A stretch of 50,365 nucleotides of DNA from Verrucomicrobiota bacterium (GTDB lineage: Bacteria; Verrucomicrobiota; Verrucomicrobiia; Limisphaerales; Fontisphaeraceae). This document shows positions 1 to 50,365 of the stretch, piece after piece. Each line of letters begins with the position of its first letter. Position 1 is the first letter of the stretch. The translations under genes were made by a program, and so were the position numbers. The notes beneath the pieces were generated by a model. That model saw nothing but the letters and a program-made list of their open reading frames with translations. It did not search any database and was not told the DNA's origin. The stretch covers positions 1-50,365 of the forward strand of contig JBAXGN010000028.1 of the NCBI GenBank assembly GCA_037139415.1, in the 5' to 3' direction.

Positions 1-687
1 GCCCACACCAGAGTTTCTTCCTGCATCAGCCCCCATCGGGGGTCCTGGCTTTATAACCACACGGCAAGTACGATTTACTACGGCGATTTACTGCCAACGA
101 CAAAATAACGAAAATCGGGTTAAACTAGCACAATGACTTCAAAGTTCGACCGCCAGAAACTAAATACTGGGGACAATGATAACCATTCCAGTTTATGCCC
201 TTACTGAATCGCCAAGTGGTGCCCACCGTCACCGATGCCTTGGGACGATAGAATACTTGGGTGTACGGACCCCCGGGGCTATGTTTATTCATTCCGAGAG
301 CCACAACTGGCCCGCAACAAGCAAAGGGGGCATTCATAGATTTAGGTGGCAACTCCTTGCTCTCCTAACTCCTAGCTTTCAGCTTTCGCGTATTTCGCCT
401 GTTTCGCGGTTTGCATTCCTCGCCCGCTCCAGCGCCTGACTCCAAGCTTCCATTTTTTCGCTTATATTTTTCTGCCAGATAATCTTTTTGCCATGTTCTA
501 TCCCCCATTATTCATTTTTTTATGCCCATAAATTTTTCTGGTGTAGCCTTCGATTTTTGCCAGGCCCGCGGATGGAAGCGGAGATATGCGCCCAACCGCC
601 GCTTGGGCCAAAACCGAAATGTGCGACGACGACCACGAGCGACCATTCTTTGGTTGAATATTCAGCGCGTTTTGCAAACATCCGGGC
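1..687. other. Intergenic region without a convincing gene
   Basis: I see no convincing gene here. The open frames on both strands are short, overlap one another and have no recognisable domain. A GC hairpin lies at 30-42 (five C, a three-base loop, five G) and is followed by TCCTGGCTTT. A similar arrangement (CCCC-AAC-GGGG, then CTGG and TTT) lies near the other end of the window at about 50297-50320, so it may be a dispersed small palindrome or a terminator. The stretch from about 430 becomes T-rich and holds the degenerate repeats listed separately. The sulfatase promoter presumably lies within the last 150 bases, but no clear -35/-10 pair can be named. Confidence 0.55.
464..543 (+). repeat. 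Degenerate T-tract / TGCCA repeats
   Basis: Four copies of a T-run followed by TGCC or CTGG occur in about 80 bases: TATTTTTCTGCCA, TCTTTTTGCCA, TTTTTTTATGCCC and AAATTTTTCTGG. The same theme appears in reverse orientation at 50122-50157. In both places it lies beside CT-rich sequence of the 'aactcc..agctt..cttcca' type. This looks like a dispersed intergenic repeat family and not a gene. Its function is unknown. Confidence 0.45.
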
Positions 688-2052
688 ATGAAATATTTAA
701 GCCGTGGTTTTTTGTGTTTGCTGTGCTGGGCGGTGTGCGGCTTTGGTTCCGTCCAGGCTATGGCCGCCGCCAAGCCCAATATCCTGGTCATTCTGGCCGA
801 TGACCTGGGCCGGGGTGATTACTCCGCGTTTGGCACGCCGGATATCCGCACGCCGAATATTGACCGCCTCTGCCGCGAGGGCATGACGTTCCGGAATTTT
901 TACGCCAACTCCTGCGTCTGCTCGCCAACGCGCGCCGCGCTGCTGACGGGATGTTATCCCGACCGCGTCGGGGTGCCAGGGGTGATCCGGGAAGAGACGC
1001 CGGATAACTCGTGGGGCTACCTCACTGCCAACGCCAAATTACTGCCGGAGATGCTGCATCGTGCCGGATATCACAGCGCCTTGGTCGGCAAATGGCACCT
1101 CGGCATTGGCACACCCAACACACCGACGGAACGCGGCTTTGATTTCTTCCACGGCTTTCTCGGCGACATGATGGATGATTACTGGACCCATCTGCGGCAC
1201 GGGCATAATTTCATGCGGCTCAATCAAAAGGTCGTGGAACCCACAGGCCATGCCACCGACGTTTTTACCGGATGGGCGTGTGATTACTTGACGGAGCGCG
1301 CCAAGAAGCGCGCGCCATTCTTCCTTTATCTTGCCTACAACGCGCCGCATGGCCCGGTGCAACCGCCACCGGACTGGCTGGCTAAAGTGCAGCAGCGCGA
1401 GCCCAATATGAACCCGAAACGCCAGAAACTGGTCGCCTTGATTGAGCACTTGGACTCCGGCATCGGCAAGGTGCTCGATACGCTGGATCAATTGAACCTG
1501 GCCGATAATACGCTGGTGATTTTCACATCGGACAACGGCGGTGTGCTGGCGGAGGGTGCCAACAACGGCCCTTGGCGCAGCGAAAAATGTCACATGTACG
1601 AAGGCGGTTTGCGCGTACCCTGCGCTGCCCGCTGGCCGGGCAAAATCAAGGCGAGCAGCACCACGGACCACCTTGCGCTTACCATGGATATTTTTGCCAC
1701 AAGCTGTGATTTGGCGGGCGCGCAGGCTCCCGCAGGCATTGACGGGGTGAGTTTCCTGCCGACGCTGCTGGGGCAAACGCAGACCGTGACAAATCGCGAG
1801 TTCTATTTTGTCCGGCGGGAAGGCGGAGTCCAATATTGCGGCAAGACCATTGAGGCCCTGATCCGCAACGATTGGAAACTGGTGCTCGACAGCCCGTTTG
1901 CCCCGATGGAACTCTACAACCTCAAAAACGATCCCTACGAAACCACCGATCTGGCAGCGAAGGAAAAAGCCAAGCTCAGAGACATCACCGCCGGGTTGCG
2001 TCTGCATGTCCAGCAAGGCGGCACGGTAACCTGGCAGGCACCCGCCAAATGA
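688..2052 (+). CDS. Secreted sulfatase (arylsulfatase family)
   Basis: A 454-residue sulfatase of the alkaline-phosphatase superfamily that hydrolyses sulfate esters, probably on extracellular glycans. A signal peptide covers about residues 1-27 (hydrophobic LCLLCWAVCGFGSV, cleavage near AMA-AA). The metal-site motif NILVILADDLG follows directly. The formylglycine motif is C78-S-P-T-R, of the Cys type, which needs a formylglycine-generating or anSME-type maturase not seen in this window. Further family signatures are VGKWHLG, the HGPVQPP segment, and FTSDNGG, the second metal-binding Asp-Asn pair. The length is normal for the family. It is a single gene that ends convergently, four bases from the stop of the next gene. 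The substrate cannot be read from sequence, but nearby fucosidase, mannosidase and sialidase genes fit a sulfated host or algal glycan. Confidence 0.95.
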   Translation: MKYLSRGFLCLLCWAVCGFGSVQAMAAAKPNILVILADDLGRGDYSAFGTPDIRTPNIDRLCREGMTFRNFYANSCVCSPTRAALLTGCYPDRVGVPGVIREETPDNSWGYLTANAKLLPEMLHRAGYHSALVGKWHLGIGTPNTPTERGFDFFHGFLGDMMDDYWTHLRHGHNFMRLNQKVVEPTGHATDVFTGWACDYLTERAKKRAPFFLYLAYNAPHGPVQPPPDWLAKVQQREPNMNPKRQKLVALIEHLDSGIGKVLDTLDQLNLADNTLVIFTSDNGGVLAEGANNGPWRSEKCHMYEGGLRVPCAARWPGKIKASSTTDHLALTMDIFATSCDLAGAQAPAGIDGVSFLPTLLGQTQTVTNREFYFVRREGGVQYCGKTIEALIRNDWKLVLDSPFAPMELYNLKNDPYETTDLAAKEKAKLRDITAGLRLHVQQGGTVTWQAPAK

Positions 2053-2056
2053 GTGC

Positions 2057-2434
2057 TTACAGGATGATCCGGTACATCGTGTAGCCAAAGCAACCGATGA
2101 AAACCAGTACGGACAACAACTTGAGAAGACAACTCATGGGCTCAAGTTTGGGATGCAACCCCCAAAACCAGTGCGCATGAATAAACACCCCGACGGCCAG
2201 GTAGGCAATCGCCAGCGCCACTGCCGCTGGTCCTTCCAGGTCCAATGACGAACTGCCGCGCCCGAAGAAACAGGCGTGTCCGGTGAACAGGCACCACACG
2301 CCATATCCGAACGGCAACAGCGCGAACCCAACGCCGAGAAGCCACATCGCGAGGCGACCACCGGAGGGTGCATAAGCCAAGTCCTCAGCGTCGTCAAACG
2401 CCGTGCGATGCACTTTGTTGGTCCAGAAACCCAT
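2057..2434 (-). CDS. Small integral membrane protein of unknown function
   Basis: A protein of 125 residues with about three hydrophobic segments: LAMWLLGVGFALLPFGYGVWCLF, AAVALAIAYLAVGVFIHAHWFW and LLKLLSVLVFIGCFGYTMYRII. The N-terminus is polar (MGFWTNKVHRTAFDDAEDLAY). I chose ATG 2434 because the longer frame upstream (to 2602) has low-complexity non-coding character and overlaps the start of the opposite-strand gene at 2539. I do not recognise the family. It is convergent with the sulfatase and divergent from the secreted protein at 2539, about 104 bases away. The length, helices and clean frame support a real gene. No function is proposed. Confidence 0.6.
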   Translation of the reverse strand: MGFWTNKVHRTAFDDAEDLAYAPSGGRLAMWLLGVGFALLPFGYGVWCLFTGHACFFGRGSSSLDLEGPAAVALAIAYLAVGVFIHAHWFWGLHPKLEPMSCLLKLLSVLVFIGCFGYTMYRIIL

Positions 2435-2538
2435 GTGATGGAGCCTATGTCGTATTGGTGTATTTTCAAGCCCATTCCAACTTGGCTTTCGGGTTAAAAC
2501 CTGTGGATTTTTCCTCAATTGCTGGTATACTGTTGGAC

Positions 2539-3189
2539 ATGCAAACGAGAACTCGTTGGGCTGCCAAGCATCTGGCAATCGCCATGATGCTGGGGCTGCC
2601 ATTGGCCACTATGGCTTCGCAGACCAACCAGTTCGTCACCAATGTGACCGCGGTGGTGGCGTCGCTGAATCCGAAGTGCCTCGTGAGCGGCAAAGTCACC
2701 TATTTGGACCAGGACAAGGTTGTGCTAGCGTCAGGACAGAGTTTCATGCGGAGCAACCTCATGCAGCTTCATCTCCAGACCAACGTTACGCGGGTGGTCG
2801 AGACGCTTTCCCTGACGACCGGGACCAACCCAACGGCAATCCTCAATAACCGGCAAGTTCCAACCGCACTGGGCCTGGGCGACATCAACACGCCCCAAGG
2901 GCAGGCGGTCGTGCAGCAGGTGTTTCAGCTCATGATGAACCAGGGCATCGCCCTGGGGATGGACGCCACCCAGCGGGTTGCCTTCAGTCAATATTATCAT
3001 AAGACCGCCGAGGGACTCGCCAACGGCACCACGGATCTGAAGTCCATCCGAGATCAGGCCGCCAACACCCTCTCGGCCATGAAACAGTATAGCAAGGAGA
3101 TCGGGGAGGATACCAACGCGGAGGTCTGGCGCGGCTATGAGAACATCCTCCGGGATTTCGTGGAGCGCTACGATCGCGGGGAACGGTAA
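2539..3189 (+). CDS. Putative secreted protein of unknown function
   Basis: A 216-residue protein starting at ATG 2539 with a signal peptide (MQTRTRWAAKHLAIAMMLGLPLATMA, cleavage near residue 26). The frame is open further upstream, but the 2539 start places the signal peptide at the N-terminus. The mature part has two sections. Residues 30-95 look beta-rich (SGKVTYLDQDKVVLASGQSF). Residues 100-216 look helical, polar and rich in Gln, Asn and Asp, and end in RDFVERYDRGER. It has no cysteine pairs and no lipobox. I do not recognise a family. The sequence straight after it is a decayed glycosidase relic, so its own neighbourhood may have been rearranged. Confidence 0.6.
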   Translation: MQTRTRWAAKHLAIAMMLGLPLATMASQTNQFVTNVTAVVASLNPKCLVSGKVTYLDQDKVVLASGQSFMRSNLMQLHLQTNVTRVVETLSLTTGTNPTAILNNRQVPTALGLGDINTPQGQAVVQQVFQLMMNQGIALGMDATQRVAFSQYYHKTAEGLANGTTDLKSIRDQAANTLSAMKQYSKEIGEDTNAEVWRGYENILRDFVERYDRGER

Positions 3190-3203
3190 CTTGCGAAATG
3201 AAA

Positions 3204-3499
3204 TTTAGTCGTGGTTTGGACCGATGGCTCACTGCCACCAACGCGACGCTTCGGGACAGCCAATTGACTGTCACTGAGAGCCAGTCGTTGCGCACATAAA
3301 ACGGTGCCAGGCGGACCGACTACACCTTCACGGCGGACTTGGCGGCGGAGAATGGTGTGGCCGGTCTGGTGTTCCGAGCCATGGACGACCAGAATTTTCC
3401 CATGGGACCGAGTCCGGCCAAGTGGTGACGCGCATTCAGCTCCGACTTGAGCCGGCCCACTCCGCCTTTGTGATTGGAAAGACGGAGGGGGCGCGTTGA
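3204..3499 (+). pseudogene. Decayed glycoside-hydrolase / beta-sandwich relic
   Basis: Frame 3204 reads FSRGLDRWLTATNATLRDSQ, hits a TAA at 3297-3299, and continues in the same frame as RRTDYTFTADLAAENGVAG and LVFRAMDDQNF until a TGA at about 3426. That pattern (G.D.W......L....L.V......, then Y....DL....GVAGLVFRA.DD.NF) is typical of LamG- or DUF1080-like sandwich domains in secreted glycosidases. After a frameshift, GQVVTRIQLRLEPAHSAFVI follows and resembles the 'R..LRLEP..S.FVVF' segment of large glycosidases such as GH106. No start codon, signal peptide or catalytic domain remains. The reading is based on pattern recognition, so the exact parent family is uncertain. Confidence 0.45.
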
Positions 3500-3641
3500 A
3501 CCCGGTTTCCAAAGTGCGTTGACTCCTAGCCGAAGCTTACCGAGCAACCAAATACAGGAAGGGATGGGCGCGAAAATGAGGCGTCCGCCAATGATAAAAC
3601 TCTGGACGTGTGCGAATTTTGGGTTACGCTGACTACGCAAA

Positions 3642-5522
3642 ATGGATCGCGAAAGACTGGATTTACTGTTGGAACGGATCATTCTCGGGCTCGTGTTGAG
3701 CATTTTGGTGTTCAGCACTCTGGCGCTGGGTGGGGTCCGTGGGGATCACTTTTCCATCGTCCTATGGCTGACCGCCGTGGTGGTGGGCTTCTGGGTGGCC
3801 CGCTTATGGATCGCGCCCAAGATTACCTTTTTATGGCCGCCGGCCTGTTGGGCGGTGTTGGGTTTCGCCATTTACGCGGTGCTCCGTTATCATTACAGCG
3901 ACATTGAATATGTGGCACGGCAGGAGGTGCTTCAAATCCTGGTATATACGACGGTGTTTTTTGTCATCGTCAACAATCTGTACCGCCAGGAAAATAGTAA
4001 AATTGTGGTCATGAGCATGGTAGGACTCGCCATGCTCCTTTCCTTCTACGCGATGTACCAGGCGTTTGGTCACTCGAACAAGGTGTGGGCCATGGACCGT
4101 CCGCTCAGTTACGCCAACCGTGGTTCGGGAACTTTCTTCTGCCCCAACAGTTTGGCTGGTTTCCTGGAAATGTTGCTGCCGGTGGCGGTGATGTCCGCTT
4201 TTAGCCGGCGTTCGGGCCATGCGGCCCGAATTATTCTCGGCTATGCGGCGATGGTGATTCTGGCGGGGATTGCGGTGACGTATTCGCGCGGCGGCTGGGT
4301 GGCATGCGCCGTGGCGCTGACCTTGCTGTTGATCTTTGGCACCCGCAATATCCGCGCGCGCCTGATCATCCTCGTCATTTTGCTGGGCCTCACCGTCGGC
4401 GGGTATTATTCCATCAAACAAGCTCACCGCGTGGTCCAACGACGGGTCGGTGAAGCCATGAATATGGGGCATGATCGCGATCTGCGCTATCGCATCTGGC
4501 CGGCGGCGGCAGAGCTGTGGTTGAACCAGCCATGGTGGGGGGTGGGACCCGCGCATTTTGACCACCGTTTCCCGCCGTATCGCGATCCGGTGAACCGCAT
4601 GCAGGCCCGTCCGGTGTATGTGCATAATGACTTTTTGAACACGTTGACGGATTATGGGGTGGTCGGCTTTGCCTTGATGGGGGCGGTCTGGTTTCTGGTT
4701 TTCGTGGGGGCATCCCAAACGTGGAACCGGATGTCTCACGCCACCTCGGACGGAGCCGCGTTGCGGAGCAGTAAATCCGCGTTCGTGGCTGGCGCCGCGT
4801 TGGGTTTGATCGCCATTTTAGTGCATTCACTGGTGGATTTTAACCTGCACATTCCCGCCAATGCCTTGCTGGCGGTCACACTGATGGCGTTTCTAACCAC
4901 CTACATGCGGTTTGCCACCGAACAATATTGGGTGCCGCTGGCAACCACGGGGCGCGCGGTGGCCACGCTGGTGCTCATCGCCGCGTTTTTCCTGCTGGGG
5001 GTGGGCGGGGTGCGGCGTTTTACCGAAGCGTACTGGTTACGGCAGGCTTCCAGAAGCACGCTGGCGGAGGAAAAACTGGGCTTTTTGCAAAAGGCATTTT
5101 TGGCCGAGCCGCAAAATTTTGAAACTGCCCATGAAATCGGCGAGGTTTACCGCCTGATAAGCTGGGATGGCAATGACGACTGGGCAAAATATGCCGAGGC
5201 CGCGCTGCCTTGGTATCGGCAGTCCATGATTTTGAATCCCTACTTCAGCCATGCGCCGATGCGGTACGGGATGTGCCTGGACTGGCTCAAGCGCCCTGCC
5301 GAAGCGTTGCCTTGGTTCCAACACGCCCTGACGCTGGACCCGAACAGTTATTTCATGGTGGGCAGCCTGGGATGGCACTACATGCAGACCGGCCAATACG
5401 CCATCGCCAAACGCTACTTTGAGCGGTCCGTTAATCTGAATTTTGAAAATAACGCTCAAGGCTGGACTTATTTGCAGTGGTGCGAGCGGGAGGTGGATGC
5501 CCAGCGTCGTGGTATCAAGTGA
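3642..5522 (+). CDS. O-antigen ligase-like membrane protein with C-terminal TPRs
   Basis: 626 residues. Residues 1-460 form about ten to twelve membrane helices of the Wzy_C/O-antigen ligase type. They include RGSGTFFCPNSLAGFLEMLLP and YSRGGW, a large loop with RYRIWPAAAELW and QPWWGVGPAHFDHRFP, and VHNDFLNTLTDYGVVGFALMG. Family members join undecaprenyl-linked glycan to an acceptor or polymerise it at the outer face of the inner membrane. Residues about 475-615 are soluble and carry TPR-like repeats (AEALPWFQHALTLDPNSYFM, YAIAKRYFERSVNLN), a common fusion in this family. ATG 3642 begins a short positively charged leader and a first helix. The following UbiA-family gene lies about 83 bases downstream on the same strand. 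The acceptor (lipid A, protein or polysaccharide) cannot be told from sequence. Confidence 0.85.
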   Translation: MDRERLDLLLERIILGLVLSILVFSTLALGGVRGDHFSIVLWLTAVVVGFWVARLWIAPKITFLWPPACWAVLGFAIYAVLRYHYSDIEYVARQEVLQILVYTTVFFVIVNNLYRQENSKIVVMSMVGLAMLLSFYAMYQAFGHSNKVWAMDRPLSYANRGSGTFFCPNSLAGFLEMLLPVAVMSAFSRRSGHAARIILGYAAMVILAGIAVTYSRGGWVACAVALTLLLIFGTRNIRARLIILVILLGLTVGGYYSIKQAHRVVQRRVGEAMNMGHDRDLRYRIWPAAAELWLNQPWWGVGPAHFDHRFPPYRDPVNRMQARPVYVHNDFLNTLTDYGVVGFALMGAVWFLVFVGASQTWNRMSHATSDGAALRSSKSAFVAGAALGLIAILVHSLVDFNLHIPANALLAVTLMAFLTTYMRFATEQYWVPLATTGRAVATLVLIAAFFLLGVGGVRRFTEAYWLRQASRSTLAEEKLGFLQKAFLAEPQNFETAHEIGEVYRLISWDGNDDWAKYAEAALPWYRQSMILNPYFSHAPMRYGMCLDWLKRPAEALPWFQHALTLDPNSYFMVGSLGWHYMQTGQYAIAKRYFERSVNLNFENNAQGWTYLQWCEREVDAQRRGIK

Positions 5523-5605
5523 GCGGGAATGAGCGCGACCCCTTCTCGTTGGGGAAAAGATACCCGCTTGCATTTTTCGGCAATTCCTGTCTGTAATGTG
5601 CGCCG

Positions 5606-6478
5606 ATGCCGCCCGAAAAATTTGATGTCATCAACTATTTGCGCGCCCTGCTGATCGTGGGGCGGGTATCGAATTTACCGACGGTCTGGACCAATTGCCT
5701 GGCGGGTTATGTCCTGGGTGGAGGCCGTGATTGGAATCTCCTCTACACGCTTGGCACCGCCGCGACCTGTCTTTACTTGGGCGGCATGTTTCTGAATGAC
5801 GCCATGGATGCCGATTACGACCGGGAATTTCGCCGCGCGCGACCCATCCCGCAAGGCACGATCACCGAGTGGAAGGTGTGGTGTCTCGGCTTTATGTTCC
5901 TTGGCGGCGGGGTGGCCCTCGTGGCGCTGCTGGGTGGGACGGCGTTTCAATGTGGCGCCGGGTTGGTGGGCTGCATCTTATTTTACAACGCGTTCCACAA
6001 AAAATTGCTGCTGGCACCGGTGATCATGGCCGGTTGCCGGTTCTTTTTGTTTCTGCTGGCGGCAGCGGTGGGGCCGGAAGGCATTCAGGGGTTGACGGTG
6101 TGGTATGCGGTAGTGCTGGCCGCCTATATTGTCGGCGCCAGTTATCTGGCGCGCAAAGAAGCCGGGGGCGACATACTGATCTGGCCGTGCCTGTTGTTGC
6201 TGGCGCCGGTGGTTTTGGCAGTGATCGTAAATGACAGCTTGTTTCGCCAGCAAGGGTACGTGGTGGCGGCGGTGGTGGCACTATGGGTGTTGTGCTGTTT
6301 GCGGCAAGCCCTTGGTCCCGGGCCACGCTCTGTGGCGGGCGCGGTCTCCGGGTTGCTGGCCGGTATTACCTTGCTCGATCTGGCCGCCGTGGGTCCGGTG
6401 CATCCAGAGCTGGTCCTGCTATTCCCCCTGGCATTCCTAGTGGCGCTGCTGATGCAGCGGTTTGTGCCGGCAACGTGA
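5606..6478 (+). CDS. UbiA-family prenyltransferase
   Basis: 290 residues and about eight membrane helices. The first aspartate-rich motif is complete: N64-D65-A-M-D68-A-D-Y-D72, followed by REFRRARPIPQG, the standard UbiA signature for binding Mg-prenyl diphosphate. The early VSNLPTVWTNCLAGYVLGG segment matches the EboC/UbiA-like branch often found in bacterial envelope or eustigmatophyte-type clusters, more than the ubiquinone or menaquinone enzymes. The second Asp-rich motif of classical UbiA is not obvious (YNAFHKKLLLAPVIMAGCRF occupies that region). The reaction is transfer of a prenyl chain to an unknown acceptor in the inner membrane. The stop lies nine bases from the stop of the opposite-strand SDR gene. 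Confidence 0.85.
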   Translation: MPPEKFDVINYLRALLIVGRVSNLPTVWTNCLAGYVLGGGRDWNLLYTLGTAATCLYLGGMFLNDAMDADYDREFRRARPIPQGTITEWKVWCLGFMFLGGGVALVALLGGTAFQCGAGLVGCILFYNAFHKKLLLAPVIMAGCRFFLFLLAAAVGPEGIQGLTVWYAVVLAAYIVGASYLARKEAGGDILIWPCLLLLAPVVLAVIVNDSLFRQQGYVVAAVVALWVLCCLRQALGPGPRSVAGAVSGLLAGITLLDLAAVGPVHPELVLLFPLAFLVALLMQRFVPAT

Positions 6479-6487
6479 ACGACTGTA

Positions 6488-7186
6488 TCAATGGGGAGAC
6501 GGTGCGGTGGCGGGCTTGCCGTTGTGCTGGGAGCCCAGTGCGAGCAGGAACGGCACGGCTGTTCGTGCCCAGGCTTCAGCATCCGGGTACCCATCCGCGC
6601 TCCCACCAAAACAGCTTTGTAACATCTCCGTATTGATGATGCCCGGATTCAGTGGAATGGCAGCCATTCCCGATGGCAGTTCCAGCGCCAGTGCTTGGGT
6701 AAGCCCTTCCACGGCCCACTTCGTGGCGCAGTAGGGTGCCACTTCGGCATCCACTGCACGGCCCCAGCCGGAGCTGAAATTGACAATCACCCCTTGTCGG
6801 CGAGCCACCATGGCCGGAACAAAATGCCGGATAACATTCGCCACTCCCAGCACGTTGACCGCGATCACGGCATCAAATTCCCTGGCGGAAATGGTCCACA
6901 GCGGAGCATTACGATTAATGATGGCGGCATTGTTCAACAGCAGGTCCGGCGGCCCATGACTGGCTAGGTAAACTTTGGCCCAAGACGCGACCGCAGAATC
7001 ATTCGCGACATCCACGACCCGGAAGTCATGTGGTGCCGGTAATTGCCGTTGCAGTGATTGCACGTCTTTCAATGAGCGACCACATCCGATTACTGTGTGC
7101 CCCAGCCGGGCGAATTCCAAGGCCATTGCTCGACCCAGACCGCGGCTGACGCCGGTGATGAGCACCAATTTTTTGCGAGTCGTCAT
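6488..7186 (-). CDS. Short-chain dehydrogenase/reductase
   Basis: A 232-residue classical SDR that uses NAD(P)H. It has the Rossmann motif TG12-V-S-R-G16-L-G18, the NNAA motif at 85-88, the catalytic serine region VNFSS around 136-139, and Y152-C-A-T-K156. The C-terminal tail is short (GSQHNGKPATAPSPH). The start codon overlaps the stop of the upstream gene by four bases (ATGA), so translation is probably coupled to the polysaccharide-pyruvyl-transferase-like gene. Substrate is unknown. The context of envelope glycan and prenyl genes suggests a sugar or lipid-linked intermediate, but this is inference. Confidence 0.9.
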   Translation of the reverse strand: MTTRKKLVLITGVSRGLGRAMALEFARLGHTVIGCGRSLKDVQSLQRQLPAPHDFRVVDVANDSAVASWAKVYLASHGPPDLLLNNAAIINRNAPLWTISAREFDAVIAVNVLGVANVIRHFVPAMVARRQGVIVNFSSGWGRAVDAEVAPYCATKWAVEGLTQALALELPSGMAAIPLNPGIINTEMLQSCFGGSADGYPDAEAWARTAVPFLLALGSQHNGKPATAPSPH

Positions 7187-8451
7187 ACGTGGACACTTTG
7201 CTTGAGGGCTTGCACCATGGCCAACTGGCGTTGCCGCACAAACGCTCGGGCCTTCTCCACCTTGGCTGCGGTGGCCTCTCGATCCTTGAGCATCGCCAGC
7301 ACGGCTGGCGCCAGTTTCTTCAGGTCGTCTTCCTGGTCAAAATCAAATAGCCATTCGTTCAGGCCGATGTCCCGCCACATAAATCCCTTGCTGGTCTGTT
7401 CCTGAAACCGGCAGACGATGGCGGGGACGCCGTTGCCGATACACATGATGGGTGAGTGCATCTCCAACCCGAATAATCCGGCGGAATGCACGTAGGTGCT
7501 CAGCGCCTCATCCGTCAGCCAGAATTGCTCGCGCCACACCACTCTTCGGCGCACCTCCTCCGGCAGTTTGTCCAACAGCATTTCCTTGCCGACCTCCATC
7601 TGGCTTTTGTCCTCCGGACACAGCAGCACTTTGTAATCTGTCTCACGCACCACCGTGCCGATCGCCTCGCGCAACGGGGCGTGGTCGTGTTCCTTCATGG
7701 CCTCATTGCGCTGACGACGTTTTTCGTCATACGGCCGGTTCGTAAATTTCCAATAAGGGGTGTACCGCAGGCGCGGAATACAGCAGACGAATTTTTTCTC
7801 CTCCAGGCTATTCGCCTTCATGAACGCCAGCGCCGCCTCCTCGCGGCGGAGATCGCAGGCAAACGCCCCATCTGGACCAAATTCCATGATGGGGCATTTG
7901 ACGCCCTCGGTCTTTGCCTTTTCCAACGACACCGCGTCTCGAAAATACACAAACTTCGCCTGGGTCAGCAGCGCCTTGTCATCGCCCGATAAGAATGAGC
8001 CATGTGTGATGCCAAAAACGCCGAACGGTTTGCCGGTGTGCTTGATAAAGGCCGCCACATCCTTCGCCGCCACGAGTGACGGCCCGGAGCCGTGCAGCAG
8101 GAAGTCGCACCACGCCACGGTTTCACCCAGCTCCGCATTCGATGCCTTGCCGTCTGCGCCGATGCTCCCTTTCACAATCGTTAATTTGGGAAAACGATGA
8201 TGCTCCATGGCGATGACCTCTTCGGAAAGATCGGGGGAGGCCCACAGCCGGACTTCCGCTTCCGGGAAATGCTGTTCCAGCAGGGCCAGCACGCCCGGTG
8301 TGTGCGCAATGTCGCCGATGTTGACCACCTGCCACGAGGATCGCAGCAGGATGTGCGGTGCCCGTTTGGAATCGGCGGCGCCCAGGACGGAAACTGCCGC
8401 CAGGCTGGCAGAAGTGTTTTGGAGAAATTGTCTTCGGTTCAGGTTGTTCAT
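7183..8451 (-). CDS. Polysaccharide pyruvyl transferase-like protein with Tat signal
   Basis: 422 residues from ATG 8451. The frame is open upstream, but this start gives a twin-arginine leader (MNNLNRRQFLQNTSASLAAV) ending near GAADS. The mature part follows the CsaB/WcaK polysaccharide pyruvyl transferase pattern: N-terminal NIGDIAHTPGVLALLEQ, then GSGPSL, GITHGSF, FRDAVSLEKA, a second lobe with FVCCIPRLRYTPYW and LLCPEDKSQMEVG, and LFGLEMHSPIMCIGNGVPAI, the E-H and G-P-A donor-site region of GT-B-like folds. Known members use phosphoenolpyruvate and are cytoplasmic, so a Tat leader is unexpected and suggests a different donor or a non-enzymatic role. It is coupled by ATGA to the SDR gene. 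Confidence 0.8.
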   Translation of the reverse strand: MNNLNRRQFLQNTSASLAAVSVLGAADSKRAPHILLRSSWQVVNIGDIAHTPGVLALLEQHFPEAEVRLWASPDLSEEVIAMEHHRFPKLTIVKGSIGADGKASNAELGETVAWCDFLLHGSGPSLVAAKDVAAFIKHTGKPFGVFGITHGSFLSGDDKALLTQAKFVYFRDAVSLEKAKTEGVKCPIMEFGPDGAFACDLRREEAALAFMKANSLEEKKFVCCIPRLRYTPYWKFTNRPYDEKRRQRNEAMKEHDHAPLREAIGTVVRETDYKVLLCPEDKSQMEVGKEMLLDKLPEEVRRRVVWREQFWLTDEALSTYVHSAGLFGLEMHSPIMCIGNGVPAIVCRFQEQTSKGFMWRDIGLNEWLFDFDQEDDLKKLAPAVLAMLKDREATAAKVEKARAFVRQRQLAMVQALKQSVHV

Positions 8452-8483
8452 ATTGGGTTCAAGTTCTGTTATCCGGGTATGTT

Positions 8484-8765
8484 TTATTGCGGAGTTCCGA
8501 TGCCAAATCGGGTCAGGGTCAGTCCCGCTGCCCCCAGTACGGCCAGAAGTCCTCCGAACAGGGCGCGCCGGCTGGGCCGTTCCCCTTCCATCCGCGCCGT
8601 CAACGGCAGGATGACAATCGGGGTGGTGGCGACAATACCCAAAAACAGGCAGGCCAGTGTCAGCCGCCAGAAATTCGCTTCCGTTCCGCCCATCAGGCGG
8701 GCGGAGCGTGTGGCGGCCACCACCGAGATCGAGAAACAGAGGGTAGCCAGAATCGCCCCAAACAT
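8484..8765 (-). pseudogene. EamA/DMT transporter with large internal deletion
   Basis: 93 residues from ATG 8765. The first part, MFGAILATLCFSISVVAATR and SARLMGGTEANFWRLTLACL, is the typical start of an EamA-family drug/metabolite transporter, normally 280-300 residues with ten helices. The second part, TTPIVILPLTARMEGERPSR followed by RALFGGLLAVLGAAGLTLTR, is the typical last stretch of such a protein ('ER....ALGA.L...G..LL'). The middle seven or so helices are missing and the two ends are fused in frame. It could still give a small membrane protein, but not a normal transporter. It lies 32 bases upstream of the Tat-signal gene on the same strand. Confidence 0.55.
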
Positions 8766-8920
8766 GCTCGGGCACTTTCCGGTCTCGACTGGGGGTCTGT
8801 CAACGGTCAAAACCGGATTGGCCGGGCTTGGAGGAACGAAACAGAGGAACGAAACAGGATTGACCTATCGGAGGCGTGCGGGGATAAATGTCCAGCCATT
8901 ATGCCCATAAGGATGATTGT

Positions 8921-11900
8921 ATGAAGACGAAATGCCGCTGCTTGTTCAATGCGTTTCTGCTCCTTGCCGTCGTGAACGCGCCGGGAGCCACCTTGTTTGA
9001 ATTCGGGTCCACCAATCGCACGACGGCGGCGCTGACGCTCGCTCCCAAAGGTTATGCCAGTTACCAACAGGACGGTTTTTTTGTCGTTGGTCATTCGGAC
9101 CCACGCGCGGATTGGCCCTACGTGCATCCGGGTCCGCAGGATGGTTGGGCCGGCGGCGGCGAACACACGTTCCACATCGTGTTTGGAGTGCAGTCCACCA
9201 CGGTCTCGGGTGCCTGCCGGCTGGTGTTGGACCTGCTCGATACCCATTACAAATCGCCCCCGCACCTGCGCATTGAAATCAACGGTCAGGCCTTTGACCG
9301 GGATTTGCCCGTCGGCGGGGATGGCGGCGCCATTTTTGGTCGGCTGGCAAATATCAAGCCGCAGCGAGTGGAAGTGGTCTTTCCAGCCAAGCTGCTTAAA
9401 CTGGGAACCAATACCATCGCCATCGCCAATCGTCAGGGGAGTTGGATGCTCTATCAACGGGTGGCGTTGGAAACCCCGGTGGGTGTCACGCCCGCTGCGG
9501 TGCCGGAGGCCGGGGCCATGATCGCGGCCGCACGCCAGGCGGCGAGTGGAACGAAAGTGGACCAGATTGTCGTGGTGTTCAAAACCCATTTCGACATCGG
9601 CTATACCGATTTGGCGAGCAATATTGTCCAGAAATACCGGGGCCCCATGATTGATCAGGCTTTGGAAGTGGTGGCACAAAATCGTGACCTGCCGCCTGCG
9701 CAGCAGTTTGCCTGGACGATTCCCGGCTGGCCCATGCACAAGATCCTTGAGGATTGGCCCGAGCAGTCAACCGCCCGCAAAACCCAGGTGGAAGCGGCCC
9801 TGAAATCCGGACACTTTGTGGTCCACGCGCTCCCGTTCACCACGCATACCGAATCTCTGGAGCTTGAGGATTTGGTGCGCGGCCTGGCCTTCTCCACCCG
9901 CATCACCCGCGATTACGGACTGGACGCGCCGCGTGATGCGAAGATGACCGACGTGCCGGAGCACACGCGGGTGCTGGCCACCATCCTCAAGCAGGCCGGC
10001 GTGGAGTTCATGCACATTGGTTGTAACGGGCTCAGCACCCCGCTCGAGGTGCCGCCCCTCTACTGGTGGGAAGGGCCGGATGGCTCTCGTATCCTGACCA
10101 TGTACTCGACCCAGTACGGCACGGGGTTGAACCCACCCAAGGATTGGCCGTATCGGACCTGGCTGGCGCTGATCCACACCGGGGACAACCACGGCCCGCC
10201 GCGCCCGGACGAGGTTAAAAAGGTGCTGGAGCGCGCCGCCAAAACGATGCCCGGCGTTAAGGTGAAGATTGGTCGGCTCTCGGATTTTGCCGATGCCATC
10301 CTGGCCGAGCAACCCAACCTACCCGTGGTGCGAGGCGATGCCACTGATACTTGGATTCACGGGCCAATGTCTGATCCCATCGGTATGAAACTGGCCCGAA
10401 ACATCCGTCCATTGCTCGCCGCCACGGAATCGCTCAACACCCTGTTGCGCGGCTGGAACGTGGCGGTGCCGGACGCCGCCGCTCCCGTGGCCGCCGCGTA
10501 TGAGCAGAGTCTGCTTTATGGGGAACATACTTGGGGCGGATCCATCGGTTGGGCGCGGAAGCAGCTTGGTTTTGGCGCTATCTTTGCGACCAACCGGGCC
10601 AGCGGCCTTTATGCGCGCAGCGAGGCTTCCTGGGCCGAGCATACCTCGTACATTGAGCGGGCCCGTGATTTGGTGCAGCCGGAACTTGAGCGCAATCTGC
10701 GGGCGCTGGCCGAGGCGGTTGCCATGAAAGGGCCGCGCGTCGTGGTTTTCAATCCCCTGCCATGGAAGCGTGATGGCGTGGTGATTTTGCCGGATGGACG
10801 CGATTTCCTCGCGCACGCCGTGCCTGCCTTGGGCTATCGCGCCTATGATCTGGCCAAACTGCCGCCCGTGTCACCAAACGCAAGAAAAACGGTCACGGTG
10901 GCCACACCCGGCAAGGCTATCCTCGAAAACGAGGTGTTTCAGGCAAAGCTCGATCTTACCCGCGGTGTCATCCAATCCTTGGTACACAAGCAAACCGGTC
11001 GGGAATTGGTGGACACTACCGCAGAAGTCGGGTTTGGTCAGTTTCTCTACGAGCGGTTTGACCAGGCGCAGGTATGGGCTTACTGCGAGGCCTATAATCG
11101 TGAAGGGCACAAACGCCACATTGATTTCGACAAGCCGGGTTTGCCCTCCACCAATGAATTCCAGTATCGCGCTGCCGCACCGAGAGATTTCCGTGTGCGA
11201 TTCGAGAAAACACCGTCCAGCGTGAGTGCCATCATGGAGGCAGCCTCCGGCAATGGTGTGCCGTGCGGCGTAACCACACGAGTAGTGCTTTATCACGATC
11301 TCCCTTATGCCGATTTGGAAATGACGGTGCAAAACAAGCCGGAAGACCCTTGGCCTGAAGCGGGCTGGCTGTGTCTGCCGTTTGCGGTGGCGTCACCACA
11401 GTTCAAGCTGGGTCGGCCCGGGGGAATCACTGACCCAGCCCGGGACCTGATTCCGGGCGGCAACCAGGATATCTTTACCCTTAACACCGGTCTTACCATG
11501 ATTGATCCACAAGGCCGAGGCGTGGGCCTTTGTCCCATGGACCATCCACTGGTTAGCTTGGAACGACCCGGATGCTGGAAATTCTCGCGTGACTTTATCC
11601 CCCGCAAACCGGTCGTTTACCTTAACCTGTTCAATAACCAGTGGAATACCAACTTCCGCCTGTGGAACGGCGGCACGTGGACTTCGCGGGTGCGCCTTTG
11701 GGCGGTGAAGAATGGTGGCGACCAAGCAGCCGCGCTCATCACGCCGTCGCTGGAAGCTCGGTATCCCCTCCAGGCCATGGTGACAGCAGAACCGGCGGGT
11801 GCTTTGCCGGTCGAACAGACGGGCGGGGAGGTTTCGCGCCCGGGTGTGTTGGTCACTGCCTTGGGGGCCAATCCGGATGGGTTGGGTACACGGCTACGTG

Positions 11901-12094
11901 TGTGGGAGTTGGCTGGCCAGGGCGGGCCGTTGCGTATCCAATTGCCGGCTAGCCTCGCCAAAGCTGGTGTGCAAGCATGCGATCTGCGCGGGCGCCCGAT
12001 GAATCAGCCGGTGGAAACGAAGGCCGGTGTGCTGACGGTTCAGCTCCCGGCCTTTGCGCCCATGACATTCTTGTTCAAACCAGCAGCCCAATAA
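8921..12094 (+). CDS. Secreted GH38-type alpha-mannosidase with N-terminal sandwich domain
   Basis: 1057 residues from ATG 8921. An AAGGAT Shine-Dalgarno-like site lies 8-9 bases upstream, so I prefer it to the ATG at 8888. A signal peptide (CLFNAFLLLAVVNAPGA) comes first. Residues about 25-190 form a beta-sandwich like the C-terminal domain of rhamnogalacturonan lyases (RLVLDLLDTHYKSPPHLRIE; NTIAIANRQGSWMLYQRVAL). The catalytic GH38/DUF5054-like domain starts near residue 218 with VFKTHFDIGYTDL, the metal-binding His-x-Asp of the family, and contains TTHTESLELEDLVRGL and WWEGPDGSRILTMYS. The C-terminal sandwich region from about 600 begins with VVVFNPLPWKRDG and runs to the end. The likely role is cleavage of alpha-mannosides in the periplasm or outside the cell. 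The exact subfamily is uncertain. Confidence 0.88.
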   Translation: MKTKCRCLFNAFLLLAVVNAPGATLFEFGSTNRTTAALTLAPKGYASYQQDGFFVVGHSDPRADWPYVHPGPQDGWAGGGEHTFHIVFGVQSTTVSGACRLVLDLLDTHYKSPPHLRIEINGQAFDRDLPVGGDGGAIFGRLANIKPQRVEVVFPAKLLKLGTNTIAIANRQGSWMLYQRVALETPVGVTPAAVPEAGAMIAAARQAASGTKVDQIVVVFKTHFDIGYTDLASNIVQKYRGPMIDQALEVVAQNRDLPPAQQFAWTIPGWPMHKILEDWPEQSTARKTQVEAALKSGHFVVHALPFTTHTESLELEDLVRGLAFSTRITRDYGLDAPRDAKMTDVPEHTRVLATILKQAGVEFMHIGCNGLSTPLEVPPLYWWEGPDGSRILTMYSTQYGTGLNPPKDWPYRTWLALIHTGDNHGPPRPDEVKKVLERAAKTMPGVKVKIGRLSDFADAILAEQPNLPVVRGDATDTWIHGPMSDPIGMKLARNIRPLLAATESLNTLLRGWNVAVPDAAAPVAAAYEQSLLYGEHTWGGSIGWARKQLGFGAIFATNRASGLYARSEASWAEHTSYIERARDLVQPELERNLRALAEAVAMKGPRVVVFNPLPWKRDGVVILPDGRDFLAHAVPALGYRAYDLAKLPPVSPNARKTVTVATPGKAILENEVFQAKLDLTRGVIQSLVHKQTGRELVDTTAEVGFGQFLYERFDQAQVWAYCEAYNREGHKRHIDFDKPGLPSTNEFQYRAAAPRDFRVRFEKTPSSVSAIMEAASGNGVPCGVTTRVVLYHDLPYADLEMTVQNKPEDPWPEAGWLCLPFAVASPQFKLGRPGGITDPARDLIPGGNQDIFTLNTGLTMIDPQGRGVGLCPMDHPLVSLERPGCWKFSRDFIPRKPVVYLNLFNNQWNTNFRLWNGGTWTSRVRLWAVKNGGDQAAALITPSLEARYPLQAMVTAEPAGALPVEQTGGEVSRPGVLVTALGANPDGLGTRLRVWELAGQGGPLRIQLPASLAKAGVQACDLRGRPMNQPVETKAGVLTVQLPAFAPMTFLFKPAAQ

Positions 12095-12104
12095 GGCCGG
12101 CACC

Positions 12105-12584
12105 TCAAGTGGTCTTGGTGTACGAGCGTTTGCCGGTGAGTTCGTTGATCTCAATCTGCCAGACCCGGGTCCGGGCAACGATGACGGGATCAAACGACCA
12201 GGTGCGGCCGGAGTATTGGCGCATGATCTCGTTGAGCGCGTAGTCTCTGGCGGCCACCTCCACCAACTCGCGGATGACGCCAAAACCGATGACGCTCTCG
12301 TACGCCATGCTCCATTTGCACGCCAAATCCGGATGCCGGCGCACCTCCACGTTGCACTCAAACTCGAAGCACACCTGCGGATTCGCTTGGAAAAATTCCA
12401 GCTTCGTCCCCTCGGTGGCCGTGTGAAGATAAATCGCCCGCCCATCATAACCGAAGGAAACCGGCACCAGGTAGGGCCAGTTGTCTTTGGCCAGCGCCAG
12501 GTGACATACTTGGCTGCTGCGAATGATCGCGTCCAGCGCGGCGCGGTCCGTAATGGCTTTGTCGTTTCGTCGCATGGTTTTCAC
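12105..12584 (-). CDS. Pyridoxamine 5'-phosphate oxidase family / NimA-like FMN protein
   Basis: 159 residues of the FMN-binding split-barrel fold. The N-terminal MRRNDKAITDRAALDAIIRS is the usual start of the NimA-like branch. It is followed by VCHLALAKDNWPYLVPVSFG, YDGRAIYLHTATEGTKLEFF, and PQVCFEFECNVEV, which match the conserved strand order of that branch. Proteins of this type bind flavin and are often annotated as nitroimidazole-resistance-like, but most are uncharacterised reductases. ATG 12584 is used. An internal ATG four codons in would give MRRND. The gene is convergent with the mannosidase, ten bases from its stop. Confidence 0.85.
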   Translation of the reverse strand: MKTMRRNDKAITDRAALDAIIRSSQVCHLALAKDNWPYLVPVSFGYDGRAIYLHTATEGTKLEFFQANPQVCFEFECNVEVRRHPDLACKWSMAYESVIGFGVIRELVEVAARDYALNEIMRQYSGRTWSFDPVIVARTRVWQIEINELTGKRSYTKTT

Positions 12585-12963
12585 TTCCGGTTACAGAGCA
12601 TTTGCCGGATGATGCTAATACACTGAACCGATGGGGTCCAGTCTGCATTCGCCCAGGGCTGCATCAAGCGCGTTGGTGCGTTACGAATAGTACGAGGTGG
12701 GAGGGCCTGTGGTTCCGTACCCCCTCCTGTATCCTCTCCCTCGGGGCATGGGCGTCAACCTTATTGGTTGCGTAATTTGCGCGGGTTCTGCCAGTTCACC
12801 CGCGCCCGTCGCCGCCCTTAGCGTCAAGCGCGCCGCCCACCGGAGCGCGGACCTCCGATCCGCGTGGCTTTGACTGCTTTAGCCGCATGCACCGTTGAGG
12901 GAATAACCGAAGCGGCTCCCGCGCCCCCCAGCGGACCGGAGGTCCGCGCTCCTTGGGTTGACG
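12585..12963. other. Intergenic region carrying a palindromic element
   Basis: No gene is visible between the NimA-like start and the sigma-factor relic. The first half (12585-12815) has only short frames. The second half is dominated by the inverted repeats described in the next entry. Confidence 0.6.
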
Positions 12964-12966
12964 CTA
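12819..12966. repeat. Palindromic (BIME/MITE-like) element with nested inverted repeats
   Basis: Outer arms TAGCGTCAA (12819-12827) and TTGACGCTA (12958-12966) are perfect 9-base inverted copies. Inside them, a 22-base arm at 12842-12863 (beginning GGAGCGCGGACCTCCG) is repeated in inverse orientation at 12931-12952 with one mismatch. Each inner arm is itself nearly self-complementary (GCGGAC/GTCCGC), as in REP units, so two REP-like units face each other across about 67 bases. No transposase is encoded. The right outer arm contains the TAG stop of the truncated sigma-factor copy, so the element abuts the duplicated segment. Confidence 0.65.
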
Positions 12967-13378
12967 GAACCACGTTTTAAGTTTCTCGCGGAGAATTTGT
13001 CTGGCCCGGTAAAGACGGGATTCAACGGCCTTGGGTGTGCTCTGCAAGACCGTGGCCGCTTCGGCTACCGGCAGGGCTTCCCACTCACAAAGAATGATGG
13101 CTTCGCGCATGTCGTCCGGCAGAGCTTGCACCGCCGCGCGGACGGCTTTGGCCCGTTCGGCAGCCTCGGCGGCCTGGTTGGGATCGGTGGTTGCGGCAGG
13201 CAAGGTGTCACCCAGGGTTTGCTCGGTCGTTTCGGATTCGGCATCGAGCGAGACGTTCGGGTGCCGGGCATGCCAGCGATGGTGGTTGCGGGCCAGGTTC
13301 GCGGCGATGGTAAACAGCCAGGTGCTGAATTTATGTTCCGGATATAGGTCTCGCGGGAGCGATAGACGCGAACGAAGG
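12964..13378 (-). pseudogene. Truncated duplicate of the ECF sigma factor gene
   Basis: This segment is nearly identical to 19208-19623, the C-terminal two thirds of the ECF sigma factor. The identical part begins at CCCGGTAAAGACGGG, while the last dozen codons differ (ILREKLKTWF against LLREQLKKWL). The N-terminal region 2 sequence (MDRHAPGVFHFLCRML, DDANDLAQDTFVRV) is absent. One T is missing in GGATATAGG (intact copy GGATTATAGG) near 13343, which also shifts the frame. The segment is joined at 13373-13378 to the 3' end of a copy of the cysteine-rich protein gene. The open frame that runs through it to 13539 is a chimera of antisense and sense pieces and cannot make a sigma factor. Confidence 0.85.
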
Positions 13379-13463
13379 GGTGGAAAAAAATGCCAGGGAC
13401 ACCGTGAAACACACGTGCAAAAGCGTCGGCAGTGAAGGCGCGTCTTGCTGCTCCATGAAATAA
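13373..13463 (+). pseudogene. 3' fragment of the cysteine-rich protein gene
   Basis: A copy of about 21083-21173, the last 28 codons of the small exported cysteine-rich protein. It reads GVEKNARDTVKHTCKSVGSE followed by GASCCSMK and a TAA stop, against GVGKNAKDTVKHSCKSGSSE and GASCCAMK in the intact gene. The start, signal peptide and the CPKC and CPTC motifs are missing. Homology continues past the stop through the terminator hairpin to about 13538, where it ends. That is where, in the intact locus, an aquaporin gene fragment begins. Confidence 0.85.
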
Positions 13464-13496
13464 GGTGGCAACCCACGCCGGACAGCGGCTGAGCAA

Positions 13497-13524
13497 AGCG
13501 GCTCTCACACGAGGGTCGCTTTTT
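13497..13524 (+). terminator. Hairpin terminator, copy 2
   Basis: A 10-bp stem AGCGGCTCTC / GAGGGTCGCT with loop ACAC, followed by TTTT. It is homologous to the hairpin at 21208-21231. One stem pair changed from G-C to T-A on both sides, so the fold is kept despite sequence change. It terminated the lost cysteine-rich protein gene. Confidence 0.65.
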
Positions 13525-13538
13525 GCGTTTACAGAACA

Positions 13539-13875
13539 ACGGAAATCAAGCGAAGCGCCACAGTGGGAATGGCCATGATTAGCGGGGAACTGAGTCTGGT
13601 TAACCTTGGCCTTGGCGAGGGGCGTTTGGTATCGCGTCAGAACCGGTGCGGGCATATTTTCTAATTCATACGAAATTACTATTGCGTAATACTAAAAATC
13701 AAGTATTAAGTTCTCATACGTTCGTAATACTAGGAAAACGAGTGGGGGCAGCGGCGTTGGAACGCCGCGGGTCCGCTCGCGGCAACAACGATCAGATGAG
13801 TCGAAAATCGCCAGTCACAATGCTGACGCCTTGGATGGGTGGCAGCGGCTTGTCCGCCATCGTGCCGGAGGCAAC
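13539..13875 (+). promoter_or_regulatory. Upstream region of the radical SAM/ABC operon with AT-rich repeats
   Basis: A 337-base leader without a gene. From 13661 to 13734 the composition drops to strongly AT-rich, unlike its surroundings. Within it, CGTAATACTA occurs twice (13685-13694 and 13723-13732), CATACG occurs twice (13667-13672 and 13715-13720), and ATTAC-N6-GTAAT forms an inverted repeat (13675-13690). Seen from the other strand the half-sites read GTATTAC and CGTATGA. These resemble half-sites of metal-responsive regulators such as NikR in general form only. This is the natural place for the promoter and operator of the six-gene operon that starts at 13876. No riboswitch could be recognised. 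Confidence 0.4.
13751..13768. repeat. Perfect 18-base palindrome
   Basis: GCGGCGTT-GG-AACGCCGC is a perfect 8-bp stem with a two-base spacer, followed by GGGTCCGC. It is GC-rich and sits about 108 bases before the first gene of the operon. It resembles the short REP-like palindromes in this DNA. It is not followed by a T-run, so it is not an obvious terminator. Confidence 0.5.
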
Positions 13876-14475
13876 ATGATAATGCGGGTGAGAGCCTTTA
13901 CACTGATTGAATTGCTGGTGGTGATTGCCATTATCGCCATCCTGGCCGCGCTGCTGATGCCGGCGCTGGCGCAGGGCAAGGCGCGGGGGAAAAGCGCCGG
14001 GTGCCTGAACAACCTGCGGCAGATCGGCCTGGCCACGCAGATGTATGCCGACGAGAATGAATCCTATCCGCCAGCCTGGGTGGATTCGACCACGCGCTGG
14101 ATGGACCTGATTCAGCCCTGTCTCGATAAAAGGTCGGGGGTGTACCTGTGTCCAGCGGACCAGCAGCGGATTCCGGTGACTTGGGACACGAACATTTTCC
14201 TAAGCTACGGCATCAACACCTTCCGCTTTGGCGACCAGGCGCATTGTTTCTGGTACGGCGTGAAGGGCAATGCCGTGCCGCGCCCCTCGGGCACGATCAT
14301 TTTTGCGGACTGCACGCCCGGCAAATATTACTGCGGCGGGGGCAGCGCGTTCAAGGAACCAGTGGTGGACGTGGACTATCGGCATCCCAAGGGCAGTTTT
14401 GTGGCCGTGTTTTGTGACGGCCACGCTGAAACCAAAATCAAAACCCAACAAACCGACTGGGACGCCTCCCAATAG
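13876..14475 (+). CDS. Prepilin-type N-terminal cleavage/methylation protein
   Basis: 199 residues from ATG 13876. MIMRVRA precedes the cleavage site and [20 protein letters not shown] is the type IV pilin-like helix, with the conserved Glu at +5. The residue before the cleavage site is Ala where Gly is usual. The mature part carries [20 protein letters not shown] and ends with [20 protein letters not shown], the 'H-x-G...F.DGH' signature of the large verrucomicrobial/planctomycete pseudopilin-like family. These proteins are processed by a prepilin peptidase and stay in the envelope. Their roles are mostly unknown. Its stop is five bases before the DUF3344-like gene, so it appears to be the first gene of the operon. 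A start at ATG 13882 is also possible. Confidence 0.88.
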
Positions 14476-14480
14476 AAATC

Positions 14481-15701
14481 ATGAAAAAGCATCCGGACAA
14501 ACCCATAGCCAATCAGGCTCGACCATTCGGCCTGGGCCAATCACTTGTGCTGGCGCTGGCCCTCAGTGCCGCCTTCGCGTTGCCGCCGGCATCAGTCCAG
14601 GCCGGTTTTGCCACCGCGGGCCAAGGGATCAGCAATGTGCTAGCCGGGAGCGTGAGCAACGGGGCGTTGTTTTGTGGCACCACGACCAACTGGGCCAACA
14701 GCACCCCGAGCTTGCCTTTCAACACAACCGTCGGGTGGTCGCTGCCGGTCTGCGACCGGGTGGTCGCCAGCCGGTTGATCATGACGTTGTGGGGTGGCAC
14801 GGCGAATTACACCTGCCAGATGACGGTGGCCATCAATGGCACGAACCTGCCAGCAGCAAATCCACTGGTGTTTGGGTCCACGAGTGACGCCAACGCGGTT
14901 TTTAGCGGGGTTGCGCCGTGCGTCTATGGCGCGGGGTCCGGGCTGTGGGTGGTTGGCCTGCCGGTGCCGGAGGAGATGCTGCACCGGGACGGTTCCAGCA
15001 ATACGGTGAGCATCACGGAGAGCACGCCAGACAGTTTCGACGGGCGGATTCACCATGTCACCCTCGTAGCGGTCTATCAATCCGCCGCCCTGAGTAATCA
15101 GTTTGATTATGCACTGGCCGAAGGCAGCGGCGACATTTACGGCACGCCTGCCGCGCCGCAAGTCAATCAGCGCACCGTCCCGCTGGGCACTGTGAACCCC
15201 ACAAATGCCACGGCAGCGCGGCTGACCGCGCTTTACACGTATGGCGACACGGGACAGAATGACCGGCTCTATTTCAACGGCGTGCAATTGGGCGGCGATG
15301 ATGTTGCGCAATGGGATAAGACCGGCACGGGATTGAACTACGGCCCGAGCGTGGCGAGTTTCGAGGTGCTGGGCAGCCTGGCGGCGACCAATAGCGTAAG
15401 GTTTACCGTGGCGGCGACGGATGTGCCCGGCACGCGGGAAACAAGCCTGCGCCCGCAACTGGCGGCGCTCACGGTCACGCGCCCACCACAGACCGCCCCG
15501 CCCGCACTGGGCATTGCGTTGAATGTGGTCGTCACCTGGCCGGTTTCGGCGGGTACGTATCAATTACAGTTCCGCCCCAGCCTGGAGAGCGGGAGCTGGA
15601 GCAACGTGACCAATGCGCCAACGGTCATCAACGGTCAGAACGCCGTCCTGCTGCCGCGTGGCGCGGCGCAGCAGTTTTACCAACTTCAAAAAACGAACTA
15701 G
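14481..15701 (+). CDS. Secreted DUF3344-like protein
   Basis: 406 residues. A long n-region and signal peptide end near residue 41 (LVLALALSAAFALPPASVQA-GF). Residues about 45-330 match the DUF3344 pattern as I know it: repeated beta structure with TANYTCQMTVAINGTNLPAA, PCVYGAGSGLWVVGLPVPEE, DGRIHHVTLVAVYQ, and FDYALAEGSGDIYG. A second similar half follows (ALYTYGDTGQNDRLYFNGVQ; TGTGLNYGPSVASFEVLG). The last 60 residues are the short verrucomicrobial C-terminal domain (YQLQFRPSLESGSWSNVTNA ... FYQLQ). DUF3344 has no established function. In other genomes it occurs in surface proteins of methanogens and bacteria. Position between a pseudopilin and an ABC binding protein suggests a surface receptor or scavenger for the ligand taken up by the transporter. 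That is inference. Confidence 0.75.
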   Translation: MKKHPDKPIANQARPFGLGQSLVLALALSAAFALPPASVQAGFATAGQGISNVLAGSVSNGALFCGTTTNWANSTPSLPFNTTVGWSLPVCDRVVASRLIMTLWGGTANYTCQMTVAINGTNLPAANPLVFGSTSDANAVFSGVAPCVYGAGSGLWVVGLPVPEEMLHRDGSSNTVSITESTPDSFDGRIHHVTLVAVYQSAALSNQFDYALAEGSGDIYGTPAAPQVNQRTVPLGTVNPTNATAARLTALYTYGDTGQNDRLYFNGVQLGGDDVAQWDKTGTGLNYGPSVASFEVLGSLAATNSVRFTVAATDVPGTRETSLRPQLAALTVTRPPQTAPPALGIALNVVVTWPVSAGTYQLQFRPSLESGSWSNVTNAPTVINGQNAVLLPRGAAQQFYQLQKTN

Positions 15702-15713
15702 CGCCGCCACGAT

Positions 15714-16604
15714 ATGCCCCGGTTTTTGTCCATCGTTGGGTGCCTGTTGGTACTGGCGCTCGCCAGCCTGACCGGCCGCAGCGCCCCGATGTCGGGCACG
15801 GGCGGGCGCGCCGTCACGGATTCCACGAAGCAAACGGTGGTGGTCCCGGCGAATCCCCAACGCGTCCTGAGCCTTTGCACGTCGGCGACGGATACGCTGC
15901 TCCGGTTGGGCGAGGGGGCGCGGCTGGCGGGGATTGATGAATACAGCCGCGTGGTTCCAGGCACCAGCAACGTGACGGTGCTGGGCAAGGGCAGCGCTAT
16001 TTCACGGGAGCAAGTGCTGGCGCGAGGAATTGACTTGGCATTTGTGTGGTGGTTCCAGGAGGACGCGGCGAAGCTGCTGGCGGATTTGCGGGTGCCGGTG
16101 GTGCGGTTGCGCTGCGGGCGGGCGTCCGAAGTGCCGGACACCATCCGGCTGGTGGGGCAATGCGTGGGGGCCACCAATGCCGCCGACGCGCTGGCGCGCA
16201 GCGTCACGGAAAAGCTGGCCCGGCTGACGCCCGCCAGCACGAACGTTGGGCCACGGGTTTACCTGGAGCTTTACACCCCGTTTAAAACCAGCGGCGGCGA
16301 TTCGTACTTGAATGACCTGATTGAACTGGCGGGCGGACACAACATCGCCGCCCAGGGCAATGGGGCGCTGCTGCTTTCGGCGGAGCAACTGCTCGCCGCC
16401 GATCCGCATTGCGTCGTGCTGCTGGCGGGCTTCGGCACCCCTGAACAATTTGCGCGGCGCGGCGGGCTGGGCAGCCTGGCCGCCGTCAAGGCGGGCCGGG
16501 TGCATATCCTGGACCGCTATTATCTGGTTGCCGGCGCGGGGCTGCCCGAGGGGGTGGCCGCACTGCGTCAATTGATCCAACCTGAATCAAAAACCAAACA
16601 TTAA
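15714..16604 (+). CDS. ABC transporter substrate-binding protein, FecB/BtuF type
   Basis: 296 residues. A signal peptide (FLSIVGCLLVLALASLTGRS) is followed by a TroA/FecB-like two-lobe fold joined by a long helix. Typical segments are PQRVLSLCTSATDTLLRLGE, LAGIDEYSRV, SREQVLARGIDLAFVWW, the C-lobe YLELYTPFKTSGGDSYLNDL followed by IELAGGHNIA, and LGSLAAVKAGRVHILDRYY. It carries no clear lipobox cysteine at a mature N-terminus. GC in VGCLLVLA is a possible but poor candidate. The family binds ferric siderophores, heme, cobalamin or other metal chelates in the periplasm. It starts 12 bases after the DUF3344-like gene and ends two bases before the radical SAM gene, so it is clearly co-transcribed. 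Confidence 0.92.
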   Translation: MPRFLSIVGCLLVLALASLTGRSAPMSGTGGRAVTDSTKQTVVVPANPQRVLSLCTSATDTLLRLGEGARLAGIDEYSRVVPGTSNVTVLGKGSAISREQVLARGIDLAFVWWFQEDAAKLLADLRVPVVRLRCGRASEVPDTIRLVGQCVGATNAADALARSVTEKLARLTPASTNVGPRVYLELYTPFKTSGGDSYLNDLIELAGGHNIAAQGNGALLLSAEQLLAADPHCVVLLAGFGTPEQFARRGGLGSLAAVKAGRVHILDRYYLVAGAGLPEGVAALRQLIQPESKTKH

Positions 16605-16606
16605 AT

Positions 16607-17344
16607 ATGTCGTTTCACACCATCACCCACAACGCCAAGTATCGTTTCGCCACGCTGCACAATTTCGGCTGCATGTTCCGGTGCCCGGTGTGCAGCTACA
16701 AACTGCACAGCGGCCCCGAAGGCCGGCCCGGCTACGCGTGGCCCAAGCCGGATGGTTTCCTCACCACCGAGCAAATCAAGGAAGCGCTGCGCACGGTGGA
16801 CCTGGCGACGCTGTATTTCATGGGCGGCGAGCCCACCATGGCGCGGAACCTGGCCGAGCTGCTCGGCTTCGGGAAGAACACGCTGGGCGTGCGGACTTTC
16901 CTGGGCCATTGCAACGGGTGGAAGCTCGACCTGCCAAACCTGGATGGCGCGAACGTCGGCTTGAAAGCGTGGGACCCGCAAGTGCATCGCGCCTATACCG
17001 GGCGGGAAAAGGAACTGATCTTCGGCAATTTCCAGCGCGCCTTTGAGGCCGGGATGGATCTCAAGGCGAACGTGGTCTATGTGCCGGGGCTGGTGGACGT
17101 GGACCAGGTGGAGGCCATCGCGGCATGGCTGGGCAGCCTGAGCCGGGACATCCGGTTCCATATCATGGGCTATATCCCGGTGCCGGGGCAACCTTACGAA
17201 CGCCCGACGGCGGAACAGATGACCGAAGCGGTGGCGTGCTGCCAGCGCCATCTGAACCAGGTCGGCATGTCGCATCTGACCTCGGAAGAGGCACGCAACC
17301 ATGCGGTGCGGGATGATCGTTTCGCGGTGAAGCAAATCGCTTGA
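16607..17344 (+). CDS. Radical SAM protein, activating-enzyme-like
   Basis: 245 residues. The cluster motif is C22-M-F-R-C26-P-V-C29, the canonical CX3CX2C that binds a 4Fe-4S cluster and SAM. The GGEP motif lies at 73-76 (LYFMGGEPTMA), and VGLKAWDPQVHRAYTGREKE resembles the 'DLKAFDPE.HR..TG' segment of pyruvate-formate-lyase-activating enzymes. The length equals a bare radical SAM barrel with no auxiliary SPASM domain, though extra cysteines occur at CNGW and ACCQ. It sits between the binding protein and permease of one ABC transporter with gaps of two bases and one base, so it is a built-in part of the transport operon. Possible jobs are ligand modification, ligand release or activation of a glycyl-radical enzyme encoded elsewhere. 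Sequence does not decide. Confidence 0.9.
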   Translation: MSFHTITHNAKYRFATLHNFGCMFRCPVCSYKLHSGPEGRPGYAWPKPDGFLTTEQIKEALRTVDLATLYFMGGEPTMARNLAELLGFGKNTLGVRTFLGHCNGWKLDLPNLDGANVGLKAWDPQVHRAYTGREKELIFGNFQRAFEAGMDLKANVVYVPGLVDVDQVEAIAAWLGSLSRDIRFHIMGYIPVPGQPYERPTAEQMTEAVACCQRHLNQVGMSHLTSEEARNHAVRDDRFAVKQIA

Positions 17345-17345
17345 A

Positions 17346-18374
17346 GTGTTCACGCACCCTCCATCCCGCGCCCGTTGGCTCATGCCCGCCCTGCTGGCTG
17401 GGCTGGTGCTCGCCGGGTTGGCGGGATTGATGGTCGGCAGTGTGGCGGTTGCGCCGGGAGAAATCGTCAAGCGGCTTTGGGCCGCGCTGCTGGGGCAAAG
17501 CGCCCATGATCCGACGGACCAGATTTTGCTGGCGGCGCGGTTGCCGCGGCTCGTGCTGGCGGCGTCCGTCGGGAGCGCCCTGGCGCTGGCCGGGCTGGCG
17601 GCTCAAACTCTCTTCCGCAATCCGCTGGCGACGCCCTCCATCATCGGGGTGTCCAGCGGTTCGGCGCTCGGCGCGGTGCTGGGGTTGCTGCTGGCGGGGC
17701 GGGCGGGGTTTTCATCCTCGGTACTGGTGCCGGTGTTCAGCCTGGCAAGCGGGTTGGCGGTCACGGCACTGGTGTTTGCGCTGGGGCGGCGCGGGAGTTT
17801 CTTTGGCCATGCGCTGCTGCTGGCGGGCATTGCCATTGGTTCCCTGTGTTCATCGCTCACCACGGCCGCGCTGTACCTGGCCGGCGAACGCTTGCAGGCG
17901 ATTGTTTTCTGGCTCATGGGTGGATTGTGGCAGGCCAACTGGCGCGATGCCTGGTTCATGCTGCCGCTGGCGCTCGGCAGTTGCGCGGCCCTGTATGTGC
18001 TGGCTCCGGCCATGAACGTGGCGCTCGTGGGCGAGCGTTCCGCGCATGATCTCGGCCTGAACCTGCCGCGCTTGCAACGCCAATTGCTGCTCATGATCGC
18101 GGCGACGACGGCGGTGGCCGTGAGCCTGACAGGCGTGATTGGTTTCATCGGGCTGGTGGTGCCCCATTTGCTCCGGCTGGTGATCGGCGCGGACCATCGG
18201 CGGCTCGTTCCGGCAACGGCCTTGGGCGGGGCGGTGCTGCTCATGGTGGCGGACATGCTGGCGCGCACTCTCGCTTCACCAGCAGAAATTCCGGTGGGCA
18301 TCCTGACCGCCGTCGTGGGCGCGCCGGTGTTTCTGTGGCTGCTCAATAAACGGCTCGGGAGGCCTGCCGCATGA
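17346..18374 (+). CDS. FecCD-family ABC transporter permease
   Basis: 342 residues with about nine or ten helices. Family motifs are RLPRLVLAASVGSALALAGL, AQTLFRNPLATPSIIGVSSG, AGERLQAIVFWLMGGLWQAN, the LGLNLPRLQR coupling-helix region and VSLTGVIGFIGLVVPHLLRL. I use GTG 17346, one base after the TGA of the radical SAM gene. ATG 17382 (MPALLAGLVLAG) is an alternative. The protein is the inner-membrane channel of a siderophore-, heme- or cobalamin-type importer and works as a dimer with the next gene's ATPase. Its stop overlaps that gene's start by four bases (ATGA). Confidence 0.93.
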   Translation: MFTHPPSRARWLMPALLAGLVLAGLAGLMVGSVAVAPGEIVKRLWAALLGQSAHDPTDQILLAARLPRLVLAASVGSALALAGLAAQTLFRNPLATPSIIGVSSGSALGAVLGLLLAGRAGFSSSVLVPVFSLASGLAVTALVFALGRRGSFFGHALLLAGIAIGSLCSSLTTAALYLAGERLQAIVFWLMGGLWQANWRDAWFMLPLALGSCAALYVLAPAMNVALVGERSAHDLGLNLPRLQRQLLLMIAATTAVAVSLTGVIGFIGLVVPHLLRLVIGADHRRLVPATALGGAVLLMVADMLARTLASPAEIPVGILTAVVGAPVFLWLLNKRLGRPAA

Positions 18375-19138
18375 GCCTGCGGGTCGAAAGTCTTTCCTTC
18401 GGATATTACGCTGGCCATCCGGTATTAAACGGCCTGAACCTGGAAATCCGGGCCGGGCAAGTGACGGGGTTGTTTGGACCGAACGGCTGCGGGAAAAGCA
18501 CCTTGCTGCGCTGCCTGAACGGGGCGCTGCATCCGCAATCCGGCGCGGTGCTGCACCAAGGGCAACGGCTGGACAAGCTGACGCCGCGTGAAATTGCCGC
18601 CCGCATTGCCGTGGTGCCGCAAGAGACTTCGGCAAGCGTGCCGTTCCTGGTGCGGGAAATGGTGATGATGGGGCGGTTTGCCCGTTGGGACCTGTGGGGG
18701 CAAGAGTCCCCGGTAGATCATGCGGCGGTCCACGCCAGCCTGGAGCGGGTCGGCGCGGCGGACCTGGCCGACCGCCATTTCGATGAACTCAGCGGCGGCG
18801 AACGGCAGCGGGTCATCATTGCCCGTGCGCTGGCGCAAGAAACACGGGTGCTCCTGCTCGATGAACCGGCCAGCCACCTGGACATTGCGCACCAACTGGA
18901 GGTGTTCCACTTGGCGCGGGAACTGGCCGGCGAAGGGTACACGGTCCTGATGGTGTGCCACGACTTGGTAGTCGCGCCAATGTTCGTGGATGAGGCGGTG
19001 TTGCTGAAAGCCGGGAGAGTTTTTGCCCGTGGGGCCGTCCCGCAGGTGCTCCGGGCGCAGAACCTGGCGGCATGTTTTGGGTGTTCGCTGGGAATCACCT
19101 GGCCGTCTCCCGGCGCGGCGACAGTCATGCTGGGGTAA
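18371..19138 (+). CDS. ABC transporter ATP-binding protein, FecE/BtuD type
   Basis: 255 residues. Walker A is GPNGCGKST (36-44), the Q-loop is in AVVPQETSASVPF, the signature is LSGGERQRVIIARAL, Walker B is VLLLDEPASHLDI, and the switch histidine is in MVCHDL. This is the usual ATPase of FecCD importers and it closes the six-gene operon. Translation is coupled to the permease through ATGA. After the stop (TAATGTTCTTTTTCG) there is a T-rich stretch but no strong hairpin. Confidence 0.95.
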   Translation: MSLRVESLSFGYYAGHPVLNGLNLEIRAGQVTGLFGPNGCGKSTLLRCLNGALHPQSGAVLHQGQRLDKLTPREIAARIAVVPQETSASVPFLVREMVMMGRFARWDLWGQESPVDHAAVHASLERVGAADLADRHFDELSGGERQRVIIARALAQETRVLLLDEPASHLDIAHQLEVFHLARELAGEGYTVLMVCHDLVVAPMFVDEAVLLKAGRVFARGAVPQVLRAQNLAACFGCSLGITWPSPGAATVMLG

Positions 19139-19207
19139 TGTTCTTTTTCGTTCGCACATTGTGCAGTGCTGGTACTAAAGGGGCTTCCGGGAGAGGCTGT
19201 GTCCGGG

Positions 19208-19792
19208 CTAAAGCCACTTTTTGAGTTGTTCCCGAAGTAGGTTGCGCGCCCGGTAAAGACGGGATTCAACGGCCTTGGGTGTGCTCTGCAAGACCGTGGC
19301 CGCTTCGGCTACCGGCAGGGCTTCCCACTCACAAAGAATGATGGCTTCGCGCATGTCGTCCGGCAGAGCTTGCACCGCCGCGCGGACGGCTTTGGCCCGT
19401 TCGGCAGCCTCGGCGGCCTGGTTGGGATCGGTGGTTGCGGCAGGCAAGGTGTCACCCAGGGTTTGCTCGGTCGTTTCGGATTCGGCATCGAGCGAGACGT
19501 TCGGGTGCCGGGCATGCCAGCGATGGTGGTTGCGGGCCAGGTTCGCGGCGATGGTAAACAGCCAGGTGCTGAATTTATGTTCCGGATTATAGGTCTCGCG
19601 GGAGCGATAGACGCGAACGAAGGTGTCCTGCGCCAGATCGTTGGCATCGTCTTCGTTGCCCAGCATCCGGCAGAGGAAATGAAAGACCCCGGGGGCGTGC
19701 CGGTCCATCAGGTTGTTGAGAGCCGCATCGTGTCCGCCTGCCAGCTTCGCCATATCTGCCCGGTCCAGGGCTTCCGTATCAACGGTGTCCAT
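19208..19792 (-). CDS. ECF sigma factor (CnrH-like position)
   Basis: 194 residues from ATG 19792 (MDTVDTEALDRADMAKLAGG). The frame is open to 19846, but that start would run further into the upstream gene. Region 2 is clear: DALNNL-type helix DAALNNLMDRHAPGVFHFLC, DDANDLAQDTFVRVYRSRET, and FSTWLFTIAANLARNHHRWH. After an Ala/Glu-rich linker, region 4 is LPDDMREAIILCEWEALPVA followed by EAATVLQSTPKAVESRLYRAR. It overlaps the upstream sensor gene by 14 bases, so it is the third gene of a minus-strand operon with the anti-sigma and sensor genes. It should direct transcription of its own operon and of the divergent cysteine-rich protein gene. A damaged second copy lies at 12964-13378. Confidence 0.93.
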   Translation of the reverse strand: MDTVDTEALDRADMAKLAGGHDAALNNLMDRHAPGVFHFLCRMLGNEDDANDLAQDTFVRVYRSRETYNPEHKFSTWLFTIAANLARNHHRWHARHPNVSLDAESETTEQTLGDTLPAATTDPNQAAEAAERAKAVRAAVQALPDDMREAIILCEWEALPVAEAATVLQSTPKAVESRLYRARNLLREQLKKWL

Positions 19793-20273
19793 GGGAATTG
19801 GGATTCGCTGGGGACATGGTGTGTTCAACCTGCTCGTGGAAGCCAAGGGTCAGGCGCTGCATCTCGGCGAGGTAACGCCGGCCTTGCTCCGGAGGCATGA
19901 CCTGACTGACTTCGCGGAAGTGTTGCAGCATTGCAGCCTGGCATTGGGCGCGCAGGGTGCCGACTTCGATGAGCTTTTGCTCGATGGCGGCGGGCGTGCT
20001 GGTGCTGGCGGCCAGCATTGTTTGCAATTCGCGCTTCCGGGAATCAATGCGCTCGCAGAACTCGCGGCACTTGGGCAGGTAACCGTCGTGAAGTTCGCGC
20101 ACCCGGGCCAGGTCGGCGTCGTTCAAGTGGAACTCCAGCCGCAACCAGGCGAGGTCATCACCGGGTTGCACCGCATGTTGAATGCACCAATGAGCGGCAA
20201 GGCGTTGACTCGCGAGAAAAACCGCAACTCCGGCGAGGAGCATGGCGACGAAGATGAGGAGCGGGCGGCGCAT
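19779..20273 (-). CDS. Periplasmic metal sensor-like protein (CnrX/CpxP/Spy type)
   Basis: 164 residues from ATG 20273. An N-terminal helix anchors it (PLLIFVAMLLAGVAVFLASQ) and a helical periplasmic domain follows. Candidate metal ligands are H28, C30, H33, H49, H62, C69, C73, C111, H118 and several Met. The patterns LHDGYLPKCREFCERIDSRK and CQAAMLQHFREVSQVMPPEQ resemble helical heavy-metal sensors of the CnrX/Spy group, but with a Cys-x3-Cys pair that CnrX of Cupriavidus lacks. Start four bases after the anti-sigma stop and the overlap with the sigma gene show one transcription unit. In CnrYXH the sensor releases the sigma factor from the anti-sigma when Ni or Co binds. The analogous role here is inferred from order and topology. 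Confidence 0.72.
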   Translation of the reverse strand: MRRPLLIFVAMLLAGVAVFLASQRLAAHWCIQHAVQPGDDLAWLRLEFHLNDADLARVRELHDGYLPKCREFCERIDSRKRELQTMLAASTSTPAAIEQKLIEVGTLRAQCQAAMLQHFREVSQVMPPEQGRRYLAEMQRLTLGFHEQVEHTMSPANPNSHGHR

Positions 20274-20277
20274 GGTT

Positions 20278-20604
20278 TTAGTGGAGGCTGTTGGGCGCGA
20301 CGGCGGCAAGATAACGCTCCTGGGCTTGTTGCTTGGCCGCACTGTCACTGGTGACCACACCCGTAAGTCCGCCCGCCACCAGCAAGAGCGTCAACCCCGC
20401 CATGGCGAAGCGCGGCAGCAGCAACTGCTCCACCCAGCGTTCCAGCCAGGCCAGGGGCGTGGGCGATACGGTGGCCCTTTTTTCGGATTTCTCGATGCGG
20501 CGCCAGACGGATTCCTGGAAGCGCGGCGGTAACGGTGGCGCGGGCCGGGCCTCGCGCAATAGTGTGCCCAGTCGTTCGCCATCCGGTTCGTTTATTGTGC
20601 TCAT
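20278..20604 (-). CDS. Small single-pass anti-sigma factor candidate (CnrY-like)
   Basis: 108 residues. The N-terminal 60 residues are cytoplasmic and charged (GERLGTLLREARPAPPLPPR; FQESVWRRIEKSEKRATVS), one transmembrane helix follows at about 64-86 (FAMAGLTLLLVAGGLTGVVT), and a short periplasmic tail ends in YLAAVAPNSLH. No zinc-binding HxxxCxxC motif is present, so it is not a ZAS-type anti-sigma. It is the first gene of the minus-strand operon and matches the size and topology of CnrY. The assignment rests on position and topology, not on sequence identity. Confidence 0.65.
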   Translation of the reverse strand: MSTINEPDGERLGTLLREARPAPPLPPRFQESVWRRIEKSEKRATVSPTPLAWLERWVEQLLLPRFAMAGLTLLLVAGGLTGVVTSDSAAKQQAQERYLAAVAPNSLH

Positions 20605-20768
20605 AATCGTTCCTTCGTTGAGATATATACCCCAAGCCCGGCGGGATCACGCATAAAACCTTGCGAAAAATTCTTTGCGGGTTTCTGCGAGTGCCGGGGT
20701 ATGCAGTTCAGAAGGCGGTCACAGTGGCTGCCAAAACAACAAAAACTGAAACAAAAGAAAGAAATAAT
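20605..20768. promoter_or_regulatory. Divergent promoter region of the sensor operon and cysteine-rich gene
   Basis: A 164-base gap between two divergent starts. On the plus strand CCTTGCGAAAAATTCTTTGC is followed by GGGTTTCTGCGAGT, an arrangement that could be an ECF-type -35 (TGCGAAAAATT) and -10 (TGCGAG) with about 13 bases between. No consensus is known for this sigma group, so this is a candidate only. The A-rich stretch before ATG 20769 (AAAAGAAAGAAATAAT) could act as the ribosome-binding region of the cysteine-rich gene. Confidence 0.3.
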
Positions 20769-21173
20769 ATGAAGACAATTAAAAATATCCTCACCTCTCT
20801 GACCCGTGGAACATGGATCGCGGCCGTGGCCGGAATCACGCTCGCCGCCAGTAATGGCATGGCGCAAGATCGGGGCGCCACGCAACTAATCAAGCCGCAC
20901 CCGCACAACTCGGTGGCCGAAGTGCAGAAGGTGGCGGCGGGCGACCCAGCGGTCATGGCTTGCCCGAAGTGCAAGGACTCCTTGGTGACGGAGGCGGAGA
21001 GTACCGGCAAGGGCGCGAACCCGACGGTGACCAAGACCTACCTGCAACATGGCTGCCCCACCTGCAGCACCAAGATCGCGACCGAAGGGGTGGGGAAAAA
21101 TGCCAAGGACACCGTGAAGCACTCTTGCAAAAGCGGCAGCAGTGAAGGCGCGTCTTGCTGCGCCATGAAATAG
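20769..21173 (+). CDS. Small exported cysteine-rich protein
   Basis: 134 residues from ATG 20769. A signal peptide ends near residue 32 (WIAAVAGITLAASNGMA-QD). The mature protein has CPKC (65-68), HGCPTC (94-99), HSC (118-120) and a terminal CC (130-131), which is seven cysteines in about 100 residues, and HPH at 44-46. Two CxxC pairs plus single Cys and His look like a metal- or thiol-reactive site in the periplasm. I recognise no named family. The gene is divergent from the CnrYXH-like operon and is the obvious candidate target of its sigma factor. A hairpin terminator follows at 21208. A damaged copy of the last 28 codons lies at 13373-13463, next to a damaged copy of the sigma gene. Confidence 0.8.
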   Translation: MKTIKNILTSLTRGTWIAAVAGITLAASNGMAQDRGATQLIKPHPHNSVAEVQKVAAGDPAVMACPKCKDSLVTEAESTGKGANPTVTKTYLQHGCPTCSTKIATEGVGKNAKDTVKHSCKSGSSEGASCCAMK

Positions 21174-21207
21174 AGTGGCAAACCCAAGCCGGACAGCAGC
21201 TGAGAAA

Positions 21208-21235
21208 AGCGGCTCGCACACGCGGGCCGCTATTT
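21208..21235 (+). terminator. Hairpin terminator, copy 1
   Basis: A stem AGCGGCTCGC / GCGGGCCGCT of 10 bp (one T-G pair) with loop ACAC, followed by ATTTGCGTTT. It lies 35 bases after the cysteine-rich protein stop. The second copy at 13497 keeps the fold with a compensating base-pair change, which supports a real RNA hairpin. Confidence 0.7.
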
Positions 21236-21254
21236 GCGTTTACAGAACACTGTA

Positions 21255-21338
21255 AATGGCACGCGGCCCCCAACCGGCCAGCGAGGAAAACCGGCGCGGG
21301 ACCAGACCGCGGGCGGGGTAGAAACACGCCATGGTGAG
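21255..21338 (-). pseudogene. Fragment of an aquaporin gene
   Basis: On the minus strand this reads TMACFYPARGLVPRRFSSLA followed by GWGPRA, against TMACFNPARDLAPRLFSSLA and GWGGVP in the intact glycerol-channel gene at 29811-29893. DNA similarity is clear by eye over about 84 bases with one indel. The NPARD channel motif has become YPARG. No other part of the gene is present. The fragment starts right where homology between the two copies of the sensor module ends. Confidence 0.75.
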
Positions 21339-21416
21339 AGAATTCCCCGAAACCAGATTCTGGTAAACCTTTCCCGCGTCGGGATGATGGCCTGATAGAC
21401 CGGGAGAAAAGGTGTT

Positions 21417-24341
21417 TTATGGTTTCACGCGGAGGTTTTGAATGGGGATCACGGCCAGTTCGGCGCTGTTGTGATTGCCGCGCCGGCCGCCGCCGTTGGA
21501 GTAGCCGACGTAGAGTTTGCCTTCGTGTTCGATGGCGCACGGATAGGAGAGGGGCGCTCCGTCGGCCACATCGCCGGGGCCTTGCGGGAAGGCGGAGGGA
21601 CGGATAATGAAGATCTGGCTGAGCACCGACTCGCCCGGTTTGCTGACGGCAATGGTGAGCGGTGTGCGGCGTCCGCCGCTGTTAGCGGTGGTGGTGCAGA
21701 CGAGGTAGCGCTGGCCGGTACTGAGCATGCCGGCGGCGGGCTTGGAGGTGGCCATGGGCAGGTTGCTTGGTGCCGAGGCGATCCAGGTGCGGCCGTAGTC
21801 CTTGCTCACGGCAATGAGCGCCTGCGCTTTGGCGCCAAAGCGGGCGATGCTGGTCACTTTCGGGCCATCAACGATGATGCCCGATTCGCCCCACATCGTG
21901 AGTCCCTCGACGGCTGGGATGACTACGAGATCCCATTTTGTGAAATCATCGCCATGGCTGATGGCGACAGCCGCGGGGTTCTTGCTGGTCTCGGAAATCG
22001 CACCCGCTTTGATGCCAGGCATGATCCAGTTTCCATCCTCCATCTTTACCGGCTGATTCAGCGCCCAGAAACCGTCATCAACAACGACACCCTGCGACTG
22101 CCACGCACTGGTGCTTTCCTCGAGCACAAAAGCCCGCGTGTGAATCTTTTGCATGCGACCATAAAACGCGCCGTGGAAGGCCCATAGCTTGCCACCATGT
22201 GAAAGGAACACGCCGTGGCTGATGGACAAGTCCGGCACTCCCGCCCCGGTCCCGATGGTGAAGGTCTCGCCCCACGTTTTACCGCCATCCGCGCTGATAC
22301 GGCCGCGTGCTTCTTCGCCGTGCGTGTTCTCTTCGCCCTTGTTGTGACCGAAGGATGCGAACAGCTTTCCTTTGTGCCAGGCGAGGCCAACGCCATGCAG
22401 CCAGATGTAGCCGTCTTTTTCGGGTTCGTTGGCCTTGATGACCTGAAACGTCACGCCATCGAGCACGGGCGCATCAGCGGCCTTTGGCAGCTTTACATTC
22501 GCATCCCAGAGCGGGGTGTCGGCGATGATGGCCTTCGGGATTTCATGCGTAGCCGCGACTGGCTGGTAGATCCCCGCAATCTCCGCCGCGCTCCATACGC
22601 GCGGCTCCCAGCGCGCCTCATCCACCGCGCCGGTGAACTGCTGCAGCAGTCGTCCGCGGTCGTTCACTCCGCCAAGCGTGATCGGTGCCTCCGTGGCTGG
22701 GAGCGCCTTGGTAAGTGTGATTTCACCGGCGGGCTGCCCATTGAGAAAGAGCGCCGCTTTCGCGTCAGCGACGGTAAGCGTAACGAGATACCAGCGGCCC
22801 GGCTGCAAGGCCTCGACCGGGTTGATGCTCTTCCATTTCTCCTGCTGCAGATAGGCGCGCAGGCGGCCGTTCGACTCGATTGCCAGGCTCCACTGCCGCT
22901 CGCCGAACGAGTAGCGATTCTTTGCCGCGATCAGTTGCTGCCCACTCTGCGGAGCATAGGGATTCATCCACACGGAGAACGTGAATCCCTCTGCTCCGCC
23001 ATTGAGCCGACCGCTGTCTTTCAGCTCGATGACCTGACTCCCGTCGAGCACAAGGCACTGGCCGTTCACCCCCGCCGCTTTCGTCGCGGTGCCGTAAACT
23101 TTGATCGCGTCATCCACCGCATTGAGCGGCCAAAGCCGTGCGGTGGCAGGTTTGGCGGGTTGCGTGGTGGCGGGCTTGGGAGTCTTCACGCCGGTTGCCT
23201 TGTTCACCAGGACGCGCAGTTGGCTCCTGGGCGAAGTGAGTTTGCCTTCGAGCACTTCGGCTTCGGTGAAGATGGCCATGAGGATCTCTTTGTCCCGCGC
23301 GCGCTGGAAATCATAGATCACTGAGATCCTGCCATCGGCTGCCTGCACGCCATCGGGGTAGGCTGCGCCATCGCGTTCGTCGAGCAGCAGCCCGCCTTTC
23401 CAAGTGCGGCCATCGTCGTCGGAAAGAAACGCCGTCAGGTGCGAACGCCCCTTTGCGCCGGCTGGCGGATTTTGCCGCACCAGCAGCAGCCGGCCACTCG
23501 CCAGCCGGCGAATGAAGAAGCGCGTGGTCAGATGCGGAATCGCGCTGGCCTTCACGTCTGACCATGTCTTACCGCCATCCGTGGACACGCTTTCACCGAG
23601 GCCCGTGATGCAGTTGTCACCCGTGGCGAACTTCCCGCGCACCAGCATCCACAGCGAGCCATTCGTTCGCTCGACGATCATTTGCTCATCGGCGCTGCGC
23701 GATTTTCGGTCGGGGATGCTGGCCGCACCCAGTTCGACAAACGACGCCCCGTGATCCGTCGAAACCACCACGCGCGAGCTGGCCTCGGAATACCATGATG
23801 ACACCGGCAGCAGCCACCGGCCATCCTTCGACACCGTCGGCTTGTTCATCATCACGCCTTTCGCGATCGCACGCGGTGCCGACCACTTCGCATCGGCTTT
23901 ACCCGAGTCCGTGGTCGTGATCGCAAAGGTGACGAAGGTTCCGAAAGCGCGGCCTTTCGGCTGGGTCGTCTCTTGTCCCCAAAACAGCCAAAGCCTGCCC
24001 TCGGGATCATGCCATCGGCATGGATCAAAAGCGCGCACGGGTCCGTCGCCATCGGGATCAAGCACGAGCACGCGCTGCCAGGTCTTGCCATCATCGCCGC
24101 TCGTTGAGAGCAGGATGTAATTGTGGGCATCCTCAGTGAGACCACCGCCATACCAAGTCGCCCACAAGCGACCATTCCCCGCCCGCTCAATACCAGCCAC
24201 TCCTTGAAACAGCCGTGCGCTGTCCGCGTATTCCGGGCTGGGAGAGAAGTTTGGCACGGCTGGAATGGCGGCGAGGTTGGTTTCCATGGCCGGAGCCAGG
24301 GAAGCGAAAGCGAGCAGGGAGAGGAGGATGAAGTGGTTCAC
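21417..24341 (-). CDS. Secreted double sialidase-fold protein with internal LamG domain
   Basis: 974 residues. A signal peptide (FILLSLLAFASLAPAM) is followed by a first exo-sialidase (BNR/Asp-box) propeller at about 40-390 (LSTSGDDGKTWQRVLVLDPD; ESVSTDGGKTWSDV; FLSDDDGRTWKGG are Asp boxes S.DDG.TW). A LamG/concanavalin-like domain covers about 405-600 (FTFSVWMNPYAPQSGQQLIA; GRWYLVTLTVADAKAALFLN), and a second six-bladed propeller about 630-970 (RISADGGKTWGETFTIG; VSKDYGRTWIAS). The likely activity is hydrolysis of terminal sialic acid or a related sugar. It is last in the minus-strand glycan series, 148 bases after the esterase gene. Substrate specificity cannot be read. Confidence 0.88.
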   Translation of the reverse strand: MNHFILLSLLAFASLAPAMETNLAAIPAVPNFSPSPEYADSARLFQGVAGIERAGNGRLWATWYGGGLTEDAHNYILLSTSGDDGKTWQRVLVLDPDGDGPVRAFDPCRWHDPEGRLWLFWGQETTQPKGRAFGTFVTFAITTTDSGKADAKWSAPRAIAKGVMMNKPTVSKDGRWLLPVSSWYSEASSRVVVSTDHGASFVELGAASIPDRKSRSADEQMIVERTNGSLWMLVRGKFATGDNCITGLGESVSTDGGKTWSDVKASAIPHLTTRFFIRRLASGRLLLVRQNPPAGAKGRSHLTAFLSDDDGRTWKGGLLLDERDGAAYPDGVQAADGRISVIYDFQRARDKEILMAIFTEAEVLEGKLTSPRSQLRVLVNKATGVKTPKPATTQPAKPATARLWPLNAVDDAIKVYGTATKAAGVNGQCLVLDGSQVIELKDSGRLNGGAEGFTFSVWMNPYAPQSGQQLIAAKNRYSFGERQWSLAIESNGRLRAYLQQEKWKSINPVEALQPGRWYLVTLTVADAKAALFLNGQPAGEITLTKALPATEAPITLGGVNDRGRLLQQFTGAVDEARWEPRVWSAAEIAGIYQPVAATHEIPKAIIADTPLWDANVKLPKAADAPVLDGVTFQVIKANEPEKDGYIWLHGVGLAWHKGKLFASFGHNKGEENTHGEEARGRISADGGKTWGETFTIGTGAGVPDLSISHGVFLSHGGKLWAFHGAFYGRMQKIHTRAFVLEESTSAWQSQGVVVDDGFWALNQPVKMEDGNWIMPGIKAGAISETSKNPAAVAISHGDDFTKWDLVVIPAVEGLTMWGESGIIVDGPKVTSIARFGAKAQALIAVSKDYGRTWIASAPSNLPMATSKPAAGMLSTGQRYLVCTTTANSGGRRTPLTIAVSKPGESVLSQIFIIRPSAFPQGPGDVADGAPLSYPCAIEHEGKLYVGYSNGGGRRGNHNSAELAVIPIQNLRVKP

Positions 24342-24489
24342 AGGTTTTATTCTAGATGGAAGGCGTCGTTCTCCTTGCTGTTCACGAGTGGAGAGGGTTA
24401 GTGAGATTTATCTCGGTCATACGCTCTTGCCGATGAATTTCAGCGTTCGTAGTATCGGCTTGGGATGGCGAGAAGTGTGCGGTTTGGTT

Positions 24490-25809
24490 TCATGGTTGAG
24501 GCTGGGTGGCAGGAGTTCGGTTCGCTGGCCCGGTAACTTGGATTAAATCGCTCGAGACCGTAACGGGACGATCGTCGGACACCACCGCGAACCAATCAGC
24601 GGCCTCGGCGGGGAGTTTGGCCTCATAACGGTTATCGCCGATTTTGGCGGCGGGCAACGGCTCCCATTTGCGCTTCATCACATCCGAATCCTCCCTGGCC
24701 CAATAAACTTCCGCACCGGCCAATGGGCACGGGGCAGTAACCCTAAAGCGAGCGACGAGCGGGGCGCTCTTTTCCACGATCACCGTGGGCAGTGGCTTGC
24801 CTTGGGCGTTCAGGTAATAGTCAAAAAAGGGCACCTCCATCGCAAGCCAGTTGGCCTTGCTGCCGCTGGGGGTGGGATACGGTTGAAACGCCGTGGGCTT
24901 GAACGGTTCGGCGGATGCTTTGGGAAACACGGTGCCGCCGGGCAACGGGATCTTGTGGTTGGCATTGGGCGCATAGACATGGTTCTTCTCGCCTGGAACG
25001 GCATCCAAGGTGGCCTGCACCGCCCGCGGCCAATAGAAGAAGTCGTTGGCCGCTCCGGCAATGAAAAACGCCGCCTTCATGCCCGGCGCGCGACGGCCGG
25101 CGTCAAGATCCCGCAGCCAGCGGTCGCGTTCTTGCACGGGTATGCCACCGAGGGTGGACTTTGGCCCATTCAACTGCGCCGTCAGATCATAAAAGCCGCA
25201 GCCATACACTGCGAAACCCGCCCGTACCTGATTCCCGGCAAGACCACAGACCATGGTGGTCATGTAGCCGCCCCAGGAAATGCCGACGACCCCGATGCGC
25301 GTGGCATCCACATCCGGCTGCGCACGGAGCAGATAGAGCGACTTCATGGCGCTGAGCACGGCATCAAAGATCACGCTGGCTCCAGCATCAGGGGTCGCCA
25401 CCCAACGGCCATCGCCATATTTGAGCGCGTTCCACCTGCCCTTGGTGTGAGTCAGCTTTTTGGGTTCGGCGATGCCCGGCAAATCTGGGGCCACCGCCAC
25501 ATAGCCGCGCTGCGCCCAGGCCATCGCCTTGTCCACCTCGGCATTCCCGCCACCGCCATGCAACACGAGCATGCCGGGATGTTTGCCCGGCGTCTTTGGC
25601 GTGGCAATCACGGCAAAGATTTCCGAATTATCGCGCGAACGGAACACCACCTGCCGCAGGGTGATATTGTCCGGCACCACATTGGTGGCCGCCACTTCGC
25701 GCAGAATCTCTGGCGCCTTGCCATCGAGATAAGGCGCAAAGGGATCGGTGTCCGCCGCCGCAAACGCGGCAAGCGAAGTGAACAAGAGAGCGAGAATGGT
25801 TGGGTTCAT
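24490..25809 (-). CDS. Secreted alpha/beta-hydrolase (acetylxylan-esterase/dienelactone-hydrolase type)
   Basis: 439 residues with a signal peptide (ILALLFTSLAAFAAAD). The fold is shown by MLVLHGGGGNAEVDKAMAWA (oxyanion region) and by the nucleophile elbow G176-I-S178-W-G-G. MKAAFFIAGAANDFFYWPRA and VYAPNANHKI carry the probable acid and histidine. A C-terminal extra domain (about 330-439) is beta-rich (VARFRVTAPCPLAGAEVYWA). The PhoPQ/CocE-like layout suggests an esterase that removes acyl groups from glycans. Its ATG overlaps the previous gene's stop by four bases, so it is the third gene of a coupled operon. Confidence 0.85.
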   Translation of the reverse strand: MNPTILALLFTSLAAFAAADTDPFAPYLDGKAPEILREVAATNVVPDNITLRQVVFRSRDNSEIFAVIATPKTPGKHPGMLVLHGGGGNAEVDKAMAWAQRGYVAVAPDLPGIAEPKKLTHTKGRWNALKYGDGRWVATPDAGASVIFDAVLSAMKSLYLLRAQPDVDATRIGVVGISWGGYMTTMVCGLAGNQVRAGFAVYGCGFYDLTAQLNGPKSTLGGIPVQERDRWLRDLDAGRRAPGMKAAFFIAGAANDFFYWPRAVQATLDAVPGEKNHVYAPNANHKIPLPGGTVFPKASAEPFKPTAFQPYPTPSGSKANWLAMEVPFFDYYLNAQGKPLPTVIVEKSAPLVARFRVTAPCPLAGAEVYWAREDSDVMKRKWEPLPAAKIGDNRYEAKLPAEAADWFAVVSDDRPVTVSSDLIQVTGPANRTPATQPQP

Positions 25810-26981
25810 GGCGTTGGTGGGAGTATTGAGGTTGAAGGTGTTAATGACGAAGAGACGCGTAACACGTTGCTCACGGCCTTGATGCGCTCTTCATTGGGGC
25901 GACCATCCGCACCAAGCGTAGGAATCAGCCAACCCCCTTCGTCGTTTTCATTCCAACCGTAGATAATGATGGCATTACTCGGGTTGAGGTCGCGATTGTG
26001 CTGCGTCCAGTCCACGGCTTCGCGGAGATGGTTAGCGAGTTGATCAGGCGTAGCGGTGACGGCATCCATGAGCGGTTTCTGCTGCGCGGGCGGTGTGTTA
26101 TCCGGCGACGCAGCGACCCCAGTGATCCAGGACGGAGGACGCTCGTTACGCGGGCGCGTGTCCCAACCCGCACTGGCAAAGGTAACGCACTGGAGGCCGA
26201 GCGCGCGGCATTTCTCCCAACGGTCGCGCCGGATGCCAGCACACTGTTGCGCATACGACGGCGGGGTCATGGTATAACTTCCGCCGCACGCATAAGCCGA
26301 GATTGCATCGAAACCAAGCGCTTGCATGTCCTTCGCATCCTGCTGCGGCTGCCAGCCCATGAGCACGATATACGGCGGTTTGAGCCCGGCGGCGGTGGCG
26401 GCAGCACCGAGTTCCTGCCACGCATTTTTGCCAAGGCGCTGCGGCTTGCCGAACACAAAAAGGAGCGGGCGTCCTTCGCACCCGGTCTGGTAATTCGGGT
26501 CTTTGAAATGATCAACGAGCCGTGCCCAACCGCGCACGCCCATTGTGTCAAGCCGCCCACCTTCCTCGATAAGGCAATAGCGCACGCCGCGCTTGTCCTT
26601 GGCGGCGCGATAGCGACGGAGCGCGATGCTTAAATTGGCGTCGTCCCAATAGTCAACAAAGGCCCAGTAGTTCAGCCCCGCTTCCGCCGCATAGGCGATT
26701 TCCGTTTCGACAATCGCCTGCGAATCACCGTTGATGCTGACCTTGTCCGCACCAACCAAACGCGCAAACCACGGCAACCGGAAGTGATACTTCGGCGGCC
26801 CCAGCGTAACTTCCGTTTCCTTCACCGGCCCGTTCGTGCCATACCACGCATCCCACCGGATGGCACCGACAATGGGGCGTTCGGGCTGCCCGGCACACAG
26901 CACAGCCAACGGCAACATCAGCAAGGCGACAAGACCCGGCAGGGTATTCATCGCAGATGGTGTGTTACCGGACATACTCAT
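25806..26981 (-). CDS. Secreted WbsX / GH99-like protein
   Basis: 391 residues from ATG 26981, chosen because it forms an ATGA overlap with the fucosidase stop. A start at 27086 would run far into that gene. The signal peptide is at about 12-34 (LPGLVALLMLPLAVLCAG). The sequence follows the glycoside-hydrolase-99-like/WbsX barrel: VGAIRWDAWYG, ETEIAYAAEAGLNYWAFVDY, YWDDANLSIALRRY, IEEGG, RPLLFVFG, FDAISAYACGGSYT, and the C-terminal IIIYGWNENDEGGWLIPT, which carries the conserved Glu-Asn-Asp-Glu. Members act on mannose-type or other glycans, and several are uncharacterised. It is coupled on both sides (GH95 upstream, esterase downstream). Confidence 0.82.
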   Translation of the reverse strand: MSMSGNTPSAMNTLPGLVALLMLPLAVLCAGQPERPIVGAIRWDAWYGTNGPVKETEVTLGPPKYHFRLPWFARLVGADKVSINGDSQAIVETEIAYAAEAGLNYWAFVDYWDDANLSIALRRYRAAKDKRGVRYCLIEEGGRLDTMGVRGWARLVDHFKDPNYQTGCEGRPLLFVFGKPQRLGKNAWQELGAAATAAGLKPPYIVLMGWQPQQDAKDMQALGFDAISAYACGGSYTMTPPSYAQQCAGIRRDRWEKCRALGLQCVTFASAGWDTRPRNERPPSWITGVAASPDNTPPAQQKPLMDAVTATPDQLANHLREAVDWTQHNRDLNPSNAIIIYGWNENDEGGWLIPTLGADGRPNEERIKAVSNVLRVSSSLTPSTSILPPTP

Positions 26982-29566
26982 GGTTTTTCCGATCTGACGG
27001 TTTTCACTTGCCCATTGACGCGGAGCTTTACTTCGCACGGCTCCGGTGAAGTGAGGCGATAACCCGTAACGACACCATTCTGCCATTCCAGGTCCACCGT
27101 GACATTGCCGCGCGCGCGCAAGCCTTTGACGCTACCGGCAGCCCAGACTTTGGGCAACGCAGGCAGCAGATGGATTTCACCCTCGTGACTTTGCAGCAGC
27201 ATCTCACAGACACCGGCAGTGTAACCGAAATTACCGTCAATCTGAAACGGCGGGCAGGTATCGTAGAGATTGGGCAGCACACTGCCGCTCACCCATTCGC
27301 TGACGATCTTATAAGCGTGATCCCCATCCAACAGCCGCGCCCACAGATTGATCTTCCACGCTTTGCTCCAGCCCGTGGCCCCGTCACCGCGGGCCGTGAG
27401 GGAGACTTTGGCGGCCTCCGCCAGTTTCGGCGTCTGCAACGGGGAGATTTGCCGTCCCGGATGCAACGCCACCAAATGGGAGAGGTGCCGGTGCTGATCC
27501 TTTGGATCATCGCGATCCACCATCCATTCCTGAAGCTGGCCCCATTTACCGATTTTCGGAGCCAGCAACCTGTCACGCATGGCTGCGATCTTGTCGCGGT
27601 AGGCGCGATCCACCCCCAGCGCATCGGCGGCTTCGACGTAATTGGAAAACAGGTCCCACACCAACTGTTGATCGTGCGAGACGCCATCCTCGTGCGGACC
27701 GTGCTCGGGTGAATACCCGTTCGGCGCCACCAGCGTACCATCCGGCAGCGCCTTGAGCCGGTCTTCCCAAAACTCGCAAACCTCCTTAAGAATGGGATAG
27801 GCGCGATCGCGCAGATAGGCCTGATCCTGCGTGAAGGCGAAATGTTCCCAAAGATTTTGCGCCACCCACGCGCTGCCGGATTCAACCCACTGCCAGGTCG
27901 AGCCGCCGAAGATGCCATTTTCGGCACGCATCGTCCAACCACGGGTATGGAACGCCTCCCGGGTGGCCTCCTTGCGCACGTCGCGAATCGAATAGAGCCA
28001 ATCCGCATAGGGCAGGAAACACTCCGATAAATTGGCCACCTCGGCCGGCCAGTAATTCATCTGCACATTGATATCGGTATGGTAATCGCAACGCCACGGC
28101 GGTCGGATGCTTTGATTCCACTTGCCCTGCAAATTCGCCGGCAAACCACCCGGACGCGAGGAACTGATGAGCAGATAACGGCCATACTGGAAGAGCAAGG
28201 TTTCCAGCCCGATATCCTTCGCACTGGCCTTTTTATAGTTGGCCACACGCTGATCGGTGGGCAGCGAGGCAAGCGCCGCATCCGCCGGACCGAGGTTCAA
28301 CGTCACGCGCCCGGAGAGCTTCTGAAAATCGCCCACATGATCCGTTCGCAACTGCTCGTATGGCTGGGCCATCGCGGTGGCAAGCCGTGTTTCAATGCGA
28401 CGGTGCGGAAGTTCGCCGTGCCAGCCCTTGGCGCGGTCCTGCACGAAATCGGTACCGGCATCAAGAAACAGGGTCAGGCTGTTGACGGCCTTGAATGCGA
28501 TCATGCCGTCGGCGACTGCAATCGAACCACCCTCGTTGAGGGCACCTACCTGGGCCTCGTATTGCAACGCGAAGGCATACGGCTTGTGCGGGGATTCGCG
28601 CTGGGCGGAGCCTTCCTTGTAGCTGTAACCCTGGAGCGAGCCTACCACGGTGAGCCGGTTTTTATCAGCCGCAATCCGGCCCTGATGCAGATCGGCAAGC
28701 GACACCAATCCGGTCAAAGCGCCCGGCTTGTCCGCGGTGAAACGCAGCACCACGACCCCGGCCGGGTGACTGGCAAAATACTCCCGCCGATATTGCACGC
28801 CGCCGCTGGTATAGGTGACGGTATGGATCCCTCGGCTGAGGTCGAGTTTGCGGCGATAAGCGGTCACCGCAGGACCGGCCGGCTTGCCGAGTTCAATTTC
28901 GGCGATCTGGAAATGCGTGCGCGAACCGTGATCGAAAAAGGTGAACCGATAATGAGAAAACTTCTGCGTGTTGGTGAACGCGTATTCCTTGCGCTGATGA
29001 CGCCCGGGAAAGGACGGTTCATGGGTGTGCTTATCCAGCAAGGTCCAAGTCTGAAGGTCGTTTGAACCTTCCAAAGTCCACGATTTGGGGTCGCGATCCG
29101 GCATGTCCTCACCGGATGTGAACGCATAGGACGACACGAGCATTCCGCCCGGACAATGGCCGAGCCAGATCACCGGTTGATTGCGATGCTCCAGGCACCA
29201 TTTCGTGGCAGGCGAACCGTCAATACTGGCGGCGACCGACTGCCCGCCGGGGGAGGTCTGGCCGCTTGCGCATTCCACGGAAGTAATGGTGCCAGACTCG
29301 AACTCAATAAACAGATCGCCAAAAGCCTGATAGGCACCGGTGTCGTTCTCATCCCCGATCCACAGGCTTTCTTCGTTGAACTGAATGCGCTCCTTCTGCA
29401 TTCCGCCAAACACCATGGCACCCAGACGGCTGTTGCCAATCGGCAACGCCTCCTGCTCCCAGCGGGTGGCAGGGGCAGCATACCACAGGGCCGCTTCCCC
29501 GGCGGCCAGTAAAGCCAACGGTAAAAGCACTACAAGGATAGCAATGAGTCGCTTCATGGGGCTCAT
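26978..29566 (-). CDS. GH95 alpha-L-fucosidase with inserted F5/8-type domain
   Basis: 862 residues with a signal peptide (MKRLIAILVVLLPLALLAAG). The GH95 catalytic pattern is complete: WEQEALPIGNSRLGAMVFGG near the start, PPWRCDYHTDINVQMNYWPA with the two active-site Asn, NGYSPEHGPHEDGVSHDQQL with the catalytic Glu, and CPPFQIDGNFGYTAGVCEML with the Asp. A galactose-binding (discoidin, F5/8 type C) domain is inserted in the N-terminal sandwich at about 95-235 (SVAASIDGSPATKWCLEHRN; LEGSNDLQTWTLLDKH; YRFTFFDHGSRTHFQIAEIE). It should release alpha-1,2- or related fucose outside the cell. It heads a coupled operon with the GH99-like and esterase genes. Confidence 0.93.
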   Translation of the reverse strand: MSPMKRLIAILVVLLPLALLAAGEAALWYAAPATRWEQEALPIGNSRLGAMVFGGMQKERIQFNEESLWIGDENDTGAYQAFGDLFIEFESGTITSVECASGQTSPGGQSVAASIDGSPATKWCLEHRNQPVIWLGHCPGGMLVSSYAFTSGEDMPDRDPKSWTLEGSNDLQTWTLLDKHTHEPSFPGRHQRKEYAFTNTQKFSHYRFTFFDHGSRTHFQIAEIELGKPAGPAVTAYRRKLDLSRGIHTVTYTSGGVQYRREYFASHPAGVVVLRFTADKPGALTGLVSLADLHQGRIAADKNRLTVVGSLQGYSYKEGSAQRESPHKPYAFALQYEAQVGALNEGGSIAVADGMIAFKAVNSLTLFLDAGTDFVQDRAKGWHGELPHRRIETRLATAMAQPYEQLRTDHVGDFQKLSGRVTLNLGPADAALASLPTDQRVANYKKASAKDIGLETLLFQYGRYLLISSSRPGGLPANLQGKWNQSIRPPWRCDYHTDINVQMNYWPAEVANLSECFLPYADWLYSIRDVRKEATREAFHTRGWTMRAENGIFGGSTWQWVESGSAWVAQNLWEHFAFTQDQAYLRDRAYPILKEVCEFWEDRLKALPDGTLVAPNGYSPEHGPHEDGVSHDQQLVWDLFSNYVEAADALGVDRAYRDKIAAMRDRLLAPKIGKWGQLQEWMVDRDDPKDQHRHLSHLVALHPGRQISPLQTPKLAEAAKVSLTARGDGATGWSKAWKINLWARLLDGDHAYKIVSEWVSGSVLPNLYDTCPPFQIDGNFGYTAGVCEMLLQSHEGEIHLLPALPKVWAAGSVKGLRARGNVTVDLEWQNGVVTGYRLTSPEPCEVKLRVNGQVKTVRSEKP

Positions 29567-29698
29567 CGTACATCATGGGGATTCGCGTTTCAACCAATCT
29601 GCCGGGATGGGTTGCCGGGCCACGTCGTCCAGGAACAACAGTGAAATGCTATGGTCTGATAGTCCGAATCCGCGATTTGCCGTTATCCATCGCGGAAA

Positions 29699-30508
29699 TT
29701 ATTGCGCGTACGCTGGTTTAAAGAAAGCCCGGTAAATACCGCCGCCCAGCAAGCCGCCCAACACGGGCGCAAGGATATACACCGTCAGCCATCCCAGCCC
29801 GTTCACCTGGAACGGCACGCCGCCCCAGCCGGCCAGTGAGGAAAACAGGCGCGGGGCCAGATCACGGGCGGGATTGAAACAGGCCATGGTGAGCGGGCCG
29901 AGCAATGAAATCAGCAGGGTCACCGTCAGGCCGATGGTGGCGGCGGTGAGGATTTGCGGACGCGCTTTATTCCGCTCGTCGGTGGAACAGAAAATCACCA
30001 ACAGCAGCACGGCGGTGCCGATGACTTCGGTCCCGAATGCCGCGATGGCAGACAGGGTCGCCCGCGCCTCGGTGGTCAACGCCTTGCCGCCCGGATTGGG
30101 GAAATACTCGCCGAAGATCATCGCGCTGGCCTCGCTGCCCGGCTGGCCGCGGACGATGTGGTTCGCCTTTTCAAACGCGGTGAGCGCGTCGCCAAAGACG
30201 AAGTACAGTACCGCCGCACCCACAAACGCGCCCAGCATCTGGGTGATGATGTACGGCACCACGCGGGATTTGGGGAAATCCGACCACACCGCCAGGCTGA
30301 TGGTTACGGAAGGATTCAGGTGTGCGCCACTCAACGCGCCGGTGAGATAGATGGCCGTGGCGATGCCCAGGCCCCAGACGATGGCCACCTGAAACACCCC
30401 GACCTGGGCGCCGGTCAGGACCGCCGCGCACACGCTGCCACAGCCGAAGAATACGAGCAGGAAAGTGCCGAAGAATTCTCCGGTAAACCATTTGGGTATC
30501 GCTTGCAT
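29699..30508 (-). CDS. Glycerol facilitator-like aquaporin (MIP family)
   Basis: 269 residues and six helices. Both pore motifs are present: AHLNPSVT in the first half (NPS instead of NPA) and FNPARDLAPR in the second. Asp after NPAR is typical of aquaglyceroporins such as GlpF. A 40-residue extracellular loop with FGEYFPNPGGKALTTEA also matches GlpF-type channels. It starts eight bases after the stop of the COG0523 GTPase gene and is probably co-transcribed with it. A small fragment of a relative lies at 21255-21338. The exact solute (glycerol, water, or a small uncharged compound such as a metalloid acid) is not decided by sequence. Confidence 0.93.
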   Translation of the reverse strand: MQAIPKWFTGEFFGTFLLVFFGCGSVCAAVLTGAQVGVFQVAIVWGLGIATAIYLTGALSGAHLNPSVTISLAVWSDFPKSRVVPYIITQMLGAFVGAAVLYFVFGDALTAFEKANHIVRGQPGSEASAMIFGEYFPNPGGKALTTEARATLSAIAAFGTEVIGTAVLLLVIFCSTDERNKARPQILTAATIGLTVTLLISLLGPLTMACFNPARDLAPRLFSSLAGWGGVPFQVNGLGWLTVYILAPVLGGLLGGGIYRAFFKPAYAQ

Positions 30509-30516
30509 GGGAGAGT

Positions 30517-31680
30517 TTACTTGGCGGATTTAAAGCGATGGGTGGGGCTCGGCTTGCCCGGACGGAAGTGTTCCAGATGATCCAGGGTGGCAGTCAAGGT
30601 GGGGAACGCCTTGGCGGCCTCCGCCAGCGCCTCGCGGACGGCGGTACCGAGCACATCCGGCGCGGTCTCAGCCCGCAGGTTGATGGTTAATTGTCCGCCT
30701 TGCACGGGACCTTTGAGTTTCAGCGAAAGTTCCGGGATAAAGTCATTGCGAACAAGGTTCACCACGGCAATCGCTTCCGGCTGGCAGGGGTTTGGGCACA
30801 GGGTCATTTTCAAGTGAGCCACCTCGGCCTTTTTGGCCTGCAACCGCTTTTGCACTTCGCTGGCCACCCGTTGGAGTAACTTATCCGAATCAACCGCCTT
30901 CGTCGCCACCAGTTGCACGGTGCAATTCAGCCAGCCCAGCAGCGCCTCGCCATCGGCATAGACTTGGTAGTCCACTTCCATCGCCTTGCCTGCGGGTTGT
31001 TTTCCGCTGGTGATGCGGGCAAACCAGGCCTCCAGGTTCGTTCCGTTCCGTGAAGAGACCGACAGGATTTCTTTGCCTGGGAACTTCGCGGCGATGGCTA
31101 TTTGCAGGGCCGCCAGCCGCGCCGCGTCGAGCAGGTCACACTTGCTGATGACGATCAGATCCGCTTCCTCAATCTGCTTGAGATAAATGTAGAGCACCTT
31201 CTCGGAAAAGCTGCCGCCCGCTTCCAGCCCGAAGGCGCGCAAGGCCCGGATGGGGTCCAGCAACACGCTGACGGGGGCCACGGTGAACTCGGTGGTGTAA
31301 AGTCGGCGGAGCGGATAGGTGACCGTGGCCACCAGGTCGGTGCAACTGCCCACCGGCTCGGCAATGAACACATCCGGATGGGTTTGCTCCCTCAGTTTGG
31401 CGGCGGCATCCACCAGTGAATTGAACCGGCAGCAGAAGCAGCCGCCGGGGATTTCCTCGGTGGCGAAGCCCTGCGAGCGCAGCATGGTTGTATCTACCAA
31501 GTTGCGCCCCTGGTCGTTGGTGATGAGGCCGACGCGCAGACCCTGATCGGTGAGTTGCCTGGCCAGCTTGCCCACGGCGGTGGTTTTGCCGGCCCCGAGA
31601 AAGCCGCCAATCATGATGTAGCGGGCTTTCGTTGCACGTTTCGCCGACTTGACCGGCGCAGTTTTAAGCTTCGTTGTCAT
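30517..31680 (-). CDS. COG0523 / CobW-family GTPase
   Basis: 387 residues from ATG 31680 (MTTKLKTAPVKSAK). The frame upstream to 31728 lacks family sequence. Walker A is GGFLGAGKTT (25-34), the metal-binding motif is G80-C81-F-C83-C84, and SKCD stands for the NKxD of other GTPases. The motif IAEPVGSCTDLVATV follows the 'E.SG/GSC.DL' pattern. A C-terminal region of about 170 residues is unlike the CobW C-terminal domain. COG0523 proteins are metallochaperones for zinc, cobalt or other metals, or insertases for specific enzymes. The downstream partner here is a glycerol-type channel. No target enzyme can be named. Confidence 0.88.
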   Translation of the reverse strand: MTTKLKTAPVKSAKRATKARYIMIGGFLGAGKTTAVGKLARQLTDQGLRVGLITNDQGRNLVDTTMLRSQGFATEEIPGGCFCCRFNSLVDAAAKLREQTHPDVFIAEPVGSCTDLVATVTYPLRRLYTTEFTVAPVSVLLDPIRALRAFGLEAGGSFSEKVLYIYLKQIEEADLIVISKCDLLDAARLAALQIAIAAKFPGKEILSVSSRNGTNLEAWFARITSGKQPAGKAMEVDYQVYADGEALLGWLNCTVQLVATKAVDSDKLLQRVASEVQKRLQAKKAEVAHLKMTLCPNPCQPEAIAVVNLVRNDFIPELSLKLKGPVQGGQLTINLRAETAPDVLGTAVREALAEAAKAFPTLTATLDHLEHFRPGKPSPTHRFKSAK

Positions 31681-31866
31681 AGAATGTATGCGCAAATAAG
31701 CACATATAATCGGTCCCCAAGCAAACATTTTTTACGCAAAAAAGGTTTGCCACGATTTTCTATATATGCCAATCTGCGCATACGTGCAACTTGGCAACTG
31801 GTGATCCAAATCCAATTGCTGTGTTCGCAGCAAGCGCCGCGCTGGGTTGCTTGAATATAAAACATT
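31681..31866. promoter_or_regulatory. Divergent region with a 9-base inverted repeat
   Basis: An AT-rich gap between the COG0523 gene (minus) and the PEP-CTERM gene (plus). GTATGCGCA at 31686-31694 has an exact inverse, TGCGCATAC, at 31775-31783. TATATATG and ACATATAAT lie between them. The 80-base spacing would suit two bound regulator dimers, but it could also be chance. No consensus promoter is clear. Confidence 0.3.
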
Positions 31867-32664
31867 ATGAATATATTTATGGCTAAACATCAAACGAAGC
31901 ACCGCCTGCCATCATTGTTTGCGCCGGGCAGAGGATATCGAACGCTGGCGATTGCCTTGACGGCGACGGTAACGGCGTGGGTTGGTTCACTGCAAGCAGG
32001 CGTGGTCTTGGTGCCAAACGGTTCATTTGAATCGCCCACTACAGCGTATGTGGGGATCAACATTGATTCCTGGCAAAAGGCCAACAAGCCAGGGTATTTT
32101 GATGAAGTTGCCTATGGCTTTTCGTGGATACAAACGGCCGGTTTATTCTTGAATACAGCCGTCGGGCAGCCGGACCATATTGACAACGTGGATGGGAATC
32201 AATCGGCGTACTTACTGGCTTTTCCACAAGTTGCCTTGTCGCAAGACCTGACGGCGCCGGATGCCAAATTTAACATCGGCTCGGCGTATGATCTGACCGT
32301 CGGGTTGCTGGGCAAAGGCATGGCGGATGGGTCCAGCCTGCTTTTAAGCCTGTACTATCGTGATGGCGGAAACAATCCGGTAACCGTGGTGTCCACCACG
32401 ATTACCTACACCGCCGCCGCGTTGCCATCCACCACGCATCTGACCGATTTTCAGGTTCAGGTGCCAATCGTTCAGCCGGGTGATGCTTGGGCTGGCCAAA
32501 ACATCGGGGTCAAGGTGGAATCCGCTTTTGGTGCCGGCGCCGGCTATTGGGATATGGACAATGTGCGCTTGGTGGCGGTTCCGGAACCGGGTGTTCCAGC
32601 CTTGATTTCGTTTGGATTTATCGGATTTATGATGCTCCGGCGCTTTTCCCGTGGAAAGTCATAG
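31867..32664 (+). CDS. PEP-CTERM-type secreted protein
   Basis: 265 residues with a long leader (TLAIALTATVTAWVGSLQAG), then LVPNGSFESPTTAYVGINID and SWQKANKPGYFDEV, and a beta-rich body ending in GAGYWDMDNVRLVAVPEPGVPA. The C-terminus, VPEPG then ALISFGFIGFMMLRRFSRGK, is a PEP-CTERM sorting signal (VPEP, one helix, basic tail). Such proteins are anchored and processed by an exosortase, which is not in this window. The function of the body is unknown. It is followed after 22 bases by a paralogue that lacks this tail. ATG 31867 or 31879 could be the start. Confidence 0.82.
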   Translation: MNIFMAKHQTKHRLPSLFAPGRGYRTLAIALTATVTAWVGSLQAGVVLVPNGSFESPTTAYVGINIDSWQKANKPGYFDEVAYGFSWIQTAGLFLNTAVGQPDHIDNVDGNQSAYLLAFPQVALSQDLTAPDAKFNIGSAYDLTVGLLGKGMADGSSLLLSLYYRDGGNNPVTVVSTTITYTAAALPSTTHLTDFQVQVPIVQPGDAWAGQNIGVKVESAFGAGAGYWDMDNVRLVAVPEPGVPALISFGFIGFMMLRRFSRGKS

Positions 32665-32686
32665 CTGCCAAACACGGGGTTGTTAT

Positions 32687-33610
32687 ATGAACAGCCAACG
32701 CATCAGGCTTGCCGTTGGCTCGTTGCTTATCGCCGCAAACCTATCATCACTGTGGGCTGGCTCGATCAACTTGCCCAATGCGTCATTCGAGTCCCCGGTC
32801 ACTGCTTTTGTGACGATCAACTTTGATGCCTGGCAGAAGACCGACAAGCCCGAGGGATATGATGAGAGCGGCGGATTTTTATGGACTCAACTGGTGGGCG
32901 CATTCAAGAACACCGCGTTAGGCAGCGCGGACCACATTCATAATTGCGATGGTGGCCAGGCGATCTGGCTCTTTGCCGTGCCGCAGACCGGATTGTTCCA
33001 GGATTACGACTCCAAAGCCTGGAATGATTCGCTCCCATCGCATTCTTTTAATGCGATATTTGAAGCGGGCAAATCCTATCAGTTAACCGTTGGGGTCATT
33101 GGTGGCGGAGGTGGTATGTTGGAAGGCGCAACGATGGAAATTGCCCTATATTATCGGGATGCTGCCAGCAACATGGTAACGGTGGCGGCGACGTCCGTCA
33201 CCAACTCATTGCTGCTCTTCCCCACCACCACGAATTTCGTAGATATTCAAGCACGTGTCCCCACGGTGAAACCCAGCGACCCCTGGTCAGGCCGACACCT
33301 CGGGGTGCGGATGTTTTCTACTGTTAGTGCTGAGGTTCAGGGTGGGTATTGGGATTTGGATAACGTCCGGCTCAGCTCGATTTGTGACCTCCAGTTGCAC
33401 TCGCCGATGGTAACGAACGGCCAATTCAATCTGCTGCTGCAAAGTGAACCTGGCACACGTTTCGAGTTGCTGCATAGCGCCAATCTTTCAATGCCCATGT
33501 CGAACTGGAGCCGTCTTGGCACGGTGACTAATTCTTCTGGCTCGGTGATTTTTACTGATCCACTCACCAATACAAACCGGCGTTTTTACGGTGCGCGCCA
33601 ACTGCCTTAG
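32687..33610 (+). CDS. Paralogue of the PEP-CTERM protein with a different C-terminus
   Basis: 307 residues from ATG 32687 with a signal peptide (IRLAVGSLLIAANLSSLWAG). The body is homologous to the protein before it: LPNASFESPVTAFVTINFDA and WQKTDKPEGYDESGGFLWTQ line up with the neighbour's LVPNGSFESP.TAYVGINID and SWQKANKP, and GGYWDLDNVRLSS matches GAGYWDMDNVRLV. The PEP-CTERM tail is replaced by a domain of about 80 residues ending in FTDPLTNTNRRFYGARQLP, the short C-terminal domain seen in many secreted verrucomicrobial proteins. It is probably a tandem duplicate that gained another sorting or anchoring tail. Its molecular role is unknown. Confidence 0.8.
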   Translation: MNSQRIRLAVGSLLIAANLSSLWAGSINLPNASFESPVTAFVTINFDAWQKTDKPEGYDESGGFLWTQLVGAFKNTALGSADHIHNCDGGQAIWLFAVPQTGLFQDYDSKAWNDSLPSHSFNAIFEAGKSYQLTVGVIGGGGGMLEGATMEIALYYRDAASNMVTVAATSVTNSLLLFPTTTNFVDIQARVPTVKPSDPWSGRHLGVRMFSTVSAEVQGGYWDLDNVRLSSICDLQLHSPMVTNGQFNLLLQSEPGTRFELLHSANLSMPMSNWSRLGTVTNSSGSVIFTDPLTNTNRRFYGARQLP

Positions 33611-33618
33611 CCGAGATT

Positions 33619-34416
33619 ATGCCCATGCCACCAGCACAAGTCATGCGCCGCTCGCAGGGGTTCACGCTCGTGGAATTGCTTGTGGTGATCGCAATCCTGG
33701 CAATCTTGGCCTCCCTGCTGCTTCCGGCGTTGGCCGCGGCCAAGGCCGCCGGAAAGAAGGCGGCCTGCATTTCCAATCTGCGACAGGTTGGTATTGCCGT
33801 GCGCGTCTATGCCGACGAAAATGAGGGGCTGATGCCGTACGGTCCCAAAGCCTCGGCGTTCACTAGTCCGGCAAGTTTTTATCCCTCCACCGGCGCTCCC
33901 ACGAGTCTGCTCTCACTTCAGAAGGGCACCCCGGTCGGGCTGGGATTGCTACTCGACCACTACTTGGCCGGACAGCCTAAAGTCCTCTTCTGCCCCGGTG
34001 CGGATCAGCCTTTGGATGCGGATACGGAACTCGCCAAAGTCGGCTTCCAACAGGCGCAAGGCAGCTACTATTACCGACATGGTGGCAACACCAAGCTGTT
34101 CGATAATCTCGCGGATACCAACACCCCAGTCTCTCTGAAACTCGATAATCCGGGAACGAACCGTTTGGGGAAAACCATTCGTGCCCTGGCCTTGGACACG
34201 CAGTTCCTTTGTCCCCCTGACTTGGAAGTCTTCAACGTCAAACCTCACACGCATCATCAGCAAACGGCAACCAGCATACTGTTTACCGATGGGCATGTCG
34301 TTTCCCGCCCGAATACGGATGGCCGCTATACGGTGGACCTGACGGATTACGCCGCGCTGCGTGATGCGTTCAATAAAATCCTCCGGGTTTTTGAGCAGGC
34401 GGACACAGAATATTAA
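33619..34416 (+). CDS. Prepilin-type N-terminal cleavage/methylation protein
   Basis: 265 residues. The leader MPMPPAQVMRRSQG is followed by [20 protein letters not shown], a canonical prepilin site with Gly before Phe and Glu at +5. The mature part has ISNLRQVGIAVRVYADENEG and ends with TATSILFTDGHVVSRPN (the 'F.DGH' signature) and a C-terminal helical tail. It is eight bases after the previous stop and five bases before the radical SAM gene, so the gene is in one transcription unit with both. ATG 33643 could be the start. It belongs to the same family as the protein at 13876. Confidence 0.88.
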   Translation: MPMPPAQVMRRSQGFTLVELLVVIAILAILASLLLPALAAAKAAGKKAACISNLRQVGIAVRVYADENEGLMPYGPKASAFTSPASFYPSTGAPTSLLSLQKGTPVGLGLLLDHYLAGQPKVLFCPGADQPLDADTELAKVGFQQAQGSYYYRHGGNTKLFDNLADTNTPVSLKLDNPGTNRLGKTIRALALDTQFLCPPDLEVFNVKPHTHHQQTATSILFTDGHVVSRPNTDGRYTVDLTDYAALRDAFNKILRVFEQADTEY

Positions 34417-34421
34417 AAATC

Positions 34422-35633
34422 ATGAAAAAAGTTGCCAAGCAAGGAGCCAAAAGCCAGCCGGAAACCGCGCGTGGAGTTGATGGTGTGCCAGCCACTTTTG
34501 AATTGGATGAGGCTACGGTGGATGTCCTGGATTTGAAGACATTGCTCATCACGCGCGGGATCAACGTGCCGGAGGAAATTACCCGGCGTTTTGGGAGCAC
34601 GCACCGCATTGCGCCCACCAGTCACCTCTTCGCCTGCAACTGCCTCCTGCTTCCGGGGCGCATTCCCGCGCATATGTTCCATATCGGTCCTTCGGCGGAG
34701 TTCAGTCTGTCGGTCAACGAGGCTGGCCGGCCCTGCCTGATCTATCGGGGCAAATTCGTCACGGAGGTGGATTTCCCACCGGCCACGGGTTTCTATGAGC
34801 AGCAAACCAGCCGGGGCTTTCCCTTCCAATTGATGGCCGTGTTGCAGGGTTTGGATGTGGTCTCCTTCCCCTATCTCTGGCCCTGCCAATTTGCCCTGGG
34901 AGGCATTCCTTGCCACTTCTGCTACCAGGGAAACATCACGCTGGCCATGAAGCAGGCCGGGCAGGCGCTGCCGCCCAATCCCTCGCCTGAGGATGTGGCG
35001 GAAGCGGTGGAGTACTGTGTTCGCCAGGAGCACATCCATGATGTGCAACTGACTGGCGGTTCTGAAGTGGATGCCGGGCGCGGGGAAATGCCGCTGGCGA
35101 CTGAGGTTTTGGCGGCCATCGAGCGACGCGTGGGTTTGGAGAATATTGCGGGAGAAATCTATCTTTACACCAGCGCGCCCAAGGACCCGGCGGCGGTGGA
35201 TGACGTGTTTGCGGCAGGGGCGGATCGTGTGGCGTACGACCTGAACATCTGGGATGAGAACATTTTCAAGCAGGTCTGTCCGGGAATCGCCCGGCATATC
35301 GGCCGGGCACAACAACTTCGCGCCTTGGAGTACGCGGCGAGCAAGCACGGACCCAACAAGGTGTGCAGCGCCTTTGTAGTAGGCTTGGAGCCGCTGGAAA
35401 GTTTGCTGGCGGGGGCCGAGTATGTCGCCCAGCGCGGTATCGTGCCGCTGTTTTCCATTTGGATGCCCCACCACCGTCCCGTGGTGGGTTCCACGACGCC
35501 TCCCGATCTCGATTACTACCGGTGTGCTCGCTGGGGTTTTCTGGAATTATTCGGGAAATACAATTTGAAGCCGCCGGGGGCCTCGGGTCTGAATGTCTGC
35601 ATGTGCCGCGATTTGGCGATGCACTGCCGATAA
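34422..35633 (+). CDS. Radical SAM protein with CX8CX2C motif
   Basis: 403 residues. The cluster cysteines appear to be C155, C164 and C167 in WPCQFALGGIPCHFCYQGNI, so the first gap is eight residues where three is usual. The aromatic residue after the second cysteine (CHFC) and the Gly-rich strand VQLTGGSEVDAGRG fit a radical SAM barrel. IYLYTSAPKD, ADRVAYDLNIWDENIFKQVC and VVGLEPLESLLAGAEYVAQR follow the later barrel strands of biotin-synthase-like enzymes. The N-terminal 140 residues form an extra domain with CNC at 72-74, and the C-terminus holds NVCMCRDLAMHC, which could bind an auxiliary cluster. The substrate is unknown. Position after a prepilin-like gene echoes the other radical SAM locus. 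Confidence 0.82.
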   Translation: MKKVAKQGAKSQPETARGVDGVPATFELDEATVDVLDLKTLLITRGINVPEEITRRFGSTHRIAPTSHLFACNCLLLPGRIPAHMFHIGPSAEFSLSVNEAGRPCLIYRGKFVTEVDFPPATGFYEQQTSRGFPFQLMAVLQGLDVVSFPYLWPCQFALGGIPCHFCYQGNITLAMKQAGQALPPNPSPEDVAEAVEYCVRQEHIHDVQLTGGSEVDAGRGEMPLATEVLAAIERRVGLENIAGEIYLYTSAPKDPAAVDDVFAAGADRVAYDLNIWDENIFKQVCPGIARHIGRAQQLRALEYAASKHGPNKVCSAFVVGLEPLESLLAGAEYVAQRGIVPLFSIWMPHHRPVVGSTTPPDLDYYRCARWGFLELFGKYNLKPPGASGLNVCMCRDLAMHCR

Positions 35634-35651
35634 CTGATAACTGTTCCTGCC

Positions 35652-35767
35652 TCAGTGCGTCACCGTCCATTCCGCCTCTGGCACCAACTCAACCTGCCCC
35701 TCCGCTCCCTTGAGAAATTTGTCGAAAAACTTTTGAATCAATGTCAGGGCGGCGGGTTTGGAACCTT
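35652..35767 (-). pseudogene. C-terminal remnant of an alpha/beta-hydrolase-like gene
   Basis: Between a TAA at about 35765 and a TGA at 35652-35654 the minus strand reads GSKPAALTLIQKFFDKFLKG followed by AEGQVELVPEAEWTVTH. This looks like the last 37 residues of a secreted esterase or peptidase ('ALALIQKFFDK.LKG'). No start or upstream coding sequence remains. The rest of the gap to 35920 holds no gene that I can support. Confidence 0.4.
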
Positions 35768-35920
35768 GTTATGGCTGTACGCATTGCTTGGGGAACCGGC
35801 GGTAGCGATAAAAAGTGATTTTTTCATCTCGCCTTATATGCAGGGAAGGGGTAGAACTAAGTTGTTCAATGGCATTATGGTAAAGTCGCCTGGGTAGTTA
35901 GAAAAGAAAAAAATTAGTTT

Positions 35921-38900
35921 ATGAACCAGAACAAGCTTAATTTCACTTGGCTGCGAATGCTGGCAGGGGTCCTGCTTTTGTCCATGATGGCACCCGCCGC
36001 TTTTGGTCTTCTCCCACCAGCAAAACCACCCATGGCGAATTTCGACAAACGCGTCATTCCCGCTGCTCAGGCAGCAGCGGCGGCATTGCCAGCCACCCAA
36101 GCCGCCAGCTTGGTTAAGCTCGGCGGTGTTGTGCCCGGTCTAAAAGTGGATTTTGCGCCCATTACCGGTTCCCCCAAGGTGATTTCCGCCGCGCAAGGAT
36201 TTTTGACCGGCCCCAATGGACAGGGACAGGCGATTTCACCGGAATCTTTGACGAGCTTCGCCGCCAACGATCCGCACCGCGTCCTCAAAGCCTTTCTGAT
36301 GGAACATCGCCAACTCTTTGGCCATGGGCCGGAAGCGTTGGATCAGGCACGCGTATTGCGGGATTATACGGATGTGCATAACGGGTTGCACACGGTTGTG
36401 TGGGAACAGCAGGTGGATGGAATTCCGATCTTTGAAGGCGTGTTGAAGTCCCACACCACCAAAAATGGGGAGTTAGTCAATGTAGCCAGTCAATTTGTGG
36501 CCGCTCCCGCAGCGGCGGCCGATTTGGGAACCCCCCAACGCGCAATGGTGATTTTGGCACCCCCGGTAACTGCTCGCCAAGCGGTGGTAAGCGCGGTCAG
36601 TACGATTGGCGAGACGCTCGTGGAAGCACAGCTTACGGTGGATCCCGCGAATCCGGCGGTCACCGGAGCGGAGCAGCGCCAAGTGTTTACGGCACCCGGG
36701 CTTAAAGGCCAAACCGTGGTGCAGTTACGTTGGGTGCCGATGGATAAAAATCATCTGCAACTGTGTTGGGATGTGATTTTTATGAGCCGCGCGCGAGGGG
36801 AGATGTTTCGGGTGCTCGTGTCGGTGCAGACGGGCGAAGCGCTGGTGCGGCGTTGCCTGACGGCTTATCTCACGGACGCAACGTACAACGTCTTTACGAG
36901 CGATAGTCCTTCGCCGCTGTCGCCCGGCTATCCAACCCCGGTGACGAACCAACCGCCGTTGGTCTCGCGCACGCTGGTAACCCTGCCGGCGTTAGACACT
37001 AATGCCTCGCCCGCTGGCTGGATAAATGACGGCGGCAACGAAACTTGGGGCAATAATGTGGATGCACATACTGACCGCAACGGCGATGATATACCGGATT
37101 TACCACGGCCGCAAGGCTCGCCCGCCCGGGTTTTTAACTTTCCCATGGACCTGACCACCCAGGACCCAACCAATTACAGTCAGGCGGCGGTCGTACAGTT
37201 GTTTTACCTGTGCAACTGGTACCATGACAAAATGTATGCACTGGGCTTCACCGAAGCTGCCGGTAATTTTCAGAGTAACAACTTCGGACGGGGCGGTTTT
37301 GCCAATGACGCGGTAATGGCCGACGCCCAGGATGGCAGCGGCACCGACAATGCCAACTTCTCCACGCCGCCGGATGGGAATTCAGGGCGGATGCAAATGT
37401 ACCTTTTCACGGGAATGAGCCCGCGCCGGGATGGGGACTTGGATGCGGAAGTTGTGATCCATGAACATACGCATGGTTTAAGTTGGCGGCTGGTGGGGGG
37501 GGGAGACGTATTAGGTGACACCCAGTCTGACGGCATGGGGGAAGGGTGGTCTGATTTCTACGCCATGTCATTGTTGAGCGAGCCCGCCGATGATGTGAAT
37601 GGCAATTATGCCAGCGGCGGCTATGCCAGCTATAAAATTGGCGGGCCCAACGATTTGCAGAACTACTACTTTGGCATCCGGCGCTATCCGTACACAACGG
37701 CGATGGCTCGGAATCCCCTGACTTTCAAGGATATTGATCCGGCCCAAGCCGATTTCTGTTCCTCGCCGGCACCGTATCATACCGGGATGTTTGGTCCCTG
37801 CAATGCCGCCTATGCCGACGAAGTCCATAACGAGGGGGAAGTCTGGTGCGTGACCTTGTGGGAAGCGCGTGCCAATCTCATTAACAAGTATGGCTGGACA
37901 ATTGGCAATCAACTCATCCTGCAACTGGTGACCGATGGCATGAAATTAAGCCCTGCGCACCCCAATTTCCTCCAAGCCCGCGACGCGATAATCCAGGCGG
38001 ACTTGGTGAATAACGGCGGAACGAACCGCTATGAGTTATGGACCGCGTTTGCGAAACGTGGCATGGGCTACAGTGCCACCTCCCCATCCAGTTCGACGGC
38101 CAGTGGCGTGCATGAGAGCTTTGACCTGCCTCCCTTATTTCTACAAATATCGCCCGCCGACGGGTTGGTGAGTCGGGGGCCGGTGGGTGGTCCATTCAGT
38201 CCTTCGACCAAAACCTACACCCTGCTCAACAGTCAAGCGACTCCCATGGCATGGCGGGTCACTTCCACCCAGGCGTGGTTATCCGTGTCGCAAACGAATG
38301 GCATTCTTCCAGCCAACGGGTCCACGTTGCTCACGATCACGGTCAACGCGGCCGCAAATGGTTTGCCCATGGGGATCTACACCAACACGCTGATTTTCAC
38401 CAATAGCCTCGAACCCGACATCCAATCGCGTCCGGTCATTCTCGGGGTGGGTGTTTCCGATAATTACACCGAGTTATTCGATAATGCCACGACCAATGAC
38501 CTGGCTTACACGTCGTACACGTTTACGCCGGATGGCCGCACAAATTATTGGGTTTGCCGCCAGCCGGCGACCGTCTTTCCCACTGATCCCACTGGTGGCA
38601 CGCTGGTTCCTTTGAATGATAACGCCTACGCGCAAGTCACACTCACCGGCACCAACACCGTCGCCATCTACAACCGGCGGACGAATGTCTTTTTCATTGG
38701 CAGCAACGGCTACCTGACCATGAATCGCGGCGATACAAATTCCTTCGAGTCGTTAACCAATCATTTCAGTCTGCCACGTGTTTCAGCCTGTTTCCACGAC
38801 TGGAACCCGCGCAATGGCGGGACGATTTCCTGGAAACAGACGTCCAAATTGGTGGCCGTGACCTTTACCAACGTGTATGAAGCTGGCAGCACGCAAGCGG

Positions 38901-41170
38901 TCAGCTTTCAGATTCAAATGTTCTTCGATGGTCGTATCCGGTTGACCTATCTGAATGTGGGCATTACTGGTGGTCTGGCGGGTCTGTCCGCTGGTCTGGG
39001 GATGCCGAATTTATTCATGAAGAGCGATTTCAGCACGTATGATTCCTGCCAACTGGGCGAGGCGGTCGAAGCCACCAACCTCGTCTGGACCACCGGGGGT
39101 GATGCCTACTGGTTCCCGGAAACCAGCACGACGTTTGATGGTGTGAATGCCGACCAAAGTGGAAAGATTGGCGATGGGCAGCAGAGTTGGATTGAAACCA
39201 CCGTGGTCGGGCCGGCCACCCTGAGCTTCTATTGCAAAGTTTCCTCGGAACTCGGGTTTGATAAACTGCAATTCTACACCAATGGCGCGCCTTATCCCAA
39301 CAACGGCGCGCCGCCCTACCCGCAGTTTGAAATTTCCGGGGAAATTGACTGGCACCAACGCACGTTCGCGCTGGCGCCGGGAACCAATGTGTTGCGCTGG
39401 CGTTATATCAAGGATGGCAGCGGCGCCAGCGGCACGGATGCGGCGTGGCTGGACCAAGTCCAAGTGGCGGTTCCCACCCCCCCGCAGATTACCAGTGTGT
39501 TGACCAATCAATCGGTCATTATCGGCAGCAACGCGACCTTTAGTGTGACCGCGACCGGCACTGCACCCTTGCTTTATCAATGGTACTACAACGGCGCGCC
39601 CATTGGGTATTCCAACGGGCTGTCCATTGCCAATACGTTTGGCGCGGCATTTGGAGGGGTCGCGGCGCTTGGCATTGCCAACGCGCAACCGGCCGATGCG
39701 AAGAACTATTACGTTGTGGTCACCAATCTCTATGGCAGCGCCACCAGCAGTATAGCCACGTTGACGGTGATTCCGCTATTACCCTTGGCGGTGGCGGTGA
39801 ATAACCCGGGTTTGGCGGTGGCCACCGGGGGGGACGCCCCGTGGCTGGGATTGCCGACCATCACCCATGATGGCGTGGCGGCGGCGCAAAGCGGTTTCAT
39901 TGGAGACGCCATGCAATCCTGGATGGAAATAACGGTGGTGGGCCCGAGCCACATCGGGTTCTGGTGGAAGGTCTCCTCGGAAACCAACACTGATTATTTG
40001 GAGTTCACCCTCAATGGCGTGCGCACCAACCTCATCTCCGGCGAAGTGGACTGGACCCGGGTGGGCTATGATGTCCCTGCTGGTACCAACGTAGTGCGCT
40101 GGAACTACGTTAAGAATGGCAGTGTGAGCGCCGGGCAGGATGCCGGGTGGGTGGACCAGATTTTGATTGGCCGTCCGCCCGTCGTGGTGCAGAACCCGCC
40201 ATCACGCCTCACGGTCCCGTTGCATGGCGGCACCAATTTGAGCGTCACGGTGAGCGGCGACCTGCCGATGCAGTATCAATGGTATCTGGATGCGACGGCG
40301 CTCGCCCACGCTACCAACACGCAATTAAGCCTCGCCCAGGTGCAGTATGTTCAAAGTGGACCTTATTCGCTGGTGATCTCGAATACCTATGGGGTGGTGA
40401 CCAGCACGCCGGCGCGCCTGCTCATCCTGCCCCCCGGCCAGATCCATACCAACACGGCGAGTGTGGCCGGAACCATCACGATTCCGAGTGCGGGTCCCGC
40501 GTCGGTTTATCCGTTTACCAACCTGATTGCGGGGGTCACGGGCAGCGTTCAACAAGTGACGCTCACCGTGAGTAATTTGACGCATCCCTACCCGGCGGAT
40601 TTACAGATGTTGTTGGTCAGCCCGACCGGGCAGGCGGTCCTGTTCCTGGCGGGCGGGTCCAACGGCGCGCCGGTTGCGGGAGCGACCTTGACCTTTGATG
40701 ACACGGCGGCCACCGGGGTGCCGGCGCAAAGCGCGATTACCAGCGGAGTGTATCGGCCAACGGTGATCGGGCTGGTGCCGGCCTTGCCGGCCCCAGCGCC
40801 CACGAATGGGTACGCCACCAATTTGGCGGCGTTTACGGGGAGCGACCCCAATGGCGTGTGGAGTTTGTTCATCAATGCTGGCAGCACCAATGGGGCGGCC
40901 GCTGGCAGCGTGGCTGGCTGGAGTTTGAACTTCGTGACGCAACCGGCGGTGATCCCGCCGGCGATCTTCCCGCCGGCGATCACCAGCGGGCAGATATTAT
41001 TCAGCCTGCGGCCCGAGGTGGGCAAAACGGTATATATTGAATACAAGGACAACCTGCAACAGACGCTCTGGCAGGCGTTGACCAACTTCCCGGGGGACGG
41101 CAACCTGCACACCATCAGCAATCTGACCAGCGGTGCGAGCGGACGATTCTTTCGCATGTACCTGCAATAA
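35921..41170 (+). CDS. Giant secreted M36 (fungalysin-like) metalloprotease
   Basis: 1749 residues. A signal peptide (MLAGVLLLSMMAPAAFG) is followed by an FTP-like propeptide region (about 100-320). The M36 zinc protease carries H514-E515-H-T-H518 in EVVIHEHTHGLSWRL and the third-ligand region SDGMGEGWSDFYAMS. A BACON/Ig-like domain (about 745-845) and a sandwich of about 200 residues (YTSYTFTPDGRTNYWVC) come next. From A1051 a 699-residue tail contains two similar jelly-roll-like domains (LVWTTGGDAYWFPETST; VATGGDAPWLGLPTITHDGV), two Ig-like domains (PLLYQWYYNGAP; MQYQWYLDATA), a proprotein-convertase P-domain-like segment (PADLQMLLVSPTGQAVLFLA), and a short C-terminal domain ending GRFFRMYLQ. 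The tail is shared with the M6 protease downstream. It probably acts on extracellular protein or at the cell surface. Confidence 0.92.
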   Translation: MNQNKLNFTWLRMLAGVLLLSMMAPAAFGLLPPAKPPMANFDKRVIPAAQAAAAALPATQAASLVKLGGVVPGLKVDFAPITGSPKVISAAQGFLTGPNGQGQAISPESLTSFAANDPHRVLKAFLMEHRQLFGHGPEALDQARVLRDYTDVHNGLHTVVWEQQVDGIPIFEGVLKSHTTKNGELVNVASQFVAAPAAAADLGTPQRAMVILAPPVTARQAVVSAVSTIGETLVEAQLTVDPANPAVTGAEQRQVFTAPGLKGQTVVQLRWVPMDKNHLQLCWDVIFMSRARGEMFRVLVSVQTGEALVRRCLTAYLTDATYNVFTSDSPSPLSPGYPTPVTNQPPLVSRTLVTLPALDTNASPAGWINDGGNETWGNNVDAHTDRNGDDIPDLPRPQGSPARVFNFPMDLTTQDPTNYSQAAVVQLFYLCNWYHDKMYALGFTEAAGNFQSNNFGRGGFANDAVMADAQDGSGTDNANFSTPPDGNSGRMQMYLFTGMSPRRDGDLDAEVVIHEHTHGLSWRLVGGGDVLGDTQSDGMGEGWSDFYAMSLLSEPADDVNGNYASGGYASYKIGGPNDLQNYYFGIRRYPYTTAMARNPLTFKDIDPAQADFCSSPAPYHTGMFGPCNAAYADEVHNEGEVWCVTLWEARANLINKYGWTIGNQLILQLVTDGMKLSPAHPNFLQARDAIIQADLVNNGGTNRYELWTAFAKRGMGYSATSPSSSTASGVHESFDLPPLFLQISPADGLVSRGPVGGPFSPSTKTYTLLNSQATPMAWRVTSTQAWLSVSQTNGILPANGSTLLTITVNAAANGLPMGIYTNTLIFTNSLEPDIQSRPVILGVGVSDNYTELFDNATTNDLAYTSYTFTPDGRTNYWVCRQPATVFPTDPTGGTLVPLNDNAYAQVTLTGTNTVAIYNRRTNVFFIGSNGYLTMNRGDTNSFESLTNHFSLPRVSACFHDWNPRNGGTISWKQTSKLVAVTFTNVYEAGSTQAVSFQIQMFFDGRIRLTYLNVGITGGLAGLSAGLGMPNLFMKSDFSTYDSCQLGEAVEATNLVWTTGGDAYWFPETSTTFDGVNADQSGKIGDGQQSWIETTVVGPATLSFYCKVSSELGFDKLQFYTNGAPYPNNGAPPYPQFEISGEIDWHQRTFALAPGTNVLRWRYIKDGSGASGTDAAWLDQVQVAVPTPPQITSVLTNQSVIIGSNATFSVTATGTAPLLYQWYYNGAPIGYSNGLSIANTFGAAFGGVAALGIANAQPADAKNYYVVVTNLYGSATSSIATLTVIPLLPLAVAVNNPGLAVATGGDAPWLGLPTITHDGVAAAQSGFIGDAMQSWMEITVVGPSHIGFWWKVSSETNTDYLEFTLNGVRTNLISGEVDWTRVGYDVPAGTNVVRWNYVKNGSVSAGQDAGWVDQILIGRPPVVVQNPPSRLTVPLHGGTNLSVTVSGDLPMQYQWYLDATALAHATNTQLSLAQVQYVQSGPYSLVISNTYGVVTSTPARLLILPPGQIHTNTASVAGTITIPSAGPASVYPFTNLIAGVTGSVQQVTLTVSNLTHPYPADLQMLLVSPTGQAVLFLAGGSNGAPVAGATLTFDDTAATGVPAQSAITSGVYRPTVIGLVPALPAPAPTNGYATNLAAFTGSDPNGVWSLFINAGSTNGAAAGSVAGWSLNFVTQPAVIPPAIFPPAITSGQILFSLRPEVGKTVYIEYKDNLQQTLWQALTNFPGDGNLHTISNLTSGASGRFFRMYLQ
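39071..41170 (+). repeat. Direct repeat, copy 1 (2.1 kb)
   Basis: The last 2100 bases of the M36 gene match 43455-45554 at a constant offset of 4384 bases. The only differences I see are at 41122 (T/C), 41146 (A/G) and 41151 (T/A). Identity starts at codon 1051 and ends at the stop (TAAAG). It is a direct repeat with intact reading frames on both sides. Confidence 0.95.
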
Positions 41171-41492
41171 AGTTGCGGGTTCTTCGCTGTTTTCGGTGGC
41201 GTACTCAGCGGAATCCCGAAGTCCGAATACCGAATCCCGAAAGAAATCCGAAATCCGAGATCCGAAAACAAGCCACCTCCATGAGGGGAGCCACCGACGC
41301 CTGTGGCCGTCGCCGGGCTGGAAAAATGCCGCGTTTCAACGTGAAAAGCGAACCGGCCACCAACCGCGTGCCAGCCATCGGCTTTCGGATTTAGCTGGCC
41401 CCCTATTCCATTCAAAATAGCGAGGAGCCAAAAAAGGCTTGCGGCAAGCCGGAATACATTTTAGGTTGCTGGGCAAGATAAAACGCTTTAAA
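41171..41492. other. Intergenic region with short dispersed repeats
   Basis: No gene is seen. TTCTTCGCTGTTTTCGGTGG at 41180-41199 recurs exactly at 50238-50257. At 41211-41272 a degenerate CCGAA/CCGAG unit occurs about seven times with spacing of 7-13 bases. This is not a CRISPR: units are too short and spacing is irregular. The M6 protease start lies at the end of this stretch. Confidence 0.55.
41211..41272. repeat. Degenerate TCCGAA short repeats
   Basis: Copies such as CCCGAAGT, CCGAATA, CCGAATC, CCCGAAAG, CCGAAAT, CCGAGAT and CCGAAAAC follow each other. It looks like the intergenic 'aatccgaaatccg' repeats common in this kind of genome. Function is unknown. Confidence 0.45.
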
Positions 41493-44400
41493 ATGCCATT
41501 ACTCATGAAGAAAATGTCTTCCAAAAGACCGGCTTCCGGTTTATGGACGCTCCTGGCCTTTGTGCTGCTTTCATTTAGCATCTTGGCGGCGCCGTTTGCC
41601 AAGCTGTTCACCTTTACTCAACCGGATGGTACCCGCATAGAATTATCCGGCAAGGGGGATGAGTTTTATGCCGTTTTTGAAACGGTGAATGGTTATACCG
41701 CGATCTATGATCCGGCGGTGCGTGCCCATTGTTACGCCAAGCTGACGGATGACAAATCCGATTTGGTTTCCTCCGGGGTACAGGTGCATCAGGCACAGGG
41801 GCAGGACTTGGGATTGGTGCAGCATTTGCGCGCCCCCAGGGCCACCGTCCAAAAAAAGGCGGCCGCTCGTCATAAAATCTGGGACGATGCCACGCAAGTC
41901 TCGCAGCGCTGGCAGGATTTGAAGGCCTCCGCACATGCAGCCGAAGCCGCAACGGCCAGCGGGATACAAAACTCGCCGCCCGCGAATCCGACCATCGGGA
42001 ACTATGTGGGTTTGACCCTGCTGATTGATTTCAGCGACCAAGTCGGGACCATCACCCCGACCAATGTCTGGGATTTCTGTAACGGGACTAATTTCACGAT
42101 GTATGGCAATCGGAGTTCCGTAAAAAAATACTATCAGGACGTTTCCAACAACCGGCTGACCTATTCCAACATGGTCACCTTGTATGTGCGCGCGCCCCAA
42201 CCCAAGACCTATTATGATGACGGCACCAAAGACGCCGGAACGCAAGCGCGTTTATTGCTGGGCGACGTCATCACGGCCATGCAAGCCCTGCCTAATTTTA
42301 ACACGGATTTTGTGCCTTTATTTGCCTCATTGAGCACCAATAGTTCTGGTAATGTTAGAGCTTTTAATGTGTTTTACGCCGGCTCGGTCTCTTCCGGTTG
42401 GTCTCTGGGTTTGTGGCCGCATTCTTGGAGCCTGGCTGCTCCGGTGGCGTTGTATGCCGGCGGGCCAAAGGTTTACAACTATGAAATAACCGACATGGGA
42501 TCCAGCCTGGCCATTGGCACTTTTTGTCATGAAAACGGGCACATGCTCTGCGGTTTTCCCGACATCTATGATTATGACGGGAGTTCCGTAGGTGGGGCAG
42601 GCATGTTCTGTCTCATGAACAACGGTAATTGGGGTAATGGTGGCTTGGATCCAGTTCAGGTGTGTGCCTATCTGAAAACGGCGGCGGGATGGGCGAACAT
42701 CAGTAACATCAACAACACCAGTATGTTGACAGGAGTTTTAACGTCGGCTATGGGAACGAATTTTAATTTCTTTTATCGCTATCAAAAGCCGGGTGTTGCC
42801 ACGGAGTACTTTCTGTTGGAAAACCGGCAAAAGGCCGTTCATGATTCATATATCCCAGCCAATGGTGGCATAGCGATCTGGCATATTGATGAGTTGGGGG
42901 ATAAAAATAACGAGAGTTTGACGCCCAACACCTCCCATTTGAACTATGAGGTCACCCTTGTACAAGCGGACAATCTTTGGGATTTTGAAAATAATGTAAA
43001 TAGTGGAGAAACCGAGGACCTGTACTTCCTCGGCAATACTGCGTCTGGCTATGCCAACCAGTTTAGCGATAGCACCGCTCCGAACGCGCACTGGTGGGAT
43101 GGGACCAATTCAAACCTGTTGTTGCGCAATTTTTCCCTGAGTGGAACGACGATGACCTTCGGCATCGGGGCCGACCCCACGCCGCCCATCATTACCGTCC
43201 AACCGCAAAGTCTGGCTGTCATCGTGGGGCAAAGCGCGACCTTCAATGTCGTCGCCACTGGCGCGTTGCCGATGTATTACCAATGGTATTTCAACGGCGC
43301 GCCCATCACGAATTCCAACAACTCCACTTATACCATCGCTTCCGCCCAGGTAACCAATTCCGGCACCTACTATGTGGTGATTACCAATGCCTTGGGCAAG
43401 GCGACCAGTTCCAATGCCTTGCTTACCGTGTTTTCCCTGGCGATCGCAGTGGATGCCACCAACCTCGTCTGGACCACCGGGGGTGATGCCTACTGGTTCC
43501 CGGAAACCAGCACGACGTTTGATGGTGTGAATGCCGACCAAAGTGGAAAGATTGGCGATGGGCAGCAGAGTTGGATTGAAACCACCGTGGTCGGGCCGGC
43601 CACCCTGAGCTTCTATTGCAAAGTTTCCTCGGAACTCGGGTTTGATAAACTGCAATTCTACACCAATGGCGCGCCTTATCCCAACAACGGCGCGCCGCCC
43701 TACCCGCAGTTTGAAATTTCCGGGGAAATTGACTGGCACCAACGCACGTTCGCGCTGGCGCCGGGAACCAATGTGTTGCGCTGGCGTTATATCAAGGATG
43801 GCAGCGGCGCCAGCGGCACGGATGCGGCGTGGCTGGACCAAGTCCAAGTGGCGGTTCCCACCCCCCCGCAGATTACCAGTGTGTTGACCAATCAATCGGT
43901 CATTATCGGCAGCAACGCGACCTTTAGTGTGACCGCGACCGGCACTGCACCCTTGCTTTATCAATGGTACTACAACGGCGCGCCCATTGGGTATTCCAAC
44001 GGGCTGTCCATTGCCAATACGTTTGGCGCGGCATTTGGAGGGGTCGCGGCGCTTGGCATTGCCAACGCGCAACCGGCCGATGCGAAGAACTATTACGTTG
44101 TGGTCACCAATCTCTATGGCAGCGCCACCAGCAGTATAGCCACGTTGACGGTGATTCCGCTATTACCCTTGGCGGTGGCGGTGAATAACCCGGGTTTGGC
44201 GGTGGCCACCGGGGGGGACGCCCCGTGGCTGGGATTGCCGACCATCACCCATGATGGCGTGGCGGCGGCGCAAAGCGGTTTCATTGGAGACGCCATGCAA
44301 TCCTGGATGGAAATAACGGTGGTGGGCCCGAGCCACATCGGGTTCTGGTGGAAGGTCTCCTCGGAAACCAACACTGATTATTTGGAGTTCACCCTCAATG

Positions 44401-45554
44401 GCGTGCGCACCAACCTCATCTCCGGCGAAGTGGACTGGACCCGGGTGGGCTATGATGTCCCTGCTGGTACCAACGTAGTGCGCTGGAACTACGTTAAGAA
44501 TGGCAGTGTGAGCGCCGGGCAGGATGCCGGGTGGGTGGACCAGATTTTGATTGGCCGTCCGCCCGTCGTGGTGCAGAACCCGCCATCACGCCTCACGGTC
44601 CCGTTGCATGGCGGCACCAATTTGAGCGTCACGGTGAGCGGCGACCTGCCGATGCAGTATCAATGGTATCTGGATGCGACGGCGCTCGCCCACGCTACCA
44701 ACACGCAATTAAGCCTCGCCCAGGTGCAGTATGTTCAAAGTGGACCTTATTCGCTGGTGATCTCGAATACCTATGGGGTGGTGACCAGCACGCCGGCGCG
44801 CCTGCTCATCCTGCCCCCCGGCCAGATCCATACCAACACGGCGAGTGTGGCCGGAACCATCACGATTCCGAGTGCGGGTCCCGCGTCGGTTTATCCGTTT
44901 ACCAACCTGATTGCGGGGGTCACGGGCAGCGTTCAACAAGTGACGCTCACCGTGAGTAATTTGACGCATCCCTACCCGGCGGATTTACAGATGTTGTTGG
45001 TCAGCCCGACCGGGCAGGCGGTCCTGTTCCTGGCGGGCGGGTCCAACGGCGCGCCGGTTGCGGGAGCGACCTTGACCTTTGATGACACGGCGGCCACCGG
45101 GGTGCCGGCGCAAAGCGCGATTACCAGCGGAGTGTATCGGCCAACGGTGATCGGGCTGGTGCCGGCCTTGCCGGCCCCAGCGCCCACGAATGGGTACGCC
45201 ACCAATTTGGCGGCGTTTACGGGGAGCGACCCCAATGGCGTGTGGAGTTTGTTCATCAATGCTGGCAGCACCAATGGGGCGGCCGCTGGCAGCGTGGCTG
45301 GCTGGAGTTTGAACTTCGTGACGCAACCGGCGGTGATCCCGCCGGCGATCTTCCCGCCGGCGATCACCAGCGGGCAGATATTATTCAGCCTGCGGCCCGA
45401 GGTGGGCAAAACGGTATATATTGAATACAAGGACAACCTGCAACAGACGCTCTGGCAGGCGTTGACCAACTTCCCGGGGGACGGCAACCTGCACACCATC
45501 AGCAACCTGACCAGCGGTGCGAGCGGACGGTTCTATCGCATGTACCTGCAATAA
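41493..45554 (+). CDS. Giant secreted M6-family metalloprotease
   Basis: 1353 residues from ATG 41493 (ATG 41505 is also possible, and no clear Shine-Dalgarno decides). A signal peptide (LWTLLAFVLLSFSILAAP) is followed by a propeptide-like part (FTFTQPDGTRIELSGKGDEF). The M6 immune-inhibitor-A-type catalytic domain is about residues 180-560, with H346-E-N-G-H350 in FCHENGHMLCGFPDIYDYDG. An Ig-like domain (PQSLAVIVGQSATFNVV; YYQWYFNGAPITNS) comes next. The last 699 residues are nearly identical to the tail of the M36 protease. The two proteases thus have unrelated catalytic domains with one common tail. The role is likely extracellular proteolysis. Confidence 0.9.
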   Translation: MPLLMKKMSSKRPASGLWTLLAFVLLSFSILAAPFAKLFTFTQPDGTRIELSGKGDEFYAVFETVNGYTAIYDPAVRAHCYAKLTDDKSDLVSSGVQVHQAQGQDLGLVQHLRAPRATVQKKAAARHKIWDDATQVSQRWQDLKASAHAAEAATASGIQNSPPANPTIGNYVGLTLLIDFSDQVGTITPTNVWDFCNGTNFTMYGNRSSVKKYYQDVSNNRLTYSNMVTLYVRAPQPKTYYDDGTKDAGTQARLLLGDVITAMQALPNFNTDFVPLFASLSTNSSGNVRAFNVFYAGSVSSGWSLGLWPHSWSLAAPVALYAGGPKVYNYEITDMGSSLAIGTFCHENGHMLCGFPDIYDYDGSSVGGAGMFCLMNNGNWGNGGLDPVQVCAYLKTAAGWANISNINNTSMLTGVLTSAMGTNFNFFYRYQKPGVATEYFLLENRQKAVHDSYIPANGGIAIWHIDELGDKNNESLTPNTSHLNYEVTLVQADNLWDFENNVNSGETEDLYFLGNTASGYANQFSDSTAPNAHWWDGTNSNLLLRNFSLSGTTMTFGIGADPTPPIITVQPQSLAVIVGQSATFNVVATGALPMYYQWYFNGAPITNSNNSTYTIASAQVTNSGTYYVVITNALGKATSSNALLTVFSLAIAVDATNLVWTTGGDAYWFPETSTTFDGVNADQSGKIGDGQQSWIETTVVGPATLSFYCKVSSELGFDKLQFYTNGAPYPNNGAPPYPQFEISGEIDWHQRTFALAPGTNVLRWRYIKDGSGASGTDAAWLDQVQVAVPTPPQITSVLTNQSVIIGSNATFSVTATGTAPLLYQWYYNGAPIGYSNGLSIANTFGAAFGGVAALGIANAQPADAKNYYVVVTNLYGSATSSIATLTVIPLLPLAVAVNNPGLAVATGGDAPWLGLPTITHDGVAAAQSGFIGDAMQSWMEITVVGPSHIGFWWKVSSETNTDYLEFTLNGVRTNLISGEVDWTRVGYDVPAGTNVVRWNYVKNGSVSAGQDAGWVDQILIGRPPVVVQNPPSRLTVPLHGGTNLSVTVSGDLPMQYQWYLDATALAHATNTQLSLAQVQYVQSGPYSLVISNTYGVVTSTPARLLILPPGQIHTNTASVAGTITIPSAGPASVYPFTNLIAGVTGSVQQVTLTVSNLTHPYPADLQMLLVSPTGQAVLFLAGGSNGAPVAGATLTFDDTAATGVPAQSAITSGVYRPTVIGLVPALPAPAPTNGYATNLAAFTGSDPNGVWSLFINAGSTNGAAAGSVAGWSLNFVTQPAVIPPAIFPPAITSGQILFSLRPEVGKTVYIEYKDNLQQTLWQALTNFPGDGNLHTISNLTSGASGRFYRMYLQ
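43455..45554 (+). repeat. Direct repeat, copy 2 (2.1 kb)
   Basis: The second copy of 39071-41170, with the same reading frame relative to the protein. It begins immediately after an Ig-like domain of the M6 protein (AVDATNLVW). The sequences before the repeat differ fully (GCGGTCGAA against GCAGTGGAT). Confidence 0.95.
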
Positions 45555-45574
45555 AGGCACCGTGCCCTTTAAAA
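45553..45574. terminator. Weak bidirectional hairpin between convergent genes
   Basis: AAAGGCACCGTGCCCTTT followed by AAAA lies in the 26-base gap between the stops of the M6 protease and the CotH gene. The AAAGG/CCTTT stem and flanking A/T runs could terminate in both directions. The stem is imperfect. Confidence 0.3.
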
Positions 45575-45580
45575 ACCCGG

Positions 45581-47290
45581 CTACGGCCACTGGTAAATAT
45601 CGGCCGCGATTTTGCCGCTGACCTTGTCGCCCGGGGTCATGCCGGCCTCGCGCAGTTCCAAGGTTCCCAGCACCATGCTGGCGAATTTGATGTCGAGTTG
45701 CAGCAGCCGGCCTTCGAGCAGGAAACCCGCGCAGCCAAAACCATCCAGTTGGTTGGTGACACCGGGTTTGAAGAACTCGGGCTGGATGACGAAAACGGGG
45801 ACTTGCGCCTTCGCGCCAAGCCAATCCATCGCCACCAAAGTAATGGCCGGACACCCCGCATTACGCGGGTCGGTGGCGGGGCCGACCAGCACGTTCACAT
45901 TGGCGTAATTATGCTCGGTCCCGTTTAATTCCAACCGCATCCGCCCCCGGGGTTTGGAAGGAGACGGTTCATCCGGCCAAGTGGCTGTGAACGTGGCGCG
46001 TAGTTCCCCGACCTTCTCCAGACAGGCGGTCGCTTTGGGGGGAATCGGCCACTCAGGCGCCGGGGCGAGAAGCTCCCGTTCCAGCTCGGAACGGCGCGAC
46101 CGGATAAACGCACGCACCGTGGCCAGACCGGCCTGAAAATGCTCGGACCGCACATGATTGTGGCTTCTGACCATGGCTTCGAGGCGCGTCACTTCCGCCA
46201 GCAGTTCACTTTCATTCCAAGTGGTCTTGAGCACCTCGCGCAGCCGCTGCCGATAGCGCTCCCGCATTCCGGGCAGATGATACAGCCGGTAAGGCAAGAT
46301 CATCCCCGCCTTGACTGACTCCGGCGTTTTGACTCGCGCAAACGGGTCGGGATCACCCAGCGTCGAATCCGCGCCCCAGGGAATGAATACGAATTTTTTG
46401 GTATCGGGTTTGCGGTAGATCAGGAAGTTGTTGCCGCCATTGGAATACGAGTCCCAATGGCCGATGAGTGTCTCCATGGCCCAATAGGTCAGGTATTCTT
46501 CGACATCCAACAGCGGATCGAGTTGGGCAAGCAGGTGCGCGTCGTCGCTTTGCAACGCCTGGACCACGCTCTCCAGATCGCCGCGATCCGGACTGCTCTT
46601 ATGGTTCTTGCGTTCAAAGGTTTTCACCCAATTGGTGCGGAAATCACTCACCTGACCTTCATATAAATTACCGCTGTGGTTGCTAAAATTACGATCGAGG
46701 AAGTCCTCTTCCACCGCTTCCACATGCGAATAAATCCCCAGGTCTTTGCCGTTCACGGTCACCCAGGCGAGATTGCAGCGCGGGGTGGGCACCCCGGCCC
46801 GGGCGAAGAGACGGTACGACAACACTTGATGCACCAGCGAAGGATCTTGCAGATTGTTGTTAAGCGACAGTCGGCGCAACCCGGCGAAGCGGCCTTTTTT
46901 GTCAAAGGCGTCGAACCGGACACTCAGCGCGGGACGCTGGAGACTGGCGGACCCGAGAAAGGCGCGCTTGCGCAATCCGACCTGGCCGGCGTCCACGCCA
47001 TTGATGGTTACGGTCGCCCGATAGACGGTGTAGGGTTTGGGCTCCGGGTGCTCAAACCGCGTGGGTCCCAGGGCAGCCAGTAGCTCGTGATGCTCCAGCC
47101 GCAAATGGTTCCAATCCTGCGTCGCCATCTGAATGCGGACTTCCAACAACCGGCCCGCGTCAAACAGTGCGGCGCTGGGATCACCCGTTGGCCGGGCGGT
47201 CGGCGTTTCCACGGCGGCACTGCCCGGCCTGACCGCAAGCAGCCATGCGCCGAGCATGGTCGCCACTCCTCCAGGCAGATACACTTTCAT
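45581..47290 (-). CDS. CotH kinase-family protein, secreted
   Basis: 569 residues. A signal peptide covers about 1-25 (MLGAWLLAVRPGSAA). The CotH pattern is clear: LEVRIQMATQDWNHLRLEH, VYRATVTINGVDAGQVGLRK, RLSLNNNLQDPSLVHQVLSY, LFARAGVPTPRCNLAWVTVN, GIYSHVEAVEEDFLDRNF, YWAMETLIGHWDSYSNGGNN and FIPWGADSTLGD, which holds the Asp of the kinase-like metal site. A C-terminal 150-residue part is family-variable. CotH proteins of Bacillus are atypical kinases that phosphorylate spore coat proteins. Those outside Firmicutes are usually surface proteins of unknown target. Start overlaps the stop of the upstream DUF1016 gene by four bases, an unusual pairing. Confidence 0.88.
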   Translation of the reverse strand: MKVYLPGGVATMLGAWLLAVRPGSAAVETPTARPTGDPSAALFDAGRLLEVRIQMATQDWNHLRLEHHELLAALGPTRFEHPEPKPYTVYRATVTINGVDAGQVGLRKRAFLGSASLQRPALSVRFDAFDKKGRFAGLRRLSLNNNLQDPSLVHQVLSYRLFARAGVPTPRCNLAWVTVNGKDLGIYSHVEAVEEDFLDRNFSNHSGNLYEGQVSDFRTNWVKTFERKNHKSSPDRGDLESVVQALQSDDAHLLAQLDPLLDVEEYLTYWAMETLIGHWDSYSNGGNNFLIYRKPDTKKFVFIPWGADSTLGDPDPFARVKTPESVKAGMILPYRLYHLPGMRERYRQRLREVLKTTWNESELLAEVTRLEAMVRSHNHVRSEHFQAGLATVRAFIRSRRSELERELLAPAPEWPIPPKATACLEKVGELRATFTATWPDEPSPSKPRGRMRLELNGTEHNYANVNVLVGPATDPRNAGCPAITLVAMDWLGAKAQVPVFVIQPEFFKPGVTNQLDGFGCAGFLLEGRLLQLDIKFASMVLGTLELREAGMTPGDKVSGKIAADIYQWP

Positions 47291-48315
47291 GGTGCCGCCT
47301 CCAGCAGTTTGATGATTTGCGCGGGGCCTGGCAACTCACCTTGGAGTTCTCGAGGCAGGCGTTTGACGGTGTGGTAGGTAGCCACGCCGATGGGTTTGCG
47401 GGCGTCGCGCAAGGCGTATTCCACGATGGTGCGGTTCTTTTCCTTGCACAAAATGATGCCAATGGCGGGGTTCTCGCCCTCCAGCCGCACTTGGGTATCG
47501 AGGGCCGCGAGGTAGAATTGCATCTTGCCCACGAATTCAGGCTCGAACTCGCCGATTTTAAGATCCACCGCGACCAGGCACTTGAGCCGACGGTGAAAGA
47601 AAAGCAGGTCAATGAAGTATTCCTTGGACGCGACTTCGAGACGGAACTGGCTGCCGACAAAGGCAAACCAGCCGCCCATGGCCCGGAGGAAATCCTCGAT
47701 GCGGGCAATGAGGGCGCGTTCGAGTTCCCGCTCATTGTGTTCGCCGCCCATCTCCAGGAAATCAAAGGTGTACTCGTCTTTGACGGCCAGCTTGGCTTGG
47801 GCGCGGAGTTCGGGCGTGAGGGTGCGATCAAAATTGGTCTGGCCGAGGAGGGTTTTTTCGTAGCTCTGGTTTTCGATCTGGTGGATGAGCACGGCCTTGG
47901 TCCAGCCGAACTTGCGGGCCATACGGAGGTAAAACTCGCGTTCGAGAGGGTCTTTGCAACGGGCCATGATGACCAAGTTCTTGGCCCAACTGATTTCTCC
48001 AACCAATGGTTGGAGTTTTGTGTCTGCCCGGTAAGTCACATAAAACTGCCGTGCAGACCACAGGTTTTGTACCGAAAATCCCTTGACACCAGGAAACTCC
48101 TGTTGCAGGTCGGTGGCGAGCTTTTCCACCACGCTTTTCCCCCAAGATGTCTCGCGTTGACGTTCAATGATCAACCGCCCGATATCCCAGTACATGGCCA
48201 CCAGCTCCAGGTTTACCGCCCGGAGGGCCTCATATTGGGCAGAGCGAACTCGTTCTTTGATTTCGGCAAATAATACCGCGTAATCCTCAGGCAAACGTTG
48301 TTTGATTTCTTTCAT
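47287..48315 (-). CDS. DUF1016 / PDDEXK nuclease-domain protein (YhcG family)
   Basis: 342 residues. The N-terminal DUF1016 helical domain is shown by YEALRAVNLELVAMYWDIGR, SWGKSVVEKLATDLQQEFPG and GFSVQNLWSARQFYVTY. The C-terminal PDDEXK domain has NERELERALIARIEDFLRAM, GGWFAFVGSQFRLEVASKEY, FIDLLFFHRRLKCLVAVDLK and IGEFEPEFVGKMQFYLAALD, with the D...DLK catalytic core. Length is typical of YhcG. These proteins often accompany restriction-modification or other defence genes, but none is present here. The ATG lies on the minus strand at 48315. A coupled downstream CotH gene is not a known partner. Confidence 0.9.
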   Translation of the reverse strand: MKEIKQRLPEDYAVLFAEIKERVRSAQYEALRAVNLELVAMYWDIGRLIIERQRETSWGKSVVEKLATDLQQEFPGVKGFSVQNLWSARQFYVTYRADTKLQPLVGEISWAKNLVIMARCKDPLEREFYLRMARKFGWTKAVLIHQIENQSYEKTLLGQTNFDRTLTPELRAQAKLAVKDEYTFDFLEMGGEHNERELERALIARIEDFLRAMGGWFAFVGSQFRLEVASKEYFIDLLFFHRRLKCLVAVDLKIGEFEPEFVGKMQFYLAALDTQVRLEGENPAIGIILCKEKNRTIVEYALRDARKPIGVATYHTVKRLPRELQGELPGPAQIIKLLEAAP

Positions 48316-48430
48316 GCGCCCAACTCCTAAAAATTCTGTTGAATGGTTTTTGCCACGCTGGCGGCTTCCCAGAGGTCGGTTTCAGATCGGGCAAGATTTT
48401 CCATGGAAAAATCGGGTTGCCACCGCGCGA

Positions 48431-49939
48431 TCAGCCCGGCAGTTTCCCATTCCCATTGCGGGCGAGGCGGCTGTGGCGGATGCCGTAGCTGAAATAGAGA
48501 ATCATGCCGATGGCCATCCAGACGATGAGCCGGGCCCAAGTGTCGCGCGGCAGGCCATACATCAGGCACAGGCAGAAGCCGGCGCCGAGGGGCGAGATCA
48601 GCCAGAAGAGCGGCGTGCGGAACGGACGGGGAATATCGGGATCGGTAAACCGCAGCACAAAAATACCGATGCACACAATGGCAAACGCCAGCAGCGTGCC
48701 GATGGAGACCAGTTCCCCGAGCAGGCCGATGGGGAAAAGGCCCGCCGTAAGCATGGCGACAATGCCAGTGAGGATCGTGGCCAGCCAGGGCGTGCGGAAT
48801 TTGGGATGCACCGCGCTGAAAATCGGCGGCAAGAGACCGTCCTTGGACATGGTGTAGAAGATGCGCGGCTGCCCGAGCATCATCACCAGGATCACCGAGG
48901 ACAATCCGGCGATGGCGCCAATCTTGATGATCGGGCGCAACCAGGCCACCGATTGTCCCAGGGAATCAATCGCCACGGCAATCGGGTCCGGCACATTCAG
49001 TTGCGTGTATTTGATAATCCCCGTCAGCACCAGCGCCACCGCAATGTAGAGAATCGTGCAGATGGCGAGCGACGCCAGAATGCCGATGGGCATGTCGCGT
49101 TGCGCATTGCGGGCCTCTTGCGCGGCGGTCGAGACGGCGTCGAACCCGATGTACGCGAAGAAAATCACGCCGGCGGCGCGCAGCACGCCGCCCCAGCCAA
49201 ATTGGCCATCCCCCAGCGAGGGTGGCACAAACGGTTGCCAATTCGCCTTGTTAATGTAGGCGATGCCCACGCCGATGAATGCCAGGATCACCACCATTTT
49301 TATCCCGACAATGATATTGTTGAACGTGGCCGATTCCTTGATGCCGACCACCAGCAGCACGGTGATCACCGCCACGATGAGCATGGCGGGGACATTGAGC
49401 ACCGCGCCGGTGCTGGTCCAACCCTCGGTGAACAATCGCCAGATGTTCCAGCCGGCATCCGTGGGCGCGACGTGGTTGTACGGCGCGGACGTGAACGCCG
49501 CGGGAATCACGATGCCAAGGTCTTTCAAAAACGACACGACGTACCCTGACCAACCGACGGCCACGGTGGAGGCGGCAAACATGTACTCGAGGATCAAGTC
49601 CCACCCGATGATCCAGGCGATGAACTCTCCCAGCGTGGCGTACCCGTAGGTATAGGCGGAACCGGAAATCGGGATCATCGCGGCAAATTCGGCGTAGCAC
49701 AGGCCGGCGAACGCGCACGCCAGACCGGCCAGGATGAAGGAGAAGACGATGGCAGGGCCGGCGTATTTGGCGGCCGCCTGGCCGGTGAGCACAAAGATGC
49801 CCGCGCCAATCACCGCCCCGATGCCAAGGGCGGTCAGGTTGACCGGGCCAAGGGCACGGTGGAGGCGGTTATCCTCGAGCACCTCGGCTTGCAGATCAGC
49901 CACGCTTCGCCGGCGGAATAGCTGTTTTAATTTTTCCAT
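48431..49939 (-). CDS. APC-superfamily amino-acid permease
   Basis: 502 residues and twelve helices. The N-terminal cytoplasmic part is MEKLKQLFRRRSVADLQAEV. Helix 1 carries GIGAVIGAGIFVLTGQAAAK, the unwound Gly-rich substrate site of the family, followed by LACAFAGLCYAEFAAMIPIS and GSAYTYGYATLGEFIAWIIG. Helix 6 has GVIFFAYIGFDAVSTAAQEA. This is the cationic amino-acid transporter (CAT/YfnA) branch. The substrate cannot be read. It is a monocistronic gene 115 bases upstream of the DUF1016 gene. Confidence 0.95.
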   Translation of the reverse strand: MEKLKQLFRRRSVADLQAEVLEDNRLHRALGPVNLTALGIGAVIGAGIFVLTGQAAAKYAGPAIVFSFILAGLACAFAGLCYAEFAAMIPISGSAYTYGYATLGEFIAWIIGWDLILEYMFAASTVAVGWSGYVVSFLKDLGIVIPAAFTSAPYNHVAPTDAGWNIWRLFTEGWTSTGAVLNVPAMLIVAVITVLLVVGIKESATFNNIIVGIKMVVILAFIGVGIAYINKANWQPFVPPSLGDGQFGWGGVLRAAGVIFFAYIGFDAVSTAAQEARNAQRDMPIGILASLAICTILYIAVALVLTGIIKYTQLNVPDPIAVAIDSLGQSVAWLRPIIKIGAIAGLSSVILVMMLGQPRIFYTMSKDGLLPPIFSAVHPKFRTPWLATILTGIVAMLTAGLFPIGLLGELVSIGTLLAFAIVCIGIFVLRFTDPDIPRPFRTPLFWLISPLGAGFCLCLMYGLPRDTWARLIVWMAIGMILYFSYGIRHSRLARNGNGKLPG

Positions 49940-50365
49940 GCGTCAGCGCGGGTTCGCCGTGCCTGACACAGGCATTGCCTGGCGAAGTCCGCTGTGGGGA
50001 GAATTAATGCGATACTCGCCCCGGGAAGTCAAGGTTGGGCTCGGACGGGCGGGCAAAAAACGCAATGAGGCAGAAGGCAAAATGAGGAATGACAGCCGCA
50101 AAAGCGCGCCAAAACAAAGGCCATGGCAAAAATATTTTCTGGCATAAAAATTATGAACGGACGATGGAAGCCGGAAGATAGAAGCTGGGAGTTTGGAGTT
50201 GGAATCCGAGAAATCGCCAAACAGACGAATGGGAAAGATTCTTCGCTGTTTTCGGTGGAATGGGTTATTCTCTCGGCGCCTTAACTGTTTCAGTCATCCC
50301 CAACGGGGATCTGGACTTTGGCAAAAGTCAGAGGTGGGCAGGAGTCCTTTTCAAGGGTTCGGCAT
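49940..50365. other. Intergenic region at the window end with dispersed repeats
   Basis: No gene is seen. It contains the reversed TGCCA repeats at 50122-50157, the 20-base repeat at 50238-50257 shared with 41180-41199, and an ATCCCC-AAC-GGGGAT hairpin near 50297-50311. The APC permease promoter should lie in the first 100 bases, but no clear boxes are visible. Confidence 0.5.
50122..50157 (-). repeat. TGCCA / T-tract repeats, reverse orientation
   Basis: On the minus strand this reads ATAATTTTTATGCCAGAAAA followed by TATTTTTGCCAT. It shares the T-run plus TGCCA theme of 464-543 and lies beside similar CT-rich sequence. It is a dispersed intergenic repeat of unknown role. Confidence 0.4.

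Follow-up and report, generated by a model that had tools for sequence, protein, structure and literature searches.

The gingipains of Porphyromonas gingivalis are exported by type IX secretion. RgpA, Kgp and HagA of this organism, as described in PMC5266723, carry nearly identical C-terminal modular adhesin regions followed by a conserved C-terminal domain, and one P. gingivalis protein without a protease domain shares the adhesin region too. The same account reports domain rearrangement and allelic exchange for the gingipain repeats, describes short-read assembly as broken there and places all gingipain heads in peptidase family C25.

Here we describe a verrucomicrobial locus that resembles the gingipains in that different proteases end in a nearly identical C-terminal adhesin-like region. 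The window analysed is the whole of contig C28 (50,365 bp), from a 7.9-Mb draft genome of 378 contigs. The modelled fold of one tail module, jelly-roll A2, matches the cleaved-adhesin domains K1 and K3 of Kgp (Z 11.4), whereas neither jelly-roll module is matched by a Pfam family at E 1. In contrast to the uniform C25 heads of the gingipains, one head here is of family M36 and the other of M6. T9SS models for M36 and M6 proteins are matched, but with scores below their cut-offs, as is true of every T9SS model. The M36 head matches NF038113, NF038112 and NF038111, which describe M36 proteins with sortase-type or T9SS C-termini, with scores so far under the curated cut-offs (373 of 885, 341 of 1500 and 295 of 1700 bits) that the gene lies outside these families. 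The locus gives the gingipain pattern a second, distant example, here across different peptidase families, and it suggests that modular secreted enzymes quite generally come to share tails.

Two proteases of different families share a tail

The M36 protein scores 392 bits against a Pfam cut-off of 23.3 and shows the HEHTH motif in translation; its layout is an FTP propeptide motif, the catalytic domain, a BACON-like middle region and the shared tail (Table 1). The closest named matches to its head, at about 80%, are in three Verrucomicrobia metagenome genomes (L049, L050 and L056), from a search that perhaps did not include the record of the window itself. The second protein belongs to the M6-like family TIGR03296 (154.5 bits against a cut-off of 110.8, HENGH seen), with PF05547 at 29.6 against 22; a start at the ATG at 41493 or 41505 is likelier than the listed TTG. 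Both catalytic domains are therefore above their model cut-offs, in keeping with the initial annotation, which had two unrelated catalytic domains joined to one tail.

Table 1 Features of the M36/M6 locus, in coordinates of the window
Feature	Coordinates	Strand	Evidence or remark
M36 (fungalysin) metalloprotease gene, 1749 aa	35921..41170	+	PF02128 E 3.8e-117, PF07504 2.9e-9, PF19190 1.9e-5
M36 catalytic domain, residues 344-719, HEHTH motif	36950..38077	+	Pfam, translation
M36 protein middle region	38201..39070	+	~40-55% identity to part of relatives
Jelly-roll module A1, copy 1	from 39047	+	Identical tract opens inside at 39071
Tail copy 1	39071..41172	+	2051 bp exact, then 3 differences
Intergenic dispersed repeat between M36 and M6 genes, ~210 bp	41178..41391		Copies elsewhere in genome
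M6-type metalloprotease gene, TTG ORF 1371 aa as listed	41439..45554	+	TIGR03296, PF05547
M6 domain, residues 194-479, HENGH motif	42018..42875	+	TIGR03296, translation
M6 protein's own Ig domain, upstream of shared tract	43182..43388	+	Pfam
Jelly-roll module A1, copy 2	43431..43859	+	Identical tract opens inside at 43455
Tail copy 2	43455..45556	+	Sequence comparison
Tail Ig domain (I-set/Ig_3)	43866..44150	+	Pfam
Jelly-roll module A2	44163..44561	+	AlphaFold2 model pLDDT 85
Part of P (proprotein convertase) domain	44937..45035	+	PF01483 28.8 bits vs 21
C-terminal domain ending in FYR	45324..45551	+	Near stop codon of many genes in fetched loci

Sequence comparison showed that positions 39071-41121 and 43455-45505 form a direct repeat with a spacing of 4384, matching over 2051 bp without mismatch. 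The only mismatches between the tail copies follow at 41122 (T/C), 41146 (A/G) and 41151 (T/A), which lie 50, 26 and 21 bp from the right flank, and the match then runs to 41172/45556, 2 bp beyond both stop codons. The total of three differences per 2102 bp, and of one residue per 699 (F/Y, the ends reading RFFRMYLQ in M36 and RFYRMYLQ in M6), agrees with the initial count. Outside the tract the flanks are alike only at chance level, at 26/100 bases to the left of 39071 and 29/100 to the right of 41172. The intergenic repeat, a separate dispersed family, recurs on contig C10 at ~92% identity and on C11 at, in part, 94-95%.

By length, the tail tract ranks second among the exact repeats found when 1.85 Mb of the genome (96 pieces, about 23% of the 7.9 Mb) was compared with itself. 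A DNA search of the same genome, in which at least 20 of the smallest contigs were perhaps uncovered, found no third near-identical copy, the next-best match being 67% over 301 bp; among the 16 matches listed, with the same coverage, there were also none of the short exact matches that a third copy, if collapsed, should leave. A genome-wide mobile tail is unsupported, this search having found only two near-identical copies.

Both tract ends lie within homologous modules

Comparison with a jelly-roll profile placed the start of the tract about nine residues into the first jelly-roll module of both genes. Directly upstream of the identical DNA the proteins read LGEAVEATN (M36) and LAIAVDATN (M6), near the profile's opening consensus LxxALDxxxLxW. 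Because these module starts are canonical yet differ, each gene had its own jelly-roll there before the tract, and the view that the repeat begins at a shared domain boundary must be abandoned. The right end of the tract is at the stop codon, within the C-terminal domain, where a paralogue on contig C203 still matches 40-41 of the last 63 bases. As both ends fall in homologous modules, they point to homologous exchange between two like tails rather than blind duplication; provided that the assembly is right, the tract is near-identical and stops within homologous modules that are otherwise diverged, as expected of gene conversion.

Recombination between the copies had been described as yielding an M36 catalytic gene that lacks everything up to 43455, with loss of the M6 catalytic domain. 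By our computation it would excise 4384 bp and the M6 head would indeed be lost, but the M36 gene would be left whole, with 1749 residues and a full tail.

Modules and predicted fold of the tail

The tail consists, in order, of jelly-roll A1, an Ig domain, jelly-roll A2, a second, weak Ig domain, part of a P domain and the C-terminal FYR domain. No Pfam family matches either jelly-roll module at E 1, and the jelly-roll profile found nothing significant among PDB sequences (best E 0.35). The fold of A2 was predicted with AlphaFold2 on four sequences (pLDDT 85; a model, with no solved structure) and compared with known structures by Foldseek and by a second comparison that gives Z scores. The model matches VesC with Z 15.7 (rmsd 2.1 over 118), meprin MAM domains with Z 12.4-13.3 and carbohydrate-binding modules with Z about 11. 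By predicted fold, A2 thus belongs to the MAM / carbohydrate-binding jelly-roll superfamily, a likeness that carries no function in itself. Surface or glycan binding is the common theme of the fold matches, and the tail may be a non-catalytic region for binding and export.

Heads and tails are combined differently in relatives

We compared the locus with 57 relatives, none of the same genus, which with its own genome made a set of 58. At E 0.001, 25/57 relatives match the M36 head, 14/57 the M6 head and 8/57 both, and in none of the 57 do the two matches lie on one contig, although these are drafts in which pairs could be split. No M6 head was found in 20 M36 loci (3.5 to 21.6 kb) at E 1e-8. 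A conserved M36-M6 pair was accordingly not seen in these draft genomes.

Among the matches listed, the top-scoring tail match in a relative is 36% identical over residues 2-452, and shorter pieces reach up to 54%. M36 heads 79-81% identical to ours (L049, L050 and L056) carry other tails; the region after the catalytic domain is kept in part of the M36 relatives (the middle region is matched in L020, L022, L049 and L056, for example), and the tails then diverge. These M36 tails hold DUF11 and Calx-beta domains (L050), more BACON-like and other domains (L056) or Ig domains (L051 and L052), and repeats read by eye as Calx-beta-like occur in L049 and C85. Likewise the three best M6 relatives (L085, L086 and L087) keep the Ig domain after the head and differ beyond it, with fn3, RCC1 repeats with a jelly-roll, or PA14; an M6 paralogue on contig C14 shows no Ig domain at that place, and the Pfam M6 model finds no match at E 0.001 in these three or in the paralogue. 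Different tails on similar heads indicate that tails have been exchanged over evolution, and the M36/M6 pair looks like a recent instance.

A third protease in the same genome repeats the module order jelly-roll, Ig, P, FYR at about 50% identity, with another head and with DNA diverged to the 67% noted above. It is a single protein (L069 3090-7721, on C203) with M14 carboxypeptidase and C25 (gingipain-family) domains and the like tail. From the sequences, the tail it shares with the M36 and M6 proteins appears to be an older relation. At the three positions where the tail copies differ, the M6 gene agrees with this paralogue at two and the M36 gene at one. Jelly-rolls are found in relatives of both heads, namely in an M6 relative of G050 (head, Ig, jelly-roll, Ig) and in the M36 relatives L025, L033 and L050. 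Given this and the 2:1 split, neither gene is assigned as donor or recipient.

What the assembly preserves

Two direct copies on one contig form a simple loop in an assembly graph, one that can be opened out a single time even if no read spans it, so the true number of M6-plus-tail units is not fixed by the assembly. Among 9045 pairs of contig tips (135 tips), 16 have identical starts of 47-55 bases, none longer, and end-to-end overlaps of 40-41 bases occur in 3 further pairs; from this we infer an assembly of the de Bruijn short-read type with k about 55. According to PMC8021871, the fragments that supply the read pairs of such assemblies are shorter than 1,000 bp, and a 2-kb repeat is therefore not spanned by them. 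The same source, a review, states that metaSPAdes collapses strain bulges to a consensus. Differences within the k-mer chain of unique flanks survive, whereas deeper inside a repeat they can be merged away.

Other long same-contig repeats look similar. Apart from the tail tract, the longest exact repeats with both copies on one contig in the 1.85-Mb sample are those of C13 and C15, and their copies differ only in edge chains: the C13 repeat has 71 differences in its first 466 bp (gaps ≤40 bp) and 8 in its last 45, with 4212 exact bp between them, and in the C15 repeat 810 exact bp come after 6 differences in the first 30 bp. Around the repeats of C54 (500 bp) and C20 (373 bp), exact runs are at most 41 bp long within 400 bp on either side, as unrelated flanks would also give. 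Since differences are surely kept only near unique flanks, the exact identity of the tails cannot date the event. The initial reading of recent copying or conversion is upheld; dating the event, or calling conversion ongoing, from exact identity in an assembly with k about 55 is weakened. More generally, exact repeats in short-read metagenome genomes are no basis for inferring recent conversion. The visible edges (3 differences in 160 bp) suggest hidden tail divergence of up to about 2%, and the same bias may lie behind the longest near-identical pairs being same-contig neighbours.

The C13 pair is made up of adjoining RHS-repeat genes (PF05593; L101, 8862-13584 and 14659-19381) around the exact core. 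Like the protease genes, they lie side by side, have a long exact repeat in common and differ at the ends; unlike the protease genes, they share the RHS core and differ in their C-terminal tips. Elsewhere, two contig-end paralogous repeats of 1.9 kb (L070 6525-8410 on C135 and L073 1-1916 on C42) are 81% identical, with tips that share exactly 55 bases.

Origin of the identical tract

We think it probable, by a modest margin over even chances, that recent homologous recombination within the genome, by conversion or equivalent copying, made about 2.1 kb of two pre-existing like tails the same. Neighbouring genes for presumably secreted M36 and M6 enzymes would each already have borne a modular tail of one kind, with jelly-roll, Ig, jelly-roll, Ig, P domain and C-terminal FYR domain. 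Recombination would then have equalised the tails from the start of the first jelly-roll to the stop codon, where homology was exhausted, and both enzymes would since be presented in the same way, on the same target. A plain single copying event fits the sequence nearly as well, and 'recent' could stand for a divergence of a few per cent, with interior differences possibly hidden by the assembly. The tendency of the three differences to cluster bears on this directly: the chance that three random differences would all lie within the final 51 bp of a 2102-bp tract is about 1e-5 (3e-5 for either end), improbable enough that a tract of conversion, assembly collapse or the two together must have been at work.

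Collapse could also be the larger part of the story, both tails being real and a few per cent apart, merged by the assembler so that only differences near the flanks survive; we hold this to be possible although rather unlikely. The shared contig tips, as expected of de Bruijn k 55, the position of the three differences, the similar look of the exact repeats on C13, C15, C54 and C20, the visible edge divergence and the bulge collapse described for metaSPAdes in PMC8021871 all fit it. The assembler, however, may have been another, and on C13 divergence falls from ~15% to none at a sharp edge, as conversion would produce and collapse alone would not. A single recent duplication that simply placed one tail's DNA on the second gene, without homologous exchange and without continuing conversion, would explain why just one near-identical pair was found and why its copies are neighbours in direct orientation. 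We regard it as unlikely, since a left end in register within a common module and a right end at both stops are hardly blind, and since it leaves the clustering to chance unless other differences are hidden. As for the second copy being an assembly error, with one tail only, a 2-kb repeat is unspanned in a short-read type draft of 378 contigs, but two left flanks, two right flanks and three differences require two copies or alleles, and each head is joined in frame within a canonical module; we judge this very improbable. A fault in the assembly is likelier to consist of hidden differences than of a false second copy. The account that we prefer thus remains recombination between two tails that were already alike.

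The C-terminal FYR domain

The domain that closes the tail is matched neither by a Pfam model (at E 1) nor by an NCBIfam model (at E 5). Its profile lies ≤15 residues from a stop in 33/46 matches, a count biased by C-terminal seeds and by two genes (G050 and G004) that were counted twice through overlapping loci; among the other 13 are ORFs truncated where the locus stops and one internal M6 motif. Considering ORFs with a visible stop, the FYR domain ends 7/10 M36 ORFs (the exceptions being L055, L058 and L060) and 5/5 M6 ORFs, and it also terminates M36 and M6 genes that bear other tails. Its structure model is weak (pLDDT 67) and matched nothing in the PDB at E 0.001; no function was drawn from it.

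A role in export or anchoring is plausible. A search of paper titles and of the opening lines of abstracts yielded nothing on verrucomicrobial shared tails or C-terminal sorting. As a tentative and rather doubtful extension, bacteria of this order (Limisphaerales, judging by named relatives) might export many unrelated secreted enzymes by a single undescribed FYR sorting tag, with the jelly-roll/Ig/P/FYR cassette as a swappable aiming-and-export tail kept alike by recombination across M36, M6 and C25/M14 heads in one cell. If it is a true export tag, the FYR domain would fill a gap, being without a Pfam or NCBIfam model. Within the window, the ORFs ending at 15698 and 33607 also have an FYR-type (or similar) C-terminal domain near the stop.

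Other features of the window

No RNA families were found in the window at gathering score. It contains two further pairs of direct repeats, 12963-13381 with 19207-19626 (96% identical) and 13367-13546 with 21077-21257 (87% identical). The 96% pair falls in two minus-strand sigma-70 family ORFs; that at 19211-19846 has regions 2 and 4, and that at 12967-13539, with region 4 only, is perhaps a partial sigma-70 copy.
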